From positions 1 to 52,559 of the IMG/VR virus record IMGVR_UViG_3300025828_000031: a DNA stretch of 52,559 bases; one strand, 5' to 3'. The notes beneath the pieces are model-generated. The model saw only the letters and a list, made by a program, of their open reading frames with translations, was not told the origin of the DNA and searched no databases. Source of the stretch: a virus. The position numbers and the translations under genes were made by a program. Below, one piece after another: positions 1 to 52,559 of the stretch (its first letter is position 1; each line of letters begins with the position of its first letter).

Positions 1-1201
1 GCTGGAAGTCATTCTCGCCGACAGCGCGAACCATCTGGAGTGGTACATATGGGCAGTAGAATACACCTGCGTCATATGGGTTAGTGCCCTTGTAACCAAC
101 AGTTACATAGTCAGCAACCGCATATGGATCGATGTAGATGCGCATACGTCCGTTCAGTACACCAGCAAAAGTGTTACCAGTGTCGTCAACTTCCAGAGAA
201 GTGCTCAGAGCAGGAGCGTAGTCAAGCATACCAGAAGCAGCGAGAGCAGTAGCAACATCAGAAGATACGATTGCTACGTTACCCTTACCGCGACGAGTTT
301 CTTTAGCGATAGTGTTTGCTTCGCGATCCAGTTGGACAAGCAGACCCTTGAACTTCTCAACAGACCAACGACCATCAGCGTCCGTAGACAGGTCGAAGAT
401 ACCGTTGGTAGCAGTGTTAGCAGTCAATGCACCAGTCTTCGCTTGGCTGTTGATAGTACGGATAACTTCGCGGTTGATTTCAGCAAGAATTTCTACTGAA
501 AGAATGTTAGCGAGTTCCGCTTCAGCGTCAAGACCGTGGATTGCTTTCAGGTCTTGTGCCAGTTCGATGGTGTACTCTGCCTTCAGCGCACGTGACTTTG
601 CAGTTACGGTTGCTTTCTCGATGGTGAAACCCATCTCTTGGAAGTCAGAAACGCCGCCAGTGCCCAACGCTTCCGCGTCAGCAGTTGGCATACCGCCACC
701 GATAGAAGGACCAGTACGGTCGTTGTCGATAGAGGAGTCGCCGTTTGAGTCAGTCAATCCGTCAAGACCAGAAGGACCAGCAGTGTGAGTCGTAGAAGAG
801 TCACCAGAGTATGGTACAACTGCTTCGTTAAACAGTGCTTCGTCACCAGAAGTGGCGCCAGACTGAGTAGACTTGTAGCGAGACTTCATGGCGAAGATCA
901 AACCAGTAGGACCAGACATTGGTTGAACACCACAGATGTCGTATGCCATCAGGTTAGGCATAGAACGACGTACGAGTGAGATCAATACTGGGTTCCAGTT
1001 GGCAGCGCTTGAAGTATTGTTAGCAGCAGCGGCTTCTTGCAAGAAAGAAGAAGCACCTGCTTCTTGAGCAAATGCTTGCTCTTGGTTTTCGAGGATAGCA
1101 GCAGTGACCTTACGTCGGTAAGCGTCTTTGATCTCGCCGCTAGACTCTTCGTTCAGGACTGGTGCCCACTTTTGCACCAGAGATTCGTAGTTCAGATCCA
1201 T
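1..1201 (-). CDS. gp23: Major capsid protein gp23, 3' end cut by window edge
   Basis: Main shell protein of the T4-type head. I translated it by hand from the ATG at 1201; the reading frame stays open to base 1, giving about 400 codons, whereas T4 gp23 has about 520, so roughly the last quarter lies outside the window. The central stretch with NWNPVLISLVRRSMPNL and FDICGVQP-like DICGVQPMSGPTG matches the most conserved part of the gp23 family, and the end of the visible part (YDAGVFYCPYVPLQ) matches the T4 region GTNLYDAGIFYAPYV. A good ribosome site (AAGGAG) stands nine bases before the ATG. An L-x-E motif at residues 54-56 could be the prohead protease cleavage site, by analogy with T4, where an N-terminal propeptide is removed. 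It follows gp22 by 28 bases. The recognition is firm. Confidence 0.96.
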   Translation of the reverse strand, partial: MDLNYESLVQKWAPVLNEESSGEIKDAYRRKVTAAILENQEQAFAQEAGASSFLQEAAAANNTSSAANWNPVLISLVRRSMPNLMAYDICGVQPMSGPTGLIFAMKSRYKSTQSGATSGDEALFNEAVVPYSGDSSTTHTAGPSGLDGLTDSNGDSSIDNDRTGPSIGGGMPTADAEALGTGGVSDFQEMGFTIEKATVTAKSRALKAEYTIELAQDLKAIHGLDAEAELANILSVEILAEINREVIRTINSQAKTGALTANTATNGIFDLSTDADGRWSVEKFKGLLVQLDREANTIAKETRRGKGNVAIVSSDVATALAASGMLDYAPALSTSLEVDDTGNTFAGVLNGRMRIYIDPYAVADYVTVGYKGTNPYDAGVFYCPYVPLQMVRAVGENDFQ

Positions 1202-1229
1202 TTCTTAATTCTCCTTATGGGGTAATGGA

Positions 1230-2261
1230 TTACTTGTTAATTTTGCGCATGGCAGACAGGTACTGTTCCATAAAAGGAGAAACTTCTTCAGTGTCAACGT
1301 CACCGTCAGTTTCTTCAGTTATTTCTTCTTCAGTTTCTACTGTCGTATTCGCAAAGAATGACTCTTTGATAGTAGCAACTTTGGACGCAAACTGCTCGGC
1401 GTCATCAAAGTCAACACCTTCTACCAGAGAGTAGAACTTCTCTTTCTGAGTGTCAGCGAGTTCAGATGCTGCTTCGGCAACAATTGCTGCACGCTTCAGA
1501 CCTTCAACTTCTTCGCTCAGAGAAATCGCATTAGCAGTAGTCTTGTTGAGAGCTTCTTCGAGTTCTTCAACTTGATCTGCTAAATCGTCAACGAGGTCAA
1601 TCTTGGATTCTGGTACGTCGATGTAAGACTCAGTGAAAAGGTTCTTCAACCCTTCCATGAAGTTCTCAGCAATCTCAGCACGCAGACCAGTTTGGATGGC
1701 AACTTTGTTCTCTTCCATCCACTGCTCAACCACGTAGTTCAGGTAGGAATCAACCTTCTCGACCAACTCACCTTTCTGCGCAGCAGTTTCTTCAGCGAGT
1801 TTTTCTTCGTAGGATGCTTCGATTCGCTCTACTTCTTCAGAGAGCTTAGATTTCAATGCTGCTTCAAAGATTACAGCAGTTTTTGCCTTAAACTCATCGC
1901 TGAGAGTGGCTTCAGACTCGACTAGTGCTTCGAGTTCTTCAGAGTGAGTATCAACTTGTGTTTCCACGAGTTCGTCATTTTCTTCCATATCTACTGATTC
2001 ACTGTAACTGGCATAAAGTTTATTCATCTCTGATTTAGACATTTTCAACATTTTGTCAGTCATAGCACTAATCATACCTGCTTTGGTCTTTGGCATTGGT
2101 TCGCTGTTGCTCTTGTCACCCGTACGAGCAGGTGCTTTAGTCGTTGCGTTCGCTGCCTTATCGGTAGCGGCAATTGACTGTGCTTCAGCGTTTTTCATGT
2201 CATGCCCTTTTGCTTCCGCAACTTCCTGCTCATCGCGGAGTTCAATGTTTTGATCTTCCAT
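1230..2261 (-). CDS. gp22: Prohead core scaffolding protein gp22
   Basis: Internal scaffold on which the prohead shell assembles; in T4 it is degraded by the gp21 protease before DNA packaging. The protein has 343 residues (T4 gp22 about 270), is rich in Glu, Ala and Lys, and is predicted from composition to be mostly helical and coiled coil between residues 90 and 300. The stretch near residue 120 (LSDEFKAKTAVIFEAALKSK) is typical of the gp22 family. The first 70 residues are low in complexity, with many Ala, Lys and Thr, and are probably an extension relative to T4. AAGGAG precedes the ATG at a normal distance. It lies between the protease and the capsid gene, the same order as in T4. The family call is strong because sequence and order agree. 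Confidence 0.9.
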   Translation of the reverse strand: MEDQNIELRDEQEVAEAKGHDMKNAEAQSIAATDKAANATTKAPARTGDKSNSEPMPKTKAGMISAMTDKMLKMSKSEMNKLYASYSESVDMEENDELVETQVDTHSEELEALVESEATLSDEFKAKTAVIFEAALKSKLSEEVERIEASYEEKLAEETAAQKGELVEKVDSYLNYVVEQWMEENKVAIQTGLRAEIAENFMEGLKNLFTESYIDVPESKIDLVDDLADQVEELEEALNKTTANAISLSEEVEGLKRAAIVAEAASELADTQKEKFYSLVEGVDFDDAEQFASKVATIKESFFANTTVETEEEITEETDGDVDTEEVSPFMEQYLSAMRKINK

Positions 2262-2274
2262 TGTGTTCTCCTTA

Positions 2275-2946
2275 TTAAAAAGATCTTTTTAAGGATGAGA
2301 GGAAATTTTTGTACTCAACGATTTGATCCACGCCACTAATTGGCGGAAGCGCATCGACATGAGCTTCGATTTCAGTCTCTTGTTCCTCACATATCTCTTG
2401 AGCAGTAAGTACGCCATTGTTCCAGACCCATTCAACACCTTCCATAATCCCATTAACAAATGCTCCAGGAGCAGATGGATCTTGCACGATGTCAACCGTG
2501 CTTAAAACAAAATCGTCCTTAACATACATTGCGCCATTGCGCTGCTCAAGACTACCCATTCCACGAGTTGAGACACCAAGATTAACACCACCTTCGAGAA
2601 GACCTTGTACAATCTTACCCATTGGAGTATCAAGTATTGATGCCTTTCCGATAACATCATTGCCTTCGAAGTGAAGGTCAGTGATCTTATGCGAAACTTT
2701 GTCGAGGTTGACGGTCGGACCATCGGGATGGTTCAATTCGCCAACTGCTCTATCTTTTGCGACCTGCTCGGATACATACTTCTCGACGGCAGACTCCATA
2801 ATTGGTCTAGGGTACACCCTACCATTACGGTTCTTCTGCTCTGCCTGAGCAAACACACCTTCGATAACATATGACTTCTTGCCGTCTTTCTTTTCTTCGA
2901 CAAGACACTGTAGTGTGTTGTCATTATATTCAGCAATTAGTTTCAT
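2275..2946 (-). CDS. gp21: Prohead core protease gp21
   Basis: Serine-type maturation protease (MEROPS S80 family, T4 gp21) that cuts scaffold and capsid proteins at L/I-x-E sites during prohead maturation. The length, 223 residues, is close to T4 gp21 (212). Visible family hallmarks are the His in GELNHPDGP (H73), the nucleophile region GVSTRGMGS (S126 the likely catalytic Ser) and the following STVDIVQDPSAPGAF strand. The start codon overlaps the stop of the preceding small gene as ATGA, so translation is probably coupled. It sits directly before gp22, as in T4. The function is known for the family; the catalytic residues are assigned by motif only. Confidence 0.94.
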   Translation of the reverse strand: MKLIAEYNDNTLQCLVEEKKDGKKSYVIEGVFAQAEQKNRNGRVYPRPIMESAVEKYVSEQVAKDRAVGELNHPDGPTVNLDKVSHKITDLHFEGNDVIGKASILDTPMGKIVQGLLEGGVNLGVSTRGMGSLEQRNGAMYVKDDFVLSTVDIVQDPSAPGAFVNGIMEGVEWVWNNGVLTAQEICEEQETEIEAHVDALPPISGVDQIVEYKNFLSSLKRSF

Positions 2947-3143
2947 GTTAGTTCCTTGATCGCAGTTTCTATTGATTTTTGTGCGTCCCTTTGACTACGG
3001 AACGTATCTAACATATCCCCGTCTATGTAGGCAACGAAACCTTTGGCAGTCTTTTGTATCTCAGTTTTAATTCTGCGATACTTCTTGGACCAGACTACTT
3101 CGCCCTTCGCTTTGCGTTGCCTTAGTTCGGAGAACGTGATCAT
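2943..3143 (-). CDS. gp68: Small basic protein in the gp68 position, probable prohead core protein
   Basis: A 66-residue basic protein (many Lys and Arg in the first 35 residues) followed by a short beta-rich segment, FVAYIDGDMLDTFRSQRDA, and a C-terminal helix. It lies between gp67 and gp21, exactly where T4 has gene 68, a prohead core protein needed for correct head shape. T4 gp68 is about twice as long, and I see no decisive motif, so the name rests mainly on position. Its stop overlaps the gp21 start by four bases. There is no clear ribosome site; instead a TATAAATA box ends only seven bases before the ATG, and the gp67 stop is nine bases upstream, so it may depend on translational coupling. 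Confidence 0.6.
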   Translation of the reverse strand: MITFSELRQRKAKGEVVWSKKYRRIKTEIQKTAKGFVAYIDGDMLDTFRSQRDAQKSIETAIKELT

Positions 3144-3149
3144 AACATT

Positions 3150-3157
3150 TATTTATA
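3150..3157 (-). promoter_or_regulatory. Possible late promoter before the gp68-like gene
   Basis: A perfect TATAAATA on the minus strand (3157 to 3150), overlapping the gp67 stop. The start site predicted by the T4 rule falls directly at the next ATG (3143), which would give an mRNA without leader; it may serve gp21, gp22 and gp23 instead, or be a chance match. Confidence 0.4.
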
Positions 3158-3626
3158 CTTTTTCTTCCTCTGATTCGTCCTCAGACTCCTCGTCAGATAA
3201 AATATCTTCAATCTCGTCAGCATAGATACCAAGTGGGTCCTCTGGTTCCTCATGCTCTTCCTCAGCAGGGATCTCAGCAACTGGTTCTTCCGGAGAAGGT
3301 TCTTCCGTTGACTCAGGTTCTTCAACCTCAGCAACCTCTGGTTCGCCCTCATCTTCCGCTTCTACTTCAGATTCTAGTTCTGCTTCAGTTTCTTCTTCTG
3401 AAGGTTCTTCTTCCTCTGCTCCGTTATAAACTGAATTCGCTATACGAATCTGTTCTTGCTCTAGAGCATCGTCGATACGAGATTGTACAATGTCCTTAAA
3501 AATTTGACTAGAGGTAAAGGCATCGCCCTTCTCAATAGAGTTTACCAAATCTTCTACGGATACTGTTACTGGTTCTTGAGTCTCATTAGCAACATCACTC
3601 ATTTCAACTTCAGGTTTCGTTTCCAT
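3153..3626 (-). CDS. gp67: Acidic prohead core protein gp67
   Basis: T4 gp67 is a small internal head protein with a helical N-terminal half and a very acidic tail. This protein shows the same plan: residues around 25-65 (LVNSIEKGDAFTSSQIFKDI, then EQIRIANSVYNGAEEEE) align by eye with T4 gp67 (LIEAIKSNDLVAARKLF ... KIAIARNFLIEGEEPEDED), and the rest is almost entirely Glu, Asp, Pro, Ser and Ala. It is about twice as long as T4 gp67 because of a longer acidic tail. Three ATG codons stand in a row at 3632, 3629 and 3626. The AGGAG ribosome site touches the first one, so the third gives the normal spacing and is chosen here. The gene overlaps the end of gp20. Confidence 0.85.
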   Translation of the reverse strand: METKPEVEMSDVANETQEPVTVSVEDLVNSIEKGDAFTSSQIFKDIVQSRIDDALEQEQIRIANSVYNGAEEEEPSEEETEAELESEVEAEDEGEPEVAEVEEPESTEEPSPEEPVAEIPAEEEHEEPEDPLGIYADEIEDILSDEESEDESEEEKV

Positions 3627-5172
3627 CATCATCTCCTATATTAGTTGGTACTGGTTCAGAACCTATTTGTTTTTCCATGTCTTCCATTTCTTCATCGGTA
3701 AAATGGAAAACATTTTTCATTACCCACTCTTTAGATAGATACTCACCAACATATTGTGATGCTTGATCCATCAGACCCAGTCGCTCACGGAATACTTCAG
3801 CATCCTTGAGTTCTGTATAGTGGTTGTCTTTATAGAAATCTACTCGAATACGATTGTGGAATAACTCCATCCAATCGCTGTCGGTAATAATACCTTTTAA
3901 CACAAGTTGTTGTCGGAGGATACCAATAAACAACTTACTGAACCTTGAGCGAAGTCGAGTTACAAATTTCTGGAATTTAATTTCTTCACGGTTGATTTCA
4001 GTAGCACGACCGAGGGAGTATGCTTGCTCCTGCTCCAATCGCGATACTGGTACGTTCAGTGCTTGGTATACCTTGCGTTGGAAATATTTGATGTCATCAA
4101 TCTCGCCAAGGTTTGAACCACCAGGAAGTGTAGTCACCTCAGTACCACGACCACCTTCTCGGCGCGGCAACCAGAAGTCGTCAAGCATAGACATATGCTT
4201 ACGAGAATCTTTCAGTTCGCCAGTCGCCTGATCATATACAAGTTTATTTCTATAACGAGTCATCAAGGAGTTGACGTATTCTTCTGCCTTACCCTTTGGC
4301 AAGTTACCAGTGTCAACATAAAAGATTCTTCGCTCAGGTGCACGCGCCAGTCGATAGATAATCAGGGAGTCCTCCATCATACGCAACTGATTGATAGGTC
4401 GCAGTGCTTTGTGAAGATGAGAAACTACCTTCGCCTTCGTGTCGTCTAATACACCTGATGTTACATAACTTATTGAGTCAACGCTGAGTTTGACTGCTTG
4501 GTTCGCTGTTGGGTCTACGCCAGCAGGAACACCTTTCTTAGTCTCAAAGTTTTTATCAGAAAACAAATAAAACTCTTCAACCTTGTTTACAACTTTTACA
4601 CCTGTTGATTTATCTTCTTTCTTCTTGACGTTACGCACCTTACGCATCTTCATAGAGTCGATGTATCTAATCTCTTTGATGCCCAACTTTAGGTTTGCGT
4701 TGTCAACAATCAAGTGATGGTACAGTCTACCGTCAATGTACCAACTACGGAAAATATCATGAGCACGCTCATTAAACGTGAGCATGTTCAAGACATTTTG
4801 AAATTCTTCTGAAATCTTTTTCTTAATACCTGCGGAAACCTCAACCCGATCAAGGTTGACTTCTACTACGTTTTCATCATCAGGTATTACGATTGCTTCG
4901 TTAACGATTTCTTCTACCGCCATATCAACTTCAGGGTGAGTTGCTGCTTGACGATATTTGCGAATTAGGTCTGCCTGATCTTTTACTTGAAGATCGGCAT
5001 AGATATTCATGTGAGTGCCGTATGCATATGAAGGAGCAGTTACATAACCTGCACCATCATCGTCAGTTGGCGGCACAACTGAAGCAGCAGGAGCCGGTGT
5101 TACAGCGTCCTGATCTTTCTTTGCTCGCTTGATCTCAAAACCAAATAATTTAATTCCGTCGCCTTCTGCCAT
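3610..5172 (-). CDS. gp20: Portal protein gp20
   Basis: Portal vertex protein, a dodecameric ring at one head vertex through which DNA enters and leaves and on which prohead assembly starts. The length of 520 residues is almost identical to T4 gp20 (524). Family features are visible: the early segment DLIRKYRQAATHPEVDMAVE, the stretch PERRIFYVDTGNLPKGKAEE near residue 280, and the region with LPGGSNLGEIDDIKYFQ and ALNVPVSRLE near residue 350. It follows gp19 after an intrinsic terminator and overlaps the gp67 gene at its end. The ribosome site is weak (GAG about nine bases before the ATG). The recognition is firm. Confidence 0.96.
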   Translation of the reverse strand: MAEGDGIKLFGFEIKRAKKDQDAVTPAPAASVVPPTDDDGAGYVTAPSYAYGTHMNIYADLQVKDQADLIRKYRQAATHPEVDMAVEEIVNEAIVIPDDENVVEVNLDRVEVSAGIKKKISEEFQNVLNMLTFNERAHDIFRSWYIDGRLYHHLIVDNANLKLGIKEIRYIDSMKMRKVRNVKKKEDKSTGVKVVNKVEEFYLFSDKNFETKKGVPAGVDPTANQAVKLSVDSISYVTSGVLDDTKAKVVSHLHKALRPINQLRMMEDSLIIYRLARAPERRIFYVDTGNLPKGKAEEYVNSLMTRYRNKLVYDQATGELKDSRKHMSMLDDFWLPRREGGRGTEVTTLPGGSNLGEIDDIKYFQRKVYQALNVPVSRLEQEQAYSLGRATEINREEIKFQKFVTRLRSRFSKLFIGILRQQLVLKGIITDSDWMELFHNRIRVDFYKDNHYTELKDAEVFRERLGLMDQASQYVGEYLSKEWVMKNVFHFTDEEMEDMEKQIGSEPVPTNIGDDDGNET

Positions 5173-5193
5173 ATTTGAAATCTCAGTTGTGGG

Positions 5194-5217
5194 AAAAAAG
5201 GGGGAGCGAACTCCCCC
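5194..5217 (-). terminator. Intrinsic terminator after gp19
   Basis: On the minus strand, a seven-base-pair perfect stem, GGGGGAG with CTCCCCC (5217-5211 with 5206-5200), closes a UUCG tetraloop and is followed at once by six T residues (5199-5194). It stands 28 bases after the gp19 stop and ahead of gp20. This is a textbook rho-independent terminator; UUCG-capped stems are common at T4 terminators. It should lower gp20 and head gene expression relative to the tail tube and sheath, unless read through. Confidence 0.8.
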
Positions 5218-5244
5218 TGCTTTACTTTACTTAGTCGCGATTAA

Positions 5245-5787
5245 TTATCCTAGGATCGCGGCATTAGTCCAGTAGTCGTACTCGAGAGTAACAGTGAATG
5301 TTTCAATCTCACCGACCTGAGCAAAGTCAAGATCGACAGCAGAAACGTTCGTTGGGAAAGCATTCACCAAAGTGTACTTTCCTTGAGAACTTGGGTTGCC
5401 CAATTGATCCAACTGGGTTACTTCCATTTCTGCAACATAAGATGAAGTGTCATTCGCTTGTTGACCTTCGTTGCCTTCGTGGGTGTTCATACCACTAGAC
5501 CAACGCTCGAATGCACCACGGAGTTCGTGGTCTACGTCGTTATAAACAGTGATCGTCCATGGTTCGAAAGATCGGTCACCTGCTAACTTGATGATACGTC
5601 CTCGGAATGGTACTTCTACCAGACCGACAGTGCTCGCTGGCAACTGTGCGGAACGAACCATAAAGGAAGCAAGTTCATTGTCTCCACCAGCATATCCTGG
5701 GAAGTTGACCTTGACCTCGAACATATTAGCACGAGCACCACCTTTGGCGAACTTACCACGAAAATCGTCTACATTAAGAACTGCCAT
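5245..5787 (-). CDS. gp19: Tail tube protein gp19
   Basis: Monomer of the inner tail tube, stacked in hexameric rings inside the sheath. It has 180 residues (T4 gp19: 163). The N-terminal pattern with NVDDFRGKFAKGGARANMFE, then VPFRGRIIKLAGDRSFEPW and the TVYNDVDHELRGAFERW strand-helix, is characteristic of the T4-type tube family (phage_T4_gp19). A strong ribosome site (AAGGAG) precedes the ATG. It follows gp18 by 28 bases, as in T4, and is followed by a strong terminator. Sheath and tube are thus the last genes of one transcript that begins at the late promoter at 7686. Confidence 0.96.
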   Translation of the reverse strand: MAVLNVDDFRGKFAKGGARANMFEVKVNFPGYAGGDNELASFMVRSAQLPASTVGLVEVPFRGRIIKLAGDRSFEPWTITVYNDVDHELRGAFERWSSGMNTHEGNEGQQANDTSSYVAEMEVTQLDQLGNPSSQGKYTLVNAFPTNVSAVDLDFAQVGEIETFTVTLEYDYWTNAAILG

Positions 5788-5815
5788 TTTAGAATCTCCT
5801 TATTGTAGTTTCGGG

Positions 5816-7603
5816 TTAGAATTGAATGCCAGAGCTAACGATCTCTTCAAAGTTCGCACCAGTACGAGTAGCGACAAAGTTCAACGTAATGAAGTTGATG
5901 CTACGTGCTGGTTTGATGAAGAGAGTCGCAATGAATTCATTGCGGTCGATAACTTCAGGGGTGTTGTTTCTCTCGTCACACTGTACGAAGAAGTCCTGAA
6001 TACCACGTCGCGCCTTGATCTCTCGTAAGAGTGGGTTGACGATAGCAACAAATTCAGCACGAGTAAACTCGTCGTTGAATTCGAACAGGAAGTTTCGTGA
6101 AGCGACAGAGACCGCTTTCTCAAGAGCAAGGAATAACCTTCGAACATTGATACGATCAAATGCGGATGGTCGAGCAAGTTTGGTCTTATCACCAAACAGC
6201 AAGATGCCTCGTCCTGGGAACTGAACGATTGGGTTTACACCCTTCTTGTACAGTTCATCTCGCTCCGCTTTAGAAGGGGAGTAAGCAAGGTTGGTTACAC
6301 CAACATATTCACCGCGACGCTCACCAGCAGGTGACCACCATGGACCATAGTTGGCGTCCGTGGCAGCAAGCAAACCAGCAGTGGTGGAAGCAGCAGGGAT
6401 GTAGATGTAGTTGTCGTTGTACTTGTCATAGACACGCAAGTAGTTGTTATCTACGATCAGGTAAGAAGATGCCGTGAAGTCATTAGTAGTATCCAAGGTA
6501 TCATTTACAGGATCGATGTTGTTAACAACCGCTGCTCGGTCTGGTGAAGTTACAACAACGCAGTCTTTACGAGTTACGCCAGCGATGCCAGCGAGATCGT
6601 TTACTACAGTTACTTGTTTCGTTTTGTTTGCCATTCCTGGTGCGATAAGGATGGACACGTCGATTTGCTCAACGTCTTCAAACTCATCAAAACCAGTAGC
6701 AATATCGCCCTCGTCGAGGACTTGACCATCAGCACCACCACTCAAACTCTTAGTTGCAGAGTCATTAGAGAATGATAATACTTGGTCAGCATAGTTGATG
6801 GAACCGCCAGAAGTTGGAGCGGATCCCCAGTTAGGACCAGCAATACTTGTCGCAGAATCCCACTCGCCAAACCAGATGTACTTAGAACCTTGGTTGATTA
6901 CAGTCTTGACATAGTTGTCGCCACCGTCAACAGTCTTAGCACCTTCTGCTACAGATACATACGGGAAAGTCTCAAGGACTTCACCAGCAGTACCAGTGAT
7001 GAAACCGTCTTGGTCGATTACCGCGACATGGATCTCATCGTTCTTAACAGTTCCTGGATACTCTTGCGCCCACTCAGATGTTCCTGGGACATCGTCAAAC
7101 TTACCTTCGTATGTCCAGCTGTTGAATAGAGTAGTAGTAGCAGAGTTGCTGTTGTCTGAATCACCAGACAGAACACCAAATACAGATACTGCCAATGAGT
7201 TGCCGAGTTCGCCAGGATATTTGGCGTAGAATGTCTGAGAAAGAGTTTGCCGTTCCCAGTGATCTTCGTTTTTAATCAGGGTTTTTGCGCCTGACATAGA
7301 TGCATTAAGCGCACTATCGACACCATTTCCTGGTGATGGGATAGAGCGACATACTTGGAGGTTGCCTGAGTAGCGCAGATACTGAGCACAGGAGAAGTAA
7401 TCTACTGAGTGCTGTGCATCTGGCGTACCAAATTCTTCAGCGAGTTCATTCTCGTTGGAGATAATAGTTGGTACTTCTACAGGACCCCAACGGAATCCTC
7501 CTACATATCCAGCAAGCGAAGTATCGACATTTGGGACCACAGGGGTCAAGTCGAATTCGCGAACTACAATAGCAGGAGACAAACTTGGAGCTGTTAGTGC
7601 CAT
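5816..7603 (-). CDS. gp18: Tail sheath protein gp18
   Basis: Contractile sheath subunit; T4 has 138 copies around the tube. The protein has 595 residues, a little shorter than T4 gp18 (659). The conserved N-terminal arm is clear (APSLSPAIVVREFDLTPVVP, GGFRWGPVEVPTIISNENEL), as is the highly conserved C-terminal domain (NPIVQFPGRGILLFGDKT, AFDRINVRRLFLALEKAV, FEFNDEFTRAEFVAIVNPLL), which makes the inter-subunit handshake. The middle part (residues about 120-400) is the variable surface domain. It has its own late promoter about 75 bases upstream and is co-transcribed with gp19. Confidence 0.97.
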   Translation of the reverse strand: MALTAPSLSPAIVVREFDLTPVVPNVDTSLAGYVGGFRWGPVEVPTIISNENELAEEFGTPDAQHSVDYFSCAQYLRYSGNLQVCRSIPSPGNGVDSALNASMSGAKTLIKNEDHWERQTLSQTFYAKYPGELGNSLAVSVFGVLSGDSDNSNSATTTLFNSWTYEGKFDDVPGTSEWAQEYPGTVKNDEIHVAVIDQDGFITGTAGEVLETFPYVSVAEGAKTVDGGDNYVKTVINQGSKYIWFGEWDSATSIAGPNWGSAPTSGGSINYADQVLSFSNDSATKSLSGGADGQVLDEGDIATGFDEFEDVEQIDVSILIAPGMANKTKQVTVVNDLAGIAGVTRKDCVVVTSPDRAAVVNNIDPVNDTLDTTNDFTASSYLIVDNNYLRVYDKYNDNYIYIPAASTTAGLLAATDANYGPWWSPAGERRGEYVGVTNLAYSPSKAERDELYKKGVNPIVQFPGRGILLFGDKTKLARPSAFDRINVRRLFLALEKAVSVASRNFLFEFNDEFTRAEFVAIVNPLLREIKARRGIQDFFVQCDERNNTPEVIDRNEFIATLFIKPARSINFITLNFVATRTGANFEEIVSSGIQF

Positions 7604-7678
7604 TTTAGTTTCCTCTTTGCAAAAAGAAATTATAAGTGTTATACATTATAAGGTCGGCACATAAGTGCTCAATGCATT

Positions 7679-7686
7679 TATTTATA
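7679..7686 (-). promoter_or_regulatory. T4-type late promoter for gp18-gp19
   Basis: A perfect TATAAATA box on the minus strand (7686 to 7679), in the 94-base gap between gp17 and gp18. The predicted start would lie about six bases further on, leaving a leader of about 70 bases before the sheath ATG. T4 late promoters consist of only this box, recognised by the phage sigma factor gp55. Position in a true gap before an abundant structural gene makes it one of the best candidates here. Confidence 0.78.
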
Positions 7687-7697
7687 AGAAGGGATAT

Positions 7698-9323
7698 TTA
7701 GGTATAATCCTCTAGTTCTATTGTAGACCAAGGGTCTAATTTTTGTTCGTATGTTATAACAGGTTCCGCTTCTTGTTTAAATCCAAACGGAGGCACATCC
7801 TCTTCAATCTCTTGCATACGTTGTTCAAACATCATCTTCTTGATATTAATGTCTGTCATTTCAGCAAAGAAAGTGGTTTGTACCAAGAAACCAAGCATCA
7901 CCAAGTTCATTACCAAGTCATCGTGGTTACCATCTTTCGCTTCATAAGAATTACCCTTTGCTTCAAACGTACTAATTTCTAATATCGTATTTTCATCAAC
8001 GACTTCTAGTTTACGTTCTTCTAGCAAATCTTTAAACCCCGAACAACCAAGACGTTTAGTTCGGCGAGTCATCTCTACGCCGATACCACTAGATTTTACT
8101 GTAGAGGACATGTGCACGTTTTCATATTCTCGTTCGTGGTATAACCCCGAACAAACCAATTGACCTGCGTCATTAGATTCGATAACGACATATGCTTGAT
8201 TGTAAGAAGTCGCCCATTTATAAATAATATCTGGGAAGAGTAGTGGAGAAATAAGATTGTTGCGATACACTGCTACCTGTTTGAAAGGTCTACTGCTAAT
8301 GTCGATGACGTTAAACGTACTATAATCCTGTCCTCTCCCTTTACTTACGTCAACACACATGACGTATTGTGACCCCTTGCGAGGTTCATCGTAAACAAGT
8401 AGATCACCACCCTCAAGAATCCTCTTGGGTCTACTTGCCTTCAGGTTTAACAAAGTTTCAGCATTGATCAATGTATCACCCGTGCCGAAGAAGGTATTAC
8501 CAAACTCCTGATCAAACTGTATCTTTGAAGTGTTGCTGATCGTTTCTTCTTTCCATGCTTCATCACGACCAGGAACATCCCACCAGTCTACACGGAACGG
8601 TTTGTATTCATTCACACCCTGTACGGCACCTTCCCATATCTTATGGAAAGGATTACCAATACCGTTGGCGGTGGATGTTATGATCACTTTCGTATCTTTA
8701 CCTGACGAAACTACGGGATAGGTTGAGGTATAAAATTCTGCTGCCCTTTCAACAAACGCAAACTCGTCAAGGAACAGCAAGTTTACAGATTGACCACGAA
8801 TGGATGATCCTGAAGTAGCAGCGGCGAATATCTTTGAGTTGTTACTAAACTCTATGCTACCTTTGTTCAGTACCTTGCATCCTGGTTGCAAGTAGAATGG
8901 TAGATTCTCAAGCATAAGAGTTACACGCGATAACATCTCTCGAGCAGTCGCACCCTTGTTAGCGAGCACTGCTACAGTTTTCTCTGGATGAAATATAGCA
9001 TACCAAAGCAGGTATGCCACAGAAGATATAGACTTGCCTGACTGACGACAAGCGAGCACAACCGTAAAACGGTTGCTGTTGAAGTGAGTAAACATTTCCT
9101 CTTGGTAAGGATACAACTCAAACGGCACGAGACCATCGTTTAGGTTGATAATTTTTAGGTGAGTTTTAGCAAAGTGCGTGGGGTCTGCCATGCATTTAGC
9201 ATACTCAGCGACTTTCTCTTGAGTCCAATCCTCCTGTACGCCATCTTTCTTGACGTGAGGATTCCCAAGATAGTGAGTATCGTGTTTAGACTTGGTCGTG
9301 TCCTGAATCTGTGAGGGCATCAT
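7698..9323 (-). CDS. gp17: Terminase large subunit gp17
   Basis: Packaging motor ATPase and headful nuclease, 541 residues (T4: 610). Walker A is ACRQSGKS at 91-98, Walker B is LLFLDEF at 182-188 with the catalytic Glu at 187, and the coupling motif STAN is at 217-220. The C-terminal nuclease domain keeps its acidic triad: D325 in MCVDVSKG, E382 in VVIESNDAG and D468 or D469 in DGNHDDLVMN. It overlaps the end of gp16, and the start at 9323 has no good ribosome site, so coupling to gp16 translation is likely. An ATG directly after the first one would shorten it by one residue only. All active residues are intact, so it should be functional. Confidence 0.97.
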   Translation of the reverse strand: MMPSQIQDTTKSKHDTHYLGNPHVKKDGVQEDWTQEKVAEYAKCMADPTHFAKTHLKIINLNDGLVPFELYPYQEEMFTHFNSNRFTVVLACRQSGKSISSVAYLLWYAIFHPEKTVAVLANKGATAREMLSRVTLMLENLPFYLQPGCKVLNKGSIEFSNNSKIFAAATSGSSIRGQSVNLLFLDEFAFVERAAEFYTSTYPVVSSGKDTKVIITSTANGIGNPFHKIWEGAVQGVNEYKPFRVDWWDVPGRDEAWKEETISNTSKIQFDQEFGNTFFGTGDTLINAETLLNLKASRPKRILEGGDLLVYDEPRKGSQYVMCVDVSKGRGQDYSTFNVIDISSRPFKQVAVYRNNLISPLLFPDIIYKWATSYNQAYVVIESNDAGQLVCSGLYHEREYENVHMSSTVKSSGIGVEMTRRTKRLGCSGFKDLLEERKLEVVDENTILEISTFEAKGNSYEAKDGNHDDLVMNLVMLGFLVQTTFFAEMTDINIKKMMFEQRMQEIEEDVPPFGFKQEAEPVITYEQKLDPWSTIELEDYT

Positions 9324-9657
9324 GTTGAGGAGTTATATCCTTTTCGTTCACTTTCTTCAACATGCGTTGAAGGTCGGTAGTCGAACCGATAAAAACATTT
9401 GTGGTTTCTTGCTTATTCGGTAACGCAGTGGCATCTTCTTTTTCTATCTCCTTCTTTTGTTTGTGGAGATTCATAAGTTGATGAGAAACGTCAGAGGTAT
9501 CTTTTATGAGTTTAGCAAGAACTTCATATGCTCTTGGGTGTTCGCTTTGTTTTGCGACCTCAATCATCTCTTCTACACCGTCGCGACCTTTACCGATCAG
9601 ATCGTATAAAGTCTCTCTGGCGTATTCATAATCATTATCTTTATCACTCATATGCAT
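9286..9657 (-). CDS. gp16: Terminase small subunit gp16
   Basis: Packaging regulator that stimulates the gp17 ATPase and helps choose the DNA; it forms rings. The protein has 123 residues (T4: 164). The helical core YARETLYDLIGKGRDGVEEM, AKQSEHPRAYEVLAKLIKD and the coiled-coil segment DVSHQLMNLHKQKKEIEKED match the central domain of the gp16 family. The N-terminal DNA-binding part is short. It overlaps gp15 by 14 bases; a second ATG at 9651 (ATGAGTGA, overlapping the gp15 stop) is an equally likely start. Its end overlaps gp17 by 38 bases. The name is strongly supported by position. Confidence 0.88.
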   Translation of the reverse strand: MHMSDKDNDYEYARETLYDLIGKGRDGVEEMIEVAKQSEHPRAYEVLAKLIKDTSDVSHQLMNLHKQKKEIEKEDATALPNKQETTNVFIGSTTDLQRMLKKVNEKDITPQHDALTDSGHDQV

Positions 9658-10453
9658 GCGGCAAACTTACTGGACTATCACTATCTAGTACATCTTTTTG
9701 TATAGTATAATCAGAGTCAGGCGAAACAGGTCTTGCTGATGTTTCAGTTCTAACGGTCTCAAGATATCTATCCGAATCCAGCGAGTTGACGTCCATATTG
9801 AACAGGTCTGCATCGACGCGAGTGATGAGAGGACCTTGCGATGGTTTTGGACCATAGAAGTTAATTTTCATATCAAAGGTAAGAGTGTAGATAATAGTTC
9901 TACGATCTTCCATCGCACCTTCAAAGTTATCAGTAAAGGCGACCGACTGTAAAATTACAGGAACATCTTCCTTAATATCTGGGTAATCTTCTATCGGTTT
10001 AAAGGTTGCTGTGTACTGAGGAGCAAAGTATGGTAGAATTTGTTCTACAACTTGTAGTGCATCATTGTGTTGTTTAGCATAAACATTCAACTCAAACGTA
10101 ATGATGTATGGCGTACCAGTGTAGAACTTTGCGCCAGAAGTATTGTCATCAATATGCTGTTTAGTAAAGTAATTTGTTTTTGGTAGTTGACGTTGAGGGT
10201 CGTATGCTATCGCCAAAACTTCAAAAGACATACGTGGAAGTTTAATTGCTAACTGTCTTTCATTATCCTCACCGTTATTCATCTCGTTTATTCTTTCTAA
10301 GAACTTGCGAGCAGGAGCATATGCCAGAGGAACTTTTTGCTGGGCATAAACATTGTTACCGTCACGACGAATAATGTATAGGTTGTTAAACATTGCACCA
10401 AATACTGCAACGCACTTCCTAACCCGTTCGTGATAAAAATGAGTGCCGAACAT
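9644..10453 (-). CDS. gp15: Tail sheath stabiliser / tail completion protein gp15
   Basis: Hexameric ring that caps the finished tail and joins it to the head neck. It has 269 residues, nearly the same as T4 gp15 (272). The N-terminus MFGTHFYHERVRKCVAVFG and the strand LPRMSFEVLAIAYDPQRQLP correspond to T4 (MFGYFYNSSFRRYATLMG and LPRINLHLVDFSYN). The segment SVAFTDNFEGAMEDRRTIIY, followed by a beta strand near residue 190, is also typical. The start codon shares one base with the gp14 stop (TAATG). Confidence 0.93.
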   Translation of the reverse strand: MFGTHFYHERVRKCVAVFGAMFNNLYIIRRDGNNVYAQQKVPLAYAPARKFLERINEMNNGEDNERQLAIKLPRMSFEVLAIAYDPQRQLPKTNYFTKQHIDDNTSGAKFYTGTPYIITFELNVYAKQHNDALQVVEQILPYFAPQYTATFKPIEDYPDIKEDVPVILQSVAFTDNFEGAMEDRRTIIYTLTFDMKINFYGPKPSQGPLITRVDADLFNMDVNSLDSDRYLETVRTETSARPVSPDSDYTIQKDVLDSDSPVSLPHAYE

Positions 10454-11397
10454 TAACTAAAATCTCCAAACGGATTGTCTTCACTGAAGTCTACAAACTC
10501 AAGCACAGATACATCAAAGTCCGTAACATTTGAAGTCCATCCATCAGTTTGCCCAGTTGGATTTATATCTCCACCAGCAGCATTAGATTGAATTTGTTGA
10601 AGTTCTCTTATTACTGTTGGAGTTGCTATAGAAGATGCTACGTTAACACTATCTCCATGGAAGAGTTGGCGAGTAGTTGTAAAAGTTTTATATTCACCTG
10701 AAGTATTACCCACATTGCCAAGGTAGAGAGTGTTGTCGTCACCATTCCAACCAACCACTTCACCAGTAACAACGTAATCGTCAAATGCCTGAGTAACTCG
10801 CTCGCCTCTGGTAAATCCATTAGAAGCAGAATCCATAGTAAGTTGCCACTGATATGCGGCAAACTCTTCAATTTGAGTGACACCAACATTGGAACCAGTA
10901 CTGAACCTTTCTGTGCTGTACTCGAACAATTCGAGTCGCATTCTAAACACAGGGAGTTGACCTAACTGATAGAAAGGATTCTCGTCCTCTACCTTCATGA
11001 TCTCGAAAGTAGAATTAGACAAAGGGATGTGAATTAAATCGCCTTCCCTTGGACGATAATATTTTTCTCCTGGTCTTTCTTGGTATTGTCGAATCTCTTG
11101 ATTGAATCTACGACGTGCCATGACAATAGTGGCGGCATCTCGAATCTCTACACCAAACTTCTGGAAGAGATCCCCGTCACCATCATACCCTTCTACGTTT
11201 TCAACATAGACTTCTACTTGGTATGCATACTTAAACTCAGATAAAGTTTCATCATTAAACACCATATCTCTGGACACAACTTCTCGGGGCAGATAATAAA
11301 CATTCTGCCCGTAGAACTTGAGGGATTCAACGATTAAGTTTTCGTAGAGACTTTGTTCAGATCTTACGTTATGTCGAAAATGTTGAGAGAGTGCCAT
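10453..11397 (-). CDS. gp14: Neck protein gp14
   Basis: Head completion (neck) protein that with gp13 forms the collar joining portal and tail. It has 314 residues against 256 in T4. The N-terminal half is conserved: SEQSLYENLIVESLKFYGQN, YYLPREVVSRDMVFNDE and the GVEIRDAATIVMARRRF segment, followed by RPREGDLIHIPLSNSTFEIM. The C-terminal 130 residues (an SH3-like segment with ITGEVVGWNGDDNTLYLGNV-type spacing, then a Gly/Asn-rich tail) are more variable. It is placed between gp13 and gp15, as in T4, and its stop is coupled to the gp15 start. Confidence 0.93.
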   Translation of the reverse strand: MALSQHFRHNVRSEQSLYENLIVESLKFYGQNVYYLPREVVSRDMVFNDETLSEFKYAYQVEVYVENVEGYDGDGDLFQKFGVEIRDAATIVMARRRFNQEIRQYQERPGEKYYRPREGDLIHIPLSNSTFEIMKVEDENPFYQLGQLPVFRMRLELFEYSTERFSTGSNVGVTQIEEFAAYQWQLTMDSASNGFTRGERVTQAFDDYVVTGEVVGWNGDDNTLYLGNVGNTSGEYKTFTTTRQLFHGDSVNVASSIATPTVIRELQQIQSNAAGGDINPTGQTDGWTSNVTDFDVSVLEFVDFSEDNPFGDFS

Positions 11398-11400
11398 GCG

Positions 11401-12159
11401 TCACCCCACAAAGAAGTCGGGTGGCACTTCCTGTTCGAGACGCATCCTTTCTCGAATCTTTTCTTGTTCTTCTCTGCCCTCTTCGATATAGCGTGCGCCA
11501 CTAATAGTGACGCCGCCAGGAAGTTGCATACCTTCAAACTTTGACATATTTTGCCCCCACTGCTCTTTAATTAGGGCAGTGGTGTAATCTTTAATAAACA
11601 TATCATTGTATACGCTGGTATGCGCTGTTGGATCAACGGTTTGATAAACCTCAAGTGCGATATATTTTCCAGCACTCAATGTGCCATCCTCTATATCGCT
11701 GTGCATATATAAACGATTTTGCCGACGTGCAAAAGTAATTAACGGGAGACCATTGACTTTCATATCAATCAACTCCATATACTGGCGAACTTGATCATAG
11801 TATGCCAGACCACCATAACCAACATCAGAAAGTTGATGAAAGTCGCTCATGGCAAATTGGTAGTTGAATGAAAAGAAATTAGAACTGTTAATGACCGAAG
11901 AACTAACAGGAAACATTTTAGTTACATACAATATATTGGTAGGTAGAGTAATATATTTGTTTGTAATGTCATCAGCAGTTAACTGATGTTCGTAATACAC
12001 GCGCATAGTTGCGTCGTGATGAAACTCCTGATACAACTGAATGGCATCATCGATCTTATCTTCGATTTGATCTTCGTCGACATTGACTTCAATAACTGGT
12101 TCACCCAGTCGGCGAAGGCAAAAGTCGATCAGGTCAGCGCGAGATGAAACTACTGCCAT
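11401..12159 (-). CDS. gp13: Neck protein gp13
   Basis: Head completion protein, the ring placed directly on the portal in T4. The 252 residues are shorter than T4 gp13 (309). The N-terminal segment LIDFCLRRLGEPVIEVNVDE, followed by QIEDKIDDAIQLYQEFHHDA, is the recognisable family signature, as are YDQVRQYMELIDMKVNG and DYTTALIKEQWGQNMSKFEG. The start lies four bases after the stop of the fibre-like gene upstream, and gp14 starts three bases after its own stop. The order gp13-gp14-gp15-gp16-gp17 is that of T4. Confidence 0.93.
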   Translation of the reverse strand: MAVVSSRADLIDFCLRRLGEPVIEVNVDEDQIEDKIDDAIQLYQEFHHDATMRVYYEHQLTADDITNKYITLPTNILYVTKMFPVSSSVINSSNFFSFNYQFAMSDFHQLSDVGYGGLAYYDQVRQYMELIDMKVNGLPLITFARRQNRLYMHSDIEDGTLSAGKYIALEVYQTVDPTAHTSVYNDMFIKDYTTALIKEQWGQNMSKFEGMQLPGGVTISGARYIEEGREEQEKIRERMRLEQEVPPDFFVG

Positions 12160-12163
12160 GTTG

Positions 12164-12712
12164 TTATCCGTTTAGTAGTGTACCAGCAGAATCGTAAATT
12201 CCGATTCCGTTGAATCCATCAACTTTGTCAGCATTTAAATTAGTTACCACAGTGCCTGAAGTAACATCACTGAGATCGAAAATAGAAGCAGCAGCGATTC
12301 TATCATCTGCACGTGCATTAGTGAAGTATAAGTTCGTAAGTTCAGACAGATTCGCTGTAGTTTTAGTATTAGTAAAATCACTATCAATCTGCTGTTGGAC
12401 TTTTACCGAATCGTATGATTCTACAGTAGCAAAAGAAAGGACGCCGGAACCATTTGTGGTCATAAACTGATTGACATTACCATCAGTAGTAGGATATGTC
12501 AATCCATTAAATACTGCACCATTTGATGCAGTTAAAGTATTCGAGAACGTCTTAGCACCACTAATAGATTGAGTGGTCGCTAGAGTTACATAAGAACTTG
12601 ATAAAGAAGATGAAAGGTTGGCAACATCAGAATCTAATGCCTGAAAGTTTGAGTCCAACTCTTGTAGAGTTAGAGCAGAACCTTTTGTTAAACGTAGAGT
12701 GAGATCGGCCAT
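12164..12712 (-). CDS. Small fibre-like structural protein in the wac (fibritin) position
   Basis: A 182-residue protein rich in Ser, Thr, Asn, Asp and Ala. The N-terminus (TLRLTKGSALTLQELDSNFQ) is typical of short phage fibre proteins that begin with a helix which trimerises, and a coiled-coil-like stretch (ALDSDVANLSSSLSSSYV) follows. The middle is beta-rich. The C-terminus ends in IYDSAGTLLNG, which resembles the end of the 990-residue fibre encoded at 25302-28274. It stands directly before gp13, where T4 has wac (neck whiskers), but I see no sequence match to fibritin, so a neck whisker role is inference only. A virion fibre or tip protein is the safe call. Confidence 0.6.
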   Translation of the reverse strand: MADLTLRLTKGSALTLQELDSNFQALDSDVANLSSSLSSSYVTLATTQSISGAKTFSNTLTASNGAVFNGLTYPTTDGNVNQFMTTNGSGVLSFATVESYDSVKVQQQIDSDFTNTKTTANLSELTNLYFTNARADDRIAAASIFDLSDVTSGTVVTNLNADKVDGFNGIGIYDSAGTLLNG

Positions 12713-12737
12713 ACCATCATATCCTTAGGCAAAGTAG

Positions 12738-12757
12738 TGGGGGAACGTATTCCCCCA
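12738..12757. other. Perfect hairpin in the 64-base gap before the wac-position gene
   Basis: An eight-base-pair stem, TGGGGGAA with TTCCCCCA (12738-12745 and 12750-12757), closes a four-base loop. No run of T follows on either strand, so it is not a standard intrinsic terminator. It lies between the 126-aa and the 182-aa genes and could be a weak or processed terminator or an mRNA stabiliser. Confidence 0.45.
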
Positions 12758-12776
12758 TACGACAACAAACTTACGA

Positions 12777-13157
12777 TTAATTTGGTGCTTCGTAAGTAAG
12801 TGAAGAAATACTAATTGTGTCGCCAGCACCGATAGCAGTAGATGACAAGATAATGTCACCGCCACCACCAGTAGCAGTTACGGAACCAGTGAAGCAAGAG
12901 TCGCCGCCACCGGAGAATACAGTAAACTTAGTTACAGTACCTGCTTTGCAGTTAGTGTCGTCTGTGATTGCAGCAGCAGTAGCAATACCATTAGCAGCGC
13001 CACCGAATGCAGTAGCACTAAAAGTAAGTGAAGCAACTACTGAATCGTTCTGACCACCGTTCTGAAACTTAATAGAACCAGCACCGCCAGCGTCAATCAG
13101 ATCAACAACATAATCCGCAATACCGTTGCGAACGTCAGTTGGGTGAGTAACAGCCAT
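12777..13157 (-). CDS. Small Gly/Ala-rich beta protein, probable virion protein
   Basis: A 126-residue protein of unknown function, without charged helices or membrane segments. It starts with a helical stretch THPTDVRNGIADYVVDLID and continues as a chain of beta-strand-like segments separated by Gly-rich turns (GGAGSIKFQNGG, TATGGGGDIILSSTAIGAGD). It ends ISISSLTYEAPN. This resembles small proteins seen in the structural blocks of many tailed phages, usually annotated as hypothetical; a decoration or fibre-associated role is possible. A strong ribosome site (AAAGGAGATAAAA) suggests high expression. It follows the 54-residue ORF by 24 bases. The function is not recognised. Confidence 0.6.
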   Translation of the reverse strand: MAVTHPTDVRNGIADYVVDLIDAGGAGSIKFQNGGQNDSVVASLTFSATAFGGAANGIATAAAITDDTNCKAGTVTKFTVFSGGGDSCFTGSVTATGGGGDIILSSTAIGAGDTISISSLTYEAPN

Positions 13158-13181
13158 TTTTATCTCCTTTTTAGGATGTTA

Positions 13182-13346
13182 TTACTTTTGGTTTTCTTCT
13201 GACTTCTTGCCGTCGGCGACAAGTTTTGCCAGTTGCTCTTTCGAGACTTTCGCGGTCACTTTCACCTCTTCACGAGTGCCATCCTTTCGGATAACAGTGG
13301 CAGTTCCCGTCAACTTTCCAAGACCAGTTTTAGTCTTAATACCCAT
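13182..13346 (-). CDS. Small 54-residue protein, function unknown
   Basis: I translated this short gene by hand: it begins MGIKTKTGLGKLTGTATVIR, continues with KDGTREEVKVTAKVSKEQ, and ends LAKLVADGKKSEENQK. It looks like a small basic beta-hairpin followed by a helix. A ribosome site (TGAGGAT) lies at a normal distance, although a perfect late promoter box touches the ATG. It is the first gene after the 118-aa protein and is packed between two structural genes. I do not recognise it. Real coding is supported by the ribosome site, by its fit in the gap and by protein-like composition. Confidence 0.6.
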   Translation of the reverse strand: MGIKTKTGLGKLTGTATVIRKDGTREEVKVTAKVSKEQLAKLVADGKKSEENQK

Positions 13347-13354
13347 TATTTATA
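13347..13354 (-). promoter_or_regulatory. Possible late promoter abutting the 54-aa gene
   Basis: A perfect TATAAATA on the minus strand (13354 to 13347), immediately followed by the ATG at 13346. A transcript from it would begin inside the 54-aa gene and could serve only the 126-aa gene (start 13157) and the genes after it, so the 54-aa gene would need a transcript from further upstream. Confidence 0.45.
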
Positions 13355-13374
13355 ATCCTCAAATATTCAAAAAA

Positions 13375-13731
13375 TTATTTAGTCACACTTTTAGATACAA
13401 TTACCTTGCCTTCTAAAATTCTTTCTACATACGGATCACCTGTCGCCGAATCCGTGTACTGTAACTCCACATCATACACATACCTTCTCCTCGTTAGAGC
13501 ATCAGTTTGTGTGTTAGTAAGGATTATATCTACAATCCCATCAGTAGCAGGAGCAACTATCGCAGTTTCAAATGAAATTTTCTCAGAAGAATCTGCACCA
13601 TAACTACGGTTGATCTTTCCTCTGATTATAGACTGAGACAAATTCCTGTTAGTTCCGTCTGCATCAAGGAGTCGCAAACGCCATCTAGCATCTGCTCCTT
13701 GGTCTACATATAAATCTTCATACAATGCCAT
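13375..13731 (-). CDS. Small beta-sandwich-like virion protein, function unknown
   Basis: A 118-residue protein: MALYEDLYVDQGADARWRLR opens the chain, and alternating strands follow (SQSIIRGKINRSYG, DGIVDIILTNTQTDALT, RRRYVYDVELQYTD). It ends in EGKVIVSKSVTK. The opening pattern, a disordered short stretch then an acidic-aromatic strand with DQGAD, is like the N-terminal attachment domains of baseplate or fibre proteins, but I cannot name the family. A late promoter at 13768 lies 30 bases upstream. It sits between the 1535-residue repeat protein and the small genes leading to gp13, so a role in fibre or neck attachment is plausible. Confidence 0.6.
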   Translation of the reverse strand: MALYEDLYVDQGADARWRLRLLDADGTNRNLSQSIIRGKINRSYGADSSEKISFETAIVAPATDGIVDIILTNTQTDALTRRRYVYDVELQYTDSATGDPYVERILEGKVIVSKSVTK

Positions 13732-13760
13732 TTGTTATGCCCGACTACTTCTTTCTATTC

Positions 13761-13768
13761 TATTTATA
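13761..13768 (-). promoter_or_regulatory. T4-type late promoter for the neck and packaging genes
   Basis: A perfect TATAAATA on the minus strand (13768 to 13761), overlapping the stop codon of the 1535-residue gene. The predicted transcript starts near 13755, about 24 bases before the next ATG. It could drive the run of small genes, gp13, gp14, gp15, gp16 and gp17. Confidence 0.72.
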
Positions 13769-16700
13769 CTGCTTCTATGGCAGATGGTTTGGTTCTAATA
13801 ACAATTGTTACTTGCTTCGGTTTAGTTATTCGGAACGATCTCACCAATGGTACTGCAGCAGATACTTCTCTTCTAGCACCAGTTCCTACAACATTTGATA
13901 CGCCAACTTCATCAGCAGTTAGATCTGCTTCTATCACAAATACAGTTCGTTTCGTAACAGCATTGACTGTAGATGGACCAGACCTTGGTATGGCAACACC
14001 ATTACTATCCGGAACACCATCTGCTACTTTAATTATTCTTTCCGCAACACCCGTTACAAGGCAATCTACCGTAGTAAGTGCATCGCCGCCTTGGTCATCG
14101 ATCTCACGTTCACCTACACCAGCGACTATCGACACACCAACTTCAGAGGCAGTCAAATCTGCTTCTACAGATACAATAACTCTTTCAGCAGAGCAGACTA
14201 CAGTAACATCTTGAGCAGCAACAGCGGTGCTAACAGAAACCACCTTCCTTTCAGCAACGCCAGAAACTTGTGAATCTTCTGAAGATAGAGTTACTACTGG
14301 TCTTATTATACGTTCAGCAACACCAGCAACAGTTGAAGGATCAGTGTTAACGTCACCATCTATCGCGCCTTCTACTTCTAGTTCTACAATACGCTCAGCA
14401 ACACCTGCTATCGTAGAACTTTGCGCAGCAGGATTAGGAACAACATCTACTACAGTTCTCTTCGCAGTACCTTCTACCAGAGAAGGAGTACACTCTAAAA
14501 TACCACGAGGTTTAATAATAACATTTGTGGTTGCGTTGACGGTGGATGCAGGTGCTTCTAATGTTACTGCTGATCTAATTTCTCTTTCTGCTACTCCACT
14601 GACATCAGAAGGTTGCGCAATAGGTGAGACAATCTTTTGTACATCTATAGTACCTGCCATATTCGGATGGTACTGACAATTGTAGTAAAGATTGTCCGGT
14701 GCGTTTAATGGAACATCAAATACTATTGTTCCGTTGTCTTCTCCGTTATTAGTTACACCATCATTATAAGCATTTTCTGTTCCAGTACCGATAGGGAAGG
14801 ATGTTCCTGGTACAGACTTTATCCAGAAAGGATGTCCTGGTGTACTAACTTTGATTATGTACTTGGAACCCTTATGGAATTCTAATGTTGGATTCTGTAC
14901 ACCATCAATCACCCATGCACTGTTCCCGCTTCGGGATACCATATGAGTGATTCTTTCTCCACTGCCTGTAACAATCCTCTCTGCTGATCCAGCAACGTCA
15001 GAAGGATCGTCAACTATCAGTGCCGATTGTTCAGTAATTACCTCACGCTCGGCATCGCCAACTACTACAGATAGACCAACTTCGGAAGCAGTTAGATTCG
15101 CATCCAATGCCACAATAGTTCTTTCTGCGACAGCATAAACAACATTATATTCTGTAGGTCGTATTGTTAATGAACCAGCATCAATAATCCTTTCGGCAAC
15201 ACCAGAAATTGTTACGTCACTAGCAGCAAGTGCTTGTGTAATATTATTTGTTTCAATCTCGCGTTCAGCAACACCAGCGACTCCAGATGCGCCAATCTCA
15301 GCAGCAGTTAGATTACCTTCGGCAACAACAACCTTACGTTCTGCGTTACCCACAACCGCTGATATACCAACTTCAGCAGCGGTTAGATTAGTATCTACTC
15401 CAGTTATAATTCTTTCAGCGACACCCGATACTACTACATTTTGCGCAGATAAAGTTACTGCTGATCTTATTTCGCGTTCAGCAATACCAGCAACTATATT
15501 ATTCGCAGTTGGTACTAGCGTTGCCGATGTTCTTATCTCACGTTCAGCAGCACCAGAAACAACCGCGTCTTGATCAACAACAGTAGTATCAACATCAACT
15601 ATGGTGCGCTCAGATAGACCAACAACCACTGCATCTTGAGCAGACAATTGACCTTGTGAATTTGATGTAATTTCTACTGTTGAAGTTATTACACAATCAT
15701 CAGCAACTATAGCAACATTACCAGCGAGCAACTCACGTTCAGCAGCGCCAGTGACGACTGAATTTTGAAGTTGATTTGAAAGTGCAGGTAATACAGTAAT
15801 CGTACCGCCCATACTACCATGGTATTGACAATTGTAGTAAAGGGTGCTTGGTGCATTATCCGGAACTACAAACGTAATCGTTCCTACATCATCTCCATTA
15901 TTAGTGACGCCATCATTGTATGCGCCACCAGTACCAGTGCCAGGAGAAGATTTAATCCAGAAAGGATGTCCAGATGCAGTTACAGAGAATATGTATGTAG
16001 ATCCTCTGTGGAATTCTAATGTTGGATTAGTTTGACCGTCGATCTTCCAACTAGCAGAACCATTGTTAGTTACAGTATGTACAACGGTCTCTGGGGTGAA
16101 CCTATGCCCAACTGTACCAGTACCAGTTATTTCTCTCTCAGCGACGCCCACTACGTCTGATTGGTCGTCCACCACCGCAGCGGCACTTTCTGTTACAATT
16201 GAACGTTCGCCATTACCAGCAACTACAGAAACACCGATCTCGGCAGCAGTCAAATCACCATCGAGTGCATTAGAGGTTCTTACTGCAACTCCAGCAATCG
16301 TTGAAGATTGAGCAGCAGGAGTTGCGTCAGTGTCTACTACTATTCGAGTAGCATTACCACCAACACCCCAACCGACAGCACCGAGGTGTCCGGAACCAGT
16401 TTTCTTAACTTCTCCCAGTCCAGTAACTGTGTTATTATTAGTAGGTTTAAGAGCACCGCCACTTTCTTGCGTAATAATGCGCTCAGCAGCACAAACTGTT
16501 GTTGACGACTGCGCTTGTAGTGCAGCGGATTGTGAAACTATCTTGTTCTCTGCTAAACCAGTTACTACGGAAGGTTGTGCTTGTATAGAACCAGACTCTG
16601 TAACTATTTCGCGTTCAGCAACGCCACTGACCGGACCTGTTATTACTTCAGATACTTGTAAAACAGTGCTACCAGCAGTGACTACCCGTTCAGCAAGACC

Positions 16701-18371
16701 AACGACAAGATTATTAGCAGAAGGTTGGAATTCAGCATCACCCAATTGATTACTGGTTATTTCAACTACAGCAGCAACGGTAGAACTATTTGTGCTCAGT
16801 GCCGCAGAAGTAATTCTGCCCACATTAGCTGTGGCAACAATTTCAGCATCATCGTCGTGGACAATTGCAGCAAAAGTGGTGTTGACTTGTCTCTCAGCAT
16901 CACCAGCAACATCAGTAAGAACTACTGGTCCATCGTGTAGATCGCCAGAACCAGTAATAACACGTTCAGCAACACCAACTGCTACATTATTGTCAGTTGG
17001 TTTAAATGCTGCTGCGCCTTCTTGTACTATGATACGTTTAGCGACACCAACGATTGTTGATGACTGTGCTTCTAAACTACCATCGCCAGTCTGTACGACT
17101 TCACGTTCAGAAATACCAGTAACGACAGATACACCGACTTCAGAGGCAGTAAGGTTTGCATCATCTGGTGTAATAATCCTTTCTGCTACACCAGTTACTA
17201 TAGATGCAGAAGATTGTTGTAATGCGCCAGAGGCATTCTTTTTCCTTACACCTTGACCAGTGACAACATTGTTGTCAGTTGGTTTAAACTGTGCAGCACC
17301 TTCTTGTACTATGATGCGTTCAGCAACCCCAACGGTTGTTGAAGACTGCGTTTGTAGTGCAGCAGATTGAGATACAATACTATTTTCTGCTAAACCTGTT
17401 ACAGAAGAACTTTGTGTTTGTGGGGTTGCGTCCACATCTACAATAATACGATTAGCAACACCAAATGCTGTCAATCCTTCTGCTTGTATAGCAGCTGAAC
17501 CAGTAATGATCCTTTCTGCAACTCCAGATACCACAGGCACAGAAGATTGCTGTAATACTCCTGTACCTGTTATAATATTTTCTGCTTCACCAGTTACTAC
17601 AGAAGATTGTGTTTGTAGGGCAGAACTGGTATTATAACCAATATTACCTGAACCTACAACTCCACCAATAGGTTGAGATTCTAAAGAACCGCTTGAAGTG
17701 ATAACTCTTTCAGCGACGCCAGATACTATAGATACAGAAGATTGCTGTAACGCATTACCACCCTGATCGTCGATCTCTCGCTCAGCAATACCTGTTACTA
17801 CAGAAGATTGAGCGGCAAGCGTTCCTGAAGCATTTATAGTTCTTTCGGCAACTCCAACTATAGTTGCATCTTGTGCTTGAACAGCACCGGATGCGTTACG
17901 TTGAGCATTTGAAGTACCGCTTACAGTAGAGGATTGCGCCTGAACAGAAGATAAAATATTGTTAGAGGTACGGGCACCTGCGCCAGATACAGAAGATTCG
18001 CCAATAGAAAGTGCACCAGAAGCATTGATAATTCTTTCGGCAACACCTGTAACTTGAGAAGGAGTATCTACTTCCGCTGCTGCAACAACAGTTACAACAG
18101 AACGTTCACCGTCACCAGCAACGTCTACAACAACAGAAGGACCGTCATGTAGATCTGCTTCTAATGCAATAACTGTACGTTTTGTGGTAGCAGAGGTGGT
18201 GGCATCTTGCGCTTGAACAGCACCAGAACCTTTTTTAGTTATCTCAACAGCAGCACTTACTGTAGCGTCTTGCGCTGTCAACTCAACGACGAGTCTATGC
18301 TCGCCGCCTACATATCCAGGAGCGTGATACGTATCGTCTACGTATGGGATAAACTGTGCTGATGATGCCAA
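13764..18371 (-). CDS. Giant repeat virion protein with two cupredoxin-like domains
   Basis: A 1535-residue protein made almost wholly of degenerate repeats of about 25-30 residues whose core is VVSGVAERIITGS-like, preceded by LQAQSS or LTASEVGVS. Two insertions interrupt the array, at about residues 754-862 and 1140-1245. Each has the layout of a small cupredoxin, with a possible type-1 copper set: H802, C848, H851, M854 in the first and H1180, C1232, H1235, M1238 in the second (His, then C-x2-H-x2-M as in amicyanin). The start is TTG at 18371, with AGAAGG seven bases upstream. The repeats suggest a long beta-structured fibre or decoration. Similar repeat proteins occur in marine T4-like phages as virion proteins; the exact role is unknown. 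Confidence 0.7.
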   Translation of the reverse strand: MASSAQFIPYVDDTYHAPGYVGGEHRLVVELTAQDATVSAAVEITKKGSGAVQAQDATTSATTKRTVIALEADLHDGPSVVVDVAGDGERSVVTVVAAAEVDTPSQVTGVAERIINASGALSIGESSVSGAGARTSNNILSSVQAQSSTVSGTSNAQRNASGAVQAQDATIVGVAERTINASGTLAAQSSVVTGIAEREIDDQGGNALQQSSVSIVSGVAERVITSSGSLESQPIGGVVGSGNIGYNTSSALQTQSSVVTGEAENIITGTGVLQQSSVPVVSGVAERIITGSAAIQAEGLTAFGVANRIIVDVDATPQTQSSSVTGLAENSIVSQSAALQTQSSTTVGVAERIIVQEGAAQFKPTDNNVVTGQGVRKKNASGALQQSSASIVTGVAERIITPDDANLTASEVGVSVVTGISEREVVQTGDGSLEAQSSTIVGVAKRIIVQEGAAAFKPTDNNVAVGVAERVITGSGDLHDGPVVLTDVAGDAERQVNTTFAAIVHDDDAEIVATANVGRITSAALSTNSSTVAAVVEITSNQLGDAEFQPSANNLVVGLAERVVTAGSTVLQVSEVITGPVSGVAEREIVTESGSIQAQPSVVTGLAENKIVSQSAALQAQSSTTVCAAERIITQESGGALKPTNNNTVTGLGEVKKTGSGHLGAVGWGVGGNATRIVVDTDATPAAQSSTIAGVAVRTSNALDGDLTAAEIGVSVVAGNGERSIVTESAAAVVDDQSDVVGVAEREITGTGTVGHRFTPETVVHTVTNNGSASWKIDGQTNPTLEFHRGSTYIFSVTASGHPFWIKSSPGTGTGGAYNDGVTNNGDDVGTITFVVPDNAPSTLYYNCQYHGSMGGTITVLPALSNQLQNSVVTGAAERELLAGNVAIVADDCVITSTVEITSNSQGQLSAQDAVVVGLSERTIVDVDTTVVDQDAVVSGAAEREIRTSATLVPTANNIVAGIAEREIRSAVTLSAQNVVVSGVAERIITGVDTNLTAAEVGISAVVGNAERKVVVAEGNLTAAEIGASGVAGVAEREIETNNITQALAASDVTISGVAERIIDAGSLTIRPTEYNVVYAVAERTIVALDANLTASEVGLSVVVGDAEREVITEQSALIVDDPSDVAGSAERIVTGSGERITHMVSRSGNSAWVIDGVQNPTLEFHKGSKYIIKVSTPGHPFWIKSVPGTSFPIGTGTENAYNDGVTNNGEDNGTIVFDVPLNAPDNLYYNCQYHPNMAGTIDVQKIVSPIAQPSDVSGVAEREIRSAVTLEAPASTVNATTNVIIKPRGILECTPSLVEGTAKRTVVDVVPNPAAQSSTIAGVAERIVELEVEGAIDGDVNTDPSTVAGVAERIIRPVVTLSSEDSQVSGVAERKVVSVSTAVAAQDVTVVCSAERVIVSVEADLTASEVGVSIVAGVGEREIDDQGGDALTTVDCLVTGVAERIIKVADGVPDSNGVAIPRSGPSTVNAVTKRTVFVIEADLTADEVGVSNVVGTGARREVSAAVPLVRSFRITKPKQVTIVIRTKPSAIEAV
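14640..14950 (-). other. Second cupredoxin-like domain (residues about 1140-1245)
   Basis: This segment of the 1535-residue protein contains NPTLEFHKGSKYIIKV, TPGHPFWIKS, a YNDGVTNNGEDNGTI loop and LYYNCQYHPNMAGTI. Candidate copper ligands are H1180, C1232, H1235 and M1238. It is closely similar to the first copy, so the two arose by duplication. Confidence 0.65.
15780..16110 (-). other. First cupredoxin-like domain (residues about 754-862)
   Basis: This segment contains NPTLEFHRGSTYIFSV, ASGHPFWIKS, AYNDGVTNNGDDVGTI and LYYNCQYHGSMGGTI. Candidate type-1 copper ligands are H802, C848, H851 and M854, with amicyanin-like spacing C-x2-H-x2-M. Confidence 0.65.
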
Positions 18372-18414
18372 GGTTTAACCTTCTTATAGTTGTTATTATC
18401 AGTACAACTACTAT

Positions 18415-19086
18415 TTAGGCAGTTTGAATTTCCTCAACTACGTGTTCTGCCATTCTTTTACCTGTTTCATCACTGTTAAAAACAAACGCAATTGTGCTGC
18501 GTAAACAATTAGTACGAGCAGAATGGTATACAATTTTATCATGCTCGTCATATGTACCGTAATACCCATACTTACATTGCCACCCCTCAACGTCTGGGAT
18601 GACAACATGTTCTTTAGTTATTGGGTCTATGTGTTCCCATTGACCGTCGCCTTTTTCAGACCAAGTAAAGATAATATTATATCCACCCGCATTAGCATTA
18701 TTATGCCAACCAATAAAACCACCAGGAGGATATACCATAGACAATGCTTTTCTATGCGCACCCAAGAACATACAAACTTCGTTTACTAGTTCTTCGCCGA
18801 TTTTACCTAACTCTACCTGACCATCAAGATCTTTGTAGCGGAATTGATCAGCTCTTACCTCAAATCCACGCGCTGCTTCAGGAAACCCAAAATGTTCTCG
18901 ACCTCTATGCATTATTTGGTTACAGTATTCCTGAGAACAATACCAGTCGGCATCTTCATCCGGATGTAAATTTGCCACTCTATTTAAATCTATAGATTTG
19001 ACAAAGTCAGCATATTCATCTAATAATTCAATAAATTCTGCATTGCGGATTACCGCAGTATTCATCGGTTTCTCATGAAAATTCAT
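18415..19086 (-). CDS. 2-oxoglutarate/Fe(II) oxygenase-like protein
   Basis: A 223-residue protein with the signature of the double-stranded beta-helix oxygenases: YPPGGFIGWHNN at 119-130, a middle strand GYNIIFTWSEKGDGQWEHID, then KIVYHSARTNCLRSTIAF. H128 and H188 would bind iron and R196, eight residues after the second His, would bind 2-oxoglutarate. The usual HxD is HxN here (N130), a form I associate with phage members of the family, so activity is plausible but not certain. Such enzymes hydroxylate proteins or nucleotides. It lies between the 1535-residue repeat protein and a hexad-repeat fibre, which suggests a virion protein substrate. A second in-frame ATG at codon 8 is an alternative start. 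Confidence 0.72.
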   Translation of the reverse strand: MNFHEKPMNTAVIRNAEFIELLDEYADFVKSIDLNRVANLHPDEDADWYCSQEYCNQIMHRGREHFGFPEAARGFEVRADQFRYKDLDGQVELGKIGEELVNEVCMFLGAHRKALSMVYPPGGFIGWHNNANAGGYNIIFTWSEKGDGQWEHIDPITKEHVVIPDVEGWQCKYGYYGTYDEHDKIVYHSARTNCLRSTIAFVFNSDETGKRMAEHVVEEIQTA

Positions 19087-19092
19087 AATGTA

Positions 19093-21603
19093 TTACTCTA
19101 CTCGCACGTATAATGTATAAGTTTCAATGGTTGCAGGAGTACTAGTTAGTGTTTCTCCAGTGTACTGACCTGTGTATTGGTTTGTATAGTTTCCTGCGAA
19201 ATTAGTTGAATATGATCTAACACCAGAAAAATTACGAGTGCCGACGAAAGTTTGCGCGACAGTGTAAGTTGATGCATAATTTCTAGATCCACCAAATCCT
19301 CGAATACCTAAGAAATTTCTGGTTCCCACAAAAGCAGTGCTGACGCTATATTGAGCAGCATAGTTTCTTGAACCAGCAAATCCTCTTACACCAGCATAGT
19401 TTCTGGTTCCTACAAAAGTTATTGCTACAAAACCCGCGAAAGCAGCGGAAAACTGTGATGAGAATGTTGCTGGTCTTGGTCCCGTATAGTTTGCTGGCGT
19501 GACTCCTGCGAATGCTTGCGATACAGTAAAAGTTCTTGCTCCCAAGAAATTCCTGTTACCAGTATAGTTCGCTGGGGTAACTCCTAGAAAGTTTCTGGTT
19601 CCCAAAAAGTTTCTAACGCCACCATAGTTCGCTGGGGTAACTCCTAGAAAGTTTCTTTCTCCCGCATAATTCGCAGGAGTGACTCCCGCAAATGCTATCG
19701 AAACACCAAAGGTTGCGTTACTGGCAAAGTTGGCATTAGAAGCAAATCCATAAGTCCCCAAGAAGTTTTGAGATACGCCAAAGTTGGCGGGGCGTACACC
19801 CAGATAGTTTACAGTTCTAGATCCCAGAAAAGTTCTTGGACCAACAAAGTATCTAACACCAGTATAGTTTCTGACACCACCAAATTGCCAAATCCTAACA
19901 CCACCATATGATCGCCAACCACCGTATCCTCTAGTACCCACATAAAAATATGTGTTGTATAATGGAGGAGAGAAGTTACCAGGACCTGAAAAATAGGCAA
20001 AGACAGCAAAGTTTCCTGGCATCGGACCATTCCAGTTTATTGGTCTAGCATATGCCGCATTTCCAGAAGAAAAGTTATAGTTGGCAGAAAAGTTTTGAGC
20101 GACATTGGACGCAAAATTTGCAGAACGAGTACCAAGGAAGTTTCTTACGCCAGCAAAGTTTCTACTGCCAGTAAAAGTACGAGGTCCAGTAAAAGTTCTT
20201 GGTCCAACAAAGTTTCTAACTCCAGTATAATTCGCAGGAGTCGTACCAAGGAAGTTTCTAGTTCCCGCATAATTCGCAGGAGTCGTACCAAGGAAGTTTG
20301 TAGAAATAGCGAAGTTTCTTTCACCAGCATAATTCGCAGGAGTGACTCCTCCAAATGCTATCGAAACTGCAAAATTTCTTTCACCAACAAAACCTCGGAC
20401 TCCAGTATAGTTCGCTGGGGTAACTCCTAAGAAGTTAGCATCTCGAGTACCAACGAAATTATTAATCCTTTGACCTGTATAATTAGCAGGACGAGTTCCT
20501 GCGAAAGATTCATTCGCATTAGAAAAAGTTTGCGAGACACTATACGTTGCCGCATAATTTCTAGATCCACCAAAAGCACGAACACCAGTAAAGGAAAGGT
20601 TAGGATCAGCGAAGTTGGTTTCGACACTATATGTCGACGTATAATTTCTAGATCCGCCAAACCCCCTTACGCCAAGGAATCCAAGGTTAGGATCAGCGAA
20701 GTTGGTAGAGTAACTCCTAACACCAGCATATTGAACCTGAGAATAACCAGTGTACTGCCCTGAATATTGCACGTTATTTGTGGTGAAACGAGTATCTACT
20801 GCTGTACCACGTGCTTCCCAAGTTCCTGTAGCAGTTGGCGCTCCTTGTCCTGAAGTGCGAAGTTCATATGTTCCTACATCTCCATGCCTAAAATATTTTC
20901 CTGCTATTTGTCCAAAGGTAAGCGACATCTCTGCATCAGTCATCGCTTCTAAACCGCCATCGTATGACGCTAAAGGATATGTCCCATAATTTGAACGCCT
21001 GACGTGCATCGCATTACATTTCGCAGGAGCAGTAATAGTCTGTCTCTGCCAAATACTGTACTGAGTTACGTTGCCATTTGTAGTTGTATCAGTAAAAACA
21101 TTAGAAAGAGTGGCAGACCAGTCTCCGCTTGGAGCAGAGGCAGCAAGTCTCTGCGATCCAGGATACTCATTTGACTGTATAATTGACATGAGCGATTGTC
21201 CGATACCAACCATAGCATCAGAATCCATATCAAATATATTGCCATCCGATTCATAAACAGGACGACGAAACAATCCCGTACTCTGGTCGTCCAGTTTTAC
21301 TGCTCCGGAAGCACTATCACCCTGTAATTGATAGAGAGTAGTTGTGGTCGATCCAATAGAAAGCGAAGATCCTGGGTGTGTTCCTACTGCTTCATTGTAG
21401 AAAGTATCAGTGTACGAACCAATGGCAGAATCTCTATGCGCGATTGTAATAGATGATTTAATAGCAGTGGGACCCAGAGTCCCTCTTGAGGCAAAACGCA
21501 ATCCCGCCTGATACGCGAGATAGTTCTCATTAGTAGAAGTCGCCCTTTGCAAATTGCCAGACGCATCTTTTTGAATAATTGGTAACTTGTAAGGTTTCGC
21601 CAT
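19093..21603 (-). CDS. Hexad-repeat tail fibre, paralogue A
   Basis: An 836-residue protein. The first 290 residues form a non-repetitive N-terminal part (an opening like that of fibre proteins that bind the baseplate, with THPGSSLSIGSTTTTLYQL and GTWEARGTAVDTRF). The rest is built of about forty short repeats of the form R-x-[FY]-x-G-x, for example RNFLGTRNFLGV and TPANYTGVRNFVGPRTF. A distinct Pro/Gly/Asn/aromatic segment breaks the array in the middle (about residues 500-560). The C-terminus, YTLYVRVE, is shared with the paralogue at 22855-25287. A late promoter lies 33 bases upstream. It is followed by the oxygenase-like gene. It is probably a host-binding fibre; no known fold is evident. 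Confidence 0.72.
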   Translation of the reverse strand: MAKPYKLPIIQKDASGNLQRATSTNENYLAYQAGLRFASRGTLGPTAIKSSITIAHRDSAIGSYTDTFYNEAVGTHPGSSLSIGSTTTTLYQLQGDSASGAVKLDDQSTGLFRRPVYESDGNIFDMDSDAMVGIGQSLMSIIQSNEYPGSQRLAASAPSGDWSATLSNVFTDTTTNGNVTQYSIWQRQTITAPAKCNAMHVRRSNYGTYPLASYDGGLEAMTDAEMSLTFGQIAGKYFRHGDVGTYELRTSGQGAPTATGTWEARGTAVDTRFTTNNVQYSGQYTGYSQVQYAGVRSYSTNFADPNLGFLGVRGFGGSRNYTSTYSVETNFADPNLSFTGVRAFGGSRNYAATYSVSQTFSNANESFAGTRPANYTGQRINNFVGTRDANFLGVTPANYTGVRGFVGERNFAVSIAFGGVTPANYAGERNFAISTNFLGTTPANYAGTRNFLGTTPANYTGVRNFVGPRTFTGPRTFTGSRNFAGVRNFLGTRSANFASNVAQNFSANYNFSSGNAAYARPINWNGPMPGNFAVFAYFSGPGNFSPPLYNTYFYVGTRGYGGWRSYGGVRIWQFGGVRNYTGVRYFVGPRTFLGSRTVNYLGVRPANFGVSQNFLGTYGFASNANFASNATFGVSIAFAGVTPANYAGERNFLGVTPANYGGVRNFLGTRNFLGVTPANYTGNRNFLGARTFTVSQAFAGVTPANYTGPRPATFSSQFSAAFAGFVAITFVGTRNYAGVRGFAGSRNYAAQYSVSTAFVGTRNFLGIRGFGGSRNYASTYTVAQTFVGTRNFSGVRSYSTNFAGNYTNQYTGQYTGETLTSTPATIETYTLYVRVE
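19130..20770 (-). repeat. Hexad repeats R-x-[FY]-x-G-x in fibre A
   Basis: The DNA of this part contains many near-identical blocks of 20-60 bases, for example those encoding GVTPANYTG (near 19500, 19570, 19630, 19680, 20350 and 20420) and RGFGGSRNY (near 19300 and 20650). Such blocks invite recombination and copy-number change. Confidence 0.8.
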
Positions 21604-21635
21604 GACTATCTGCTATGCCGATAAATTTATTATTC

Positions 21636-21643
21636 TATTTATA
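21636..21643 (-). promoter_or_regulatory. T4-type late promoter for fibre A
   Basis: A perfect TATAAATA on the minus strand (21643 to 21636), in the 46-base gap between the glycosyltransferase-like gene and fibre A. The leader would be about 27 bases long. It gives fibre A, the oxygenase-like gene and possibly the 1535-residue protein their own transcript. Confidence 0.78.
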
Positions 21644-21649
21644 CGTTTG

Positions 21650-22396
21650 CTATGACTGATAAACTTCTTTATCAGCAACAAAAGATCTATGATACAAGAT
21701 AACATCATCTGGCATAGGTTCCTTCCTGTGTTGTAACGACCAATAGTTCCAACGATCGTTTTCTTTAAATTCGCCAATCTTCAGGTCTTTGTACTTTTCT
21801 TCTTTGTTTACTAACCACCATAGAGTAAATTGATCCCAATGCTTTAGTCTTCGGGGATGCGTTTCTTGATCCCAGTCACCGTTTTCGTCTGTCGGCCACC
21901 ATTCGTCATTCATTTGCTTGTCGTATAGTTCAAACCAATCTTTCATGAACGGTAGCATTTCTTTTGTATAAAGACAAACTGCGCCGCAAAGAACAAATGT
22001 TCCTCCTGGCCAATGCGACTCTACAAATATGTCATGATTTTTTTCTTCTAGTATATTAAAAACCATGTCGTTGTCGCCCAACTCATCAAATACAGTAGCG
22101 ATGTCTTCGTGTAAACATTCCATATCAGCATCAATATAGAAGGTCTTATCGAAAGGACTTTGTGACATACCCCAAAGTTTAGCACGATAATGATCATCAC
22201 AATATACTACATGATCTGCTACTTCTTCACGACCATCACAAAACCGTTCTTCGACAACGAAGCATGTTTTTGCTTCAGGATAGTAATCTTTTATTTGTTC
22301 TAAAAGATTCACGCCCCAAGCATAGTACCGATAATCTTTTGAGGCAACTACTAAGAAACCATTATTTTCCGCTTTCATTGGCAACAGACAACCCAA
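21650..22396 (-). CDS. Glycosyltransferase-like protein (GT-A fold, DxD motif)
   Basis: A 248-residue protein with the plan of a nucleotide-sugar transferase: an N-terminal strand GFLVVASKDYRYYAWGVNLL, the stretch RAKLWGMSQSPFDKTFYID, and a DxD metal site (D89-A-D91 in YIDADMECL). A second conserved region lies around the HWDQFTLWWLVNKEEKY segment. The frame begins at a TTG at 22396, nested in the upstream gene; an ATG at 22378 (codon 7) is an alternative, and neither has an ideal ribosome site. It sits between two hexad-repeat fibre genes, so glycosylation of fibre protein is the simplest guess; lipopolysaccharide or DNA modification cannot be excluded. The acceptor is unknown. Confidence 0.72.
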   Translation of the reverse strand: MGCLLPMKAENNGFLVVASKDYRYYAWGVNLLEQIKDYYPEAKTCFVVEERFCDGREEVADHVVYCDDHYRAKLWGMSQSPFDKTFYIDADMECLHEDIATVFDELGDNDMVFNILEEKNHDIFVESHWPGGTFVLCGAVCLYTKEMLPFMKDWFELYDKQMNDEWWPTDENGDWDQETHPRRLKHWDQFTLWWLVNKEEKYKDLKIGEFKENDRWNYWSLQHRKEPMPDDVILYHRSFVADKEVYQS

Positions 22397-22832
22397 GTTC
22401 TTCCATCATAATTAGTTGCGCATACAAATTAAGTTCAACCACATTTTTAGAGCGACGAAGTTTACTCTTGAGAGTTTTATTGCTGGTGTTTTTAATCTGA
22501 TCTATTTCTAAAATTTTAATTTTTGCATCAAACAAAACTTCAAGGTCTTTTGCTTGTTGTTCCGCTTTCCTTCTTTGCTCTTCAACTTCTTTTTCTTTTG
22601 ACTTTCTTTCTCTGCGCTCAGCAGTATTAGCGTCGATCTTTTCTTCGCCAATTTCTTCCATGAGTTCTTTAAAGTCAGGATTTTCGTTACCGTTCACATC
22701 AAACTTGCGAACTGTAACAACTTGTGTGATTTCTCGACCACTCTCATCTGTGATGCTAAGGATTGCTTCCGCCATCTCTTTTTCATCATTATGCCAAAAA
22801 GCATTATCCAACCACTTTCGCTCTGCCATCAT
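22362..22832 (-). CDS. Charged coiled-coil protein, function unknown
   Basis: A 156-residue protein. The N-terminal 60 residues look folded (KWLDNAFWHNDEKEMAEAIL, SITDESGREITQVVTVRKFD). They are followed by a highly charged coiled coil (RRERKSKEKEVEEQRRKAEQ and beyond) and a C-terminal helical end. It overlaps the glycosyltransferase-like gene by 35 bases and follows fibre B closely. Its place between fibre genes and its size recall fibre-assembly chaperones, but I see no signature. AGGAG stands before two adjacent ATG codons; the second, at 22829, has the better spacing. Confidence 0.6.
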   Translation of the reverse strand: MMAERKWLDNAFWHNDEKEMAEAILSITDESGREITQVVTVRKFDVNGNENPDFKELMEEIGEEKIDANTAERRERKSKEKEVEEQRRKAEQQAKDLEVLFDAKIKILEIDQIKNTSNKTLKSKLRRSKNVVELNLYAQLIMMEELGLSVANESGK

Positions 22833-22854
22833 AATCTCCTATGATAAAAAATAA

Positions 22855-25287
22855 TTAAGTTGCTGACACTCTCACATATAATGTATATGTTCTAATTGTT
22901 CCTGGTGTAGCGACAACTGTTTGTCCAGTATATTGAGCACTGTATTGAGAAGTGTACGTGCTAGTATATTGTCCAGTGTATTGTCCACTATAGTATCCAG
23001 TATATAGTACTGCCCTTGTACCTGCAAATGTTATTGTAGCAGGACCAATGAAATTTCCCGAGTAAGGTCTACTTCCACCAAAGGTTTGCGGCGAAGATCT
23101 TACTCCAACAAAGTCATTAGAGAATGCTCTTACACCAGTAAAGGTTCTATCACTTACAAACTGTAGATTGTTGGATTGTCCGAGGTGCAGGAATCCTGTA
23201 TTATTGAGATAATATCTGACTCCTGCAAATTGACCCGCATAATTGCCCGAGTATGCTCTTGGCCCTGCAAATGTCCTTTGACCAACAAAACTTTGTCCTA
23301 TAATAAAGTGACCAGTGTTTGCGTCAATTATTGGACCCGTGCCCACAGGACGGACAAAGTTCTGAGCAGTTGCCCAATATCGAACACCAGTAAACGGAAA
23401 GTTTCTGGTTCCTACAAAAGTTATTGCTGCCCAACCTAGGAAGGGTTCGGGTGTATAATCGGTTGTCCATGCTCCAAAAGACAAATAGTTAAACTGTGGG
23501 AAGATAGGATTGACCGCAGTGAAGTTCTGGGCGGGTCCGGCGAAATATACTGGACTTGACTCAAATCCTCTGATTCCTGTATAGTTTCCTGTGAAATTGC
23601 TGGAATATTGCCTCTGCCCACTAAAATACCTAAACCCTGTATAAGTACGGATACCAGTGTAATTGCTCCCACGCGTGCCTGCCCAAGCGACGTTTGCCAC
23701 TGGGTTACCTACAGGGAAAGATGCTCCATTAGCGAGAAATTGTCTAGTCCCAGTGTACCAAATTCCGAAAGGTCTACTGCCCGTATAAGATTCTTGTAAA
23801 AACTGTCCAGGAACAACACCGCTAAATGCAATGGGGTTAGTGCCCCACTGCATAGGAGCGATGGGGACACCGCCTTGGTACGCACCCGCGAATGATCGTT
23901 GTCCAGCATATTGAGTAGCGAAATATCTTTCCCCTGTGTAAAATCTGGTACCAATGAATTCTCTCACACCAGAAAAATATCTTAAACCTGTAAAATACCT
24001 AACTCCTGTGTATGGTCGAGGTCCTGTATAATTAACTTGTCGAGATCCAAGGAATTGTTGGGGTCTTGGCCCAGTAAATGTGTTGGTGTACGGAAGATCT
24101 CTAGTACCACTAAAATATCTTAACCCTGTAAAATCTCTTGCTCCAGTAAAAGTGCGATCTGAAGCAAACGATCCAGTGTAGTATCTTACACCACTAAAGT
24201 TTCCAGTGAATTGTCCAGACCATGCTCTCGATCCAACATAATACCTTGACCCCACAAAGGTTCGTTGTCCCACGAACTGTTGAGTTTGCGGGCGCACACC
24301 AACAAAGGTATTAGTGAATGACCTTATGCCAACATATTGGTTAGTGTAATTTCTAACGCCAGCATAGTTGACCTGCCTAATGCCAACAAAGTTTTGAAAA
24401 AGTGTAGAATATCTTAGGTTAGTATAAGTGCCTAGATACTGACCAGTATACTGCCTAGCATATTGTGGACTGGTATACAACACCGTAGCATACTGAACGT
24501 TCTGTACAGTATTTTTAGTATCAAGTGCTGTACCTCTTGCTTCCCAAGTTCCAGATGCAGTGGGTGCACCGTCAGAGTCAGATCTAAGTTGATATTCCCC
24601 TACTCCATTAAGGTAATATCCCTGTTGGATCATACCGTTACCGATTTCACCAACTTCGGAAGCAGTCATTTCTTGGTAATCTTGATCACCAATTTTTTTG
24701 ATAGGGTAATATGCTTCCGGATCTACGTTTACAGTTTCTTTTCTCCAAATATGATAATTTGTAGAACCGTTTACTTTTGTGTCCGTAAAGACAGCATCAA
24801 TCCATTTAACATATTCAGATGTAGGTTGTGTTGCGCTTAAACGAAAAGAACCAACACCTTCCGTGGATACTGCTATATCGTTAACTCTTAATGCTAATGC
24901 GTTATAACTCGCAGAATCCATTTCATATAAAGCACCGTCTGAATCACAAACCACAAGTTTCGGAACTGCTCCATTAAAAGGAACTTGAGTTACAGCGTCG
25001 GTCATCTGGCGCAACGTAGTGGTAGTAGATCCACTACTAATAGAAGTTCCTGGGTGAGTACCGATCGGAGAAGTGTAAAAGGTGTCTCTGTAAACACCTA
25101 TATCAGAGTCATTAGCAGTATTGGTAAGAGTTAGGGATCCGCCATATCTTGCACCAACAGAATCGTATGCACCAACAAGACCCAGTCCACCTTCGTTCGC
25201 GAAGAGTGCTTCCTCCGCTGTGGTTAACTGTTTTAGGTCTCCACTAGAGTTTAGAATCTTTAGCGGTATTGTAGAAAACGCTGACAT
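22855..25287 (-). CDS. Hexad-repeat tail fibre, paralogue B
   Basis: An 810-residue paralogue of the protein encoded at 19093-21603. The N-terminal parts align (GTHPGTSISSGSTTTTLRQM, VGEYQLRSDSDGAPTASGTW, EARGTALDTKNTVQNVQY), as do the ends (TYTLYVRV). The repeat part again uses R-x-[FY]-x-G-x, here with more Tyr and Gln (FTGVRYFTGLRYFSGVREF, GQYTGQYTSTYTSQYSAQYT). It has its own central break around PMQWGTNPIAFSGVVPGQF. The copies have diverged clearly, so they may bind different receptors or form a hetero-fibre. An AGGAT ribosome site precedes the ATG. It lies directly after the 990-residue fibre. Confidence 0.72.
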   Translation of the reverse strand: MSAFSTIPLKILNSSGDLKQLTTAEEALFANEGGLGLVGAYDSVGARYGGSLTLTNTANDSDIGVYRDTFYTSPIGTHPGTSISSGSTTTTLRQMTDAVTQVPFNGAVPKLVVCDSDGALYEMDSASYNALALRVNDIAVSTEGVGSFRLSATQPTSEYVKWIDAVFTDTKVNGSTNYHIWRKETVNVDPEAYYPIKKIGDQDYQEMTASEVGEIGNGMIQQGYYLNGVGEYQLRSDSDGAPTASGTWEARGTALDTKNTVQNVQYATVLYTSPQYARQYTGQYLGTYTNLRYSTLFQNFVGIRQVNYAGVRNYTNQYVGIRSFTNTFVGVRPQTQQFVGQRTFVGSRYYVGSRAWSGQFTGNFSGVRYYTGSFASDRTFTGARDFTGLRYFSGTRDLPYTNTFTGPRPQQFLGSRQVNYTGPRPYTGVRYFTGLRYFSGVREFIGTRFYTGERYFATQYAGQRSFAGAYQGGVPIAPMQWGTNPIAFSGVVPGQFLQESYTGSRPFGIWYTGTRQFLANGASFPVGNPVANVAWAGTRGSNYTGIRTYTGFRYFSGQRQYSSNFTGNYTGIRGFESSPVYFAGPAQNFTAVNPIFPQFNYLSFGAWTTDYTPEPFLGWAAITFVGTRNFPFTGVRYWATAQNFVRPVGTGPIIDANTGHFIIGQSFVGQRTFAGPRAYSGNYAGQFAGVRYYLNNTGFLHLGQSNNLQFVSDRTFTGVRAFSNDFVGVRSSPQTFGGSRPYSGNFIGPATITFAGTRAVLYTGYYSGQYTGQYTSTYTSQYSAQYTGQTVVATPGTIRTYTLYVRVSAT
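22900..24500 (-). repeat. Hexad repeats R-x-[FY]-x-G-x in fibre B
   Basis: Coding repeats with the same period of about 18 bases as in fibre A but a different consensus (FTGVRYF, FVGQRTF, YTGQYTG). Short near-identical blocks such as those encoding YTGVRYFTG or QYTGQYT recur across the region. Confidence 0.75.
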
Positions 25288-25301
25288 TCTATACTATCCT
25301 A

Positions 25302-28274
25302 TTAAGGCAACGGATTCAATAATGTTCCATTATTGTCATATATATTTGGTATTCTACTATTAATATCCGCTAATGCTCCATGTACTGTTTTTGCTGTGGT
25401 GATTGGCGAACTACCGCCACTTGAAGGCATCGTAATACTACCTGCAACCGTAACATTCGCGCCAGAAAATGTCATCGCGGTAGTGGTGCCTGATTTGATA
25501 ATCAGATTACCTGCTGTATTTGTTAGTGCACCGTATTGTACAGCATTGTCCTTTAATAAAACATCAGCGCCATTGGCGTCAAGAGTAATATCGCCTTCAA
25601 CGTCAAGGACTAAACCAGTTACAACATCTATTTCTGGAGTGCCGTTCAAGTTAAAGGTAAACTTGGTTACTCCGTTGTCCTTGAAGAAAATATCTGCGCC
25701 ATTGGCATCAAGAGTAATATCACCTTCTGCATCTATGTTCGTAACGCCACCTGAAGCGATAGTTGTAGCACCGCCCGAAGTGTAAGTTGCCGTTGTGCCT
25801 GCGGTAACTGCTACAGAATTAGTTGTGTTAATTGTTCTAGAAGAAGCAGAATCAGTATGTCCGCTAGAAACATTAACAGTTCTAGATCCTGTTATCGTAT
25901 TAGTGTAATTACCAGAAGTTTGAGTTAATCCACCAGTAATGTCTAAAGTATTAGTGGCGCCCAATCCATAGGCGAAACGAGTTGTACCAGCATCTTTGAA
26001 GTCAATGTCACCACCATCAGCATCTAATGCAATATCACCAGAAACATCTAAGGTGTAGTTTCCTGTAACCGCAACGGTATTAGTTGCGCCCATGGTATGT
26101 TGAATACGAGTAGTGCCAGCGTCCTTGAAGAAGATATCTGCATCATCAGCATCTAGCGTAATATCACCAGGAATATCAAACGTCAAACTACCAGCACTTT
26201 GCGTATGTGTTACATTACTAGGATATGTTACTGAGTAATCAGCATTGTCTGCAAGAGTGTGCGTTACTTGATCAGCACCTGCGCCATTTTTGAATACGAT
26301 GTCGTTTCCGTCCGCATCCAGTGTAATATCACCAGATATGTCAAATATAAGATTACCTGAACGTGATATCGTACCATTTGTAGCAAATTGATAGTTTGTG
26401 GTTCCACCGTCTTTCAGGTATACATCACCACCATCCGCATCAAGTGTAATATCGCCAGCAGCATCTATGGTATAATCAGAAGGTGCGTCGATTTCATATG
26501 TTCCGTCATCATTAAGATTGTGAGTTACTTCATCCCCACCCGCACCGTTCTTAAATCTGATTTGATTACCGTCTGCGTCAAGAGTAATATCACCAGTAGC
26601 ATCGATCAAAACGTCAGCAGTTGAAGTTAAATCTAAACCGCCAGTAACAGCAACCGTATTAGTAGCAGCAGGATCTAAACTGAAACCTATGGCAGTTGTT
26701 CCTGCGTCCTTTAAATCTAATGATCCAGTGTTGGTGTCTAGTACGATATCACCAGATCCATCTAGGGTGTAGTTCCCTGTAACTGTGACTGTGTTTGTTG
26801 CACCCAGCGCGTAGGCAATACGATCAACACCACCGTCTTTGAATGTAATGTTTGCGTCATCAGCGTCAAGTACGATGTCTCCTGACGCATCAATTGTATA
26901 ATTGCCAGTTACAGTAGCAGTATTAGTGGCACCCAATGTATAAACAATACGATTAGTGCCTGCAACTCTATATGAGATATTAGTTCCGGCAGCATCTAAG
27001 ACAATATCATCTGCTACATCAATTGTAAGCGATCCTGTTGGAACGTCAATTTCTTGATCTGCTCCCATAATAAACGTGAAGCGATCTGCCCCACCGTCTT
27101 TCATGTATATTGTCGCGTCATCGGCATCGAGGATAATATCGCCGCCAATATCTAAAGTGTAGTTTCCTGTACCACTTTGCGTAATGGTGTACGCACCAGC
27201 ATCAGTCAGGGTGTGAGTAACAGTATCACCGCCAGCACCATTATTAAAGATAATATCATTACCGTCTGCTGATAAAGTAATATCTCCTGTGACGTCAAGT
27301 ATGGCATCGCCAGTATGAGTAATGGTGTCTGTATTAAAAGTCCAAGTAGATGCGCCATTGTTTGTATTAAGTACAAACGAAGTGAATGCATTAACTGTGA
27401 AAGCACCTGCTGTGTTCGTTAAACTAGCAGAAGAACCAGTTAAAGTAATATTAGGAGCAGCGTCGCAATTAAATCTAAACCTTTCTGTGGTGCCGTCTTT
27501 AAAGATTACATCATCATCACCAGCGTCTAAGGTAATATCTCCGGAAACGTCTAACGTGTAATCTCCATTGACAGTCACTACGTTACTTGCACCAAGGTCG
27601 TGTTTAACTCTTGATACACCCGCAACCTGCATATCTACAGTTGTACCAGCAGCATCAAGTATGATATCATCAGCGACGTCGAACAGTAAGTTTCCTACAG
27701 GAACGTCTATTTCTAAGGTAGACGCTCCCATTATAAGTTCCATATGGGTGACGCTATCATCGTCGAAACAAACGCTAGAACCGCCAGCATCAATCACAAT
27801 ATTATTCACTGCGTCAAGGATGATATTCTGTCCTGACTTTATATCAATCCTTTGTCCACCATTTTGATTTGTGCTGATCAATAATCGGTTTTGTGTTTCG
27901 GTTGAGTCTCCAGTAGGATATAAGATCTCACCAGCAGAAGCATCGAAAACTCGCTCAATCTCATTGATCGCGCCAGTTACAGTCTTATATGCAGTATTTC
28001 TATCTGCTGCGAAACTACCGCCATTGCCCCCGTGCAGGTCGCTATCTAGTTCGTTGAGAGCATCCACCAATGTATTGGCGGTAAAGTCTTCAAGACCTTT
28101 TAATTTGGTGAGTCTGAATCCATTTGTTTCTGGACCAATGGCAGAATCCAGATACTTCATATCCGAGTCAACAATGTTACCAAAATGATTAAGATCTTGG
28201 ATCAGTTGCTGGAAAGTATCTGTCGATTGAAACAGAGGATGATCGCTGTCGTGAAATCTTGGAGGGTTGCTCAT
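25302..28274 (-). CDS. Large beta-repeat tail fibre
   Basis: A 990-residue protein. The N-terminal 120 residues (PPRFHDSDHPLFQSTDTFQQ, LIQDLNHFGNIVDSDMKYLD, VDALNELDSDLHG) look like a coiled-coil attachment domain found in fibre and fibre-hinge proteins. About twenty repeats with the core GDITLDADGNDIIFKNGAG follow, alternating with VTHTLxDxGxYTIxxxxNYT-like strands. They should form a beta-helix or beta-solenoid shaft. The C-terminus IYDNNGTLLNPLP resembles that of the 182-residue fibre encoded at 12164-12712. A late promoter box lies 157 bases upstream, inside the small preceding gene. It is probably a long tail fibre or baseplate-linked fibre subunit. Confidence 0.75.
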   Translation of the reverse strand: MSNPPRFHDSDHPLFQSTDTFQQLIQDLNHFGNIVDSDMKYLDSAIGPETNGFRLTKLKGLEDFTANTLVDALNELDSDLHGGNGGSFAADRNTAYKTVTGAINEIERVFDASAGEILYPTGDSTETQNRLLISTNQNGGQRIDIKSGQNIILDAVNNIVIDAGGSSVCFDDDSVTHMELIMGASTLEIDVPVGNLLFDVADDIILDAAGTTVDMQVAGVSRVKHDLGASNVVTVNGDYTLDVSGDITLDAGDDDVIFKDGTTERFRFNCDAAPNITLTGSSASLTNTAGAFTVNAFTSFVLNTNNGASTWTFNTDTITHTGDAILDVTGDITLSADGNDIIFNNGAGGDTVTHTLTDAGAYTITQSGTGNYTLDIGGDIILDADDATIYMKDGGADRFTFIMGADQEIDVPTGSLTIDVADDIVLDAAGTNISYRVAGTNRIVYTLGATNTATVTGNYTIDASGDIVLDADDANITFKDGGVDRIAYALGATNTVTVTGNYTLDGSGDIVLDTNTGSLDLKDAGTTAIGFSLDPAATNTVAVTGGLDLTSTADVLIDATGDITLDADGNQIRFKNGAGGDEVTHNLNDDGTYEIDAPSDYTIDAAGDITLDADGGDVYLKDGGTTNYQFATNGTISRSGNLIFDISGDITLDADGNDIVFKNGAGADQVTHTLADNADYSVTYPSNVTHTQSAGSLTFDIPGDITLDADDADIFFKDAGTTRIQHTMGATNTVAVTGNYTLDVSGDIALDADGGDIDFKDAGTTRFAYGLGATNTLDITGGLTQTSGNYTNTITGSRTVNVSSGHTDSASSRTINTTNSVAVTAGTTATYTSGGATTIASGGVTNIDAEGDITLDANGADIFFKDNGVTKFTFNLNGTPEIDVVTGLVLDVEGDITLDANGADVLLKDNAVQYGALTNTAGNLIIKSGTTTAMTFSGANVTVAGSITMPSSGGSSPITTAKTVHGALADINSRIPNIYDNNGTLLNPLP
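25560..27840 (-). repeat. GDITLDADG-type beta repeats
   Basis: About twenty coding repeats of roughly 40 residues (about 120 bases) whose conserved part is [GD]DI[TV]LDADGxDIxFK. The DNA copies share blocks such as the one reading as GTAATATCACC on the plus strand, seen many times between 25560 and 27300. Confidence 0.75.
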
Positions 28275-28275
28275 T

Positions 28276-28509
28276 TTAGTATTTCTCTACCATTGATTTT
28301 ATTAGTTCTTTGAGTTCTGAGAATTCTTTTTTTAGTTCGGCAATGTCGTTTTCCATTGCATCTTTCTTAAGACGCTCCTCTTTCCTCAACCGTTTGCTTT
28401 CCCTTGCTAAACGTATTTCTTCTTCGTTGGTATTTATAACAGTCCCATTATGTACATCCTTGTACATATATGCGGAACCTGCTACTTTCAATAAAACTCT
28501 CTCATCCAT
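28276..28509 (-). CDS. Small coiled-coil protein between giant baseplate protein and fibre
   Basis: A 77-residue protein. Residues 1-30 form a short beta-rich head (VLLKVAGSAYMYKDVHNGTV) and residues 31-77 form a charged amphipathic helix (RLARESKRLRKEERLKKDAM, then AELKKEFSELKELIKSM) that is probably a coiled coil. The start overlaps the stop of the 2009-residue gene by one base. I do not recognise the family. The place between a baseplate giant and a fibre suggests an adaptor or assembly factor. Confidence 0.6.
   Translation of the reverse strand: MDERVLLKVAGSAYMYKDVHNGTVINTNEEEIRLARESKRLRKEERLKKDAMENDIAELKKEFSELKELIKSMVEKY
28431..28438 (-). promoter_or_regulatory. Possible late promoter inside the 77-aa gene
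   Basis: A perfect TATAAATA on the minus strand (28438 to 28431), within coding sequence and 157 bases before the 990-residue fibre start. It could add transcription of the fibre genes, but the location inside a gene makes it less certain. Confidence 0.4.
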
Positions 28510-31500
28510 TATATCAACGCAATTGCTTTTATGTCTCTAATGATTGGAACCTGACAAGTATTCGTTGATCTCATGACAACCTTCATCTGGAATTGTCTGA
28601 AGTCAGGCAGGTCTCCGTCTATACCGCCAGCGAGATACTTGTACTCTCTAAACTCAGGTTCAACCTCACCGTCCGCAATATACAAAGCATCTGGTGGATT
28701 GTTTTGAGGCGGCAAATATATCCAACTACTGTTGTAGATATCTTCGTCATCACCTGTCGTAGTTCTGTAATAAACGTCAATGCTTGCTGCTACTGGTTTA
28801 TGCGCCTTGACGATAATACGCAAACCGTTTGCTGCTTGAGAAAGAGTAGCAGGTTTGGTAATATGCTTAGAAGGCGAAGTACCCAAAGTAGGATCAAGTT
28901 CTGACACATATCCTGATGGCGCATTAGCATTTTGTACGATAGGATATCCTCTAAAATCAATTGAGTCCTGATTATTGTCAGAGTCAATTGGTTGATTGTC
29001 AATAATGTGATTAGTGAGTTCAACACCAATTTGTTGAATATCAATCATTGGAGATAAGTCAGAAACATACCCACTAGATTTTGCTGCCAGTGCCAAGTCT
29101 CCACCAAAGTTTGAAGATTGTGTGGTTTCAAGCGCAGCATTAACAATAATAGAAGGCACTCCACTCATTTCAACGACTTGTTGATCCGAGTTAGCAAGGT
29201 ATTTCGGACCATTCATATAGATTGGCACGCTTGGACTAAACGGCAACATACCGTTAGCATCAGTTCCTGGTGTTACATTAGTGTCAATCGCAAAACGAGG
29301 ATCGCGAGTTGCTAAGAACCTTGCATCCGCGTGAGAGTATCCACTAGTGAAAGAGGAAGAGTAGTCAATCTTTGTACCATTAAAGTTTAGATCAAGAATA
29401 TCAAACACTGCTCTATCAATATTAAATGCAGTTTCCGAAGTCGCACTATCTGCACCAAACGATCCAGCACTATCGAATGCAAGGGTAGGGTCATATGTCG
29501 GATTAGGCGATCCTGAGACAACGGAGTCGGTATTATACAACTTGACATAATATCCTTGTACGTTAGCAGAATCTACATAGTTGCCGACGTTCATTATTTC
29601 TGCGCCAGTAACACCTCTGTATTCAGTAGTAGGATCCAATCCTTCGATGCGTGGTCTGTCTCCATCACCAAGACCATGAGCAGGGTGATATACGAAGAAC
29701 CGACTTAATGAAGTAGAATCAGTAGCGGAGGAGTAGATATGATCCGATGGATACAGTGGGTTCACACAAGTAGAGTCAATTGAGAAACTCGTGTTGTAGT
29801 TATGCGCTGCTCTTACAGCAGGTTGACTATAGAAGTTCGCATTTCCTGACCCCTTAAACTTAGCAGTGTAGATACGATACGCCAAGTCTTGGTTTTGCTT
29901 TGGTGTCCAAGTTGAACCGTTTTGCGAAAGGAATAACGATCCCGTTGCTGGTTGCTTACTCACTCTCTTATCAGTTCTACCAAGGATAAGATCGTAGGTC
30001 GTTGCGATATATGCTTCATAATCATCACATTCAGCAAGAAGCACTATTGCGTATTCCTCACCAGCAGCAATATAGATTGGTTCAGGGAACTCAAACGTAA
30101 CAGGTTTAGAAAGAACTTCAGTGAGGTTCTCTTTGTCCGTAATACTGTCTACAACTGCGCGACACTCCGCAGCAGTTTTATAAACTCTATGTTGTTCGCT
30201 GATGGCATCACGCAACGGGGTGCCGTCTCGAGTGCCACGAATCTGTAACTGTAGTGGAATTTGAGGAGCAATTGAAGGTGGTGCTGATCTTAGGAATACG
30301 TCAACCTTCGTTATAAACACGCCTTCTACACTGGACTGTCCACTCACCATAAAGGTTTGTGCTAATGGGTCATATCGCTCCCATGTCGTACCAATAACAG
30401 TTTCGTCAACAACCTGAGTTGTGGTTCTTTGAGTACGATCAATATAATCCTCAGATACAATCACTCGAGTCGTGATAATATCTTTCCTGCGTACAATATT
30501 TCTACCAGTAGCAACATAAACTGTTTTCGCCATTGATAACGCATTATCATTGTTGTTTTCAGAAATGTCTAAAAGTTTTACTGGTTTGGCGCCGCATCTA
30601 AACTTCCAACCTGCATAGTCAAAGCAGCGAGGACTATCCGCGCCATGTCTCTTTATACCTTCCTTGACTTTTTGGATCCAAGTTGAAAGTTCTTTTGCAT
30701 GCGGGAATATTCCGGATTTAGGAACAGGAACTCTAGCATTGTTTGGAATAAACATATCAAAGTAAAGTCTGCCCTGATCATCTGAAATCAACACGTTTTC
30801 GTTAGATGCACCAGTCGCATTAGGATGCCTTTGATACCTTCTCTGTGAAGGTGGGTACTGCTTCCTGTGCGCCTTCTGATTAACAAGTGCAGTATAGTTT
30901 GCTTGAGTGCTGAGATCAAGCACCCATTGGTCCATACGAACATTATCAAAGTACAACCAGAAACGAGTATTAGGTCGCAAACCTTCTGCTTTCGCAAGGA
31001 CACGTCTTTGACGAATAAACGGTACAGTGTTTACTGCTACGACTCTGTCGCGCTGCATGGTACGATAAGAATCGCTGACCACACGTGTTTTCACGCGTTC
31101 CCTAGTGGTCACAGTAGTTTGAACAGTTTGTCTTACTAACTCTCTTTCGCGTTCTCTACGACGCCATCTTCCAGCTATTGTTGTTCTCCTAGTGGCACCA
31201 GTAAGTCTGCCTCGTGCCATTCTAGTGTAAGTGGTAGTAGCAGTTGTAGTTTTAGGTACATAATTTGAAAGATCGTTAATCTTAACATGTATAGTACCGC
31301 CAGAAACATGTCGATCTGGTAAACGAGTTTGATCTACCCAAAAATCACCAGTTGGATTAAGTCTGAGATATCCTTCACCTTGGAACACGTTGAATGGGTT
31401 TACATTGTAGTAACCACGTTCTTCATAATCGTATGGTGTTCTCCAAGAAATCATTTCTTGAGTTAGGGTTGGATCTAAAACTGTTGTATACTTCAACATC

Positions 31501-34500
31501 AACATATCGCCGCGTTGAACCACACTAGAGTCTCCTGGAGTTGCCATAGCAGTAGGAGAGTTGGTCGCTACAGTTCTGCTGTATGCTGAATTAAAACTTG
31601 TTATTACAGTATCGTCAGAATCGTATAAGAAGTCATTGTATCTCTTATCTATTTTTGGATATATTAAAGATTCATCGACATCTAGTGCTTGGGTGATCCA
31701 GTTAGGATCGTCAAGATAATTTGGTCCAGTAGTAGATGCAGTAAGTGCGAGACCCTTAGTGAAGTCATCTACAAAGAAACCAGTCTTAGATCGAAGCGAT
31801 CCATCAGCACCCAACTCTACAAGATTCTGTGCTTCATTCTCAATAAAGGAAAGCGAAACTGTTTCTTCTAGATTAGAAACTCTGTCACGCAAATCGTCGA
31901 TATCTGACATCGTATAACGAGGATAACGATTAGCATTGATCATAACATCGCCAATGTCTTTAGTGTTACCGCCCAACAAAACACTAAACAGAGGCATCTG
32001 ATTTTCTTTCTGACTAGGGAAGGTTGGTTGTAATCCCTCTATGCCGCTGTTTACATAAATGATAGGTTTAAATGTATCCTTCGTATACGCAAGCGTAATT
32101 TGATCAATACGCTGGTTATAGTATTCAACACCATGGATTATTTCGTCACCGTCTCTAGGGTGTTCGATGTAGTTTGCAGCGCCCATATTATCTGCTGTTG
32201 GATCAAGTTTAGGACGGAAGTCGAAATAGTTGTGTAATGGGTACAACCTACCGTCTATCCTAGATTGGTACGTTGGGATGTCTCCGTAATCAAACCAAGT
32301 AGAATCTAGCAAGTTGTAGGAGTTTGGAGAGAAATAATCTCCAGCACCGCTCCACTCAAAATATGCGATTTTTGCTCGGATATTAGTAACGCCCGATCCG
32401 GATCCAGATGGACGTAACTCTATTGGTCCATAATAGTTGTCTCTTTGACCACCGTCAAACTCAACTTGATGAGTCAGTTCAGTACCATTAGAATCGTTTT
32501 CATATGCCTCTAGGAGTTCAACACCGTCATAAAGAGGTGCGCCACCAACTGGTGCTTCGCCTGCCCCTTTGAAAGTGACGCGGAAAACGCTTCCGGTTTT
32601 TTCGAAAGTGAACCAATCTTCTCGATACGTTTTTGTTTTCGCTGAAACCGGACTAGCAGGAGTGCCTTTCTGAACATAGTAGAAAAGAGAGTATACATCT
32701 CCGAGGTTGCCACCTAGAGCAAGCAGGTCTTGAATCTTGCCAGGATTTGATACTGGGTTTATATCTGCAACAGGCACCGTAAAGGTTTTATTCTGAGTAA
32801 GATTGATTAAAGTCCACTGCCCTTCGTCAATGTAAGATTCAAAAGGATTCAAAGAAGGAATAGCGAGTTCGTCACCAGCAGTATCGGATGTAATAGCAGA
32901 TGAATGACGCAGCACAGTGTACTGAACATTACTAACCTGTTTAACTCGGAAATCTGATATCTCGTACAATGAGATGTTATCTTCTGGTGCTTCAATATAT
33001 GTGTTATTAGGGTTGTCCCCATTACGATACAATAAAATCGCGTCACTAGCATTACCGCCCTTTACAGTCATTTTCGCAGCGTCTCTAAAGTTTTGACCTG
33101 CATTCATATTAATGTCGTACAAGTGAATTCTGTAATGTACATCTGCTGCTTCAACACTATCACTGGTGTTTATTTGACCAGTGTTACGCAAAGATTTTAT
33201 TCTGGCATATCCAATTACGGCGTCACTACTGTTAAGAAGCGAATACCGTTGTTGAGTGTTTAAGTTGGGTATACCACTAGTTGTTGCCCAATTACCCAAA
33301 TAAGAAGGAGAACTATCAACTGCTCTTGTGGCGCCATCGCTCAAAGCACCAACGTAGTTCTTATATGGCGTGACAGTCTTCTTATCAGAATCAGTAGTGA
33401 CCGAAACTGGTTTCAGTACATCGAGGTTTTTCTCGAGTTGCTGTTCTAAGCGATAACCATCTAAGTATGCTATTGGGTTATTACCAAATTCGCCAACTGG
33501 CATGTGGTATCGAATCTTATTCACTACCTGATTAGAGTCCCTTTCTTGAATCTCAAGGTTGAAAGGATGGACAACAAACTTACCAGTTGTTTCTTCTTGG
33601 CGCTCTGCCAGACGCTTTTCGACTTGATTGAAACTATCCGTACCTTCTTTGATCTGTACAATTTTAGTTTCTCTAACGGTAGCGAAAGGCAAGAAGTCTA
33701 GATTATCAGCAACTGCATCTCTAGTTGCGAGTAACAATCGAATTCTAAATCTATCAGCACCAGGAGACGAAAGGTTCGGGCGAGCACCTTGGTTGTCATA
33801 CAGTGCTTCATCATCAAGCACAGTAACCACATCTTGTACTACTTCAAAACCAACGGCGGCATTAGCGACTTCGCTATAAGGCGAAATGACTATTTGTTGC
33901 GCAGGTGCGTATACAAAGAATCCTTGAGTAAAGAAGTCTGCGCCCTGCATAGTAAACATGACACCTTTGCCAGTAGGCGAAGGAACGTCCGAACGACCTT
34001 CCACAACTTGAAGGTCGTCCAATCCTGGACTTGTAAGGGTCTCGCCCAAACCAAAGGTCAATGGTGTAGTTTGAGTTTCTGTAGAGTTAGTTTTGTTCTG
34101 TCCAGCGTCGATGTATCTTCCATACAATACTGGGAAAGATCCTGTACCATCATTAGCATCAGTGACTTCTACGTGACTGACTACAAATTTTAGACCCGAC
34201 GTTCCGGTCTTAGCAGCACCCGTAAAAACTGCGCCGAGATATTGTTTTGCTTCTTGGGGCAATACAGGATTAGTAACATCCGTTGTTCTGGCAACTACAA
34301 CATAGTCGCGGATTTCAGTACCAGCACCTGAAGACTTAGGACTTACAGCAGCACCATCTAAGAAAATATTTCGGGCGAACCGAGTAATCTGCGTTTGTAG
34401 AATAGTTTGTAACTGTGTAAGTTCGCGTGCCTGCAAAGGGCGACCGCTATTGAACAGGATACGTTGATATCCGGCACTATCAAGGAAGTCGTCCTTGTAT

Positions 34501-34538
34501 ACACCTTTGAAAGTATTTTCAGTAAACTGCTGAGGCAT
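28509..34538 (-). CDS. Giant baseplate structural protein, DUF4815-like
   Basis: A 2009-residue protein. The N-terminus (ENTFKGVYKDDFLDSAGYQR, ILFNSGRPLQARELTQLQTI) is the pattern I know from the very large DUF4815-type virion proteins of marine T4-like phages. It sits after gp8, where T4 has genes 9-12, so it may replace the tail-pin and short-fibre connectors. A strongly basic, Arg-rich stretch lies at residues about 1093-1160 (TTYTRMARGRLTGATRRTT then RRRERERELVRQTVQTTVTT). The C-terminal half has beta-rich domains including one near PAHGLGDGDRPRIEGLDP. A good ribosome site (TAAGGA) precedes the ATG. Internal structure is unknown. Confidence 0.7.
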   Translation of the reverse strand: MPQQFTENTFKGVYKDDFLDSAGYQRILFNSGRPLQARELTQLQTILQTQITRFARNIFLDGAAVSPKSSGAGTEIRDYVVVARTTDVTNPVLPQEAKQYLGAVFTGAAKTGTSGLKFVVSHVEVTDANDGTGSFPVLYGRYIDAGQNKTNSTETQTTPLTFGLGETLTSPGLDDLQVVEGRSDVPSPTGKGVMFTMQGADFFTQGFFVYAPAQQIVISPYSEVANAAVGFEVVQDVVTVLDDEALYDNQGARPNLSSPGADRFRIRLLLATRDAVADNLDFLPFATVRETKIVQIKEGTDSFNQVEKRLAERQEETTGKFVVHPFNLEIQERDSNQVVNKIRYHMPVGEFGNNPIAYLDGYRLEQQLEKNLDVLKPVSVTTDSDKKTVTPYKNYVGALSDGATRAVDSSPSYLGNWATTSGIPNLNTQQRYSLLNSSDAVIGYARIKSLRNTGQINTSDSVEAADVHYRIHLYDINMNAGQNFRDAAKMTVKGGNASDAILLYRNGDNPNNTYIEAPEDNISLYEISDFRVKQVSNVQYTVLRHSSAITSDTAGDELAIPSLNPFESYIDEGQWTLINLTQNKTFTVPVADINPVSNPGKIQDLLALGGNLGDVYSLFYYVQKGTPASPVSAKTKTYREDWFTFEKTGSVFRVTFKGAGEAPVGGAPLYDGVELLEAYENDSNGTELTHQVEFDGGQRDNYYGPIELRPSGSGSGVTNIRAKIAYFEWSGAGDYFSPNSYNLLDSTWFDYGDIPTYQSRIDGRLYPLHNYFDFRPKLDPTADNMGAANYIEHPRDGDEIIHGVEYYNQRIDQITLAYTKDTFKPIIYVNSGIEGLQPTFPSQKENQMPLFSVLLGGNTKDIGDVMINANRYPRYTMSDIDDLRDRVSNLEETVSLSFIENEAQNLVELGADGSLRSKTGFFVDDFTKGLALTASTTGPNYLDDPNWITQALDVDESLIYPKIDKRYNDFLYDSDDTVITSFNSAYSRTVATNSPTAMATPGDSSVVQRGDMLMLKYTTVLDPTLTQEMISWRTPYDYEERGYYNVNPFNVFQGEGYLRLNPTGDFWVDQTRLPDRHVSGGTIHVKINDLSNYVPKTTTATTTYTRMARGRLTGATRRTTIAGRWRRRERERELVRQTVQTTVTTRERVKTRVVSDSYRTMQRDRVVAVNTVPFIRQRRVLAKAEGLRPNTRFWLYFDNVRMDQWVLDLSTQANYTALVNQKAHRKQYPPSQRRYQRHPNATGASNENVLISDDQGRLYFDMFIPNNARVPVPKSGIFPHAKELSTWIQKVKEGIKRHGADSPRCFDYAGWKFRCGAKPVKLLDISENNNDNALSMAKTVYVATGRNIVRRKDIITTRVIVSEDYIDRTQRTTTQVVDETVIGTTWERYDPLAQTFMVSGQSSVEGVFITKVDVFLRSAPPSIAPQIPLQLQIRGTRDGTPLRDAISEQHRVYKTAAECRAVVDSITDKENLTEVLSKPVTFEFPEPIYIAAGEEYAIVLLAECDDYEAYIATTYDLILGRTDKRVSKQPATGSLFLSQNGSTWTPKQNQDLAYRIYTAKFKGSGNANFYSQPAVRAAHNYNTSFSIDSTCVNPLYPSDHIYSSATDSTSLSRFFVYHPAHGLGDGDRPRIEGLDPTTEYRGVTGAEIMNVGNYVDSANVQGYYVKLYNTDSVVSGSPNPTYDPTLAFDSAGSFGADSATSETAFNIDRAVFDILDLNFNGTKIDYSSSFTSGYSHADARFLATRDPRFAIDTNVTPGTDANGMLPFSPSVPIYMNGPKYLANSDQQVVEMSGVPSIIVNAALETTQSSNFGGDLALAAKSSGYVSDLSPMIDIQQIGVELTNHIIDNQPIDSDNNQDSIDFRGYPIVQNANAPSGYVSELDPTLGTSPSKHITKPATLSQAANGLRIIVKAHKPVAASIDVYYRTTTGDDEDIYNSSWIYLPPQNNPPDALYIADGEVEPEFREYKYLAGGIDGDLPDFRQFQMKVVMRSTNTCQVPIIRDIKAIALI

Positions 34539-34549
34539 TTTTGTTTTCC

Positions 34550-36142
34550 TTACAGGTCAATAACGATTTTGACGTCTTCAGTTTGTTCGTCGTCGCGGAC
34601 AATCGCTACTCTGTTATCTATGTAGATTACGGTTCCAGAGAATCTGTCTGCTTCTGCTGGTCTTAAGTTTGGTCCATTAGAATTAGGTACAATGTTACAG
34701 GTTCCTAAATTACCTGTCTTGTTCCTGTTCTCATAGAAAGTCAATGAGTGAGTTGCATCACTTTCAAACATTTGGAAACCAGTTTCTCTAGTTTGGTGCA
34801 CATATGCGATTTCATTAGTCGCATCAAAGTAATCTAGGATACAAGCAGGTTCTACTGGCAGTCCAGTACCACCCTGCACAATTAATTGGTCGCCAGTCAA
34901 ATCTCCGGCGAAACCAGCAGCACCAGTAACATACAATTTCTTATAGACTTGCGCTGTTACAGCAGTCGTAGCAGAATCTCTTCCGAGCGCAGGAACAAAA
35001 CTACCGAACTGCGCTGAATCTTTTTGTGGATTCTTAATAAGACCTACCTGACGGAAGTCATTACGAACATTAAAATCGTTGTTCTCAGTGCCAGTCAAAG
35101 TTGTATGGAACATAAGGGCAGATGAATTCAGGTTAATAACTGGGTTGCTGCCCATGCCAGAATCACCGCCAACGATAATTGCTCGTCCTTTTGCTCCAGT
35201 GCCGCCACCGCCATCAAAGTGAATACTAGCATTAGCATAGTTTTGACCAAAACGATAAACGTCTGAGTCACCAATATTTCTTTTCATAACTACTTGGAAC
35301 ACTGATCCGTTAGCAACACGTGCAACTGCCTCAGCAGAATCACGACTCTTAACCATTTTAGTACCAAGTTTGAAATTTGCATTAGGAAGGCGATGCGGTG
35401 TACCAATGATGCTTACGGTAGGAGGTGTTGTGTACCCAGTACCGCCAGAGTCTATTGCAATACCAACGATTTGCCCTCTTACTGCACTATCTTGTATCTG
35501 CCATTGGTTTTGGCGAGCAGTCGTTGCGTTGATATATCGAGGATCTTGCTCTGAGTCGGCGAGGAACTTTTCTACTGGCATGTAGGCAGAAGTCAAAAAC
35601 TTACGTGCTTCTGCTGCACCAATGGTGAACAGGAATTTCCAAACGTATCCATCTTCTTCGTTTGAAAACGGTAAAATTTGTCGTTTAGTTGGTTTATACA
35701 ACGAAGGTTTTTGGTTGCCTTGATCGTCATAACCTGCTGCCAAGCAAACGAAAACTGAGTTATCGTCAGTGATCACATAATACGGATATTGAATATCTCC
35801 AGTTGCGCCGATCGTAGTGTTAGAACTGTATTCGTTATCCCAAGCACTGTAAAAGTTACCGAAAGTCCAGTTGTATCTCGGTACAACGTATGAGATATCA
35901 GTAATAAGTTTTAGAGACTGAAGCGATTCTTGGTATTTGATCACTTCGTTTTCAGAAGGGTTGGGAACCGGAGGCAGTCTTTCGCTTTGACCAGCACTAA
36001 CTGAGTCCCACTCTTCTGCGCGACCAATACCCAAATAAAATCTATCAGAGTCAGTACCCTGCGTCTTACCGATATTAAGATAAGACTGATAGATATTATC
36101 CAATATTTCTCTTTTGAATTTGTCTGATACTGTAGCCGCCAT
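34550..36142 (-). CDS. gp8: Baseplate wedge protein gp8
   Basis: Wedge subunit that in T4 forms a dimer linking gp7 and gp10. The protein has 530 residues, against 334 in T4. Both ends match: the start TSKFRTEKMLNFYNSIG-like SDKFKREILDNIYQSYLNIG, the segment DGYVWKFLFTIGAAEARKFL, and the end VIYIDNRVAIVRDDEQTEDV (T4: MIYMENRPPIIMAMDQTEEI). The extra length lies in the middle (residues about 220-430) as Gly-rich beta segments with DSGGTGYTTPPTVSI. It follows the 274-residue fibre-like gene by 12 bases. The homology is clear at both termini. Confidence 0.9.
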   Translation of the reverse strand: MAATVSDKFKREILDNIYQSYLNIGKTQGTDSDRFYLGIGRAEEWDSVSAGQSERLPPVPNPSENEVIKYQESLQSLKLITDISYVVPRYNWTFGNFYSAWDNEYSSNTTIGATGDIQYPYYVITDDNSVFVCLAAGYDDQGNQKPSLYKPTKRQILPFSNEEDGYVWKFLFTIGAAEARKFLTSAYMPVEKFLADSEQDPRYINATTARQNQWQIQDSAVRGQIVGIAIDSGGTGYTTPPTVSIIGTPHRLPNANFKLGTKMVKSRDSAEAVARVANGSVFQVVMKRNIGDSDVYRFGQNYANASIHFDGGGGTGAKGRAIIVGGDSGMGSNPVINLNSSALMFHTTLTGTENNDFNVRNDFRQVGLIKNPQKDSAQFGSFVPALGRDSATTAVTAQVYKKLYVTGAAGFAGDLTGDQLIVQGGTGLPVEPACILDYFDATNEIAYVHQTRETGFQMFESDATHSLTFYENRNKTGNLGTCNIVPNSNGPNLRPAEADRFSGTVIYIDNRVAIVRDDEQTEDVKIVIDL

Positions 36143-36154
36143 TATTTTTTACTC

Positions 36155-36979
36155 TTATTGATTAATCCTAGTTTGAGATGCCGAATCAAAACCCATGGCA
36201 ATCCAGTTGTTGCCGACCCACATTACTTCTACGCCACGAGCACCGTCTACAAAGAAAGAAGACCCCGAACCAAAGTTAGCAGGAGTCACCAAGGCACCAG
36301 CAGAAGTGGTGCTTACGAACTTTTTAGTTTGACCTGTATTAGTTCCGTCTGCCAGCGTCAAAGATATGTCTGATACTGCGGTGATCAAAGTAATTGGTAC
36401 GCTTGGATCTGCGGCACCGTTTGCAGTCAATTGTTCGTTTCCACTAACAATATTACAAGTAGAGCGCACCACGCCACTGTTCAATGGTTGTAGCACCAAA
36501 TCCACATCAGCAGAGTCACCAGCAACTGCGATCGCTGGTCCACTCGCCGAATCGCCGCTCTTAATGTTAATAAAGTTTGCTGAGTTTTCACCGCTCAACA
36601 ACAACACTTCGTCGCCGTTAGAATCTAAGACCTGATTTATTTTAGGCGAAGTAAAGGTCTTATTTGTAACTGTTTGAGTTGCAGTGTCAACTACTACGTT
36701 TCCTGTGTGATTAGGCAACGTGATTGTTTTCATAGAACCGCTGGAGACGTCACCGACAAATTTGGTCGGATATCCGCTAGAAGAATCTCCGAAGAAAATA
36801 GTACCATTTGTGCCAATATGGAAATCGTCGTGCGCTGCTACTGAATCGCCATACAAAGATTCAAAGATAGTGCTGAAGTTTGTATTAATTTTATCAGCAG
36901 CTGCTCTCAGCGTATCGCCAGTTCCGTCATTAGCAGTGGCGCCATTGAGTAGTTTTTGTCGATTCGTGACGTGTGCCAT
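36155..36979 (-). CDS. Fibre-like baseplate protein
   Basis: A 274-residue protein. It begins NRQKLLNGATANDGTGDTLR followed by a helix (AAADKINTNFSTIFESLYGD), an opening widespread in phage fibres and short adhesins. The rest is beta-rich with Ser, Asp, Gly and Thr (FHIGTNGTIFFGDSSSGYPT, TQTVTNKTFTSPKINQVLDS). The C-terminal 60 residues form a separate beta domain (GARGVEVMWVGNNWIAMGF). A perfect late promoter lies 27 bases upstream. Its place between gp6/gp7-position genes and gp8 suggests a baseplate peripheral protein or short fibre. The family is not recognised further. Confidence 0.62.
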   Translation of the reverse strand: MAHVTNRQKLLNGATANDGTGDTLRAAADKINTNFSTIFESLYGDSVAAHDDFHIGTNGTIFFGDSSSGYPTKFVGDVSSGSMKTITLPNHTGNVVVDTATQTVTNKTFTSPKINQVLDSNGDEVLLLSGENSANFINIKSGDSASGPAIAVAGDSADVDLVLQPLNSGVVRSTCNIVSGNEQLTANGAADPSVPITLITAVSDISLTLADGTNTGQTKKFVSTTSAGALVTPANFGSGSSFFVDGARGVEVMWVGNNWIAMGFDSASQTRINQ

Positions 36980-37005
36980 TTTTCAGTTCCGTAAATTTAT
37001 ACTGT

Positions 37006-37013
37006 TATTTATA
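37006..37013 (-). promoter_or_regulatory. T4-type late promoter before the fibre-like gene and gp8
   Basis: A perfect TATAAATA on the minus strand (37013 to 37006), in the 41-base gap between the 509-residue gene and the 274-residue gene, 27 bases before the ATG. It could drive the fibre-like gene, gp8 and the 2009-residue protein. Confidence 0.78.
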
Positions 37014-37020
37014 CTGGTTT

Positions 37021-38550
37021 TTAGTTGTTATCACCAGGATTTAAGTTAGGATACTCGGTATATTGAATCAGATTTGGTGTATTAGATTCCAGCAAAGGTT
37101 CTCTATGGGACCCTTGCGTTGCTGCCCAAGCATCGTAACCACCAACGCCATGATAGACGTTGCTATCATATGTAGAGTAGATGGTAGTTTGCATTCCTGA
37201 ACCGTTACTATCATATCCATACCACCTATCTTCGTCAAGAGGGTTGATAATGTTGGAGAGATCTGCATAAGTATCGTCCAATGTCCTTGCTTCAATATTG
37301 TCTGCTTGGTAAACTGAACCATACTGAGTATGCCAATTCTCTATGTTCCTTGGATGGTTCATATCATTAACTCGAGTTCTGATACGTTCGCCGTATGGTC
37401 CTGGTCCGATCTCAGTGATTGAAGTAGAGAACAATCCTGTTCCGTTGCGATCGTTCAAGAAATCAGTTGGCGTGAATCCAGAATCAAACTTATCGGCAAC
37501 AAACTTACCGCCAACAAACTTCTGCATAATTTGAGCAGTAGAGAACACATCTATAGGTGGTGGTGGTTCGATAATCGATGGTTGCGGACCCAAGTTAAAA
37601 TCAAAAATAGAATTAATTTGCACCTGACCAGCAAGATACATACCAGCAGGGTGTACAAATGTTTTGTAAGCATCTCTCCATACTGGTACACCAATTGGAG
37701 TAGAAATTAATATTCCATACAACTGATAGAAGGTATTATCAGTGATCCTCTTTAAAGTAAGTTCTGTTCCGATAGTAGAATAACTTCTTCTCGTTGCTTC
37801 TACCTTCAAATTTTGTCCTGGTGCCAGTAATGCTTTATTCGCCAGATAAGAAATTTTGCTATCGCTGTCTATAATTGGATTACCAGACCCGTCGCTGTCA
37901 AACTTATTAGAAGAAGCAGGTTCTAGTAAAAGTCCAGCGCTATCCAGCGTTTGTAAAACGATTGCCTGTTTAGCAAAATCAACAGTATAGTCTAAATCTT
38001 GACGCAACTGGATATAATCTCCATTGCTGTCTGTGACCGAAACTACAATATCGGAACCTTTGAAGGTGTATGGGAAGTTTCTGCCTGTTGCTTCGCCATT
38101 ACCTGCGAATATCATTTCTTCTTCGTTAGGGTCACCGACAAAAAAGACTTCGTCTTTGCCGTATCGGACTTCAATATCTAATCCATAAAATACACGGAAA
38201 AACTGTTTGATAGAAAATTCAGTACCTTTGGATCGGTACAGCAGATTAGAATATTGAAGCGAAGTTCTTTTGTCGTTGAAAGATTCGTAATAAGGTTTGC
38301 CCAGCAATAATTCGTTTGCAATAAAGTCCAACAGTTCAACTTTTGCGCCTGCAATATCCCTATTAAGGAGAAGGTCGTTTAGCGTTTCTGCGACATTGCC
38401 TTCTTCTTCTAGTGTCTTGTAGTACTCTTGTAAGAATTTTACAAGTTTTGGGTACTTGTCGTCAAAGTGCCCAGGAAGAACATCATAAACATGATATTTG
38501 TCTAGGTCTAGATTGCGACGATATACATCTGTTAGAGTCTTATCTAACAT
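37021..38550 (-). CDS. Baseplate structural protein in the gp7 position
   Basis: A 509-residue protein. It starts DKTLTDVYRRNLDLDKYHVY, then contains FDDKYPKLVKFLQEYYKTLE and SKGTEFSIKQFFRVFYGLDI, a pattern I associate with a conserved baseplate protein of marine T4-like phages; T4 gp7 is about twice as long, and I see no clear T4 match. Gp7 in T4 links gp6, gp8, gp10 and gp53 in the wedge. The order gp25, gp6, this gene, gp8 argues for the gp7 role. The start overlaps the gp6 stop by one base (TAATG). The C-terminal part is rich in Asp, Ser and Asn (LDDTYADLSNIINPLDEDRW). Confidence 0.62.
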   Translation of the reverse strand: MLDKTLTDVYRRNLDLDKYHVYDVLPGHFDDKYPKLVKFLQEYYKTLEEEGNVAETLNDLLLNRDIAGAKVELLDFIANELLLGKPYYESFNDKRTSLQYSNLLYRSKGTEFSIKQFFRVFYGLDIEVRYGKDEVFFVGDPNEEEMIFAGNGEATGRNFPYTFKGSDIVVSVTDSNGDYIQLRQDLDYTVDFAKQAIVLQTLDSAGLLLEPASSNKFDSDGSGNPIIDSDSKISYLANKALLAPGQNLKVEATRRSYSTIGTELTLKRITDNTFYQLYGILISTPIGVPVWRDAYKTFVHPAGMYLAGQVQINSIFDFNLGPQPSIIEPPPPIDVFSTAQIMQKFVGGKFVADKFDSGFTPTDFLNDRNGTGLFSTSITEIGPGPYGERIRTRVNDMNHPRNIENWHTQYGSVYQADNIEARTLDDTYADLSNIINPLDEDRWYGYDSNGSGMQTTIYSTYDSNVYHGVGGYDAWAATQGSHREPLLESNTPNLIQYTEYPNLNPGDNN

Positions 38551-40475
38551 TAGATAGTGTCTACCTTAATTGCTTTCGAGAAAGATTCTTCTTTGTCGAA
38601 TCGAATAATATTATTAAGTTGAGCAGTTACAGCAGATTCGTTTGCTGGCACGGCAAATATCTTTATGAAGTTTCTACCGCCAGGAATAGTCTGTACTGAT
38701 AGATTTTCTATATGTACTTCTCCTCGAGCAGCATCATAGTAACCAACATTGCTGACCATGACTTTGCCGCCAATCGTAACAAGTTCCAATACGTTAGAAG
38801 GTTTCCTGTCAAAAACCACAGGCACTCTTCCCTCTGGCGAAACTCTTATCCGATCGTTCACTTTGTTCCTTATGATACAAGTTTGATTTCTGAAGATAAA
38901 CAAACTAGAGGTGATAGTGTGATCATTGGTAACAAGCGGGTCTCTAAGAGCGACAGGGAAAGTCAAGTCAAATTTTTGTTCTAAGTTAAATATAGGCAAG
39001 ATTCTTCTGTTTAATTTTATATCTGATCTAGAAGAAAGCACTGAAGCATCAGCGGCATCAATAGCAGTCAGCATATTCGACTTACGGAATACTTGGTCAA
39101 ACTTACCAGTGTTCTCCAAGAAATATTGATCAATGGCATCAGTCACCAATGAGTTTACTGTTGACTCGCTGAATCCAGTTAATGACGGATTGAATCTAAA
39201 AAATGTTTGGCATGATATAAAAGTCGTTTCTGGATCAGTAAACTTCAAGTCAAAAGAAGCGATTGAAAACTCGTCAGCAAGATCTAGGATACCTTGCCGG
39301 ACGTCGGAAATAGTTGAGTTTGAAAGATTGTCTTTAAATACAATGGACGTAAACACTGAACCATAATCTGGTTTGGGATCATCTTCGCCACCCCAAGACT
39401 TAATGTCGTCAATAAAAGAAGAATATTTTTTAAGTATCAATGCGGAGTAGTCGGTTGACGTTACCATTCTATTTTGTGCAGCATATTGATATGGCGCATT
39501 TATTCGCATAGATTCTATTGATTCTTTGTCTGCACCACCAGAAGATCTTGACAATGTTGTGACTCCAACATCACCCTCATCTACCTCTACAGTAGAAGAA
39601 GTCGTAGTGGCAAAAGTAAAACTGGATGCAATTCTAAGGGCAGAAATTTCGTTAGCAATAATTCCATTCGTTCTTAAGTAATTGACTTCGATAACTTGTC
39701 CAGAAGTCGGTGCGGCACCCAAAGAGTTGCCGTTACCGAAAGTCAGTTCATACAGTCCATTGGGTGATTCCCTTAAAACATACAATCTAGATTGTTCGTT
39801 AATCGTAGTGGCATCAAGCAAGTTTACATACTGAGTAAAGTCGCCTCTGGTATTTGCACTCTGCTGATTAGGATAAACTTTTATGATCGCAGTTGTGATG
39901 TCCATATTCTCATCTGGTATCACATAAACAGTATCTGTTACCTCTCCAACTATAAATTGTTGATTGACTTCAATACCTTCAAAAACTTTAATAGGCAGAG
40001 ATGGATCTGCTATTGGGGCGAATCTGTACACCTCTCCCGCAACTGAAGTCGCAGTTAACGACTCTCTGTTTGTAAAAGTATAGTCCACACCATCTTTAGT
40101 CCCACGGAGGACTAATTCTCCTGGCAACAAAGTTTGGGAGTTTTGAATTATAAGTGGATACCCAGCAGTGTTAACATTAAGAGTGATTGTACACTCCGGC
40201 GACTTTTTAGAATCGGGCACATAACCTAAAGATTCAGCAAGAGAAACTACTGATGGACGCAATTGCGCAGTTACAAGGAAAGACTCGTTTAATGAAAAGT
40301 TTGCAATCAATCCATTAAGATGTGTGTTGTATGCCAACACATCCAAAATATTGGATAAACCGGAACCTTCAAAATCATAATCGTTGAACTCTCCGCTATT
40401 TCTCAGAGAAGTCTTCAACGACTCTTTGATTGTATTAAAGTCTAGTTGCGCTGAAGTAATAGTAGTTGATGCCAT
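38550..40475 (-). CDS. gp6: Baseplate wedge protein gp6
   Basis: Central wedge subunit that makes the inner ring of the baseplate and changes shape on tail contraction. It has 641 residues, close to T4 gp6 (660). The N-terminal segment FNTIKESLKTSLRNSGEFND, YDFEGSGLSNILDVLAYNTH and NESFLVTAQLRPSVVSLAES is the family hallmark, as is the later RMVTSTDYSALILKKYSSFI. It shares one base with both neighbours (gp25 upstream, the 509-residue gene downstream), so translation is probably coupled along the wedge genes. Confidence 0.95.
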   Translation of the reverse strand: MASTTITSAQLDFNTIKESLKTSLRNSGEFNDYDFEGSGLSNILDVLAYNTHLNGLIANFSLNESFLVTAQLRPSVVSLAESLGYVPDSKKSPECTITLNVNTAGYPLIIQNSQTLLPGELVLRGTKDGVDYTFTNRESLTATSVAGEVYRFAPIADPSLPIKVFEGIEVNQQFIVGEVTDTVYVIPDENMDITTAIIKVYPNQQSANTRGDFTQYVNLLDATTINEQSRLYVLRESPNGLYELTFGNGNSLGAAPTSGQVIEVNYLRTNGIIANEISALRIASSFTFATTTSSTVEVDEGDVGVTTLSRSSGGADKESIESMRINAPYQYAAQNRMVTSTDYSALILKKYSSFIDDIKSWGGEDDPKPDYGSVFTSIVFKDNLSNSTISDVRQGILDLADEFSIASFDLKFTDPETTFISCQTFFRFNPSLTGFSESTVNSLVTDAIDQYFLENTGKFDQVFRKSNMLTAIDAADASVLSSRSDIKLNRRILPIFNLEQKFDLTFPVALRDPLVTNDHTITSSLFIFRNQTCIIRNKVNDRIRVSPEGRVPVVFDRKPSNVLELVTIGGKVMVSNVGYYDAARGEVHIENLSVQTIPGGRNFIKIFAVPANESAVTAQLNNIIRFDKEESFSKAIKVDTI

Positions 40476-40996
40476 TATCGTAACCTATTCATGTTAACTC
40501 TTGCTGTAAATTCCCCTTGCTCATTTTCTATAGTAAACTCCACAATAACTGCGATAGTATTTCTTAGACTGTTTCTACTAAAAATACTACCTGCGCCCTT
40601 TTCGACTAAAGTATCACCATCATAAAACTTGACGTCTGTGACAGTAACCCTTGGTTCGTCTCTTCCCAGCGCATTGACTACCATTTGAGAAATAAGAGTT
40701 TCCGAATAAGTCTCCACTGTCTCAAAAAGCATAGCACGGAGGTTGGCGCCATATTTTGGTCTAAATGGTTTTTCGAGTCTATTGGTTAACAATATATTTT
40801 GTACAGACTGTACTACTGCTGCCGCATCACTTTTCTTAAACACGTCTCCTATGAAACCCTCTGGCGTGCCATTGTTATAACTGGTCGGAGTGCCAGACTT
40901 AGCAGTAAAAGATAAGTCTATGTCGGAATATTGTATTTTTTTACCAGTGACAAGAGTATTGTCTTTTAATCCTGGTGTGACTCGTTTTAGTGCCAT
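40475..40996 (-). CDS. gp25: Baseplate wedge protein gp25
   Basis: GPW/gp25 family protein. Gp25 lies next to the hub and touches the sheath, transmitting the contraction signal. The protein has 173 residues (T4: 132), with a short N-terminal extension. The core FKKSDAAAVVQSVQNILLTN, LEKPFRPKYGANLRAMLFE, followed by SQMVVNALGRDEPRVTVTDV, is the conserved part with the EPR motif (EKPFRPKYG and DEPRV). It is followed by gp6 with a one-base overlap, and follows the needle protein by 34 bases. Confidence 0.95.
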   Translation of the reverse strand: MALKRVTPGLKDNTLVTGKKIQYSDIDLSFTAKSGTPTSYNNGTPEGFIGDVFKKSDAAAVVQSVQNILLTNRLEKPFRPKYGANLRAMLFETVETYSETLISQMVVNALGRDEPRVTVTDVKFYDGDTLVEKGAGSIFSRNSLRNTIAVIVEFTIENEQGEFTARVNMNRLR

Positions 40997-41030
40997 TTGT
41001 TATTATAGTCCAACAGTCTGATAGTTCTAT

Positions 41031-43538
41031 TTAGTCGGTAATTTCTATAAGATCTGACCCAGAAAGAGTTTGCCTGTTGAAATAAGTGCTAACCTTCATT
41101 TCAAAGGTTGCTTTAAAGTCTTTTTCAATTTTAGGCATGACTACTATCAATTGTTGTGTCATAACTTTGTCAGGGCGAGTCATATCATAGTCCAAACTCA
41201 ACTGATCATAAAAGAACGTATCCCTAATATACAACGCCAACTCAAAACCTGCGCTGTAGTCAATTTTGCCGCGAGAGTTGTATAACGTGTATACGCAAGC
41301 ACGACCTTCGTACTTCAATTGGTTAATAGGATAACCACCTTTTACAATAGACTTCTGAGTACCACCACCATCTTCTTTACGGTATGGTTCACGCCAGTAT
41401 CTTGCTTTAGCATCTGCTTCTTTCTTACCGTCAACTGCTTCGCGAATACCATTGGCAGGATTATAATATCCTTCCGTGACCTGTAATCGGAAGTTCTTAA
41501 ATTCTTTTGCCGAAGAAATACCTTCCATCAACCATGCGTGTAGGTAAAACTGACGGGCAAGATCCTGTCTATCCTTTACTATGGGCACAAACTCAAGTGA
41601 AGTTTTAGATCCTGGTGCGCCAAAGAACTTCGACATTGTACTAGATTTTGACAATCGGGTTCTACTTGTAATCGGAGCATCCATCTTATCAGGATTATAA
41701 ACTGGATCTGCTACGATAGTCCTAGTTGTCGCCTGTTTGTTTTTGGGCGTAAAAGTCTTAGAAGCACGTTCCAAAGGATTGCCTAGCAAAGTGTATCCAA
41801 ATCTAGGAGTCGGTTCGCTACTGCCAGTTCTTTTCATTTCATACGGTGCTGATGGTGCAGGATCTTTATATTTTTCAGATATTCTATTTTCATCAAGCAA
41901 AGAACCGATACACAGCGGACCATTAGTTTGCATCTCAGGTGCAGTGGTTGCATCAGCAGCGCCATCCATCGTACGCAACTTTGATCGAATCTCTGCTGTA
42001 CTCGGCGTCCAGTTAAAATAGTAACTGTATGTGTCATGTTTAGCGATTTTATCTTCTAATGCACCATCCTCGTCAATAACAACTTTGCGTACAGCAAATG
42101 GGGAAGTCTTGTTCCAAACTTCCCACCAATTTTTCGGGTTACCATAATAATCATACAGTGGTTCATGTGTGATTTCAGACTCCGGCGAGGTCATCGCTAA
42201 ACCCATGTTCAATGCTAATCCGCCAAATGTTGACCAAAAATCCGGATCGTCGTTTTCTATAGAACCGTCAAATCGCATGGACTGTAACACTACATGATTT
42301 GCCTTTGCGTTCCACCCCCACTCATACTGATAGTTTGGTTTGATACCAGTTCCCATATCACTAGTGCCGTCCCATCGAGTTTCGCCTGTCCACTCAGGAT
42401 AATCTTGTGTGCCAGGAGGGGGACTATAAGCACCACCAGCACCTGTACCACCAGCAACTTTTGCTAGTTTTGCGTTTTTCGCATGTTCTGCATGGACTGC
42501 GCGATAAGCATCATCTGCTTGATCTGCTTTGGTGGCAAAGTTTGATATATGAGCACTATGCGCCTCTTCAGAATATTTTGCGTATTTGGCAGTCCACGCT
42601 TCTAGGGCACGACCGACCAAGTTTCCATGGAATACTGTGTTTTTGCCTTGTGTGTCGTCGCCGCCACCCGTAAACAATGAACCAAAGAAATGAAACTGCT
42701 CGCCGCCAATTTTACCTTTCTCTCCGATGAGACGTAGATCTTTGGAAGATATCACTGTGTTTTTACCAGCAGAAGTTGTAATGTGTTCCTCTGCTGACAT
42801 TCTAATGCCACGGCGAGCGTTGGGAATAATATCCCTGTTTGACAAAATACGAAAATCTTTTTTGGTAATTATCTTGTGTTCATGAGCAGTGAAGTCTACA
42901 ACATCACCCCAAACCTTGGTGTCTTTGTTTCCGCGAACGATAGTCTGATGCGCGTCACCAGTTTCGGTGATATATGTACCATGCACCGAGTGATTGTGAT
43001 TAGCACCAACATCAACGTTGTAAGAACCACCGACCGTCAGATTATAGTTTCCGTTGACCGTTAGATTGAGGTCACCGTCATATGTTAGATTACCTTCGCC
43101 CTGTACTATAACTTCGTGATCAGCACCGACAACCTGAATTTGATGGGTCCGAGAAGCAACTAGGACGGATCCGTCTTGTTTGAGTTCTACACCTGCGCCA
43201 GTATGATGCTTGATAAGGATTCTCTGATTCCCAGGAGTATCATCGATCTCAAAAGAATGTCCGGAAGGTGTTTCATTTGCCTGATTAAAAGGGAAAATGG
43301 AAGTGGTGCCAACTGGGACATCAAAACTAACACCCATGGTGCTCCCGCGCATCCAAAGATCATTGATTCTTACGCCACGTCCAGGAGCACTAACATTACT
43401 CGCAAACCAATTATATCGTAATGGGTATTCGCCAGTAGGATCCGCTGATCCGTCTAAAGGAACGCCAGTAGTGAGTTCTTTACCTTGTTCTTCAGGATTG
43501 CTTATACGATCTGTGACTTTATTAGATCCAGTTGTCAT
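41031..43538 (-). CDS. Needle/beta-helix protein equal to the C-terminal part of T4 gp5, with extra C-terminal domain
   Basis: Residues about 90-240 match the C-terminal third of T4 gp5: PSGHSFEIDDTPGNQRILIK lines up with SGHIQEFDDTPGQERYRLV, and the run NYNLTVGGSYNVDVGANHNH is a triple-stranded beta-helix repeat like the gp5 needle. The remaining 600 residues have no T4 counterpart. At about 683-760 they contain FRLQVTEGYYNP and LKYEGRACVYTL, a pattern resembling Hedgehog/M15 domains but lacking the zinc ligands. The protein is thus the membrane-piercing spike without OB and enzyme domains, which are encoded separately. It is coupled to the amidase gene by a one-base overlap. The gp5 relation is good; the rest is inference. 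Confidence 0.82.
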   Translation of the reverse strand: MTTGSNKVTDRISNPEEQGKELTTGVPLDGSADPTGEYPLRYNWFASNVSAPGRGVRINDLWMRGSTMGVSFDVPVGTTSIFPFNQANETPSGHSFEIDDTPGNQRILIKHHTGAGVELKQDGSVLVASRTHQIQVVGADHEVIVQGEGNLTYDGDLNLTVNGNYNLTVGGSYNVDVGANHNHSVHGTYITETGDAHQTIVRGNKDTKVWGDVVDFTAHEHKIITKKDFRILSNRDIIPNARRGIRMSAEEHITTSAGKNTVISSKDLRLIGEKGKIGGEQFHFFGSLFTGGGDDTQGKNTVFHGNLVGRALEAWTAKYAKYSEEAHSAHISNFATKADQADDAYRAVHAEHAKNAKLAKVAGGTGAGGAYSPPPGTQDYPEWTGETRWDGTSDMGTGIKPNYQYEWGWNAKANHVVLQSMRFDGSIENDDPDFWSTFGGLALNMGLAMTSPESEITHEPLYDYYGNPKNWWEVWNKTSPFAVRKVVIDEDGALEDKIAKHDTYSYYFNWTPSTAEIRSKLRTMDGAADATTAPEMQTNGPLCIGSLLDENRISEKYKDPAPSAPYEMKRTGSSEPTPRFGYTLLGNPLERASKTFTPKNKQATTRTIVADPVYNPDKMDAPITSRTRLSKSSTMSKFFGAPGSKTSLEFVPIVKDRQDLARQFYLHAWLMEGISSAKEFKNFRLQVTEGYYNPANGIREAVDGKKEADAKARYWREPYRKEDGGGTQKSIVKGGYPINQLKYEGRACVYTLYNSRGKIDYSAGFELALYIRDTFFYDQLSLDYDMTRPDKVMTQQLIVVMPKIEKDFKATFEMKVSTYFNRQTLSGSDLIEITD
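41230..41500 (-). other. Degenerate Hedgehog/M15-like segment in the needle protein
   Basis: Residues about 683-770 contain LQVTEGYYN and, after an insertion, LKYEGRACVYTLYNSRG, then FELALYIRDTFFYDQLSLDY. In Hedgehog and related M15 domains the pattern is LRVTEGW ... SLHYEGRAVDITTS ... LARLAVEAGFDWV, with His and Asp as zinc ligands. Here these are Lys and Tyr, so metal binding is doubtful. Confidence 0.45.
42950..43110 (-). repeat. Beta-helix octad-like repeats of the spike
   Basis: Coding repeats for segments such as GDLNLTVNGNYNLTVGGSYN with alternating hydrophobic residues and Gly, as in the gp5/VgrG needle. They span roughly residues 140-200 of the needle protein. Confidence 0.7.
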
Positions 43539-45037
43539 TAGAAATTTTTCTCCAGCATATCAGGATCCTTAGTTAATACATCTGGTCCCGACCCTTCAAG
43601 TGCCTTCAGGATATCCTGAGGAGACAATGCAGGGTCGTTCGGTGGGTCTAGGTATAATGATTGCTTGTTGAAATTATTGTACACATAGTCTCGTACATCA
43701 AATCCTGGGTCGTCTTGAGATACATCTATGTCCATATGCCCTAATGCTTGACCACCAGGATATTGATCAAAGAACGTTCGGAATATTTGATATAAACTAT
43801 TATACTGTGATTGCGTAATACTCCTCGGGGAGATTTCCATTTCTATCGCTCTAGTATCTGTGGGAACGTTGACGCCGCCCACTAGACACACGCCAATAGA
43901 ATATGCATTATGTCCATTGGTTGGACAGTGACTGCCAGCACTATTCAAGGGGACGCCACGTTCTACTGCGCCATTGCGTTGAATTATTAGGTGATATGCG
44001 TTATCACCAGCACCTGTTAGAGTAGTTAGTTCTGACGCAGAAAGGTTCGCATTTGTAAAAGTTTCTGACCAGTGGACAATAATTTCAGAGATATCTCTTG
44101 TCATACTTGCCATCTCTGCTTCTAATTCTTCAACCGAAGAAATAAACTGACCTCCTGGTTGTATATTTTCTTCACCGATCTTATACGATTCCGGTCCTCG
44201 ATACCCTATCAACTCAAAATCTTCTTCCTCAGTTAAACTTTGAATTGTGCCTTTTGTTTGCTCAGCGATACTTTTAAGCGGAGCGAGATCTCCTCCATTC
44301 TCACCTTGTATCGTGGCAGCAACTAGGTCATTTGTGGTGGTATCTGATACCTCTGAAGTGTCAATAATTCCTGCAGCATCAGAAACAGCATCGACTATAC
44401 TCTCCGCTGCTACAGTAGATTGCGGTCCTAAAATATTATTAGCAGAAACCAGACTTTGATTGCTTGTTATTTGATTAATAGTAACCGCAGCAGCATCGCT
44501 TATACTAGCAGGGTTTCCTAACGCATCTACTATAGCATTAGACCCAAGAGCATCATTAATAATATTTTTCGTATCGTTTATTTGGTTTAGTGCAGCGTTT
44601 TGCACGAATCCTGGTAAACCTGCTGAAAATATAGAATCGTCTACTTTGTTCAGAACAGAGTTTAATTTTTTATCGTATAATGCTTTTATTCCTGCAAGTT
44701 GATTTTCGACATTGACTTGAGGCGCACCGCCAAGTTTTCCTAAAATGTTGTTGCTTTGTAATACAGTCGACAATACTTGCTTGCTCATTCCTGGTGTAGA
44801 CCCGACCATAACATCCGCAACTTGATCATAAAGATCGGTAGGGATATTTGATCTGTTCGTTAAAGAAACACCAGGATTATTTCCGATGAAATTGTTTATC
44901 AAATTGTTTATTTGAGTAACTGCTTCTTGTGGTAGATTACCACCAGTCATTGCTTGTAATGCAGCATCGGTTCCGTTCGATCTCGTCAAACCTTGTGCAA
45001 TAAGTGTATTCAAAGAAGATACGTTAGCGATTGCCAT
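43538..45037 (-). CDS. Hub-associated N-acetylmuramoyl-L-alanine amidase (amidase_2/PGRP type)
   Basis: A 499-residue protein. Residues 1-250 are helical and Asn/Ala/Ser-rich with no recognised domain (SLNTLIAQGLTRSNGTDAAL ...). Residues about 315-455 form an amidase_2 domain like T7 lysozyme and AmpD: H322 in EIIVHWSETF, then HLIIQRNGAVERGVPLNSAG, NAYSIGVCLVGGVNV, and H434 and D443 in LGHMDIDVSQDDPGFDV. These three would bind zinc, with Asp in place of the Cys of T7 lysozyme, as in AmpD. The Lys that AmpD has two residues before the Asp is Gln here. It cuts the bond between muramic acid and L-Ala. Its place between the gp5 OB part and the spike suggests local wall digestion during injection. 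One-base overlaps link it to both neighbours. Confidence 0.85.
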   Translation of the reverse strand: MAIANVSSLNTLIAQGLTRSNGTDAALQAMTGGNLPQEAVTQINNLINNFIGNNPGVSLTNRSNIPTDLYDQVADVMVGSTPGMSKQVLSTVLQSNNILGKLGGAPQVNVENQLAGIKALYDKKLNSVLNKVDDSIFSAGLPGFVQNAALNQINDTKNIINDALGSNAIVDALGNPASISDAAAVTINQITSNQSLVSANNILGPQSTVAAESIVDAVSDAAGIIDTSEVSDTTTNDLVAATIQGENGGDLAPLKSIAEQTKGTIQSLTEEEDFELIGYRGPESYKIGEENIQPGGQFISSVEELEAEMASMTRDISEIIVHWSETFTNANLSASELTTLTGAGDNAYHLIIQRNGAVERGVPLNSAGSHCPTNGHNAYSIGVCLVGGVNVPTDTRAIEMEISPRSITQSQYNSLYQIFRTFFDQYPGGQALGHMDIDVSQDDPGFDVRDYVYNNFNKQSLYLDPPNDPALSPQDILKALEGSGPDVLTKDPDMLEKNF

Positions 45038-46065
45038 TATTCAGGAACCTCATCAACAGGAGATATGAAGTTCAAGATACCTTCTTTACCGTCTTTAACA
45101 TATGTCAAACCTTTGATTGGCGGGTAATTACCAATCTCAGTTGCCATAGCAGGCAAGGTATCGTCGTACATACCGTTGGTCCCCTCAACCAGAACTTCGT
45201 CTAACATAAATTTAATACTCTTTGGCGTTGCGCTGTTTACAATACGCCAAGGATAATGGTTTCGCTCATTATCTAGGTGATAGATTTCCGCGTCGTTAGG
45301 TATTCCTGGGAATCCATCAACTCTAGCATCTTCGGATTGTAACTCGCGAACTTGCATACCACCGATAGATTGTGTGACTGTATCATAGTACCAAGCAACA
45401 ATATCACTATAGACCGCAGTGATACCCTCTTTTGGTTTATATGTTCCATTTACAATCATCGGAGGAACAACTGGTTCTTCTCTCCACATATATCCATATT
45501 TCCAAGCATCAACCAATGCTTCCCCCCAGTTTGGCGCTGGTCCATATGGCGTATCTTGTGGCGGCAATCTTCCTGGTGCTCTGACATCATCAACTCCAGT
45601 TTCAGGTTCATACCAAAAAGTGTACGTTTCACCCAATACTCTTTGGTATATAAACTTTTGTGTACCAGAATAGTTTATGTGATTAAACTCATCCTCGTAC
45701 ATGTGGTCTCCTGGTTGACCGCCTTGTTGCTGCCACCATAACGGCATTTCCATCTCACCGTGAATATACAGCATGCCTGTACCATAGGTGAGGTGATCAA
45801 TATCCGGAACTTCTTCAGTAAGTGCGACCCAACCGTCTGCTCGGTCTTTATGTACTGGTCGACCGTCGTTATATGCTTTTCCTAAAGAGTTTAGAGAACC
45901 AAATCGCTCAAAATCCCTTACTGAGTATCGCCCAATGTTTGATAGGTTTTCAATCAACCACTGTTTAATTCTCTCAGCATGGATTGCTTCAAGTTCTCGT
46001 AACCCAATACGATCCAAAAAGTTTTTGATATACTGATTAATTTCGCTGAGGTTTATAGTTGGCAT
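45037..46065 (-). CDS. Unknown protein inserted in the gp5 gene group
   Basis: A 342-residue protein that I do not recognise. The N-terminal 50 residues are helical (INQYIKNFLDRIGLRELEAI, HAERIKQWLIENLSNIGRYS). The rest is rich in Trp, Tyr, Gly and Pro (PLWWQQQGGQPGDHMYEDEF, FWYEPETGVDDVRAPGRLPP, KYGYMWREEPVVPP) and looks like a beta-structured domain. It carries no visible signal or membrane segment. It shares one base with the OB-fold gene before it and with the amidase gene after it, so it is made together with the hub and may be a hub subunit or a connector between spike and amidase. Confidence 0.62.
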   Translation of the reverse strand: MPTINLSEINQYIKNFLDRIGLRELEAIHAERIKQWLIENLSNIGRYSVRDFERFGSLNSLGKAYNDGRPVHKDRADGWVALTEEVPDIDHLTYGTGMLYIHGEMEMPLWWQQQGGQPGDHMYEDEFNHINYSGTQKFIYQRVLGETYTFWYEPETGVDDVRAPGRLPPQDTPYGPAPNWGEALVDAWKYGYMWREEPVVPPMIVNGTYKPKEGITAVYSDIVAWYYDTVTQSIGGMQVRELQSEDARVDGFPGIPNDAEIYHLDNERNHYPWRIVNSATPKSIKFMLDEVLVEGTNGMYDDTLPAMATEIGNYPPIKGLTYVKDGKEGILNFISPVDEVPE

Positions 46066-46967
46066 TATCTCGCTCCAAGTCCTCCGTAAATTCCTTTCGC
46101 CTTGCCTATAGCACCACCAACGCTACAAGCAGTCCTAGGGTCAACATAATATTTAACTAGTTGCGCGACCTGTCCGTTACCTTTTTCTTCAATACCGTCA
46201 ACTTTCTCTCCATACAAGTTGCCTTCTATCTCGCGTGCGCGCAAGACTTTAGACATGGCCATTGAACGAGCAGTTTTTAGTTCGTGAAGAACATATAGTA
46301 ACTGCCCCTCAAAATCTTTATCGTCTCTAGTTGGCGCTAATCGACTGATATAAGCATAAAATCTATGATACCGAGGACTGTTAGGTTGCCATCCAGCGAT
46401 ACCTATACCGTTCCCAGTTTGCGTAGGATCTAATCCGCTGACCTCTTGCAAAACACCTGTAATAGAAGATGCTTGTTTTGCGTTAAACCCATTATCTATA
46501 AAGTATCTAGCAACATCTCCTGCTGACGCTGGACCAGAATTTTGCACCTCTGGGTCAATAGCGTCCGCATTAGATTGTTGAAACGAATACGTGAATGGAT
46601 TGGTTGCCATATCTTCACGATTAGATGCTTGTACCGTAGTCGGAAACTCGATACGAGGAAGCGAACCCAAAACCAGTGGCAACTGAGAAGTAGCACCGTC
46701 TAAGAAAAATCCGAAAACTAGTGCACCAGGAAGTATCATGGTGCTAGTTCCTAATCCAGACACGCCATATGTATCACCAGGATTCATAACTTGCGCCCAA
46801 GGAAGATCGCGCTGAGGGATTCCAGACTCATCAGCAATGTCAGTGTGGATGCCGTGTATGCGAATCTTTACTCGTCCCTCTAATCCGTAGGGAGGAGTAT
46901 TATCAATTACGTTAGCAACAAACCAACGTACATTATCTCCGTAATATTCATTCTCCCAAGTCTTCAT
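46065..46967 (-). CDS. gp5: Gp5-like hub protein: OB domain plus lysozyme-like domain
   Basis: Residues 1-110 match the OB domain of T4 gp5, which sits on gp27: RWFVANVIDNTPPYGLEGRV, RIHGIHTDIADESGIPQRDL, PWAQVMNP and VFGFFLDGATSQLPLVLGS (T4: LNWFVGVVEDRMDPLKLGRV ... IPTEKLPWMSV ... VYGHFLDKWKTNGIVLG). Residues about 148-235 look like the phage tail lysozyme domain PF18013: ARYFIDNGFNAKQASSITGV, LQEVSGLDPT, GNGIGIAGW, FEGQLLYVLHELKT. The catalytic Glu before SGLDP is Val (V176) here, with a Glu one place earlier (E175), and the GIAQW motif is GIAGW, so activity is doubtful. The C-terminal beta-helix is missing because it is encoded separately. Start and stop overlap both neighbours. Confidence 0.85.
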   Translation of the reverse strand: MKTWENEYYGDNVRWFVANVIDNTPPYGLEGRVKIRIHGIHTDIADESGIPQRDLPWAQVMNPGDTYGVSGLGTSTMILPGALVFGFFLDGATSQLPLVLGSLPRIEFPTTVQASNREDMATNPFTYSFQQSNADAIDPEVQNSGPASAGDVARYFIDNGFNAKQASSITGVLQEVSGLDPTQTGNGIGIAGWQPNSPRYHRFYAYISRLAPTRDDKDFEGQLLYVLHELKTARSMAMSKVLRAREIEGNLYGEKVDGIEEKGNGQVAQLVKYYVDPRTACSVGGAIGKAKGIYGGLGAR

Positions 46968-48346
46968 TACGCAGAACCTCCATCAAGGTCGGCAACTTTA
47001 GTTACAGATACAGCAACTTCATGGGTGGTTGACTTAAATACATTTCTACACTTATGTATTAGATATGTACCTGACAAATCTTTATTAAACTCTTCGTCAC
47101 CTGCTGTTTCAACATTGGTGTTTTTAAAATTGATTTTTACCAAGTCGCCGACAGTAACACCAGAAGCACCGTTCTCTAGTTGAGACCAAAATGAAATTCC
47201 TGGCAATATCAAATCAATCATATTTTTATTGAACAGACTTTTTACAGCATAATGCCTTAATTTGTTGAGTGCTTCTGACTGATCGAACACATCGTGATAA
47301 CTATTCCTGTATCCGTAGGTGCCAAAAGAAGTTACGAGGTTTATATAACGGGCATCAAACTCATCGAGCGTTTTAGTCTCGTTGTCGATAGTAAGTTTCT
47401 GTTCGTCATCAAACACATTTTGTTTGCCTCCCTTCATCATACCACCTTCATTGTCCATCTTCTCTATGAGGTCGGTCACACCAAAATGCCTAGAATATCT
47501 TTGACTACTGAACACGTCATAAGAACTCATCATAGCACCAGCAGAACTTTCTGCTGCCAGTTTTAACGTGTCTTGTATGTTTTCAAACGATATTTTCTTT
47601 ACGATAAATGCCTGCTTTGAGATGTCTGCTCCGCCAGCAGATTGTCCTCTTGCCTGAGAATATAGTAGCGGAAGATCTTCGTTCCATACTTCTTTTTTGT
47701 ACATATCCTCTAGATTACCAAAACGAATAACGTCTTCACCGCCATTTAATTGTTGGTCATAAATCGTTTGATATGCATAAAAGGGTGCACCAATTTTAGT
47801 TGTTGCTCTATCCATTAACCATTCAACTGATTCTAAAGGACTAATGTATGGCGTAATAATTCTTACAGGGGACTGCTTACTTTTTTGCCCGTCCATGTAG
47901 TTTCTATCAGTTCGCACTTCTAAGTGGTTTTTTAGTATGGACTCAGATATGTCTTCTAATTTACCAGTGTAAGAACGAGAAATTTTTATAAACTGATCTT
48001 TGTATGCATGCGGAGCAATTAAATTCAAGTGATACATCTCACTGCGTTCACTCAATTTTTGAACTTGAACGATAGAGACGATATTAAATTTTATGTCTAC
48101 CTTTGCTTGAGGTATTTCCGGAATCTGAATACTCAAGTCTATTTGCTCAGTGCCTTTCAACTTTATTTCGTCGAATACACCAAGGTCGTCAAATACTAAT
48201 ATTTGCCCAGTAACATAAGGTTTTTCTAAATCTTCGAAAAAATTTATTTCGGCGATCATTTGTTTAACGTCATAGTCATCGCTCAGACGATCTGCGCTGA
48301 TTATTGCTTTCGTAATGACGTATTCTTGTTGTACATTCTGTACCAT
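46967..48346 (-). CDS. gp27: Baseplate hub protein gp27
   Basis: Trimeric hub ring that holds the gp5 spike and forms the adapter between sixfold tail and threefold needle. It has 459 residues (T4 gp27: 391). The pattern VITKAIISADRLSDDYDVKQ, MIAEINFFEDLEKPYVTGQI and LISRSYTGKLEDISESIL-type segments, followed by SPLESVEWLMDRATTKIGAP, is typical of the gp27/gpD-like hub family. The C-terminal part carries an SH3-like stretch (VTVGDLVKINFKNTNV) found in these hubs. The gene order (gp48, gp53, gp27, gp5) supports the call. It overlaps the gp5-like gene by one base. Confidence 0.82.
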   Translation of the reverse strand: MVQNVQQEYVITKAIISADRLSDDYDVKQMIAEINFFEDLEKPYVTGQILVFDDLGVFDEIKLKGTEQIDLSIQIPEIPQAKVDIKFNIVSIVQVQKLSERSEMYHLNLIAPHAYKDQFIKISRSYTGKLEDISESILKNHLEVRTDRNYMDGQKSKQSPVRIITPYISPLESVEWLMDRATTKIGAPFYAYQTIYDQQLNGGEDVIRFGNLEDMYKKEVWNEDLPLLYSQARGQSAGGADISKQAFIVKKISFENIQDTLKLAAESSAGAMMSSYDVFSSQRYSRHFGVTDLIEKMDNEGGMMKGGKQNVFDDEQKLTIDNETKTLDEFDARYINLVTSFGTYGYRNSYHDVFDQSEALNKLRHYAVKSLFNKNMIDLILPGISFWSQLENGASGVTVGDLVKINFKNTNVETAGDEEFNKDLSGTYLIHKCRNVFKSTTHEVAVSVTKVADLDGGSA

Positions 48347-48347
48347 G

Positions 48348-49235
48348 TTATGATCTCGCAGTCAACAAGGCATTCCATTCAGTCAGAACTTGACTTATAA
48401 CATCAGGTTTAATAACTTTTATCGAACGCAACTCGTCGTTGGTTTCCCTCAATCTTTCGAAATATGATACAGATTTTCTGGTATCTACACTAGACCATAT
48501 AAAAGGATAAGGTGCATCTTCTGAATAACTTGGTTGCACCCAGTTTCCATTAGCATCCTCGTAATGATGCGGGGCATCGTACTGGCGATAAGTTTGAACA
48601 TTAGTCGTTCTTTCATACTGAGTTGTTGGCGTGAAATTATAATTTCCTGCTATGATATATTTCGCAGAAGCTTCGTCAATAGTGACAAGACTGCCTGTAT
48701 TAATTCCTGGCAACACACCATCAGTAATCGTTGGAAACGGAGTGCCTTTAAAGTCGATATGAAGTAACGCCAAGTCTTGATCTATTCGTACTATTTGACC
48801 TGCTCTTTTGTCTTGTTCAAACCATACATATGCTCCAACTTTGAAACTAGCAGATCGAGACAACGGTTTGTTTGGTTCTGAATCTTCGCCTAGTTGTATC
48901 AAACTCACAGTACCAGTCGTACGCACTGATAAATGCGGATAGTATTCTTGCGCTCTCCGATATAGTTGAGAGTTAGCGATTGGCCAATGTTGTTCTCTCA
49001 GGTGATCATTCATCAACCAGAACGTCCAGTAATGGTCTGACGTACCATAAAGTTTGAAAGAAACTTGGTCAGGTCTTTCGCTGTTTTGAATTTGATAGTT
49101 CTGATAAAACGAGACATATTCTTTTATTTGATCTAGGATGTCAATATAAACACTTATGTTTTGAAACCTTGTGGATGTTTCGTTATTGCCGAACTTATAC
49201 AGTACTTCCGGAAACTTTTTGAAATAACTGCTCAT
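48348..49235 (-). CDS. gp53: Baseplate wedge protein gp53-like
   Basis: Wedge subunit that in T4 joins the inner ring of the baseplate. It has 295 residues (T4 gp53: 196). Residues 1-110 show the gp53 family pattern: FKKFPEVLYKFGNNETSTRF, QNISVYIDILDQIKEYVSFY, ERPDQVSFKLYGTSDHYWTF, WLMNDHLREQHWPI. A SH3-like or OB-like strand-rich domain follows (PLSRSASFKVGAYVWFEQDK) and then a Tyr/Pro-rich C-terminal part. It begins one base into the gp48-like stop and ends just before gp27. In T4 gene 53 lies next to genes 4 and 5, similar to here. Confidence 0.82.
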   Translation of the reverse strand: MSSYFKKFPEVLYKFGNNETSTRFQNISVYIDILDQIKEYVSFYQNYQIQNSERPDQVSFKLYGTSDHYWTFWLMNDHLREQHWPIANSQLYRRAQEYYPHLSVRTTGTVSLIQLGEDSEPNKPLSRSASFKVGAYVWFEQDKRAGQIVRIDQDLALLHIDFKGTPFPTITDGVLPGINTGSLVTIDEASAKYIIAGNYNFTPTTQYERTTNVQTYRQYDAPHHYEDANGNWVQPSYSEDAPYPFIWSSVDTRKSVSYFERLRETNDELRSIKVIKPDVISQVLTEWNALLTARS

Positions 49236-49957
49236 TAGAATCCTTCCTCGATTGACTTACGATCTAGCGTTCTAGATTCGGTCAGCGTTATGTTTATATC
49301 GGTTTCTAAGAATGCTACGTCTCCCCCATTTTCTTGCACCAAACTTTGTCCAGTTGGATTATATGCTGCACTAAATGCTTCGATATAGCAAGGAGCGACC
49401 TTGGGCGCGAGAGGCGATAGTTTATTGTTGTAATACATTTCTATTTGGAAACGATTCGGGAACTTATAACCAAGGGATGTTCCTTTTACTTCCCCTCCCC
49501 CAAGACTTTCTGGATACATTTCTAATCTAAAAATTTTGATTATGTCTTTTATCGCTTGGGATTCAGCAGCATTAGTGGGGATCAATTTAAAGTTAAACTG
49601 AAATGAACGCAGACTAACCTGTTTAAACAAGGCACGAGTGTTTGGGTTTGGCGCAACTTTAGTTCTATCCTGTACTGATTGACCTACTTTCGGCATAAAC
49701 TTTTTTATGGTTTCAGTACCTATCATTTCAGCAAGTTTAGGGTCTGACAGAGCATCAGTAAAACTACCTTCAAAACCACCTACCGTCATGCCTGCTACGC
49801 CCGTCTCTACGTTCTCATATTGAACGCGGTCAGCATATAAAGCACCAGCAGGGAAATATAGGTTGACTACTGTGGACAATGGCGCATCAGTTTCGTCAAC
49901 TAGGGTGAACCGTATTTCAGAAGGATATCCCTCGTCCTTTACTGGAAATTTAGCCAT
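49235..49957 (-). CDS. gp48: Baseplate tail-tube cap protein, gp48/gp54-like
   Basis: Gp48 and gp54 in T4 are related proteins that cap the baseplate and start tail tube growth. This 240-residue protein shows the shared pattern: an N-terminal strand pair (IRFTLVDETDAPLSTVVNLY), a loop with Gly/Asp (MTVGGFEGSFTDALSDPKLA), then NPNTRALFKQVSLRSFQFNF, KLIPTNAAESQAIKDIIKIF, RLEMYPE and a C-terminal beta region. It is shorter than either T4 protein (364 and 320). Only one such gene is present, so it may do both jobs, or a second lies outside the window. A late promoter lies 43 bases upstream; the tape measure gene lies beyond gp4. Confidence 0.78.
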   Translation of the reverse strand: MAKFPVKDEGYPSEIRFTLVDETDAPLSTVVNLYFPAGALYADRVQYENVETGVAGMTVGGFEGSFTDALSDPKLAEMIGTETIKKFMPKVGQSVQDRTKVAPNPNTRALFKQVSLRSFQFNFKLIPTNAAESQAIKDIIKIFRLEMYPESLGGGEVKGTSLGYKFPNRFQIEMYYNNKLSPLAPKVAPCYIEAFSAAYNPTGQSLVQENGGDVAFLETDINITLTESRTLDRKSIEEGF

Positions 49958-49972
49958 GAAAACACTCTCGTT

Positions 49973-49980
49973 GATAAATA
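49973..49980 (+). promoter_or_regulatory. Possible late promoter for gp4 (one mismatch)
   Basis: GATAAATA on the plus strand, one base away from TATAAATA, 32 bases before the gp4 ATG. It is the only candidate on this strand for this gene. It faces the minus-strand box at 50007-50000. Confidence 0.35.
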
Positions 49981-49999
49981 AGGTTGTTATTATTTCAGT

Positions 50000-50007
50000 T
50001 ATTTATA
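50000..50007 (-). promoter_or_regulatory. T4-type late promoter for the hub and wedge genes
   Basis: A perfect TATAAATA on the minus strand (50007 to 50000), 43 bases before the gp48-like start and four bases before the gp4 start on the other strand. It can drive gp48, gp53, gp27, the gp5 group and onward. Confidence 0.72.
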
Positions 50008-50011
50008 TACA

Positions 50012-50515
50012 ATGCCGAGGACTTACAAGGGGAAGTACACAGTAAAACACCCCAGCAAGTACAAAGGGAATCTTGAGGAGGTCGTGTACAGGTCTAACTG
50101 GGAAAAATCAGTTATGATTTGGTTGGACAATAACTCCGAAGTTGCCAAATGGAACAGCGAAGATTTTATCATACCATACTACTACGACGTCGACAAAAGG
50201 TGGCACAAATATCACGTTGACTTCTGGATTAAGTTCAAAAGCGGAAACGTATTGCTAGTAGAGGTCAAACCTAAAAAGCAAACTCAACCGCCCAAGTCTA
50301 AGAACCCTCGTAGCAAACGCTCACTCAACGAAGCATTCGCATATATTAAAAACCGCAACAAGTGGGAAGCAGCAGAGCAGGTGGCGAAAGATAATGGTTA
50401 CAAATTCGCGATATGGACTGAAGATGAGTTGACGAAAATGAAAATCCTCAACAAGACTCCAGGAAAACTGAAGAAACTAAAACCGCTCGCTCCGTTCAAG
50501 AAAAAGAAAAGTTAG
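50012..50515 (+). CDS. gp4: Head completion protein gp4 (nuclease-fold)
   Basis: T4 gp4 (also called gp50/gp65) is needed to finish DNA-filled heads before tail joining. This 167-residue protein matches it: TYKGKYTVKHPSKYKGNLEE, VVYRSNWEKSVMIWLD, NSEDFIIPYYYDVDKRWHKY, HVDFWIKF and VEVKPKKQTQPP (T4: YWKGKYEPRFPEKYIGD ... VYRSSYELRAFKFLDENPNV ... YYPDFWVRY ... IVEIKPLSQTKPP). The residues E31, D70, E84 and K86 fit a restriction-endonuclease-like active site. It is the only plus-strand gene, and its stop overlaps the tape measure stop by three bases. No ribosome site is visible. The C-terminal 20 residues are very basic. Confidence 0.92.
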   Translation: MPRTYKGKYTVKHPSKYKGNLEEVVYRSNWEKSVMIWLDNNSEVAKWNSEDFIIPYYYDVDKRWHKYHVDFWIKFKSGNVLLVEVKPKKQTQPPKSKNPRSKRSLNEAFAYIKNRNKWEAAEQVAKDNGYKFAIWTEDELTKMKILNKTPGKLKKLKPLAPFKKKKS

Positions 50516-52559
50516 AGTTTCCTTCCTCTATATGCCCCGCGAGCAGTTCGATCGCTCTTATCCATTGGAGAAGGCATTGGACCAGAGTTTATAGTTGTAC
50601 TGTTGCTTACGTTTGAGTTTTGCGTAGGGGCAAATACAGCGTTGCCAGCTGCCGTAGCAGATTCTTGTTCTTTATTCATTTCTGCTTTTTTCTGTTCCAT
50701 ATCGAGGACGTTAGATCTCTGCGCAGATTCTTGATTACCGCCAACTAACTCTGGAGATTTTGGCGTAATGCTGACTGCGTTTTCGATCTTACCACCAGTT
50801 TCCATGGCGATTTGTGCTGCCTCTTCTGGGGTGCTAGCAGTTCCTAACAGTTCGCCCGTCTCTGGATCAGTTACAGGATAACTAAACTGTTGCGCTGCCT
50901 CTGCTATATCAGGAGAGAAAGCATCTCCGTTCATCGCTTCCGGAGTTTCCTCTGGTTCTTTTGGTTCAAACGTGAAGTTCATTGAAGAGAAGAAGTTCTT
51001 GACCTTAGTTGCAAACTTCTCTTGATCTTGCAAGAACTCTTTAACTTGTTCTGGTGAAGAACCAGCATTAACCATTTGAAGAACTTTTTCAAATACTTTA
51101 GGACCAACATCAAATTTTTCGTAGGTATCTTCTAATTCTTTAAACTCGTCAGTGACTAGGTTGTCTATAGTTTTACCAGTGTCAATACTGACGGTGCCTT
51201 TAGCACTGTCGTCGTCAAAACTGGCGATTAACGAACTAGTCTTCTCTACGATTTCTTTCTCGCCGAGCTCGTTAGTTCTGTACTCGCGCTCCGAACTGTT
51301 CGCCGAAGTGACTACTTTATCTTGTTCAATTGTACTCGTGTGACCCGACATCCGTTGTGAGTCGCCGTTAGAATCGTACTCAGAACCAGAATCAACAATA
51401 AACTCAGTATCGCTTGAGGAACGCACACCTCCTGCCACATCAGCTGAACTTTCCGGAGCGAATGGATAGAATGGACCAAACCCAACTTTGCCGACCAGAG
51501 GTATGTCAAACTCTATGCGAGGTATGCCGAATCCTTCAAACAAACCTTTGATTAACTTTTTAATTTTTCCAAAGTCAAACAAACCGCCGACCCACTCTTT
51601 GATGTCATTAAATCCTTCGATCAGTGGATCTAGTAACCCATCGAATGGAGAAGTTTTAAGATCTTCTATTTGAGGTTGGATGTCAGTATCAATTACAGGT
51701 TGGATATTATCGTATTCACCATCGTCTAAATCACTACCCGATGCGCCCATAAATACGCCAGCTTGTGGCGTCCCTATAATACCGCCACGCTTACCTGTCG
51801 CTGTATTAATTTTAGTGGGCGCAGGAGATGCTTCTCCTATAACTCGACCACGTTTACCAGTTTCTTTACTAACTTTGGTTGGTACGGGAGGTGCTTCTCC
51901 TATAACTCGACCACGTTTCTCGGGCACTTTGGTTGGTTCAGATGCTTGAGCAGATGGTTCTGCTCCTTCTGCCTGTGGGAAAAGATCTGGTCCTCCCATT
52001 GCAATGGATGCAGTTCTCGCTGCGTTTATGTACTTGAGTTCTTCTTCTGAAAAATCCGTTCGCGCAACACCATCTTCCTCAACAACCACTCCACCTACTT
52101 TTTTAGCAGTTTTACTAGTTTCCCTCTTCCCAGTAAATTCGTCGAGTCGCCTTTGCCCTTCTTCGCTGAAGTTGGTATCGTCAGTCGCAGAAGGTATCTC
52201 CATACCACGCTTTGTGCTTTCCTCCTCTTCTTCGTCGTCACCGCCAAACCAATTAAGTGGATTGAGTTTAGATGCGAACCCAACTATGGCATCAACGATA
52301 CCATCTTTCAGTCCTATCACAAAATCTTTTACTGCGTCGACCATACTTCCAAATATATCGGTAATAGAGAACGAATCTAGTATTTCAGCGGCACCATCGA
52401 AACCAAAGAATCCTAATATTCCTGATATTAAGTCTTTTATCCAGTCCAGCGGGATTGTAAGAATCTTCATGATTCCTTTTATGAAACCTGCCACGCCGCC
52501 AAATATTTTATCAAGCAACGTGCCTTCTTGACTCTGGAATCCTTCAATGAAACTCATAA
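50512..52559 (-). CDS. Tape measure protein (gp29-like), N-terminal part outside the window
   Basis: The tape measure sets tail length and is ejected with DNA. The visible 682 codons start inside or at the window edge: an ATG lies at 52557, but the frame is open to the edge (the preceding codon is xTT), so the true start is probably further right. The first 110 residues are hydrophobic and Gly-rich with membrane-like helices (LLDKIFGGVAGFIKGIMKIL, DWIKDLISGILGFFGFDGAA), as is usual in tape measure proteins. Then follow acidic, Pro/Ser/Thr-rich segments with three copies of a repeat, another hydrophobic patch near 330, and a tail of Asn, Ser and Gln ending in RTARGAYRGRKL. Position before gp48 agrees with T4 gene 29. 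Confidence 0.65.
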   Translation of the reverse strand, partial: MSFIEGFQSQEGTLLDKIFGGVAGFIKGIMKILTIPLDWIKDLISGILGFFGFDGAAEILDSFSITDIFGSMVDAVKDFVIGLKDGIVDAIVGFASKLNPLNWFGGDDEEEEESTKRGMEIPSATDDTNFSEEGQRRLDEFTGKRETSKTAKKVGGVVVEEDGVARTDFSEEELKYINAARTASIAMGGPDLFPQAEGAEPSAQASEPTKVPEKRGRVIGEAPPVPTKVSKETGKRGRVIGEASPAPTKINTATGKRGGIIGTPQAGVFMGASGSDLDDGEYDNIQPVIDTDIQPQIEDLKTSPFDGLLDPLIEGFNDIKEWVGGLFDFGKIKKLIKGLFEGFGIPRIEFDIPLVGKVGFGPFYPFAPESSADVAGGVRSSSDTEFIVDSGSEYDSNGDSQRMSGHTSTIEQDKVVTSANSSEREYRTNELGEKEIVEKTSSLIASFDDDSAKGTVSIDTGKTIDNLVTDEFKELEDTYEKFDVGPKVFEKVLQMVNAGSSPEQVKEFLQDQEKFATKVKNFFSSMNFTFEPKEPEETPEAMNGDAFSPDIAEAAQQFSYPVTDPETGELLGTASTPEEAAQIAMETGGKIENAVSITPKSPELVGGNQESAQRSNVLDMEQKKAEMNKEQESATAAGNAVFAPTQNSNVSNSTTINSGPMPSPMDKSDRTARGAYRGRKL
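51765..51925 (-). repeat. Three copies of a 20-21 residue repeat in the tape measure
   Basis: The protein carries KRGRVIGEAPPVPTKVSKET, then KRGRVIGEASPAPTKINTAT and KRGGIIGTPQ. On the DNA the block cttctcctataactcgacca recurs with a shift of 63 bases (51831 and 51894), and a diverged third copy begins near 51770. The Pro/Lys/Arg content suggests an unstructured linker. Confidence 0.7.

Follow-up and report, generated by a model that had tools for sequence, protein, structure and literature searches.

Gene layout and the paired fibres

The window analysed here, the whole of a 52.6 kb virus record with most of its genes on the minus strand, comes from a marine T4-like myovirus. The five genes of interest, all present as minus-strand open reading frames (ORFs) where the original prediction had put them, run head to tail in the order fibre B, SM, GT, fibre A, OX. 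They are listed in order of transcription, with a promoter-like sequence and one gene further downstream:

22855..25287, minus strand: fibre B, an 810 aa repeat fibre ending ...TIRTYTLYVRVSAT (ORF, hexad enrichment, C-terminal motif)
22362..22832, minus strand: SM, a 156 aa charged coiled-coil protein (ORF), putative chaperone or adaptor of the module described below
21650..22378, minus strand: GT, a 242 aa GT-A glycosyltransferase, glycogenin/GT8-like (predicted structure, DxD motif)
21636..21643, minus strand: late-promoter-like box TATAAATA, about 33 nt upstream of fibre A
19093..21603, minus strand: fibre A, an 836 aa repeat fibre ending ...TIETYTLYVRVE (ORF, homology to fibre B)
18415..19086, minus strand: OX, a 223 aa 2-oxoglutarate (2OG)-oxygenase-like, prolyl-hydroxylase-like protein with a double-stranded beta-helix (predicted structure, motif invariance)
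13375..13731, minus strand: a 118 aa gene of the "L-shaped tail fiber protein assembly" family (phrog_1084, E 1e-21; phrog_3304, E 6e-13)

The GT start is taken as the ATG at 22378 (the listed ORF, with a TTG start, extends to 22396). GT and the end of SM share 17 nt, and 6 nt separate the fibre A stop from the OX start. A gene of about 118 aa is the usual downstream neighbour of the module in many loci. Downstream of OX in the window (13764-18371, minus strand) is a 1535 aa repeat protein, parts of which match the baseplate wedge/tail fibre connector family phrog_677; in it a segment resembling HPFWIKS...YYNCQYHGSMGGTI, cupredoxin-like by eye, occurs twice.

The genes had been assigned to a late structural block, rightly, since those surrounding them are T4-like structural genes (portal, protease, scaffold, sheath, terminase, neck, baseplate, and fibre connector, by PHROGs). 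The late-promoter octamer is also present: each of the eight ATAAATA sites on the minus strand has the sequence TATAAATA, and most are just upstream of structural genes. The total ATAAATA count in the window is not above chance.

Fibres A and B are homologous over almost their full length (31.8% identity, E 9e-78), and both end in the segment TYTLYVRV. Both are built around [FY]xGxR, with 40 occurrences in fibre A where shuffled sequences average 1.0 (maximum 4) and 35 in fibre B where they average 0.9 (maximum 4), well outside what chance would produce. The "strict intervals" first attributed to these repeats were somewhat too strongly worded: the enrichment stands, but the spacing is mixed, with 6 residues commonest and 8, 10, 14, and 16 interspersed. 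N-x-S/T sequons, considered as a distinctive feature of the fibres, were rejected as such, being only slightly in excess of shuffles (16 vs. 13.4; 11 vs. 8.0). A contig with enzymes identical to those of the window (L004 and L083) has a fibre A ORF of 828 rather than 836 aa, which suggests either variation in repeat number or another called start.

A conserved module and its fibre partner

Relatives were taken from viral contigs by OX and by GT, giving 44 non-redundant GT loci (95% identity). SM is directly upstream of GT in 42 of these, mostly overlapping it; OX begins no more than about 60 nt from the GT stop in 39, often with an ATGA overlap, and follows one inserted fibre in three more. 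The SM-GT and GT-OX overlaps suggest coupled translation. This order, with its overlaps, holds at GT identities down to about 28%, which supports the proposal that the two enzymes belong together; on the strength of the synteny, a chance grouping was rejected as an explanation of the gene set. SM-GT-OX is a conserved, overlapping three-gene module of uncultured marine T4-like phages. Pairwise distances are correlated among the three genes (r 0.69 to 0.76), although shared descent of the whole locus could account for part of both the linkage and this correlation. SM, which matched no known family, aligns with a mean column identity of 53%.

A local rearrangement has placed fibre A after GT and before OX, an arrangement found only in the clade of the window (the window, L004-L009, L012, and L096); in phages outside it both fibres are upstream of the module, or one fibre is shown. 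In the divergent loci L127 and L262, GT is about 4 kb away, with SM and OX still together. Among isolate-type records, relatives occur in phage C48C1 alone: tblastn of isolate phage records with two GT queries found none beyond it. A genome scan found one module intact (L261, a MAG contig of 142 kb), one split (that of L262), and, in Rhodobacteraceae, weak GT relatives that are mostly from Ruegeria chromosomes.

Beyond the three genes, the loci almost always share the end of a fibre. Upstream of SM, the ORF varies in its repeat middle but is conserved at its end, (I)ETYTLYVRx; among 41 loci in which this ORF is readable, 36 have a TYTLYVR-type end, four the variant LKLWLR, and one neither (counted by reading). 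At the one clear exception, L054, the module stands behind a 1488 aa protein of IDNVNT-like repeats without the C-terminal motif. At L187 and L195, 27 extra residues separate ETYTLYVR from the stop, and the module still follows.

The association was also approached from the fibre side, by scanning with a DNA pattern for ETYTLYVR alone, blind to the enzymes; the figures cover the matches listed. At least 117 ORFs carry the motif, which is no more than 3 residues from the stop in 115 of those listed. Among listed matches with at least 5.5 kb of downstream sequence, module genes follow in 42 of 43, and the contig of the exception also encodes GT. Sixteen listed ORFs have at least 1.5 kb downstream with no module gene in view; GT is encoded elsewhere on the contig for 11, and the other five contigs, which lack it, each end 2.4 to 4.5 kb after the fibre. 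The matches listed thus contain no counterexample of a motif fibre without the module. (The pooled figure, 74 of 77, includes motif-seeded loci and is not independent.) A tblastn search of isolate phages with a 34-residue C-terminal consensus gave no match, missing C48C1 as well.

That the enzymes go with repeat fibres was part of the original prediction, and this holds for a broad [YF]xG class with a shared C-terminus; the exact hexad is not required, since partner fibres in other clades have tetrad or other [YF]xG repeats. The occurrence of the enzymes in genomes lacking repeat fibres, which would have told against the association, was not found for SM-GT-OX, the upstream ORF of L054 being repetitive, with the motif absent.

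Predicted folds and active sites of GT and OX

Neither OX nor GT of the window matches Pfam, PHROGs, or NCBIfam, and PDB sequence-profile searches with OX, GT, and SM gave chance-level matches only. AlphaFold models were built from alignments of 59 (OX) and 44 (GT) sequences, and together with Foldseek and VIA comparisons they bear out both proposed folds.

The GT model (AF2; pLDDT 93, pTM 0.90) has a GT-A fold. Foldseek matched it to glycogenin (E 1.6e-8) and also to the lipo-oligosaccharide galactosyltransferase LgtC; in VIA the best structural match is human glycogenin-1 (Z 17.2, 3.6 A over 194 residues), with further matches to the Skp1 galactosyltransferase (6mw5; 14.8) and the PBCV-1 capsid glycosyltransferase (14.5). 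Both Asp residues of the DxD metal/nucleotide-sugar motif are present in 158 of 158 aligned rows, and a C-terminal His is near-invariant. GT is classed here as GT-A and GT8-like but not as a GT8 member, because the curated GT8 profile does not recognise it: just three of 45 relatives touch PF01501 (best E 8.5e-4), and the GT of the window has no Pfam match.

The OX model (AF2; pLDDT 95, pTM 0.90) has a double-stranded beta-helix core, as in Fe(II)/2OG oxygenases. Foldseek matches include P. putida P4H (E 1.6e-5) and PHD2, and VIA matches are PHD2 (Z 11.0, 3.4 A over 153 residues), the Dictyostelium PHD (6t8m; Z 10.6), and the PBCV-1 collagen prolyl hydroxylase (9.6). Residues Y119, H128, N130, H188, and R196 are invariant in every aligned row having a residue there; by spacing, we take their counterparts to be PHD2 Y303, H313, D315, H374, and R383. 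R196 (217 rows, the other four gapped) is 8 residues past H188 and opens strand 196-203, where it corresponds to the eighth-strand Arg that binds the 2OG carboxylate.

The canonical oxygenase site is altered in OX. Instead of an HxD/E...H metal triad OX has HxN, with H128 and H188 invariant: because its spacing corresponds to that of PHD2, an Asn is placed where the metal-binding Asp normally sits. All 220 rows with a residue at this third metal-ligand position, which was located from motif spacing and the sequence pattern, have Asn (N130) there; they comprise about 135 distinct sequences. An hhalign comparison of the OX profile with E. coli YbiX was unsuccessful, so that the equivalence of HxN and HxD rests on the fold match and motif spacing. 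In the accessible text of the papers searched, no 2OG enzyme with a natural HxN site is described.

This raises one of the two main alternatives to a fibre-modifying enzyme pair, the other being modification of the host surface, discussed below. OX may not be an oxygenase at all: with HxN it might bind metal and 2OG weakly or not at all, and act in folding or assembly of the fibre, leaving GT alone to modify it. The uniform replacement of the HxD carboxylate by Asn would fit such a role, as would the pairing of SM and OX without GT in two divergent loci. However, both His and the Arg and Tyr at 2OG/Fe positions are invariant as well, which suggests a working site rather than decay, and 2OG enzymes without the carboxylate can be active: AspH has HxG, and FIH keeps some activity when its Asp is changed to Gly (PMC10947486). 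A non-catalytic OX seems on balance rather unlikely.

Possible substrates and comparison with known systems

The fibre, SM, GT, and OX probably constitute one late-expressed maturation unit for a host-recognition fibre. The linkage of the genes, the folds, the conserved catalytic motifs, and the consistent partnership with one class of fibre are observations; from them we infer the fibre as substrate, activity of both enzymes, what SM does, and whatever sequence the reactions may follow. SM, as chaperone or adaptor, would hold the fibre, perhaps through the conserved C-terminal (I)ETYTLYVRx segment; GT would move a sugar from a nucleotide donor onto it; and OX would oxidise fibre residues, either to provide a hydroxyl for GT or as a modification in its own right. 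The likely acceptors would be repeats with many Tyr, Thr, Asn, and Ser residues. It is conceivable, as a more tentative suggestion, that a single fibre-modification machine operates across marine T4-like phages, in which an HxN-iron oxygenase and a glycogenin-like transferase serve diverse repeats by way of an adaptor that reads a C-terminal tag.

The second main alternative is that GT, and perhaps OX, alters a surface glycan of the host during infection, for example to block superinfection, in a region that collects genes of this kind. In related pelagimyophages, which are likewise marine and T4-like, glycosyltransferases stand among tail fibres in a host-recognition cluster, with GT8 the commonest family, and have been read as modifiers of the host O-chain (PMC7029224); this published reading is still the leading rival. 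The match of the GT fold to LgtC and the weak cellular relatives in Ruegeria chromosomes could be taken the same way. However, the pelagimyophage island is described as variable and non-syntenic, its enzymes as host-directed (PMC7029224), while the module described here is syntenic and fibre-linked: its order is fixed, SM is overlapped, and one fibre C-terminus is tracked across very divergent phages. A protein-hydroxylase-like OX, moreover, has no evident role in changing an O-chain. A host-directed function is judged unlikely.

The main caution against assuming a fibre substrate comes from the distribution of OX, whose paralogues away from fibres show the family to be broader. Many marine T4-like phages have one between gp3 and uvsY, also with HxN (L024-L082; L001, 17016-17669); CDS0017 of C48C1 is in this position. 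A third C48C1 copy (L270, 3631-4305; OQ984149.1, 40130-40804) is beside a NifU-like Fe-S gene. Genes for a UDP-glucose dehydrogenase and a nucleotide-sugar epimerase are found near it, possibly for supply of sugar donors. Each of 18 large records has one to three OX copies. A target of OX and GT other than the fibre, either DNA or a different virion protein, with the fibre no more than a neighbour, would suit these paralogues but appears quite improbable, as the fibre-adjacent copy is the module copy, also in single-OX records, and a search with the fibre motif only leads back to the module.

Returning to the maturation unit, one parallel is Skp1, on which, in Dictyostelium and Toxoplasma, a prolyl hydroxylase and a glycogenin-like transferase act on one protein. 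Both the Dictyostelium PHD (6t8m) and the Skp1 galactosyltransferase (6mw5) are among the structural matches above; the likeness is structural, and Skp1 is a cytosolic eukaryotic protein with a single acceptor proline. Glycogenin itself, the best match for GT and with a conserved DxD in common, is only 13 to 16% identical, and GT lacks a curated Pfam match.

Collagen offers a looser analogy. Mimivirus L230 and PLOD/LH3 are examples of collagen-type hydroxylation and glycosylation. As far as the accessible portions of the sources describe it, collagen modification in giant viruses and animals uses a 2OG-oxygenase and a glycosyltransferase for a repetitive fibrous protein (PMC9546862, PMC6082870), much as a 2OG-oxygenase-like and a glycosyltransferase gene stand beside one here. 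The phage enzymes are separate genes, however, whereas those acting on collagen are combined in one multifunctional protein; OX is prolyl-hydroxylase-like with HxN, not HxD; and the phage fibres contain little Lys and, in many cases, little Pro. The residues abundant in partner fibres across clades are Thr, Gly, Tyr, Ser, and Asn. Over 120 motif fibres the median is 1.2% for Lys and 2.0% for Pro, with a minimum of 0 for both (the window fibres have about 4% Pro), which argues against Pro or Lys as a general, collagen-type acceptor. With Pro and Lys scarce in many partner fibres, and HxN in OX, the analogy can only be loose.

Phage virion glycosylation is a kind of modification already known, and the reading preferred here would be a variant of it. 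Mycobacteriophages (Che8 gp110, Corndog gp38; Freeman 2023) carry glycans at the C-termini of capsid and tail-tube proteins, according to the accessible parts of these reports (PMC12619734, PMC12363180). There too a phage-encoded glycosyltransferase is involved, decorating structural proteins; the targets are capsid and tail tube, and those parts mention no oxygenase partner, while the module described here is presumed to act on a repeat tail fibre.

Because GT, OX, and SM travel together, almost always beside a repeat-built fibre, the results suggest that many uncultured marine T4-like phages chemically decorate the fibre with which they find their hosts. Receptor-binding fibres are generally interpreted by their sequence alone; if those of many such phages are decorated, host range, stability, and adsorption would not be readable in that way, and at least some of the glycosyltransferases in such islands would not be modifiers of the host surface. 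The invariant HxN would add a natural variant to the iron-ligand sets of 2OG oxygenases, and the conserved C-terminal motif provides a simple marker for finding such phages.
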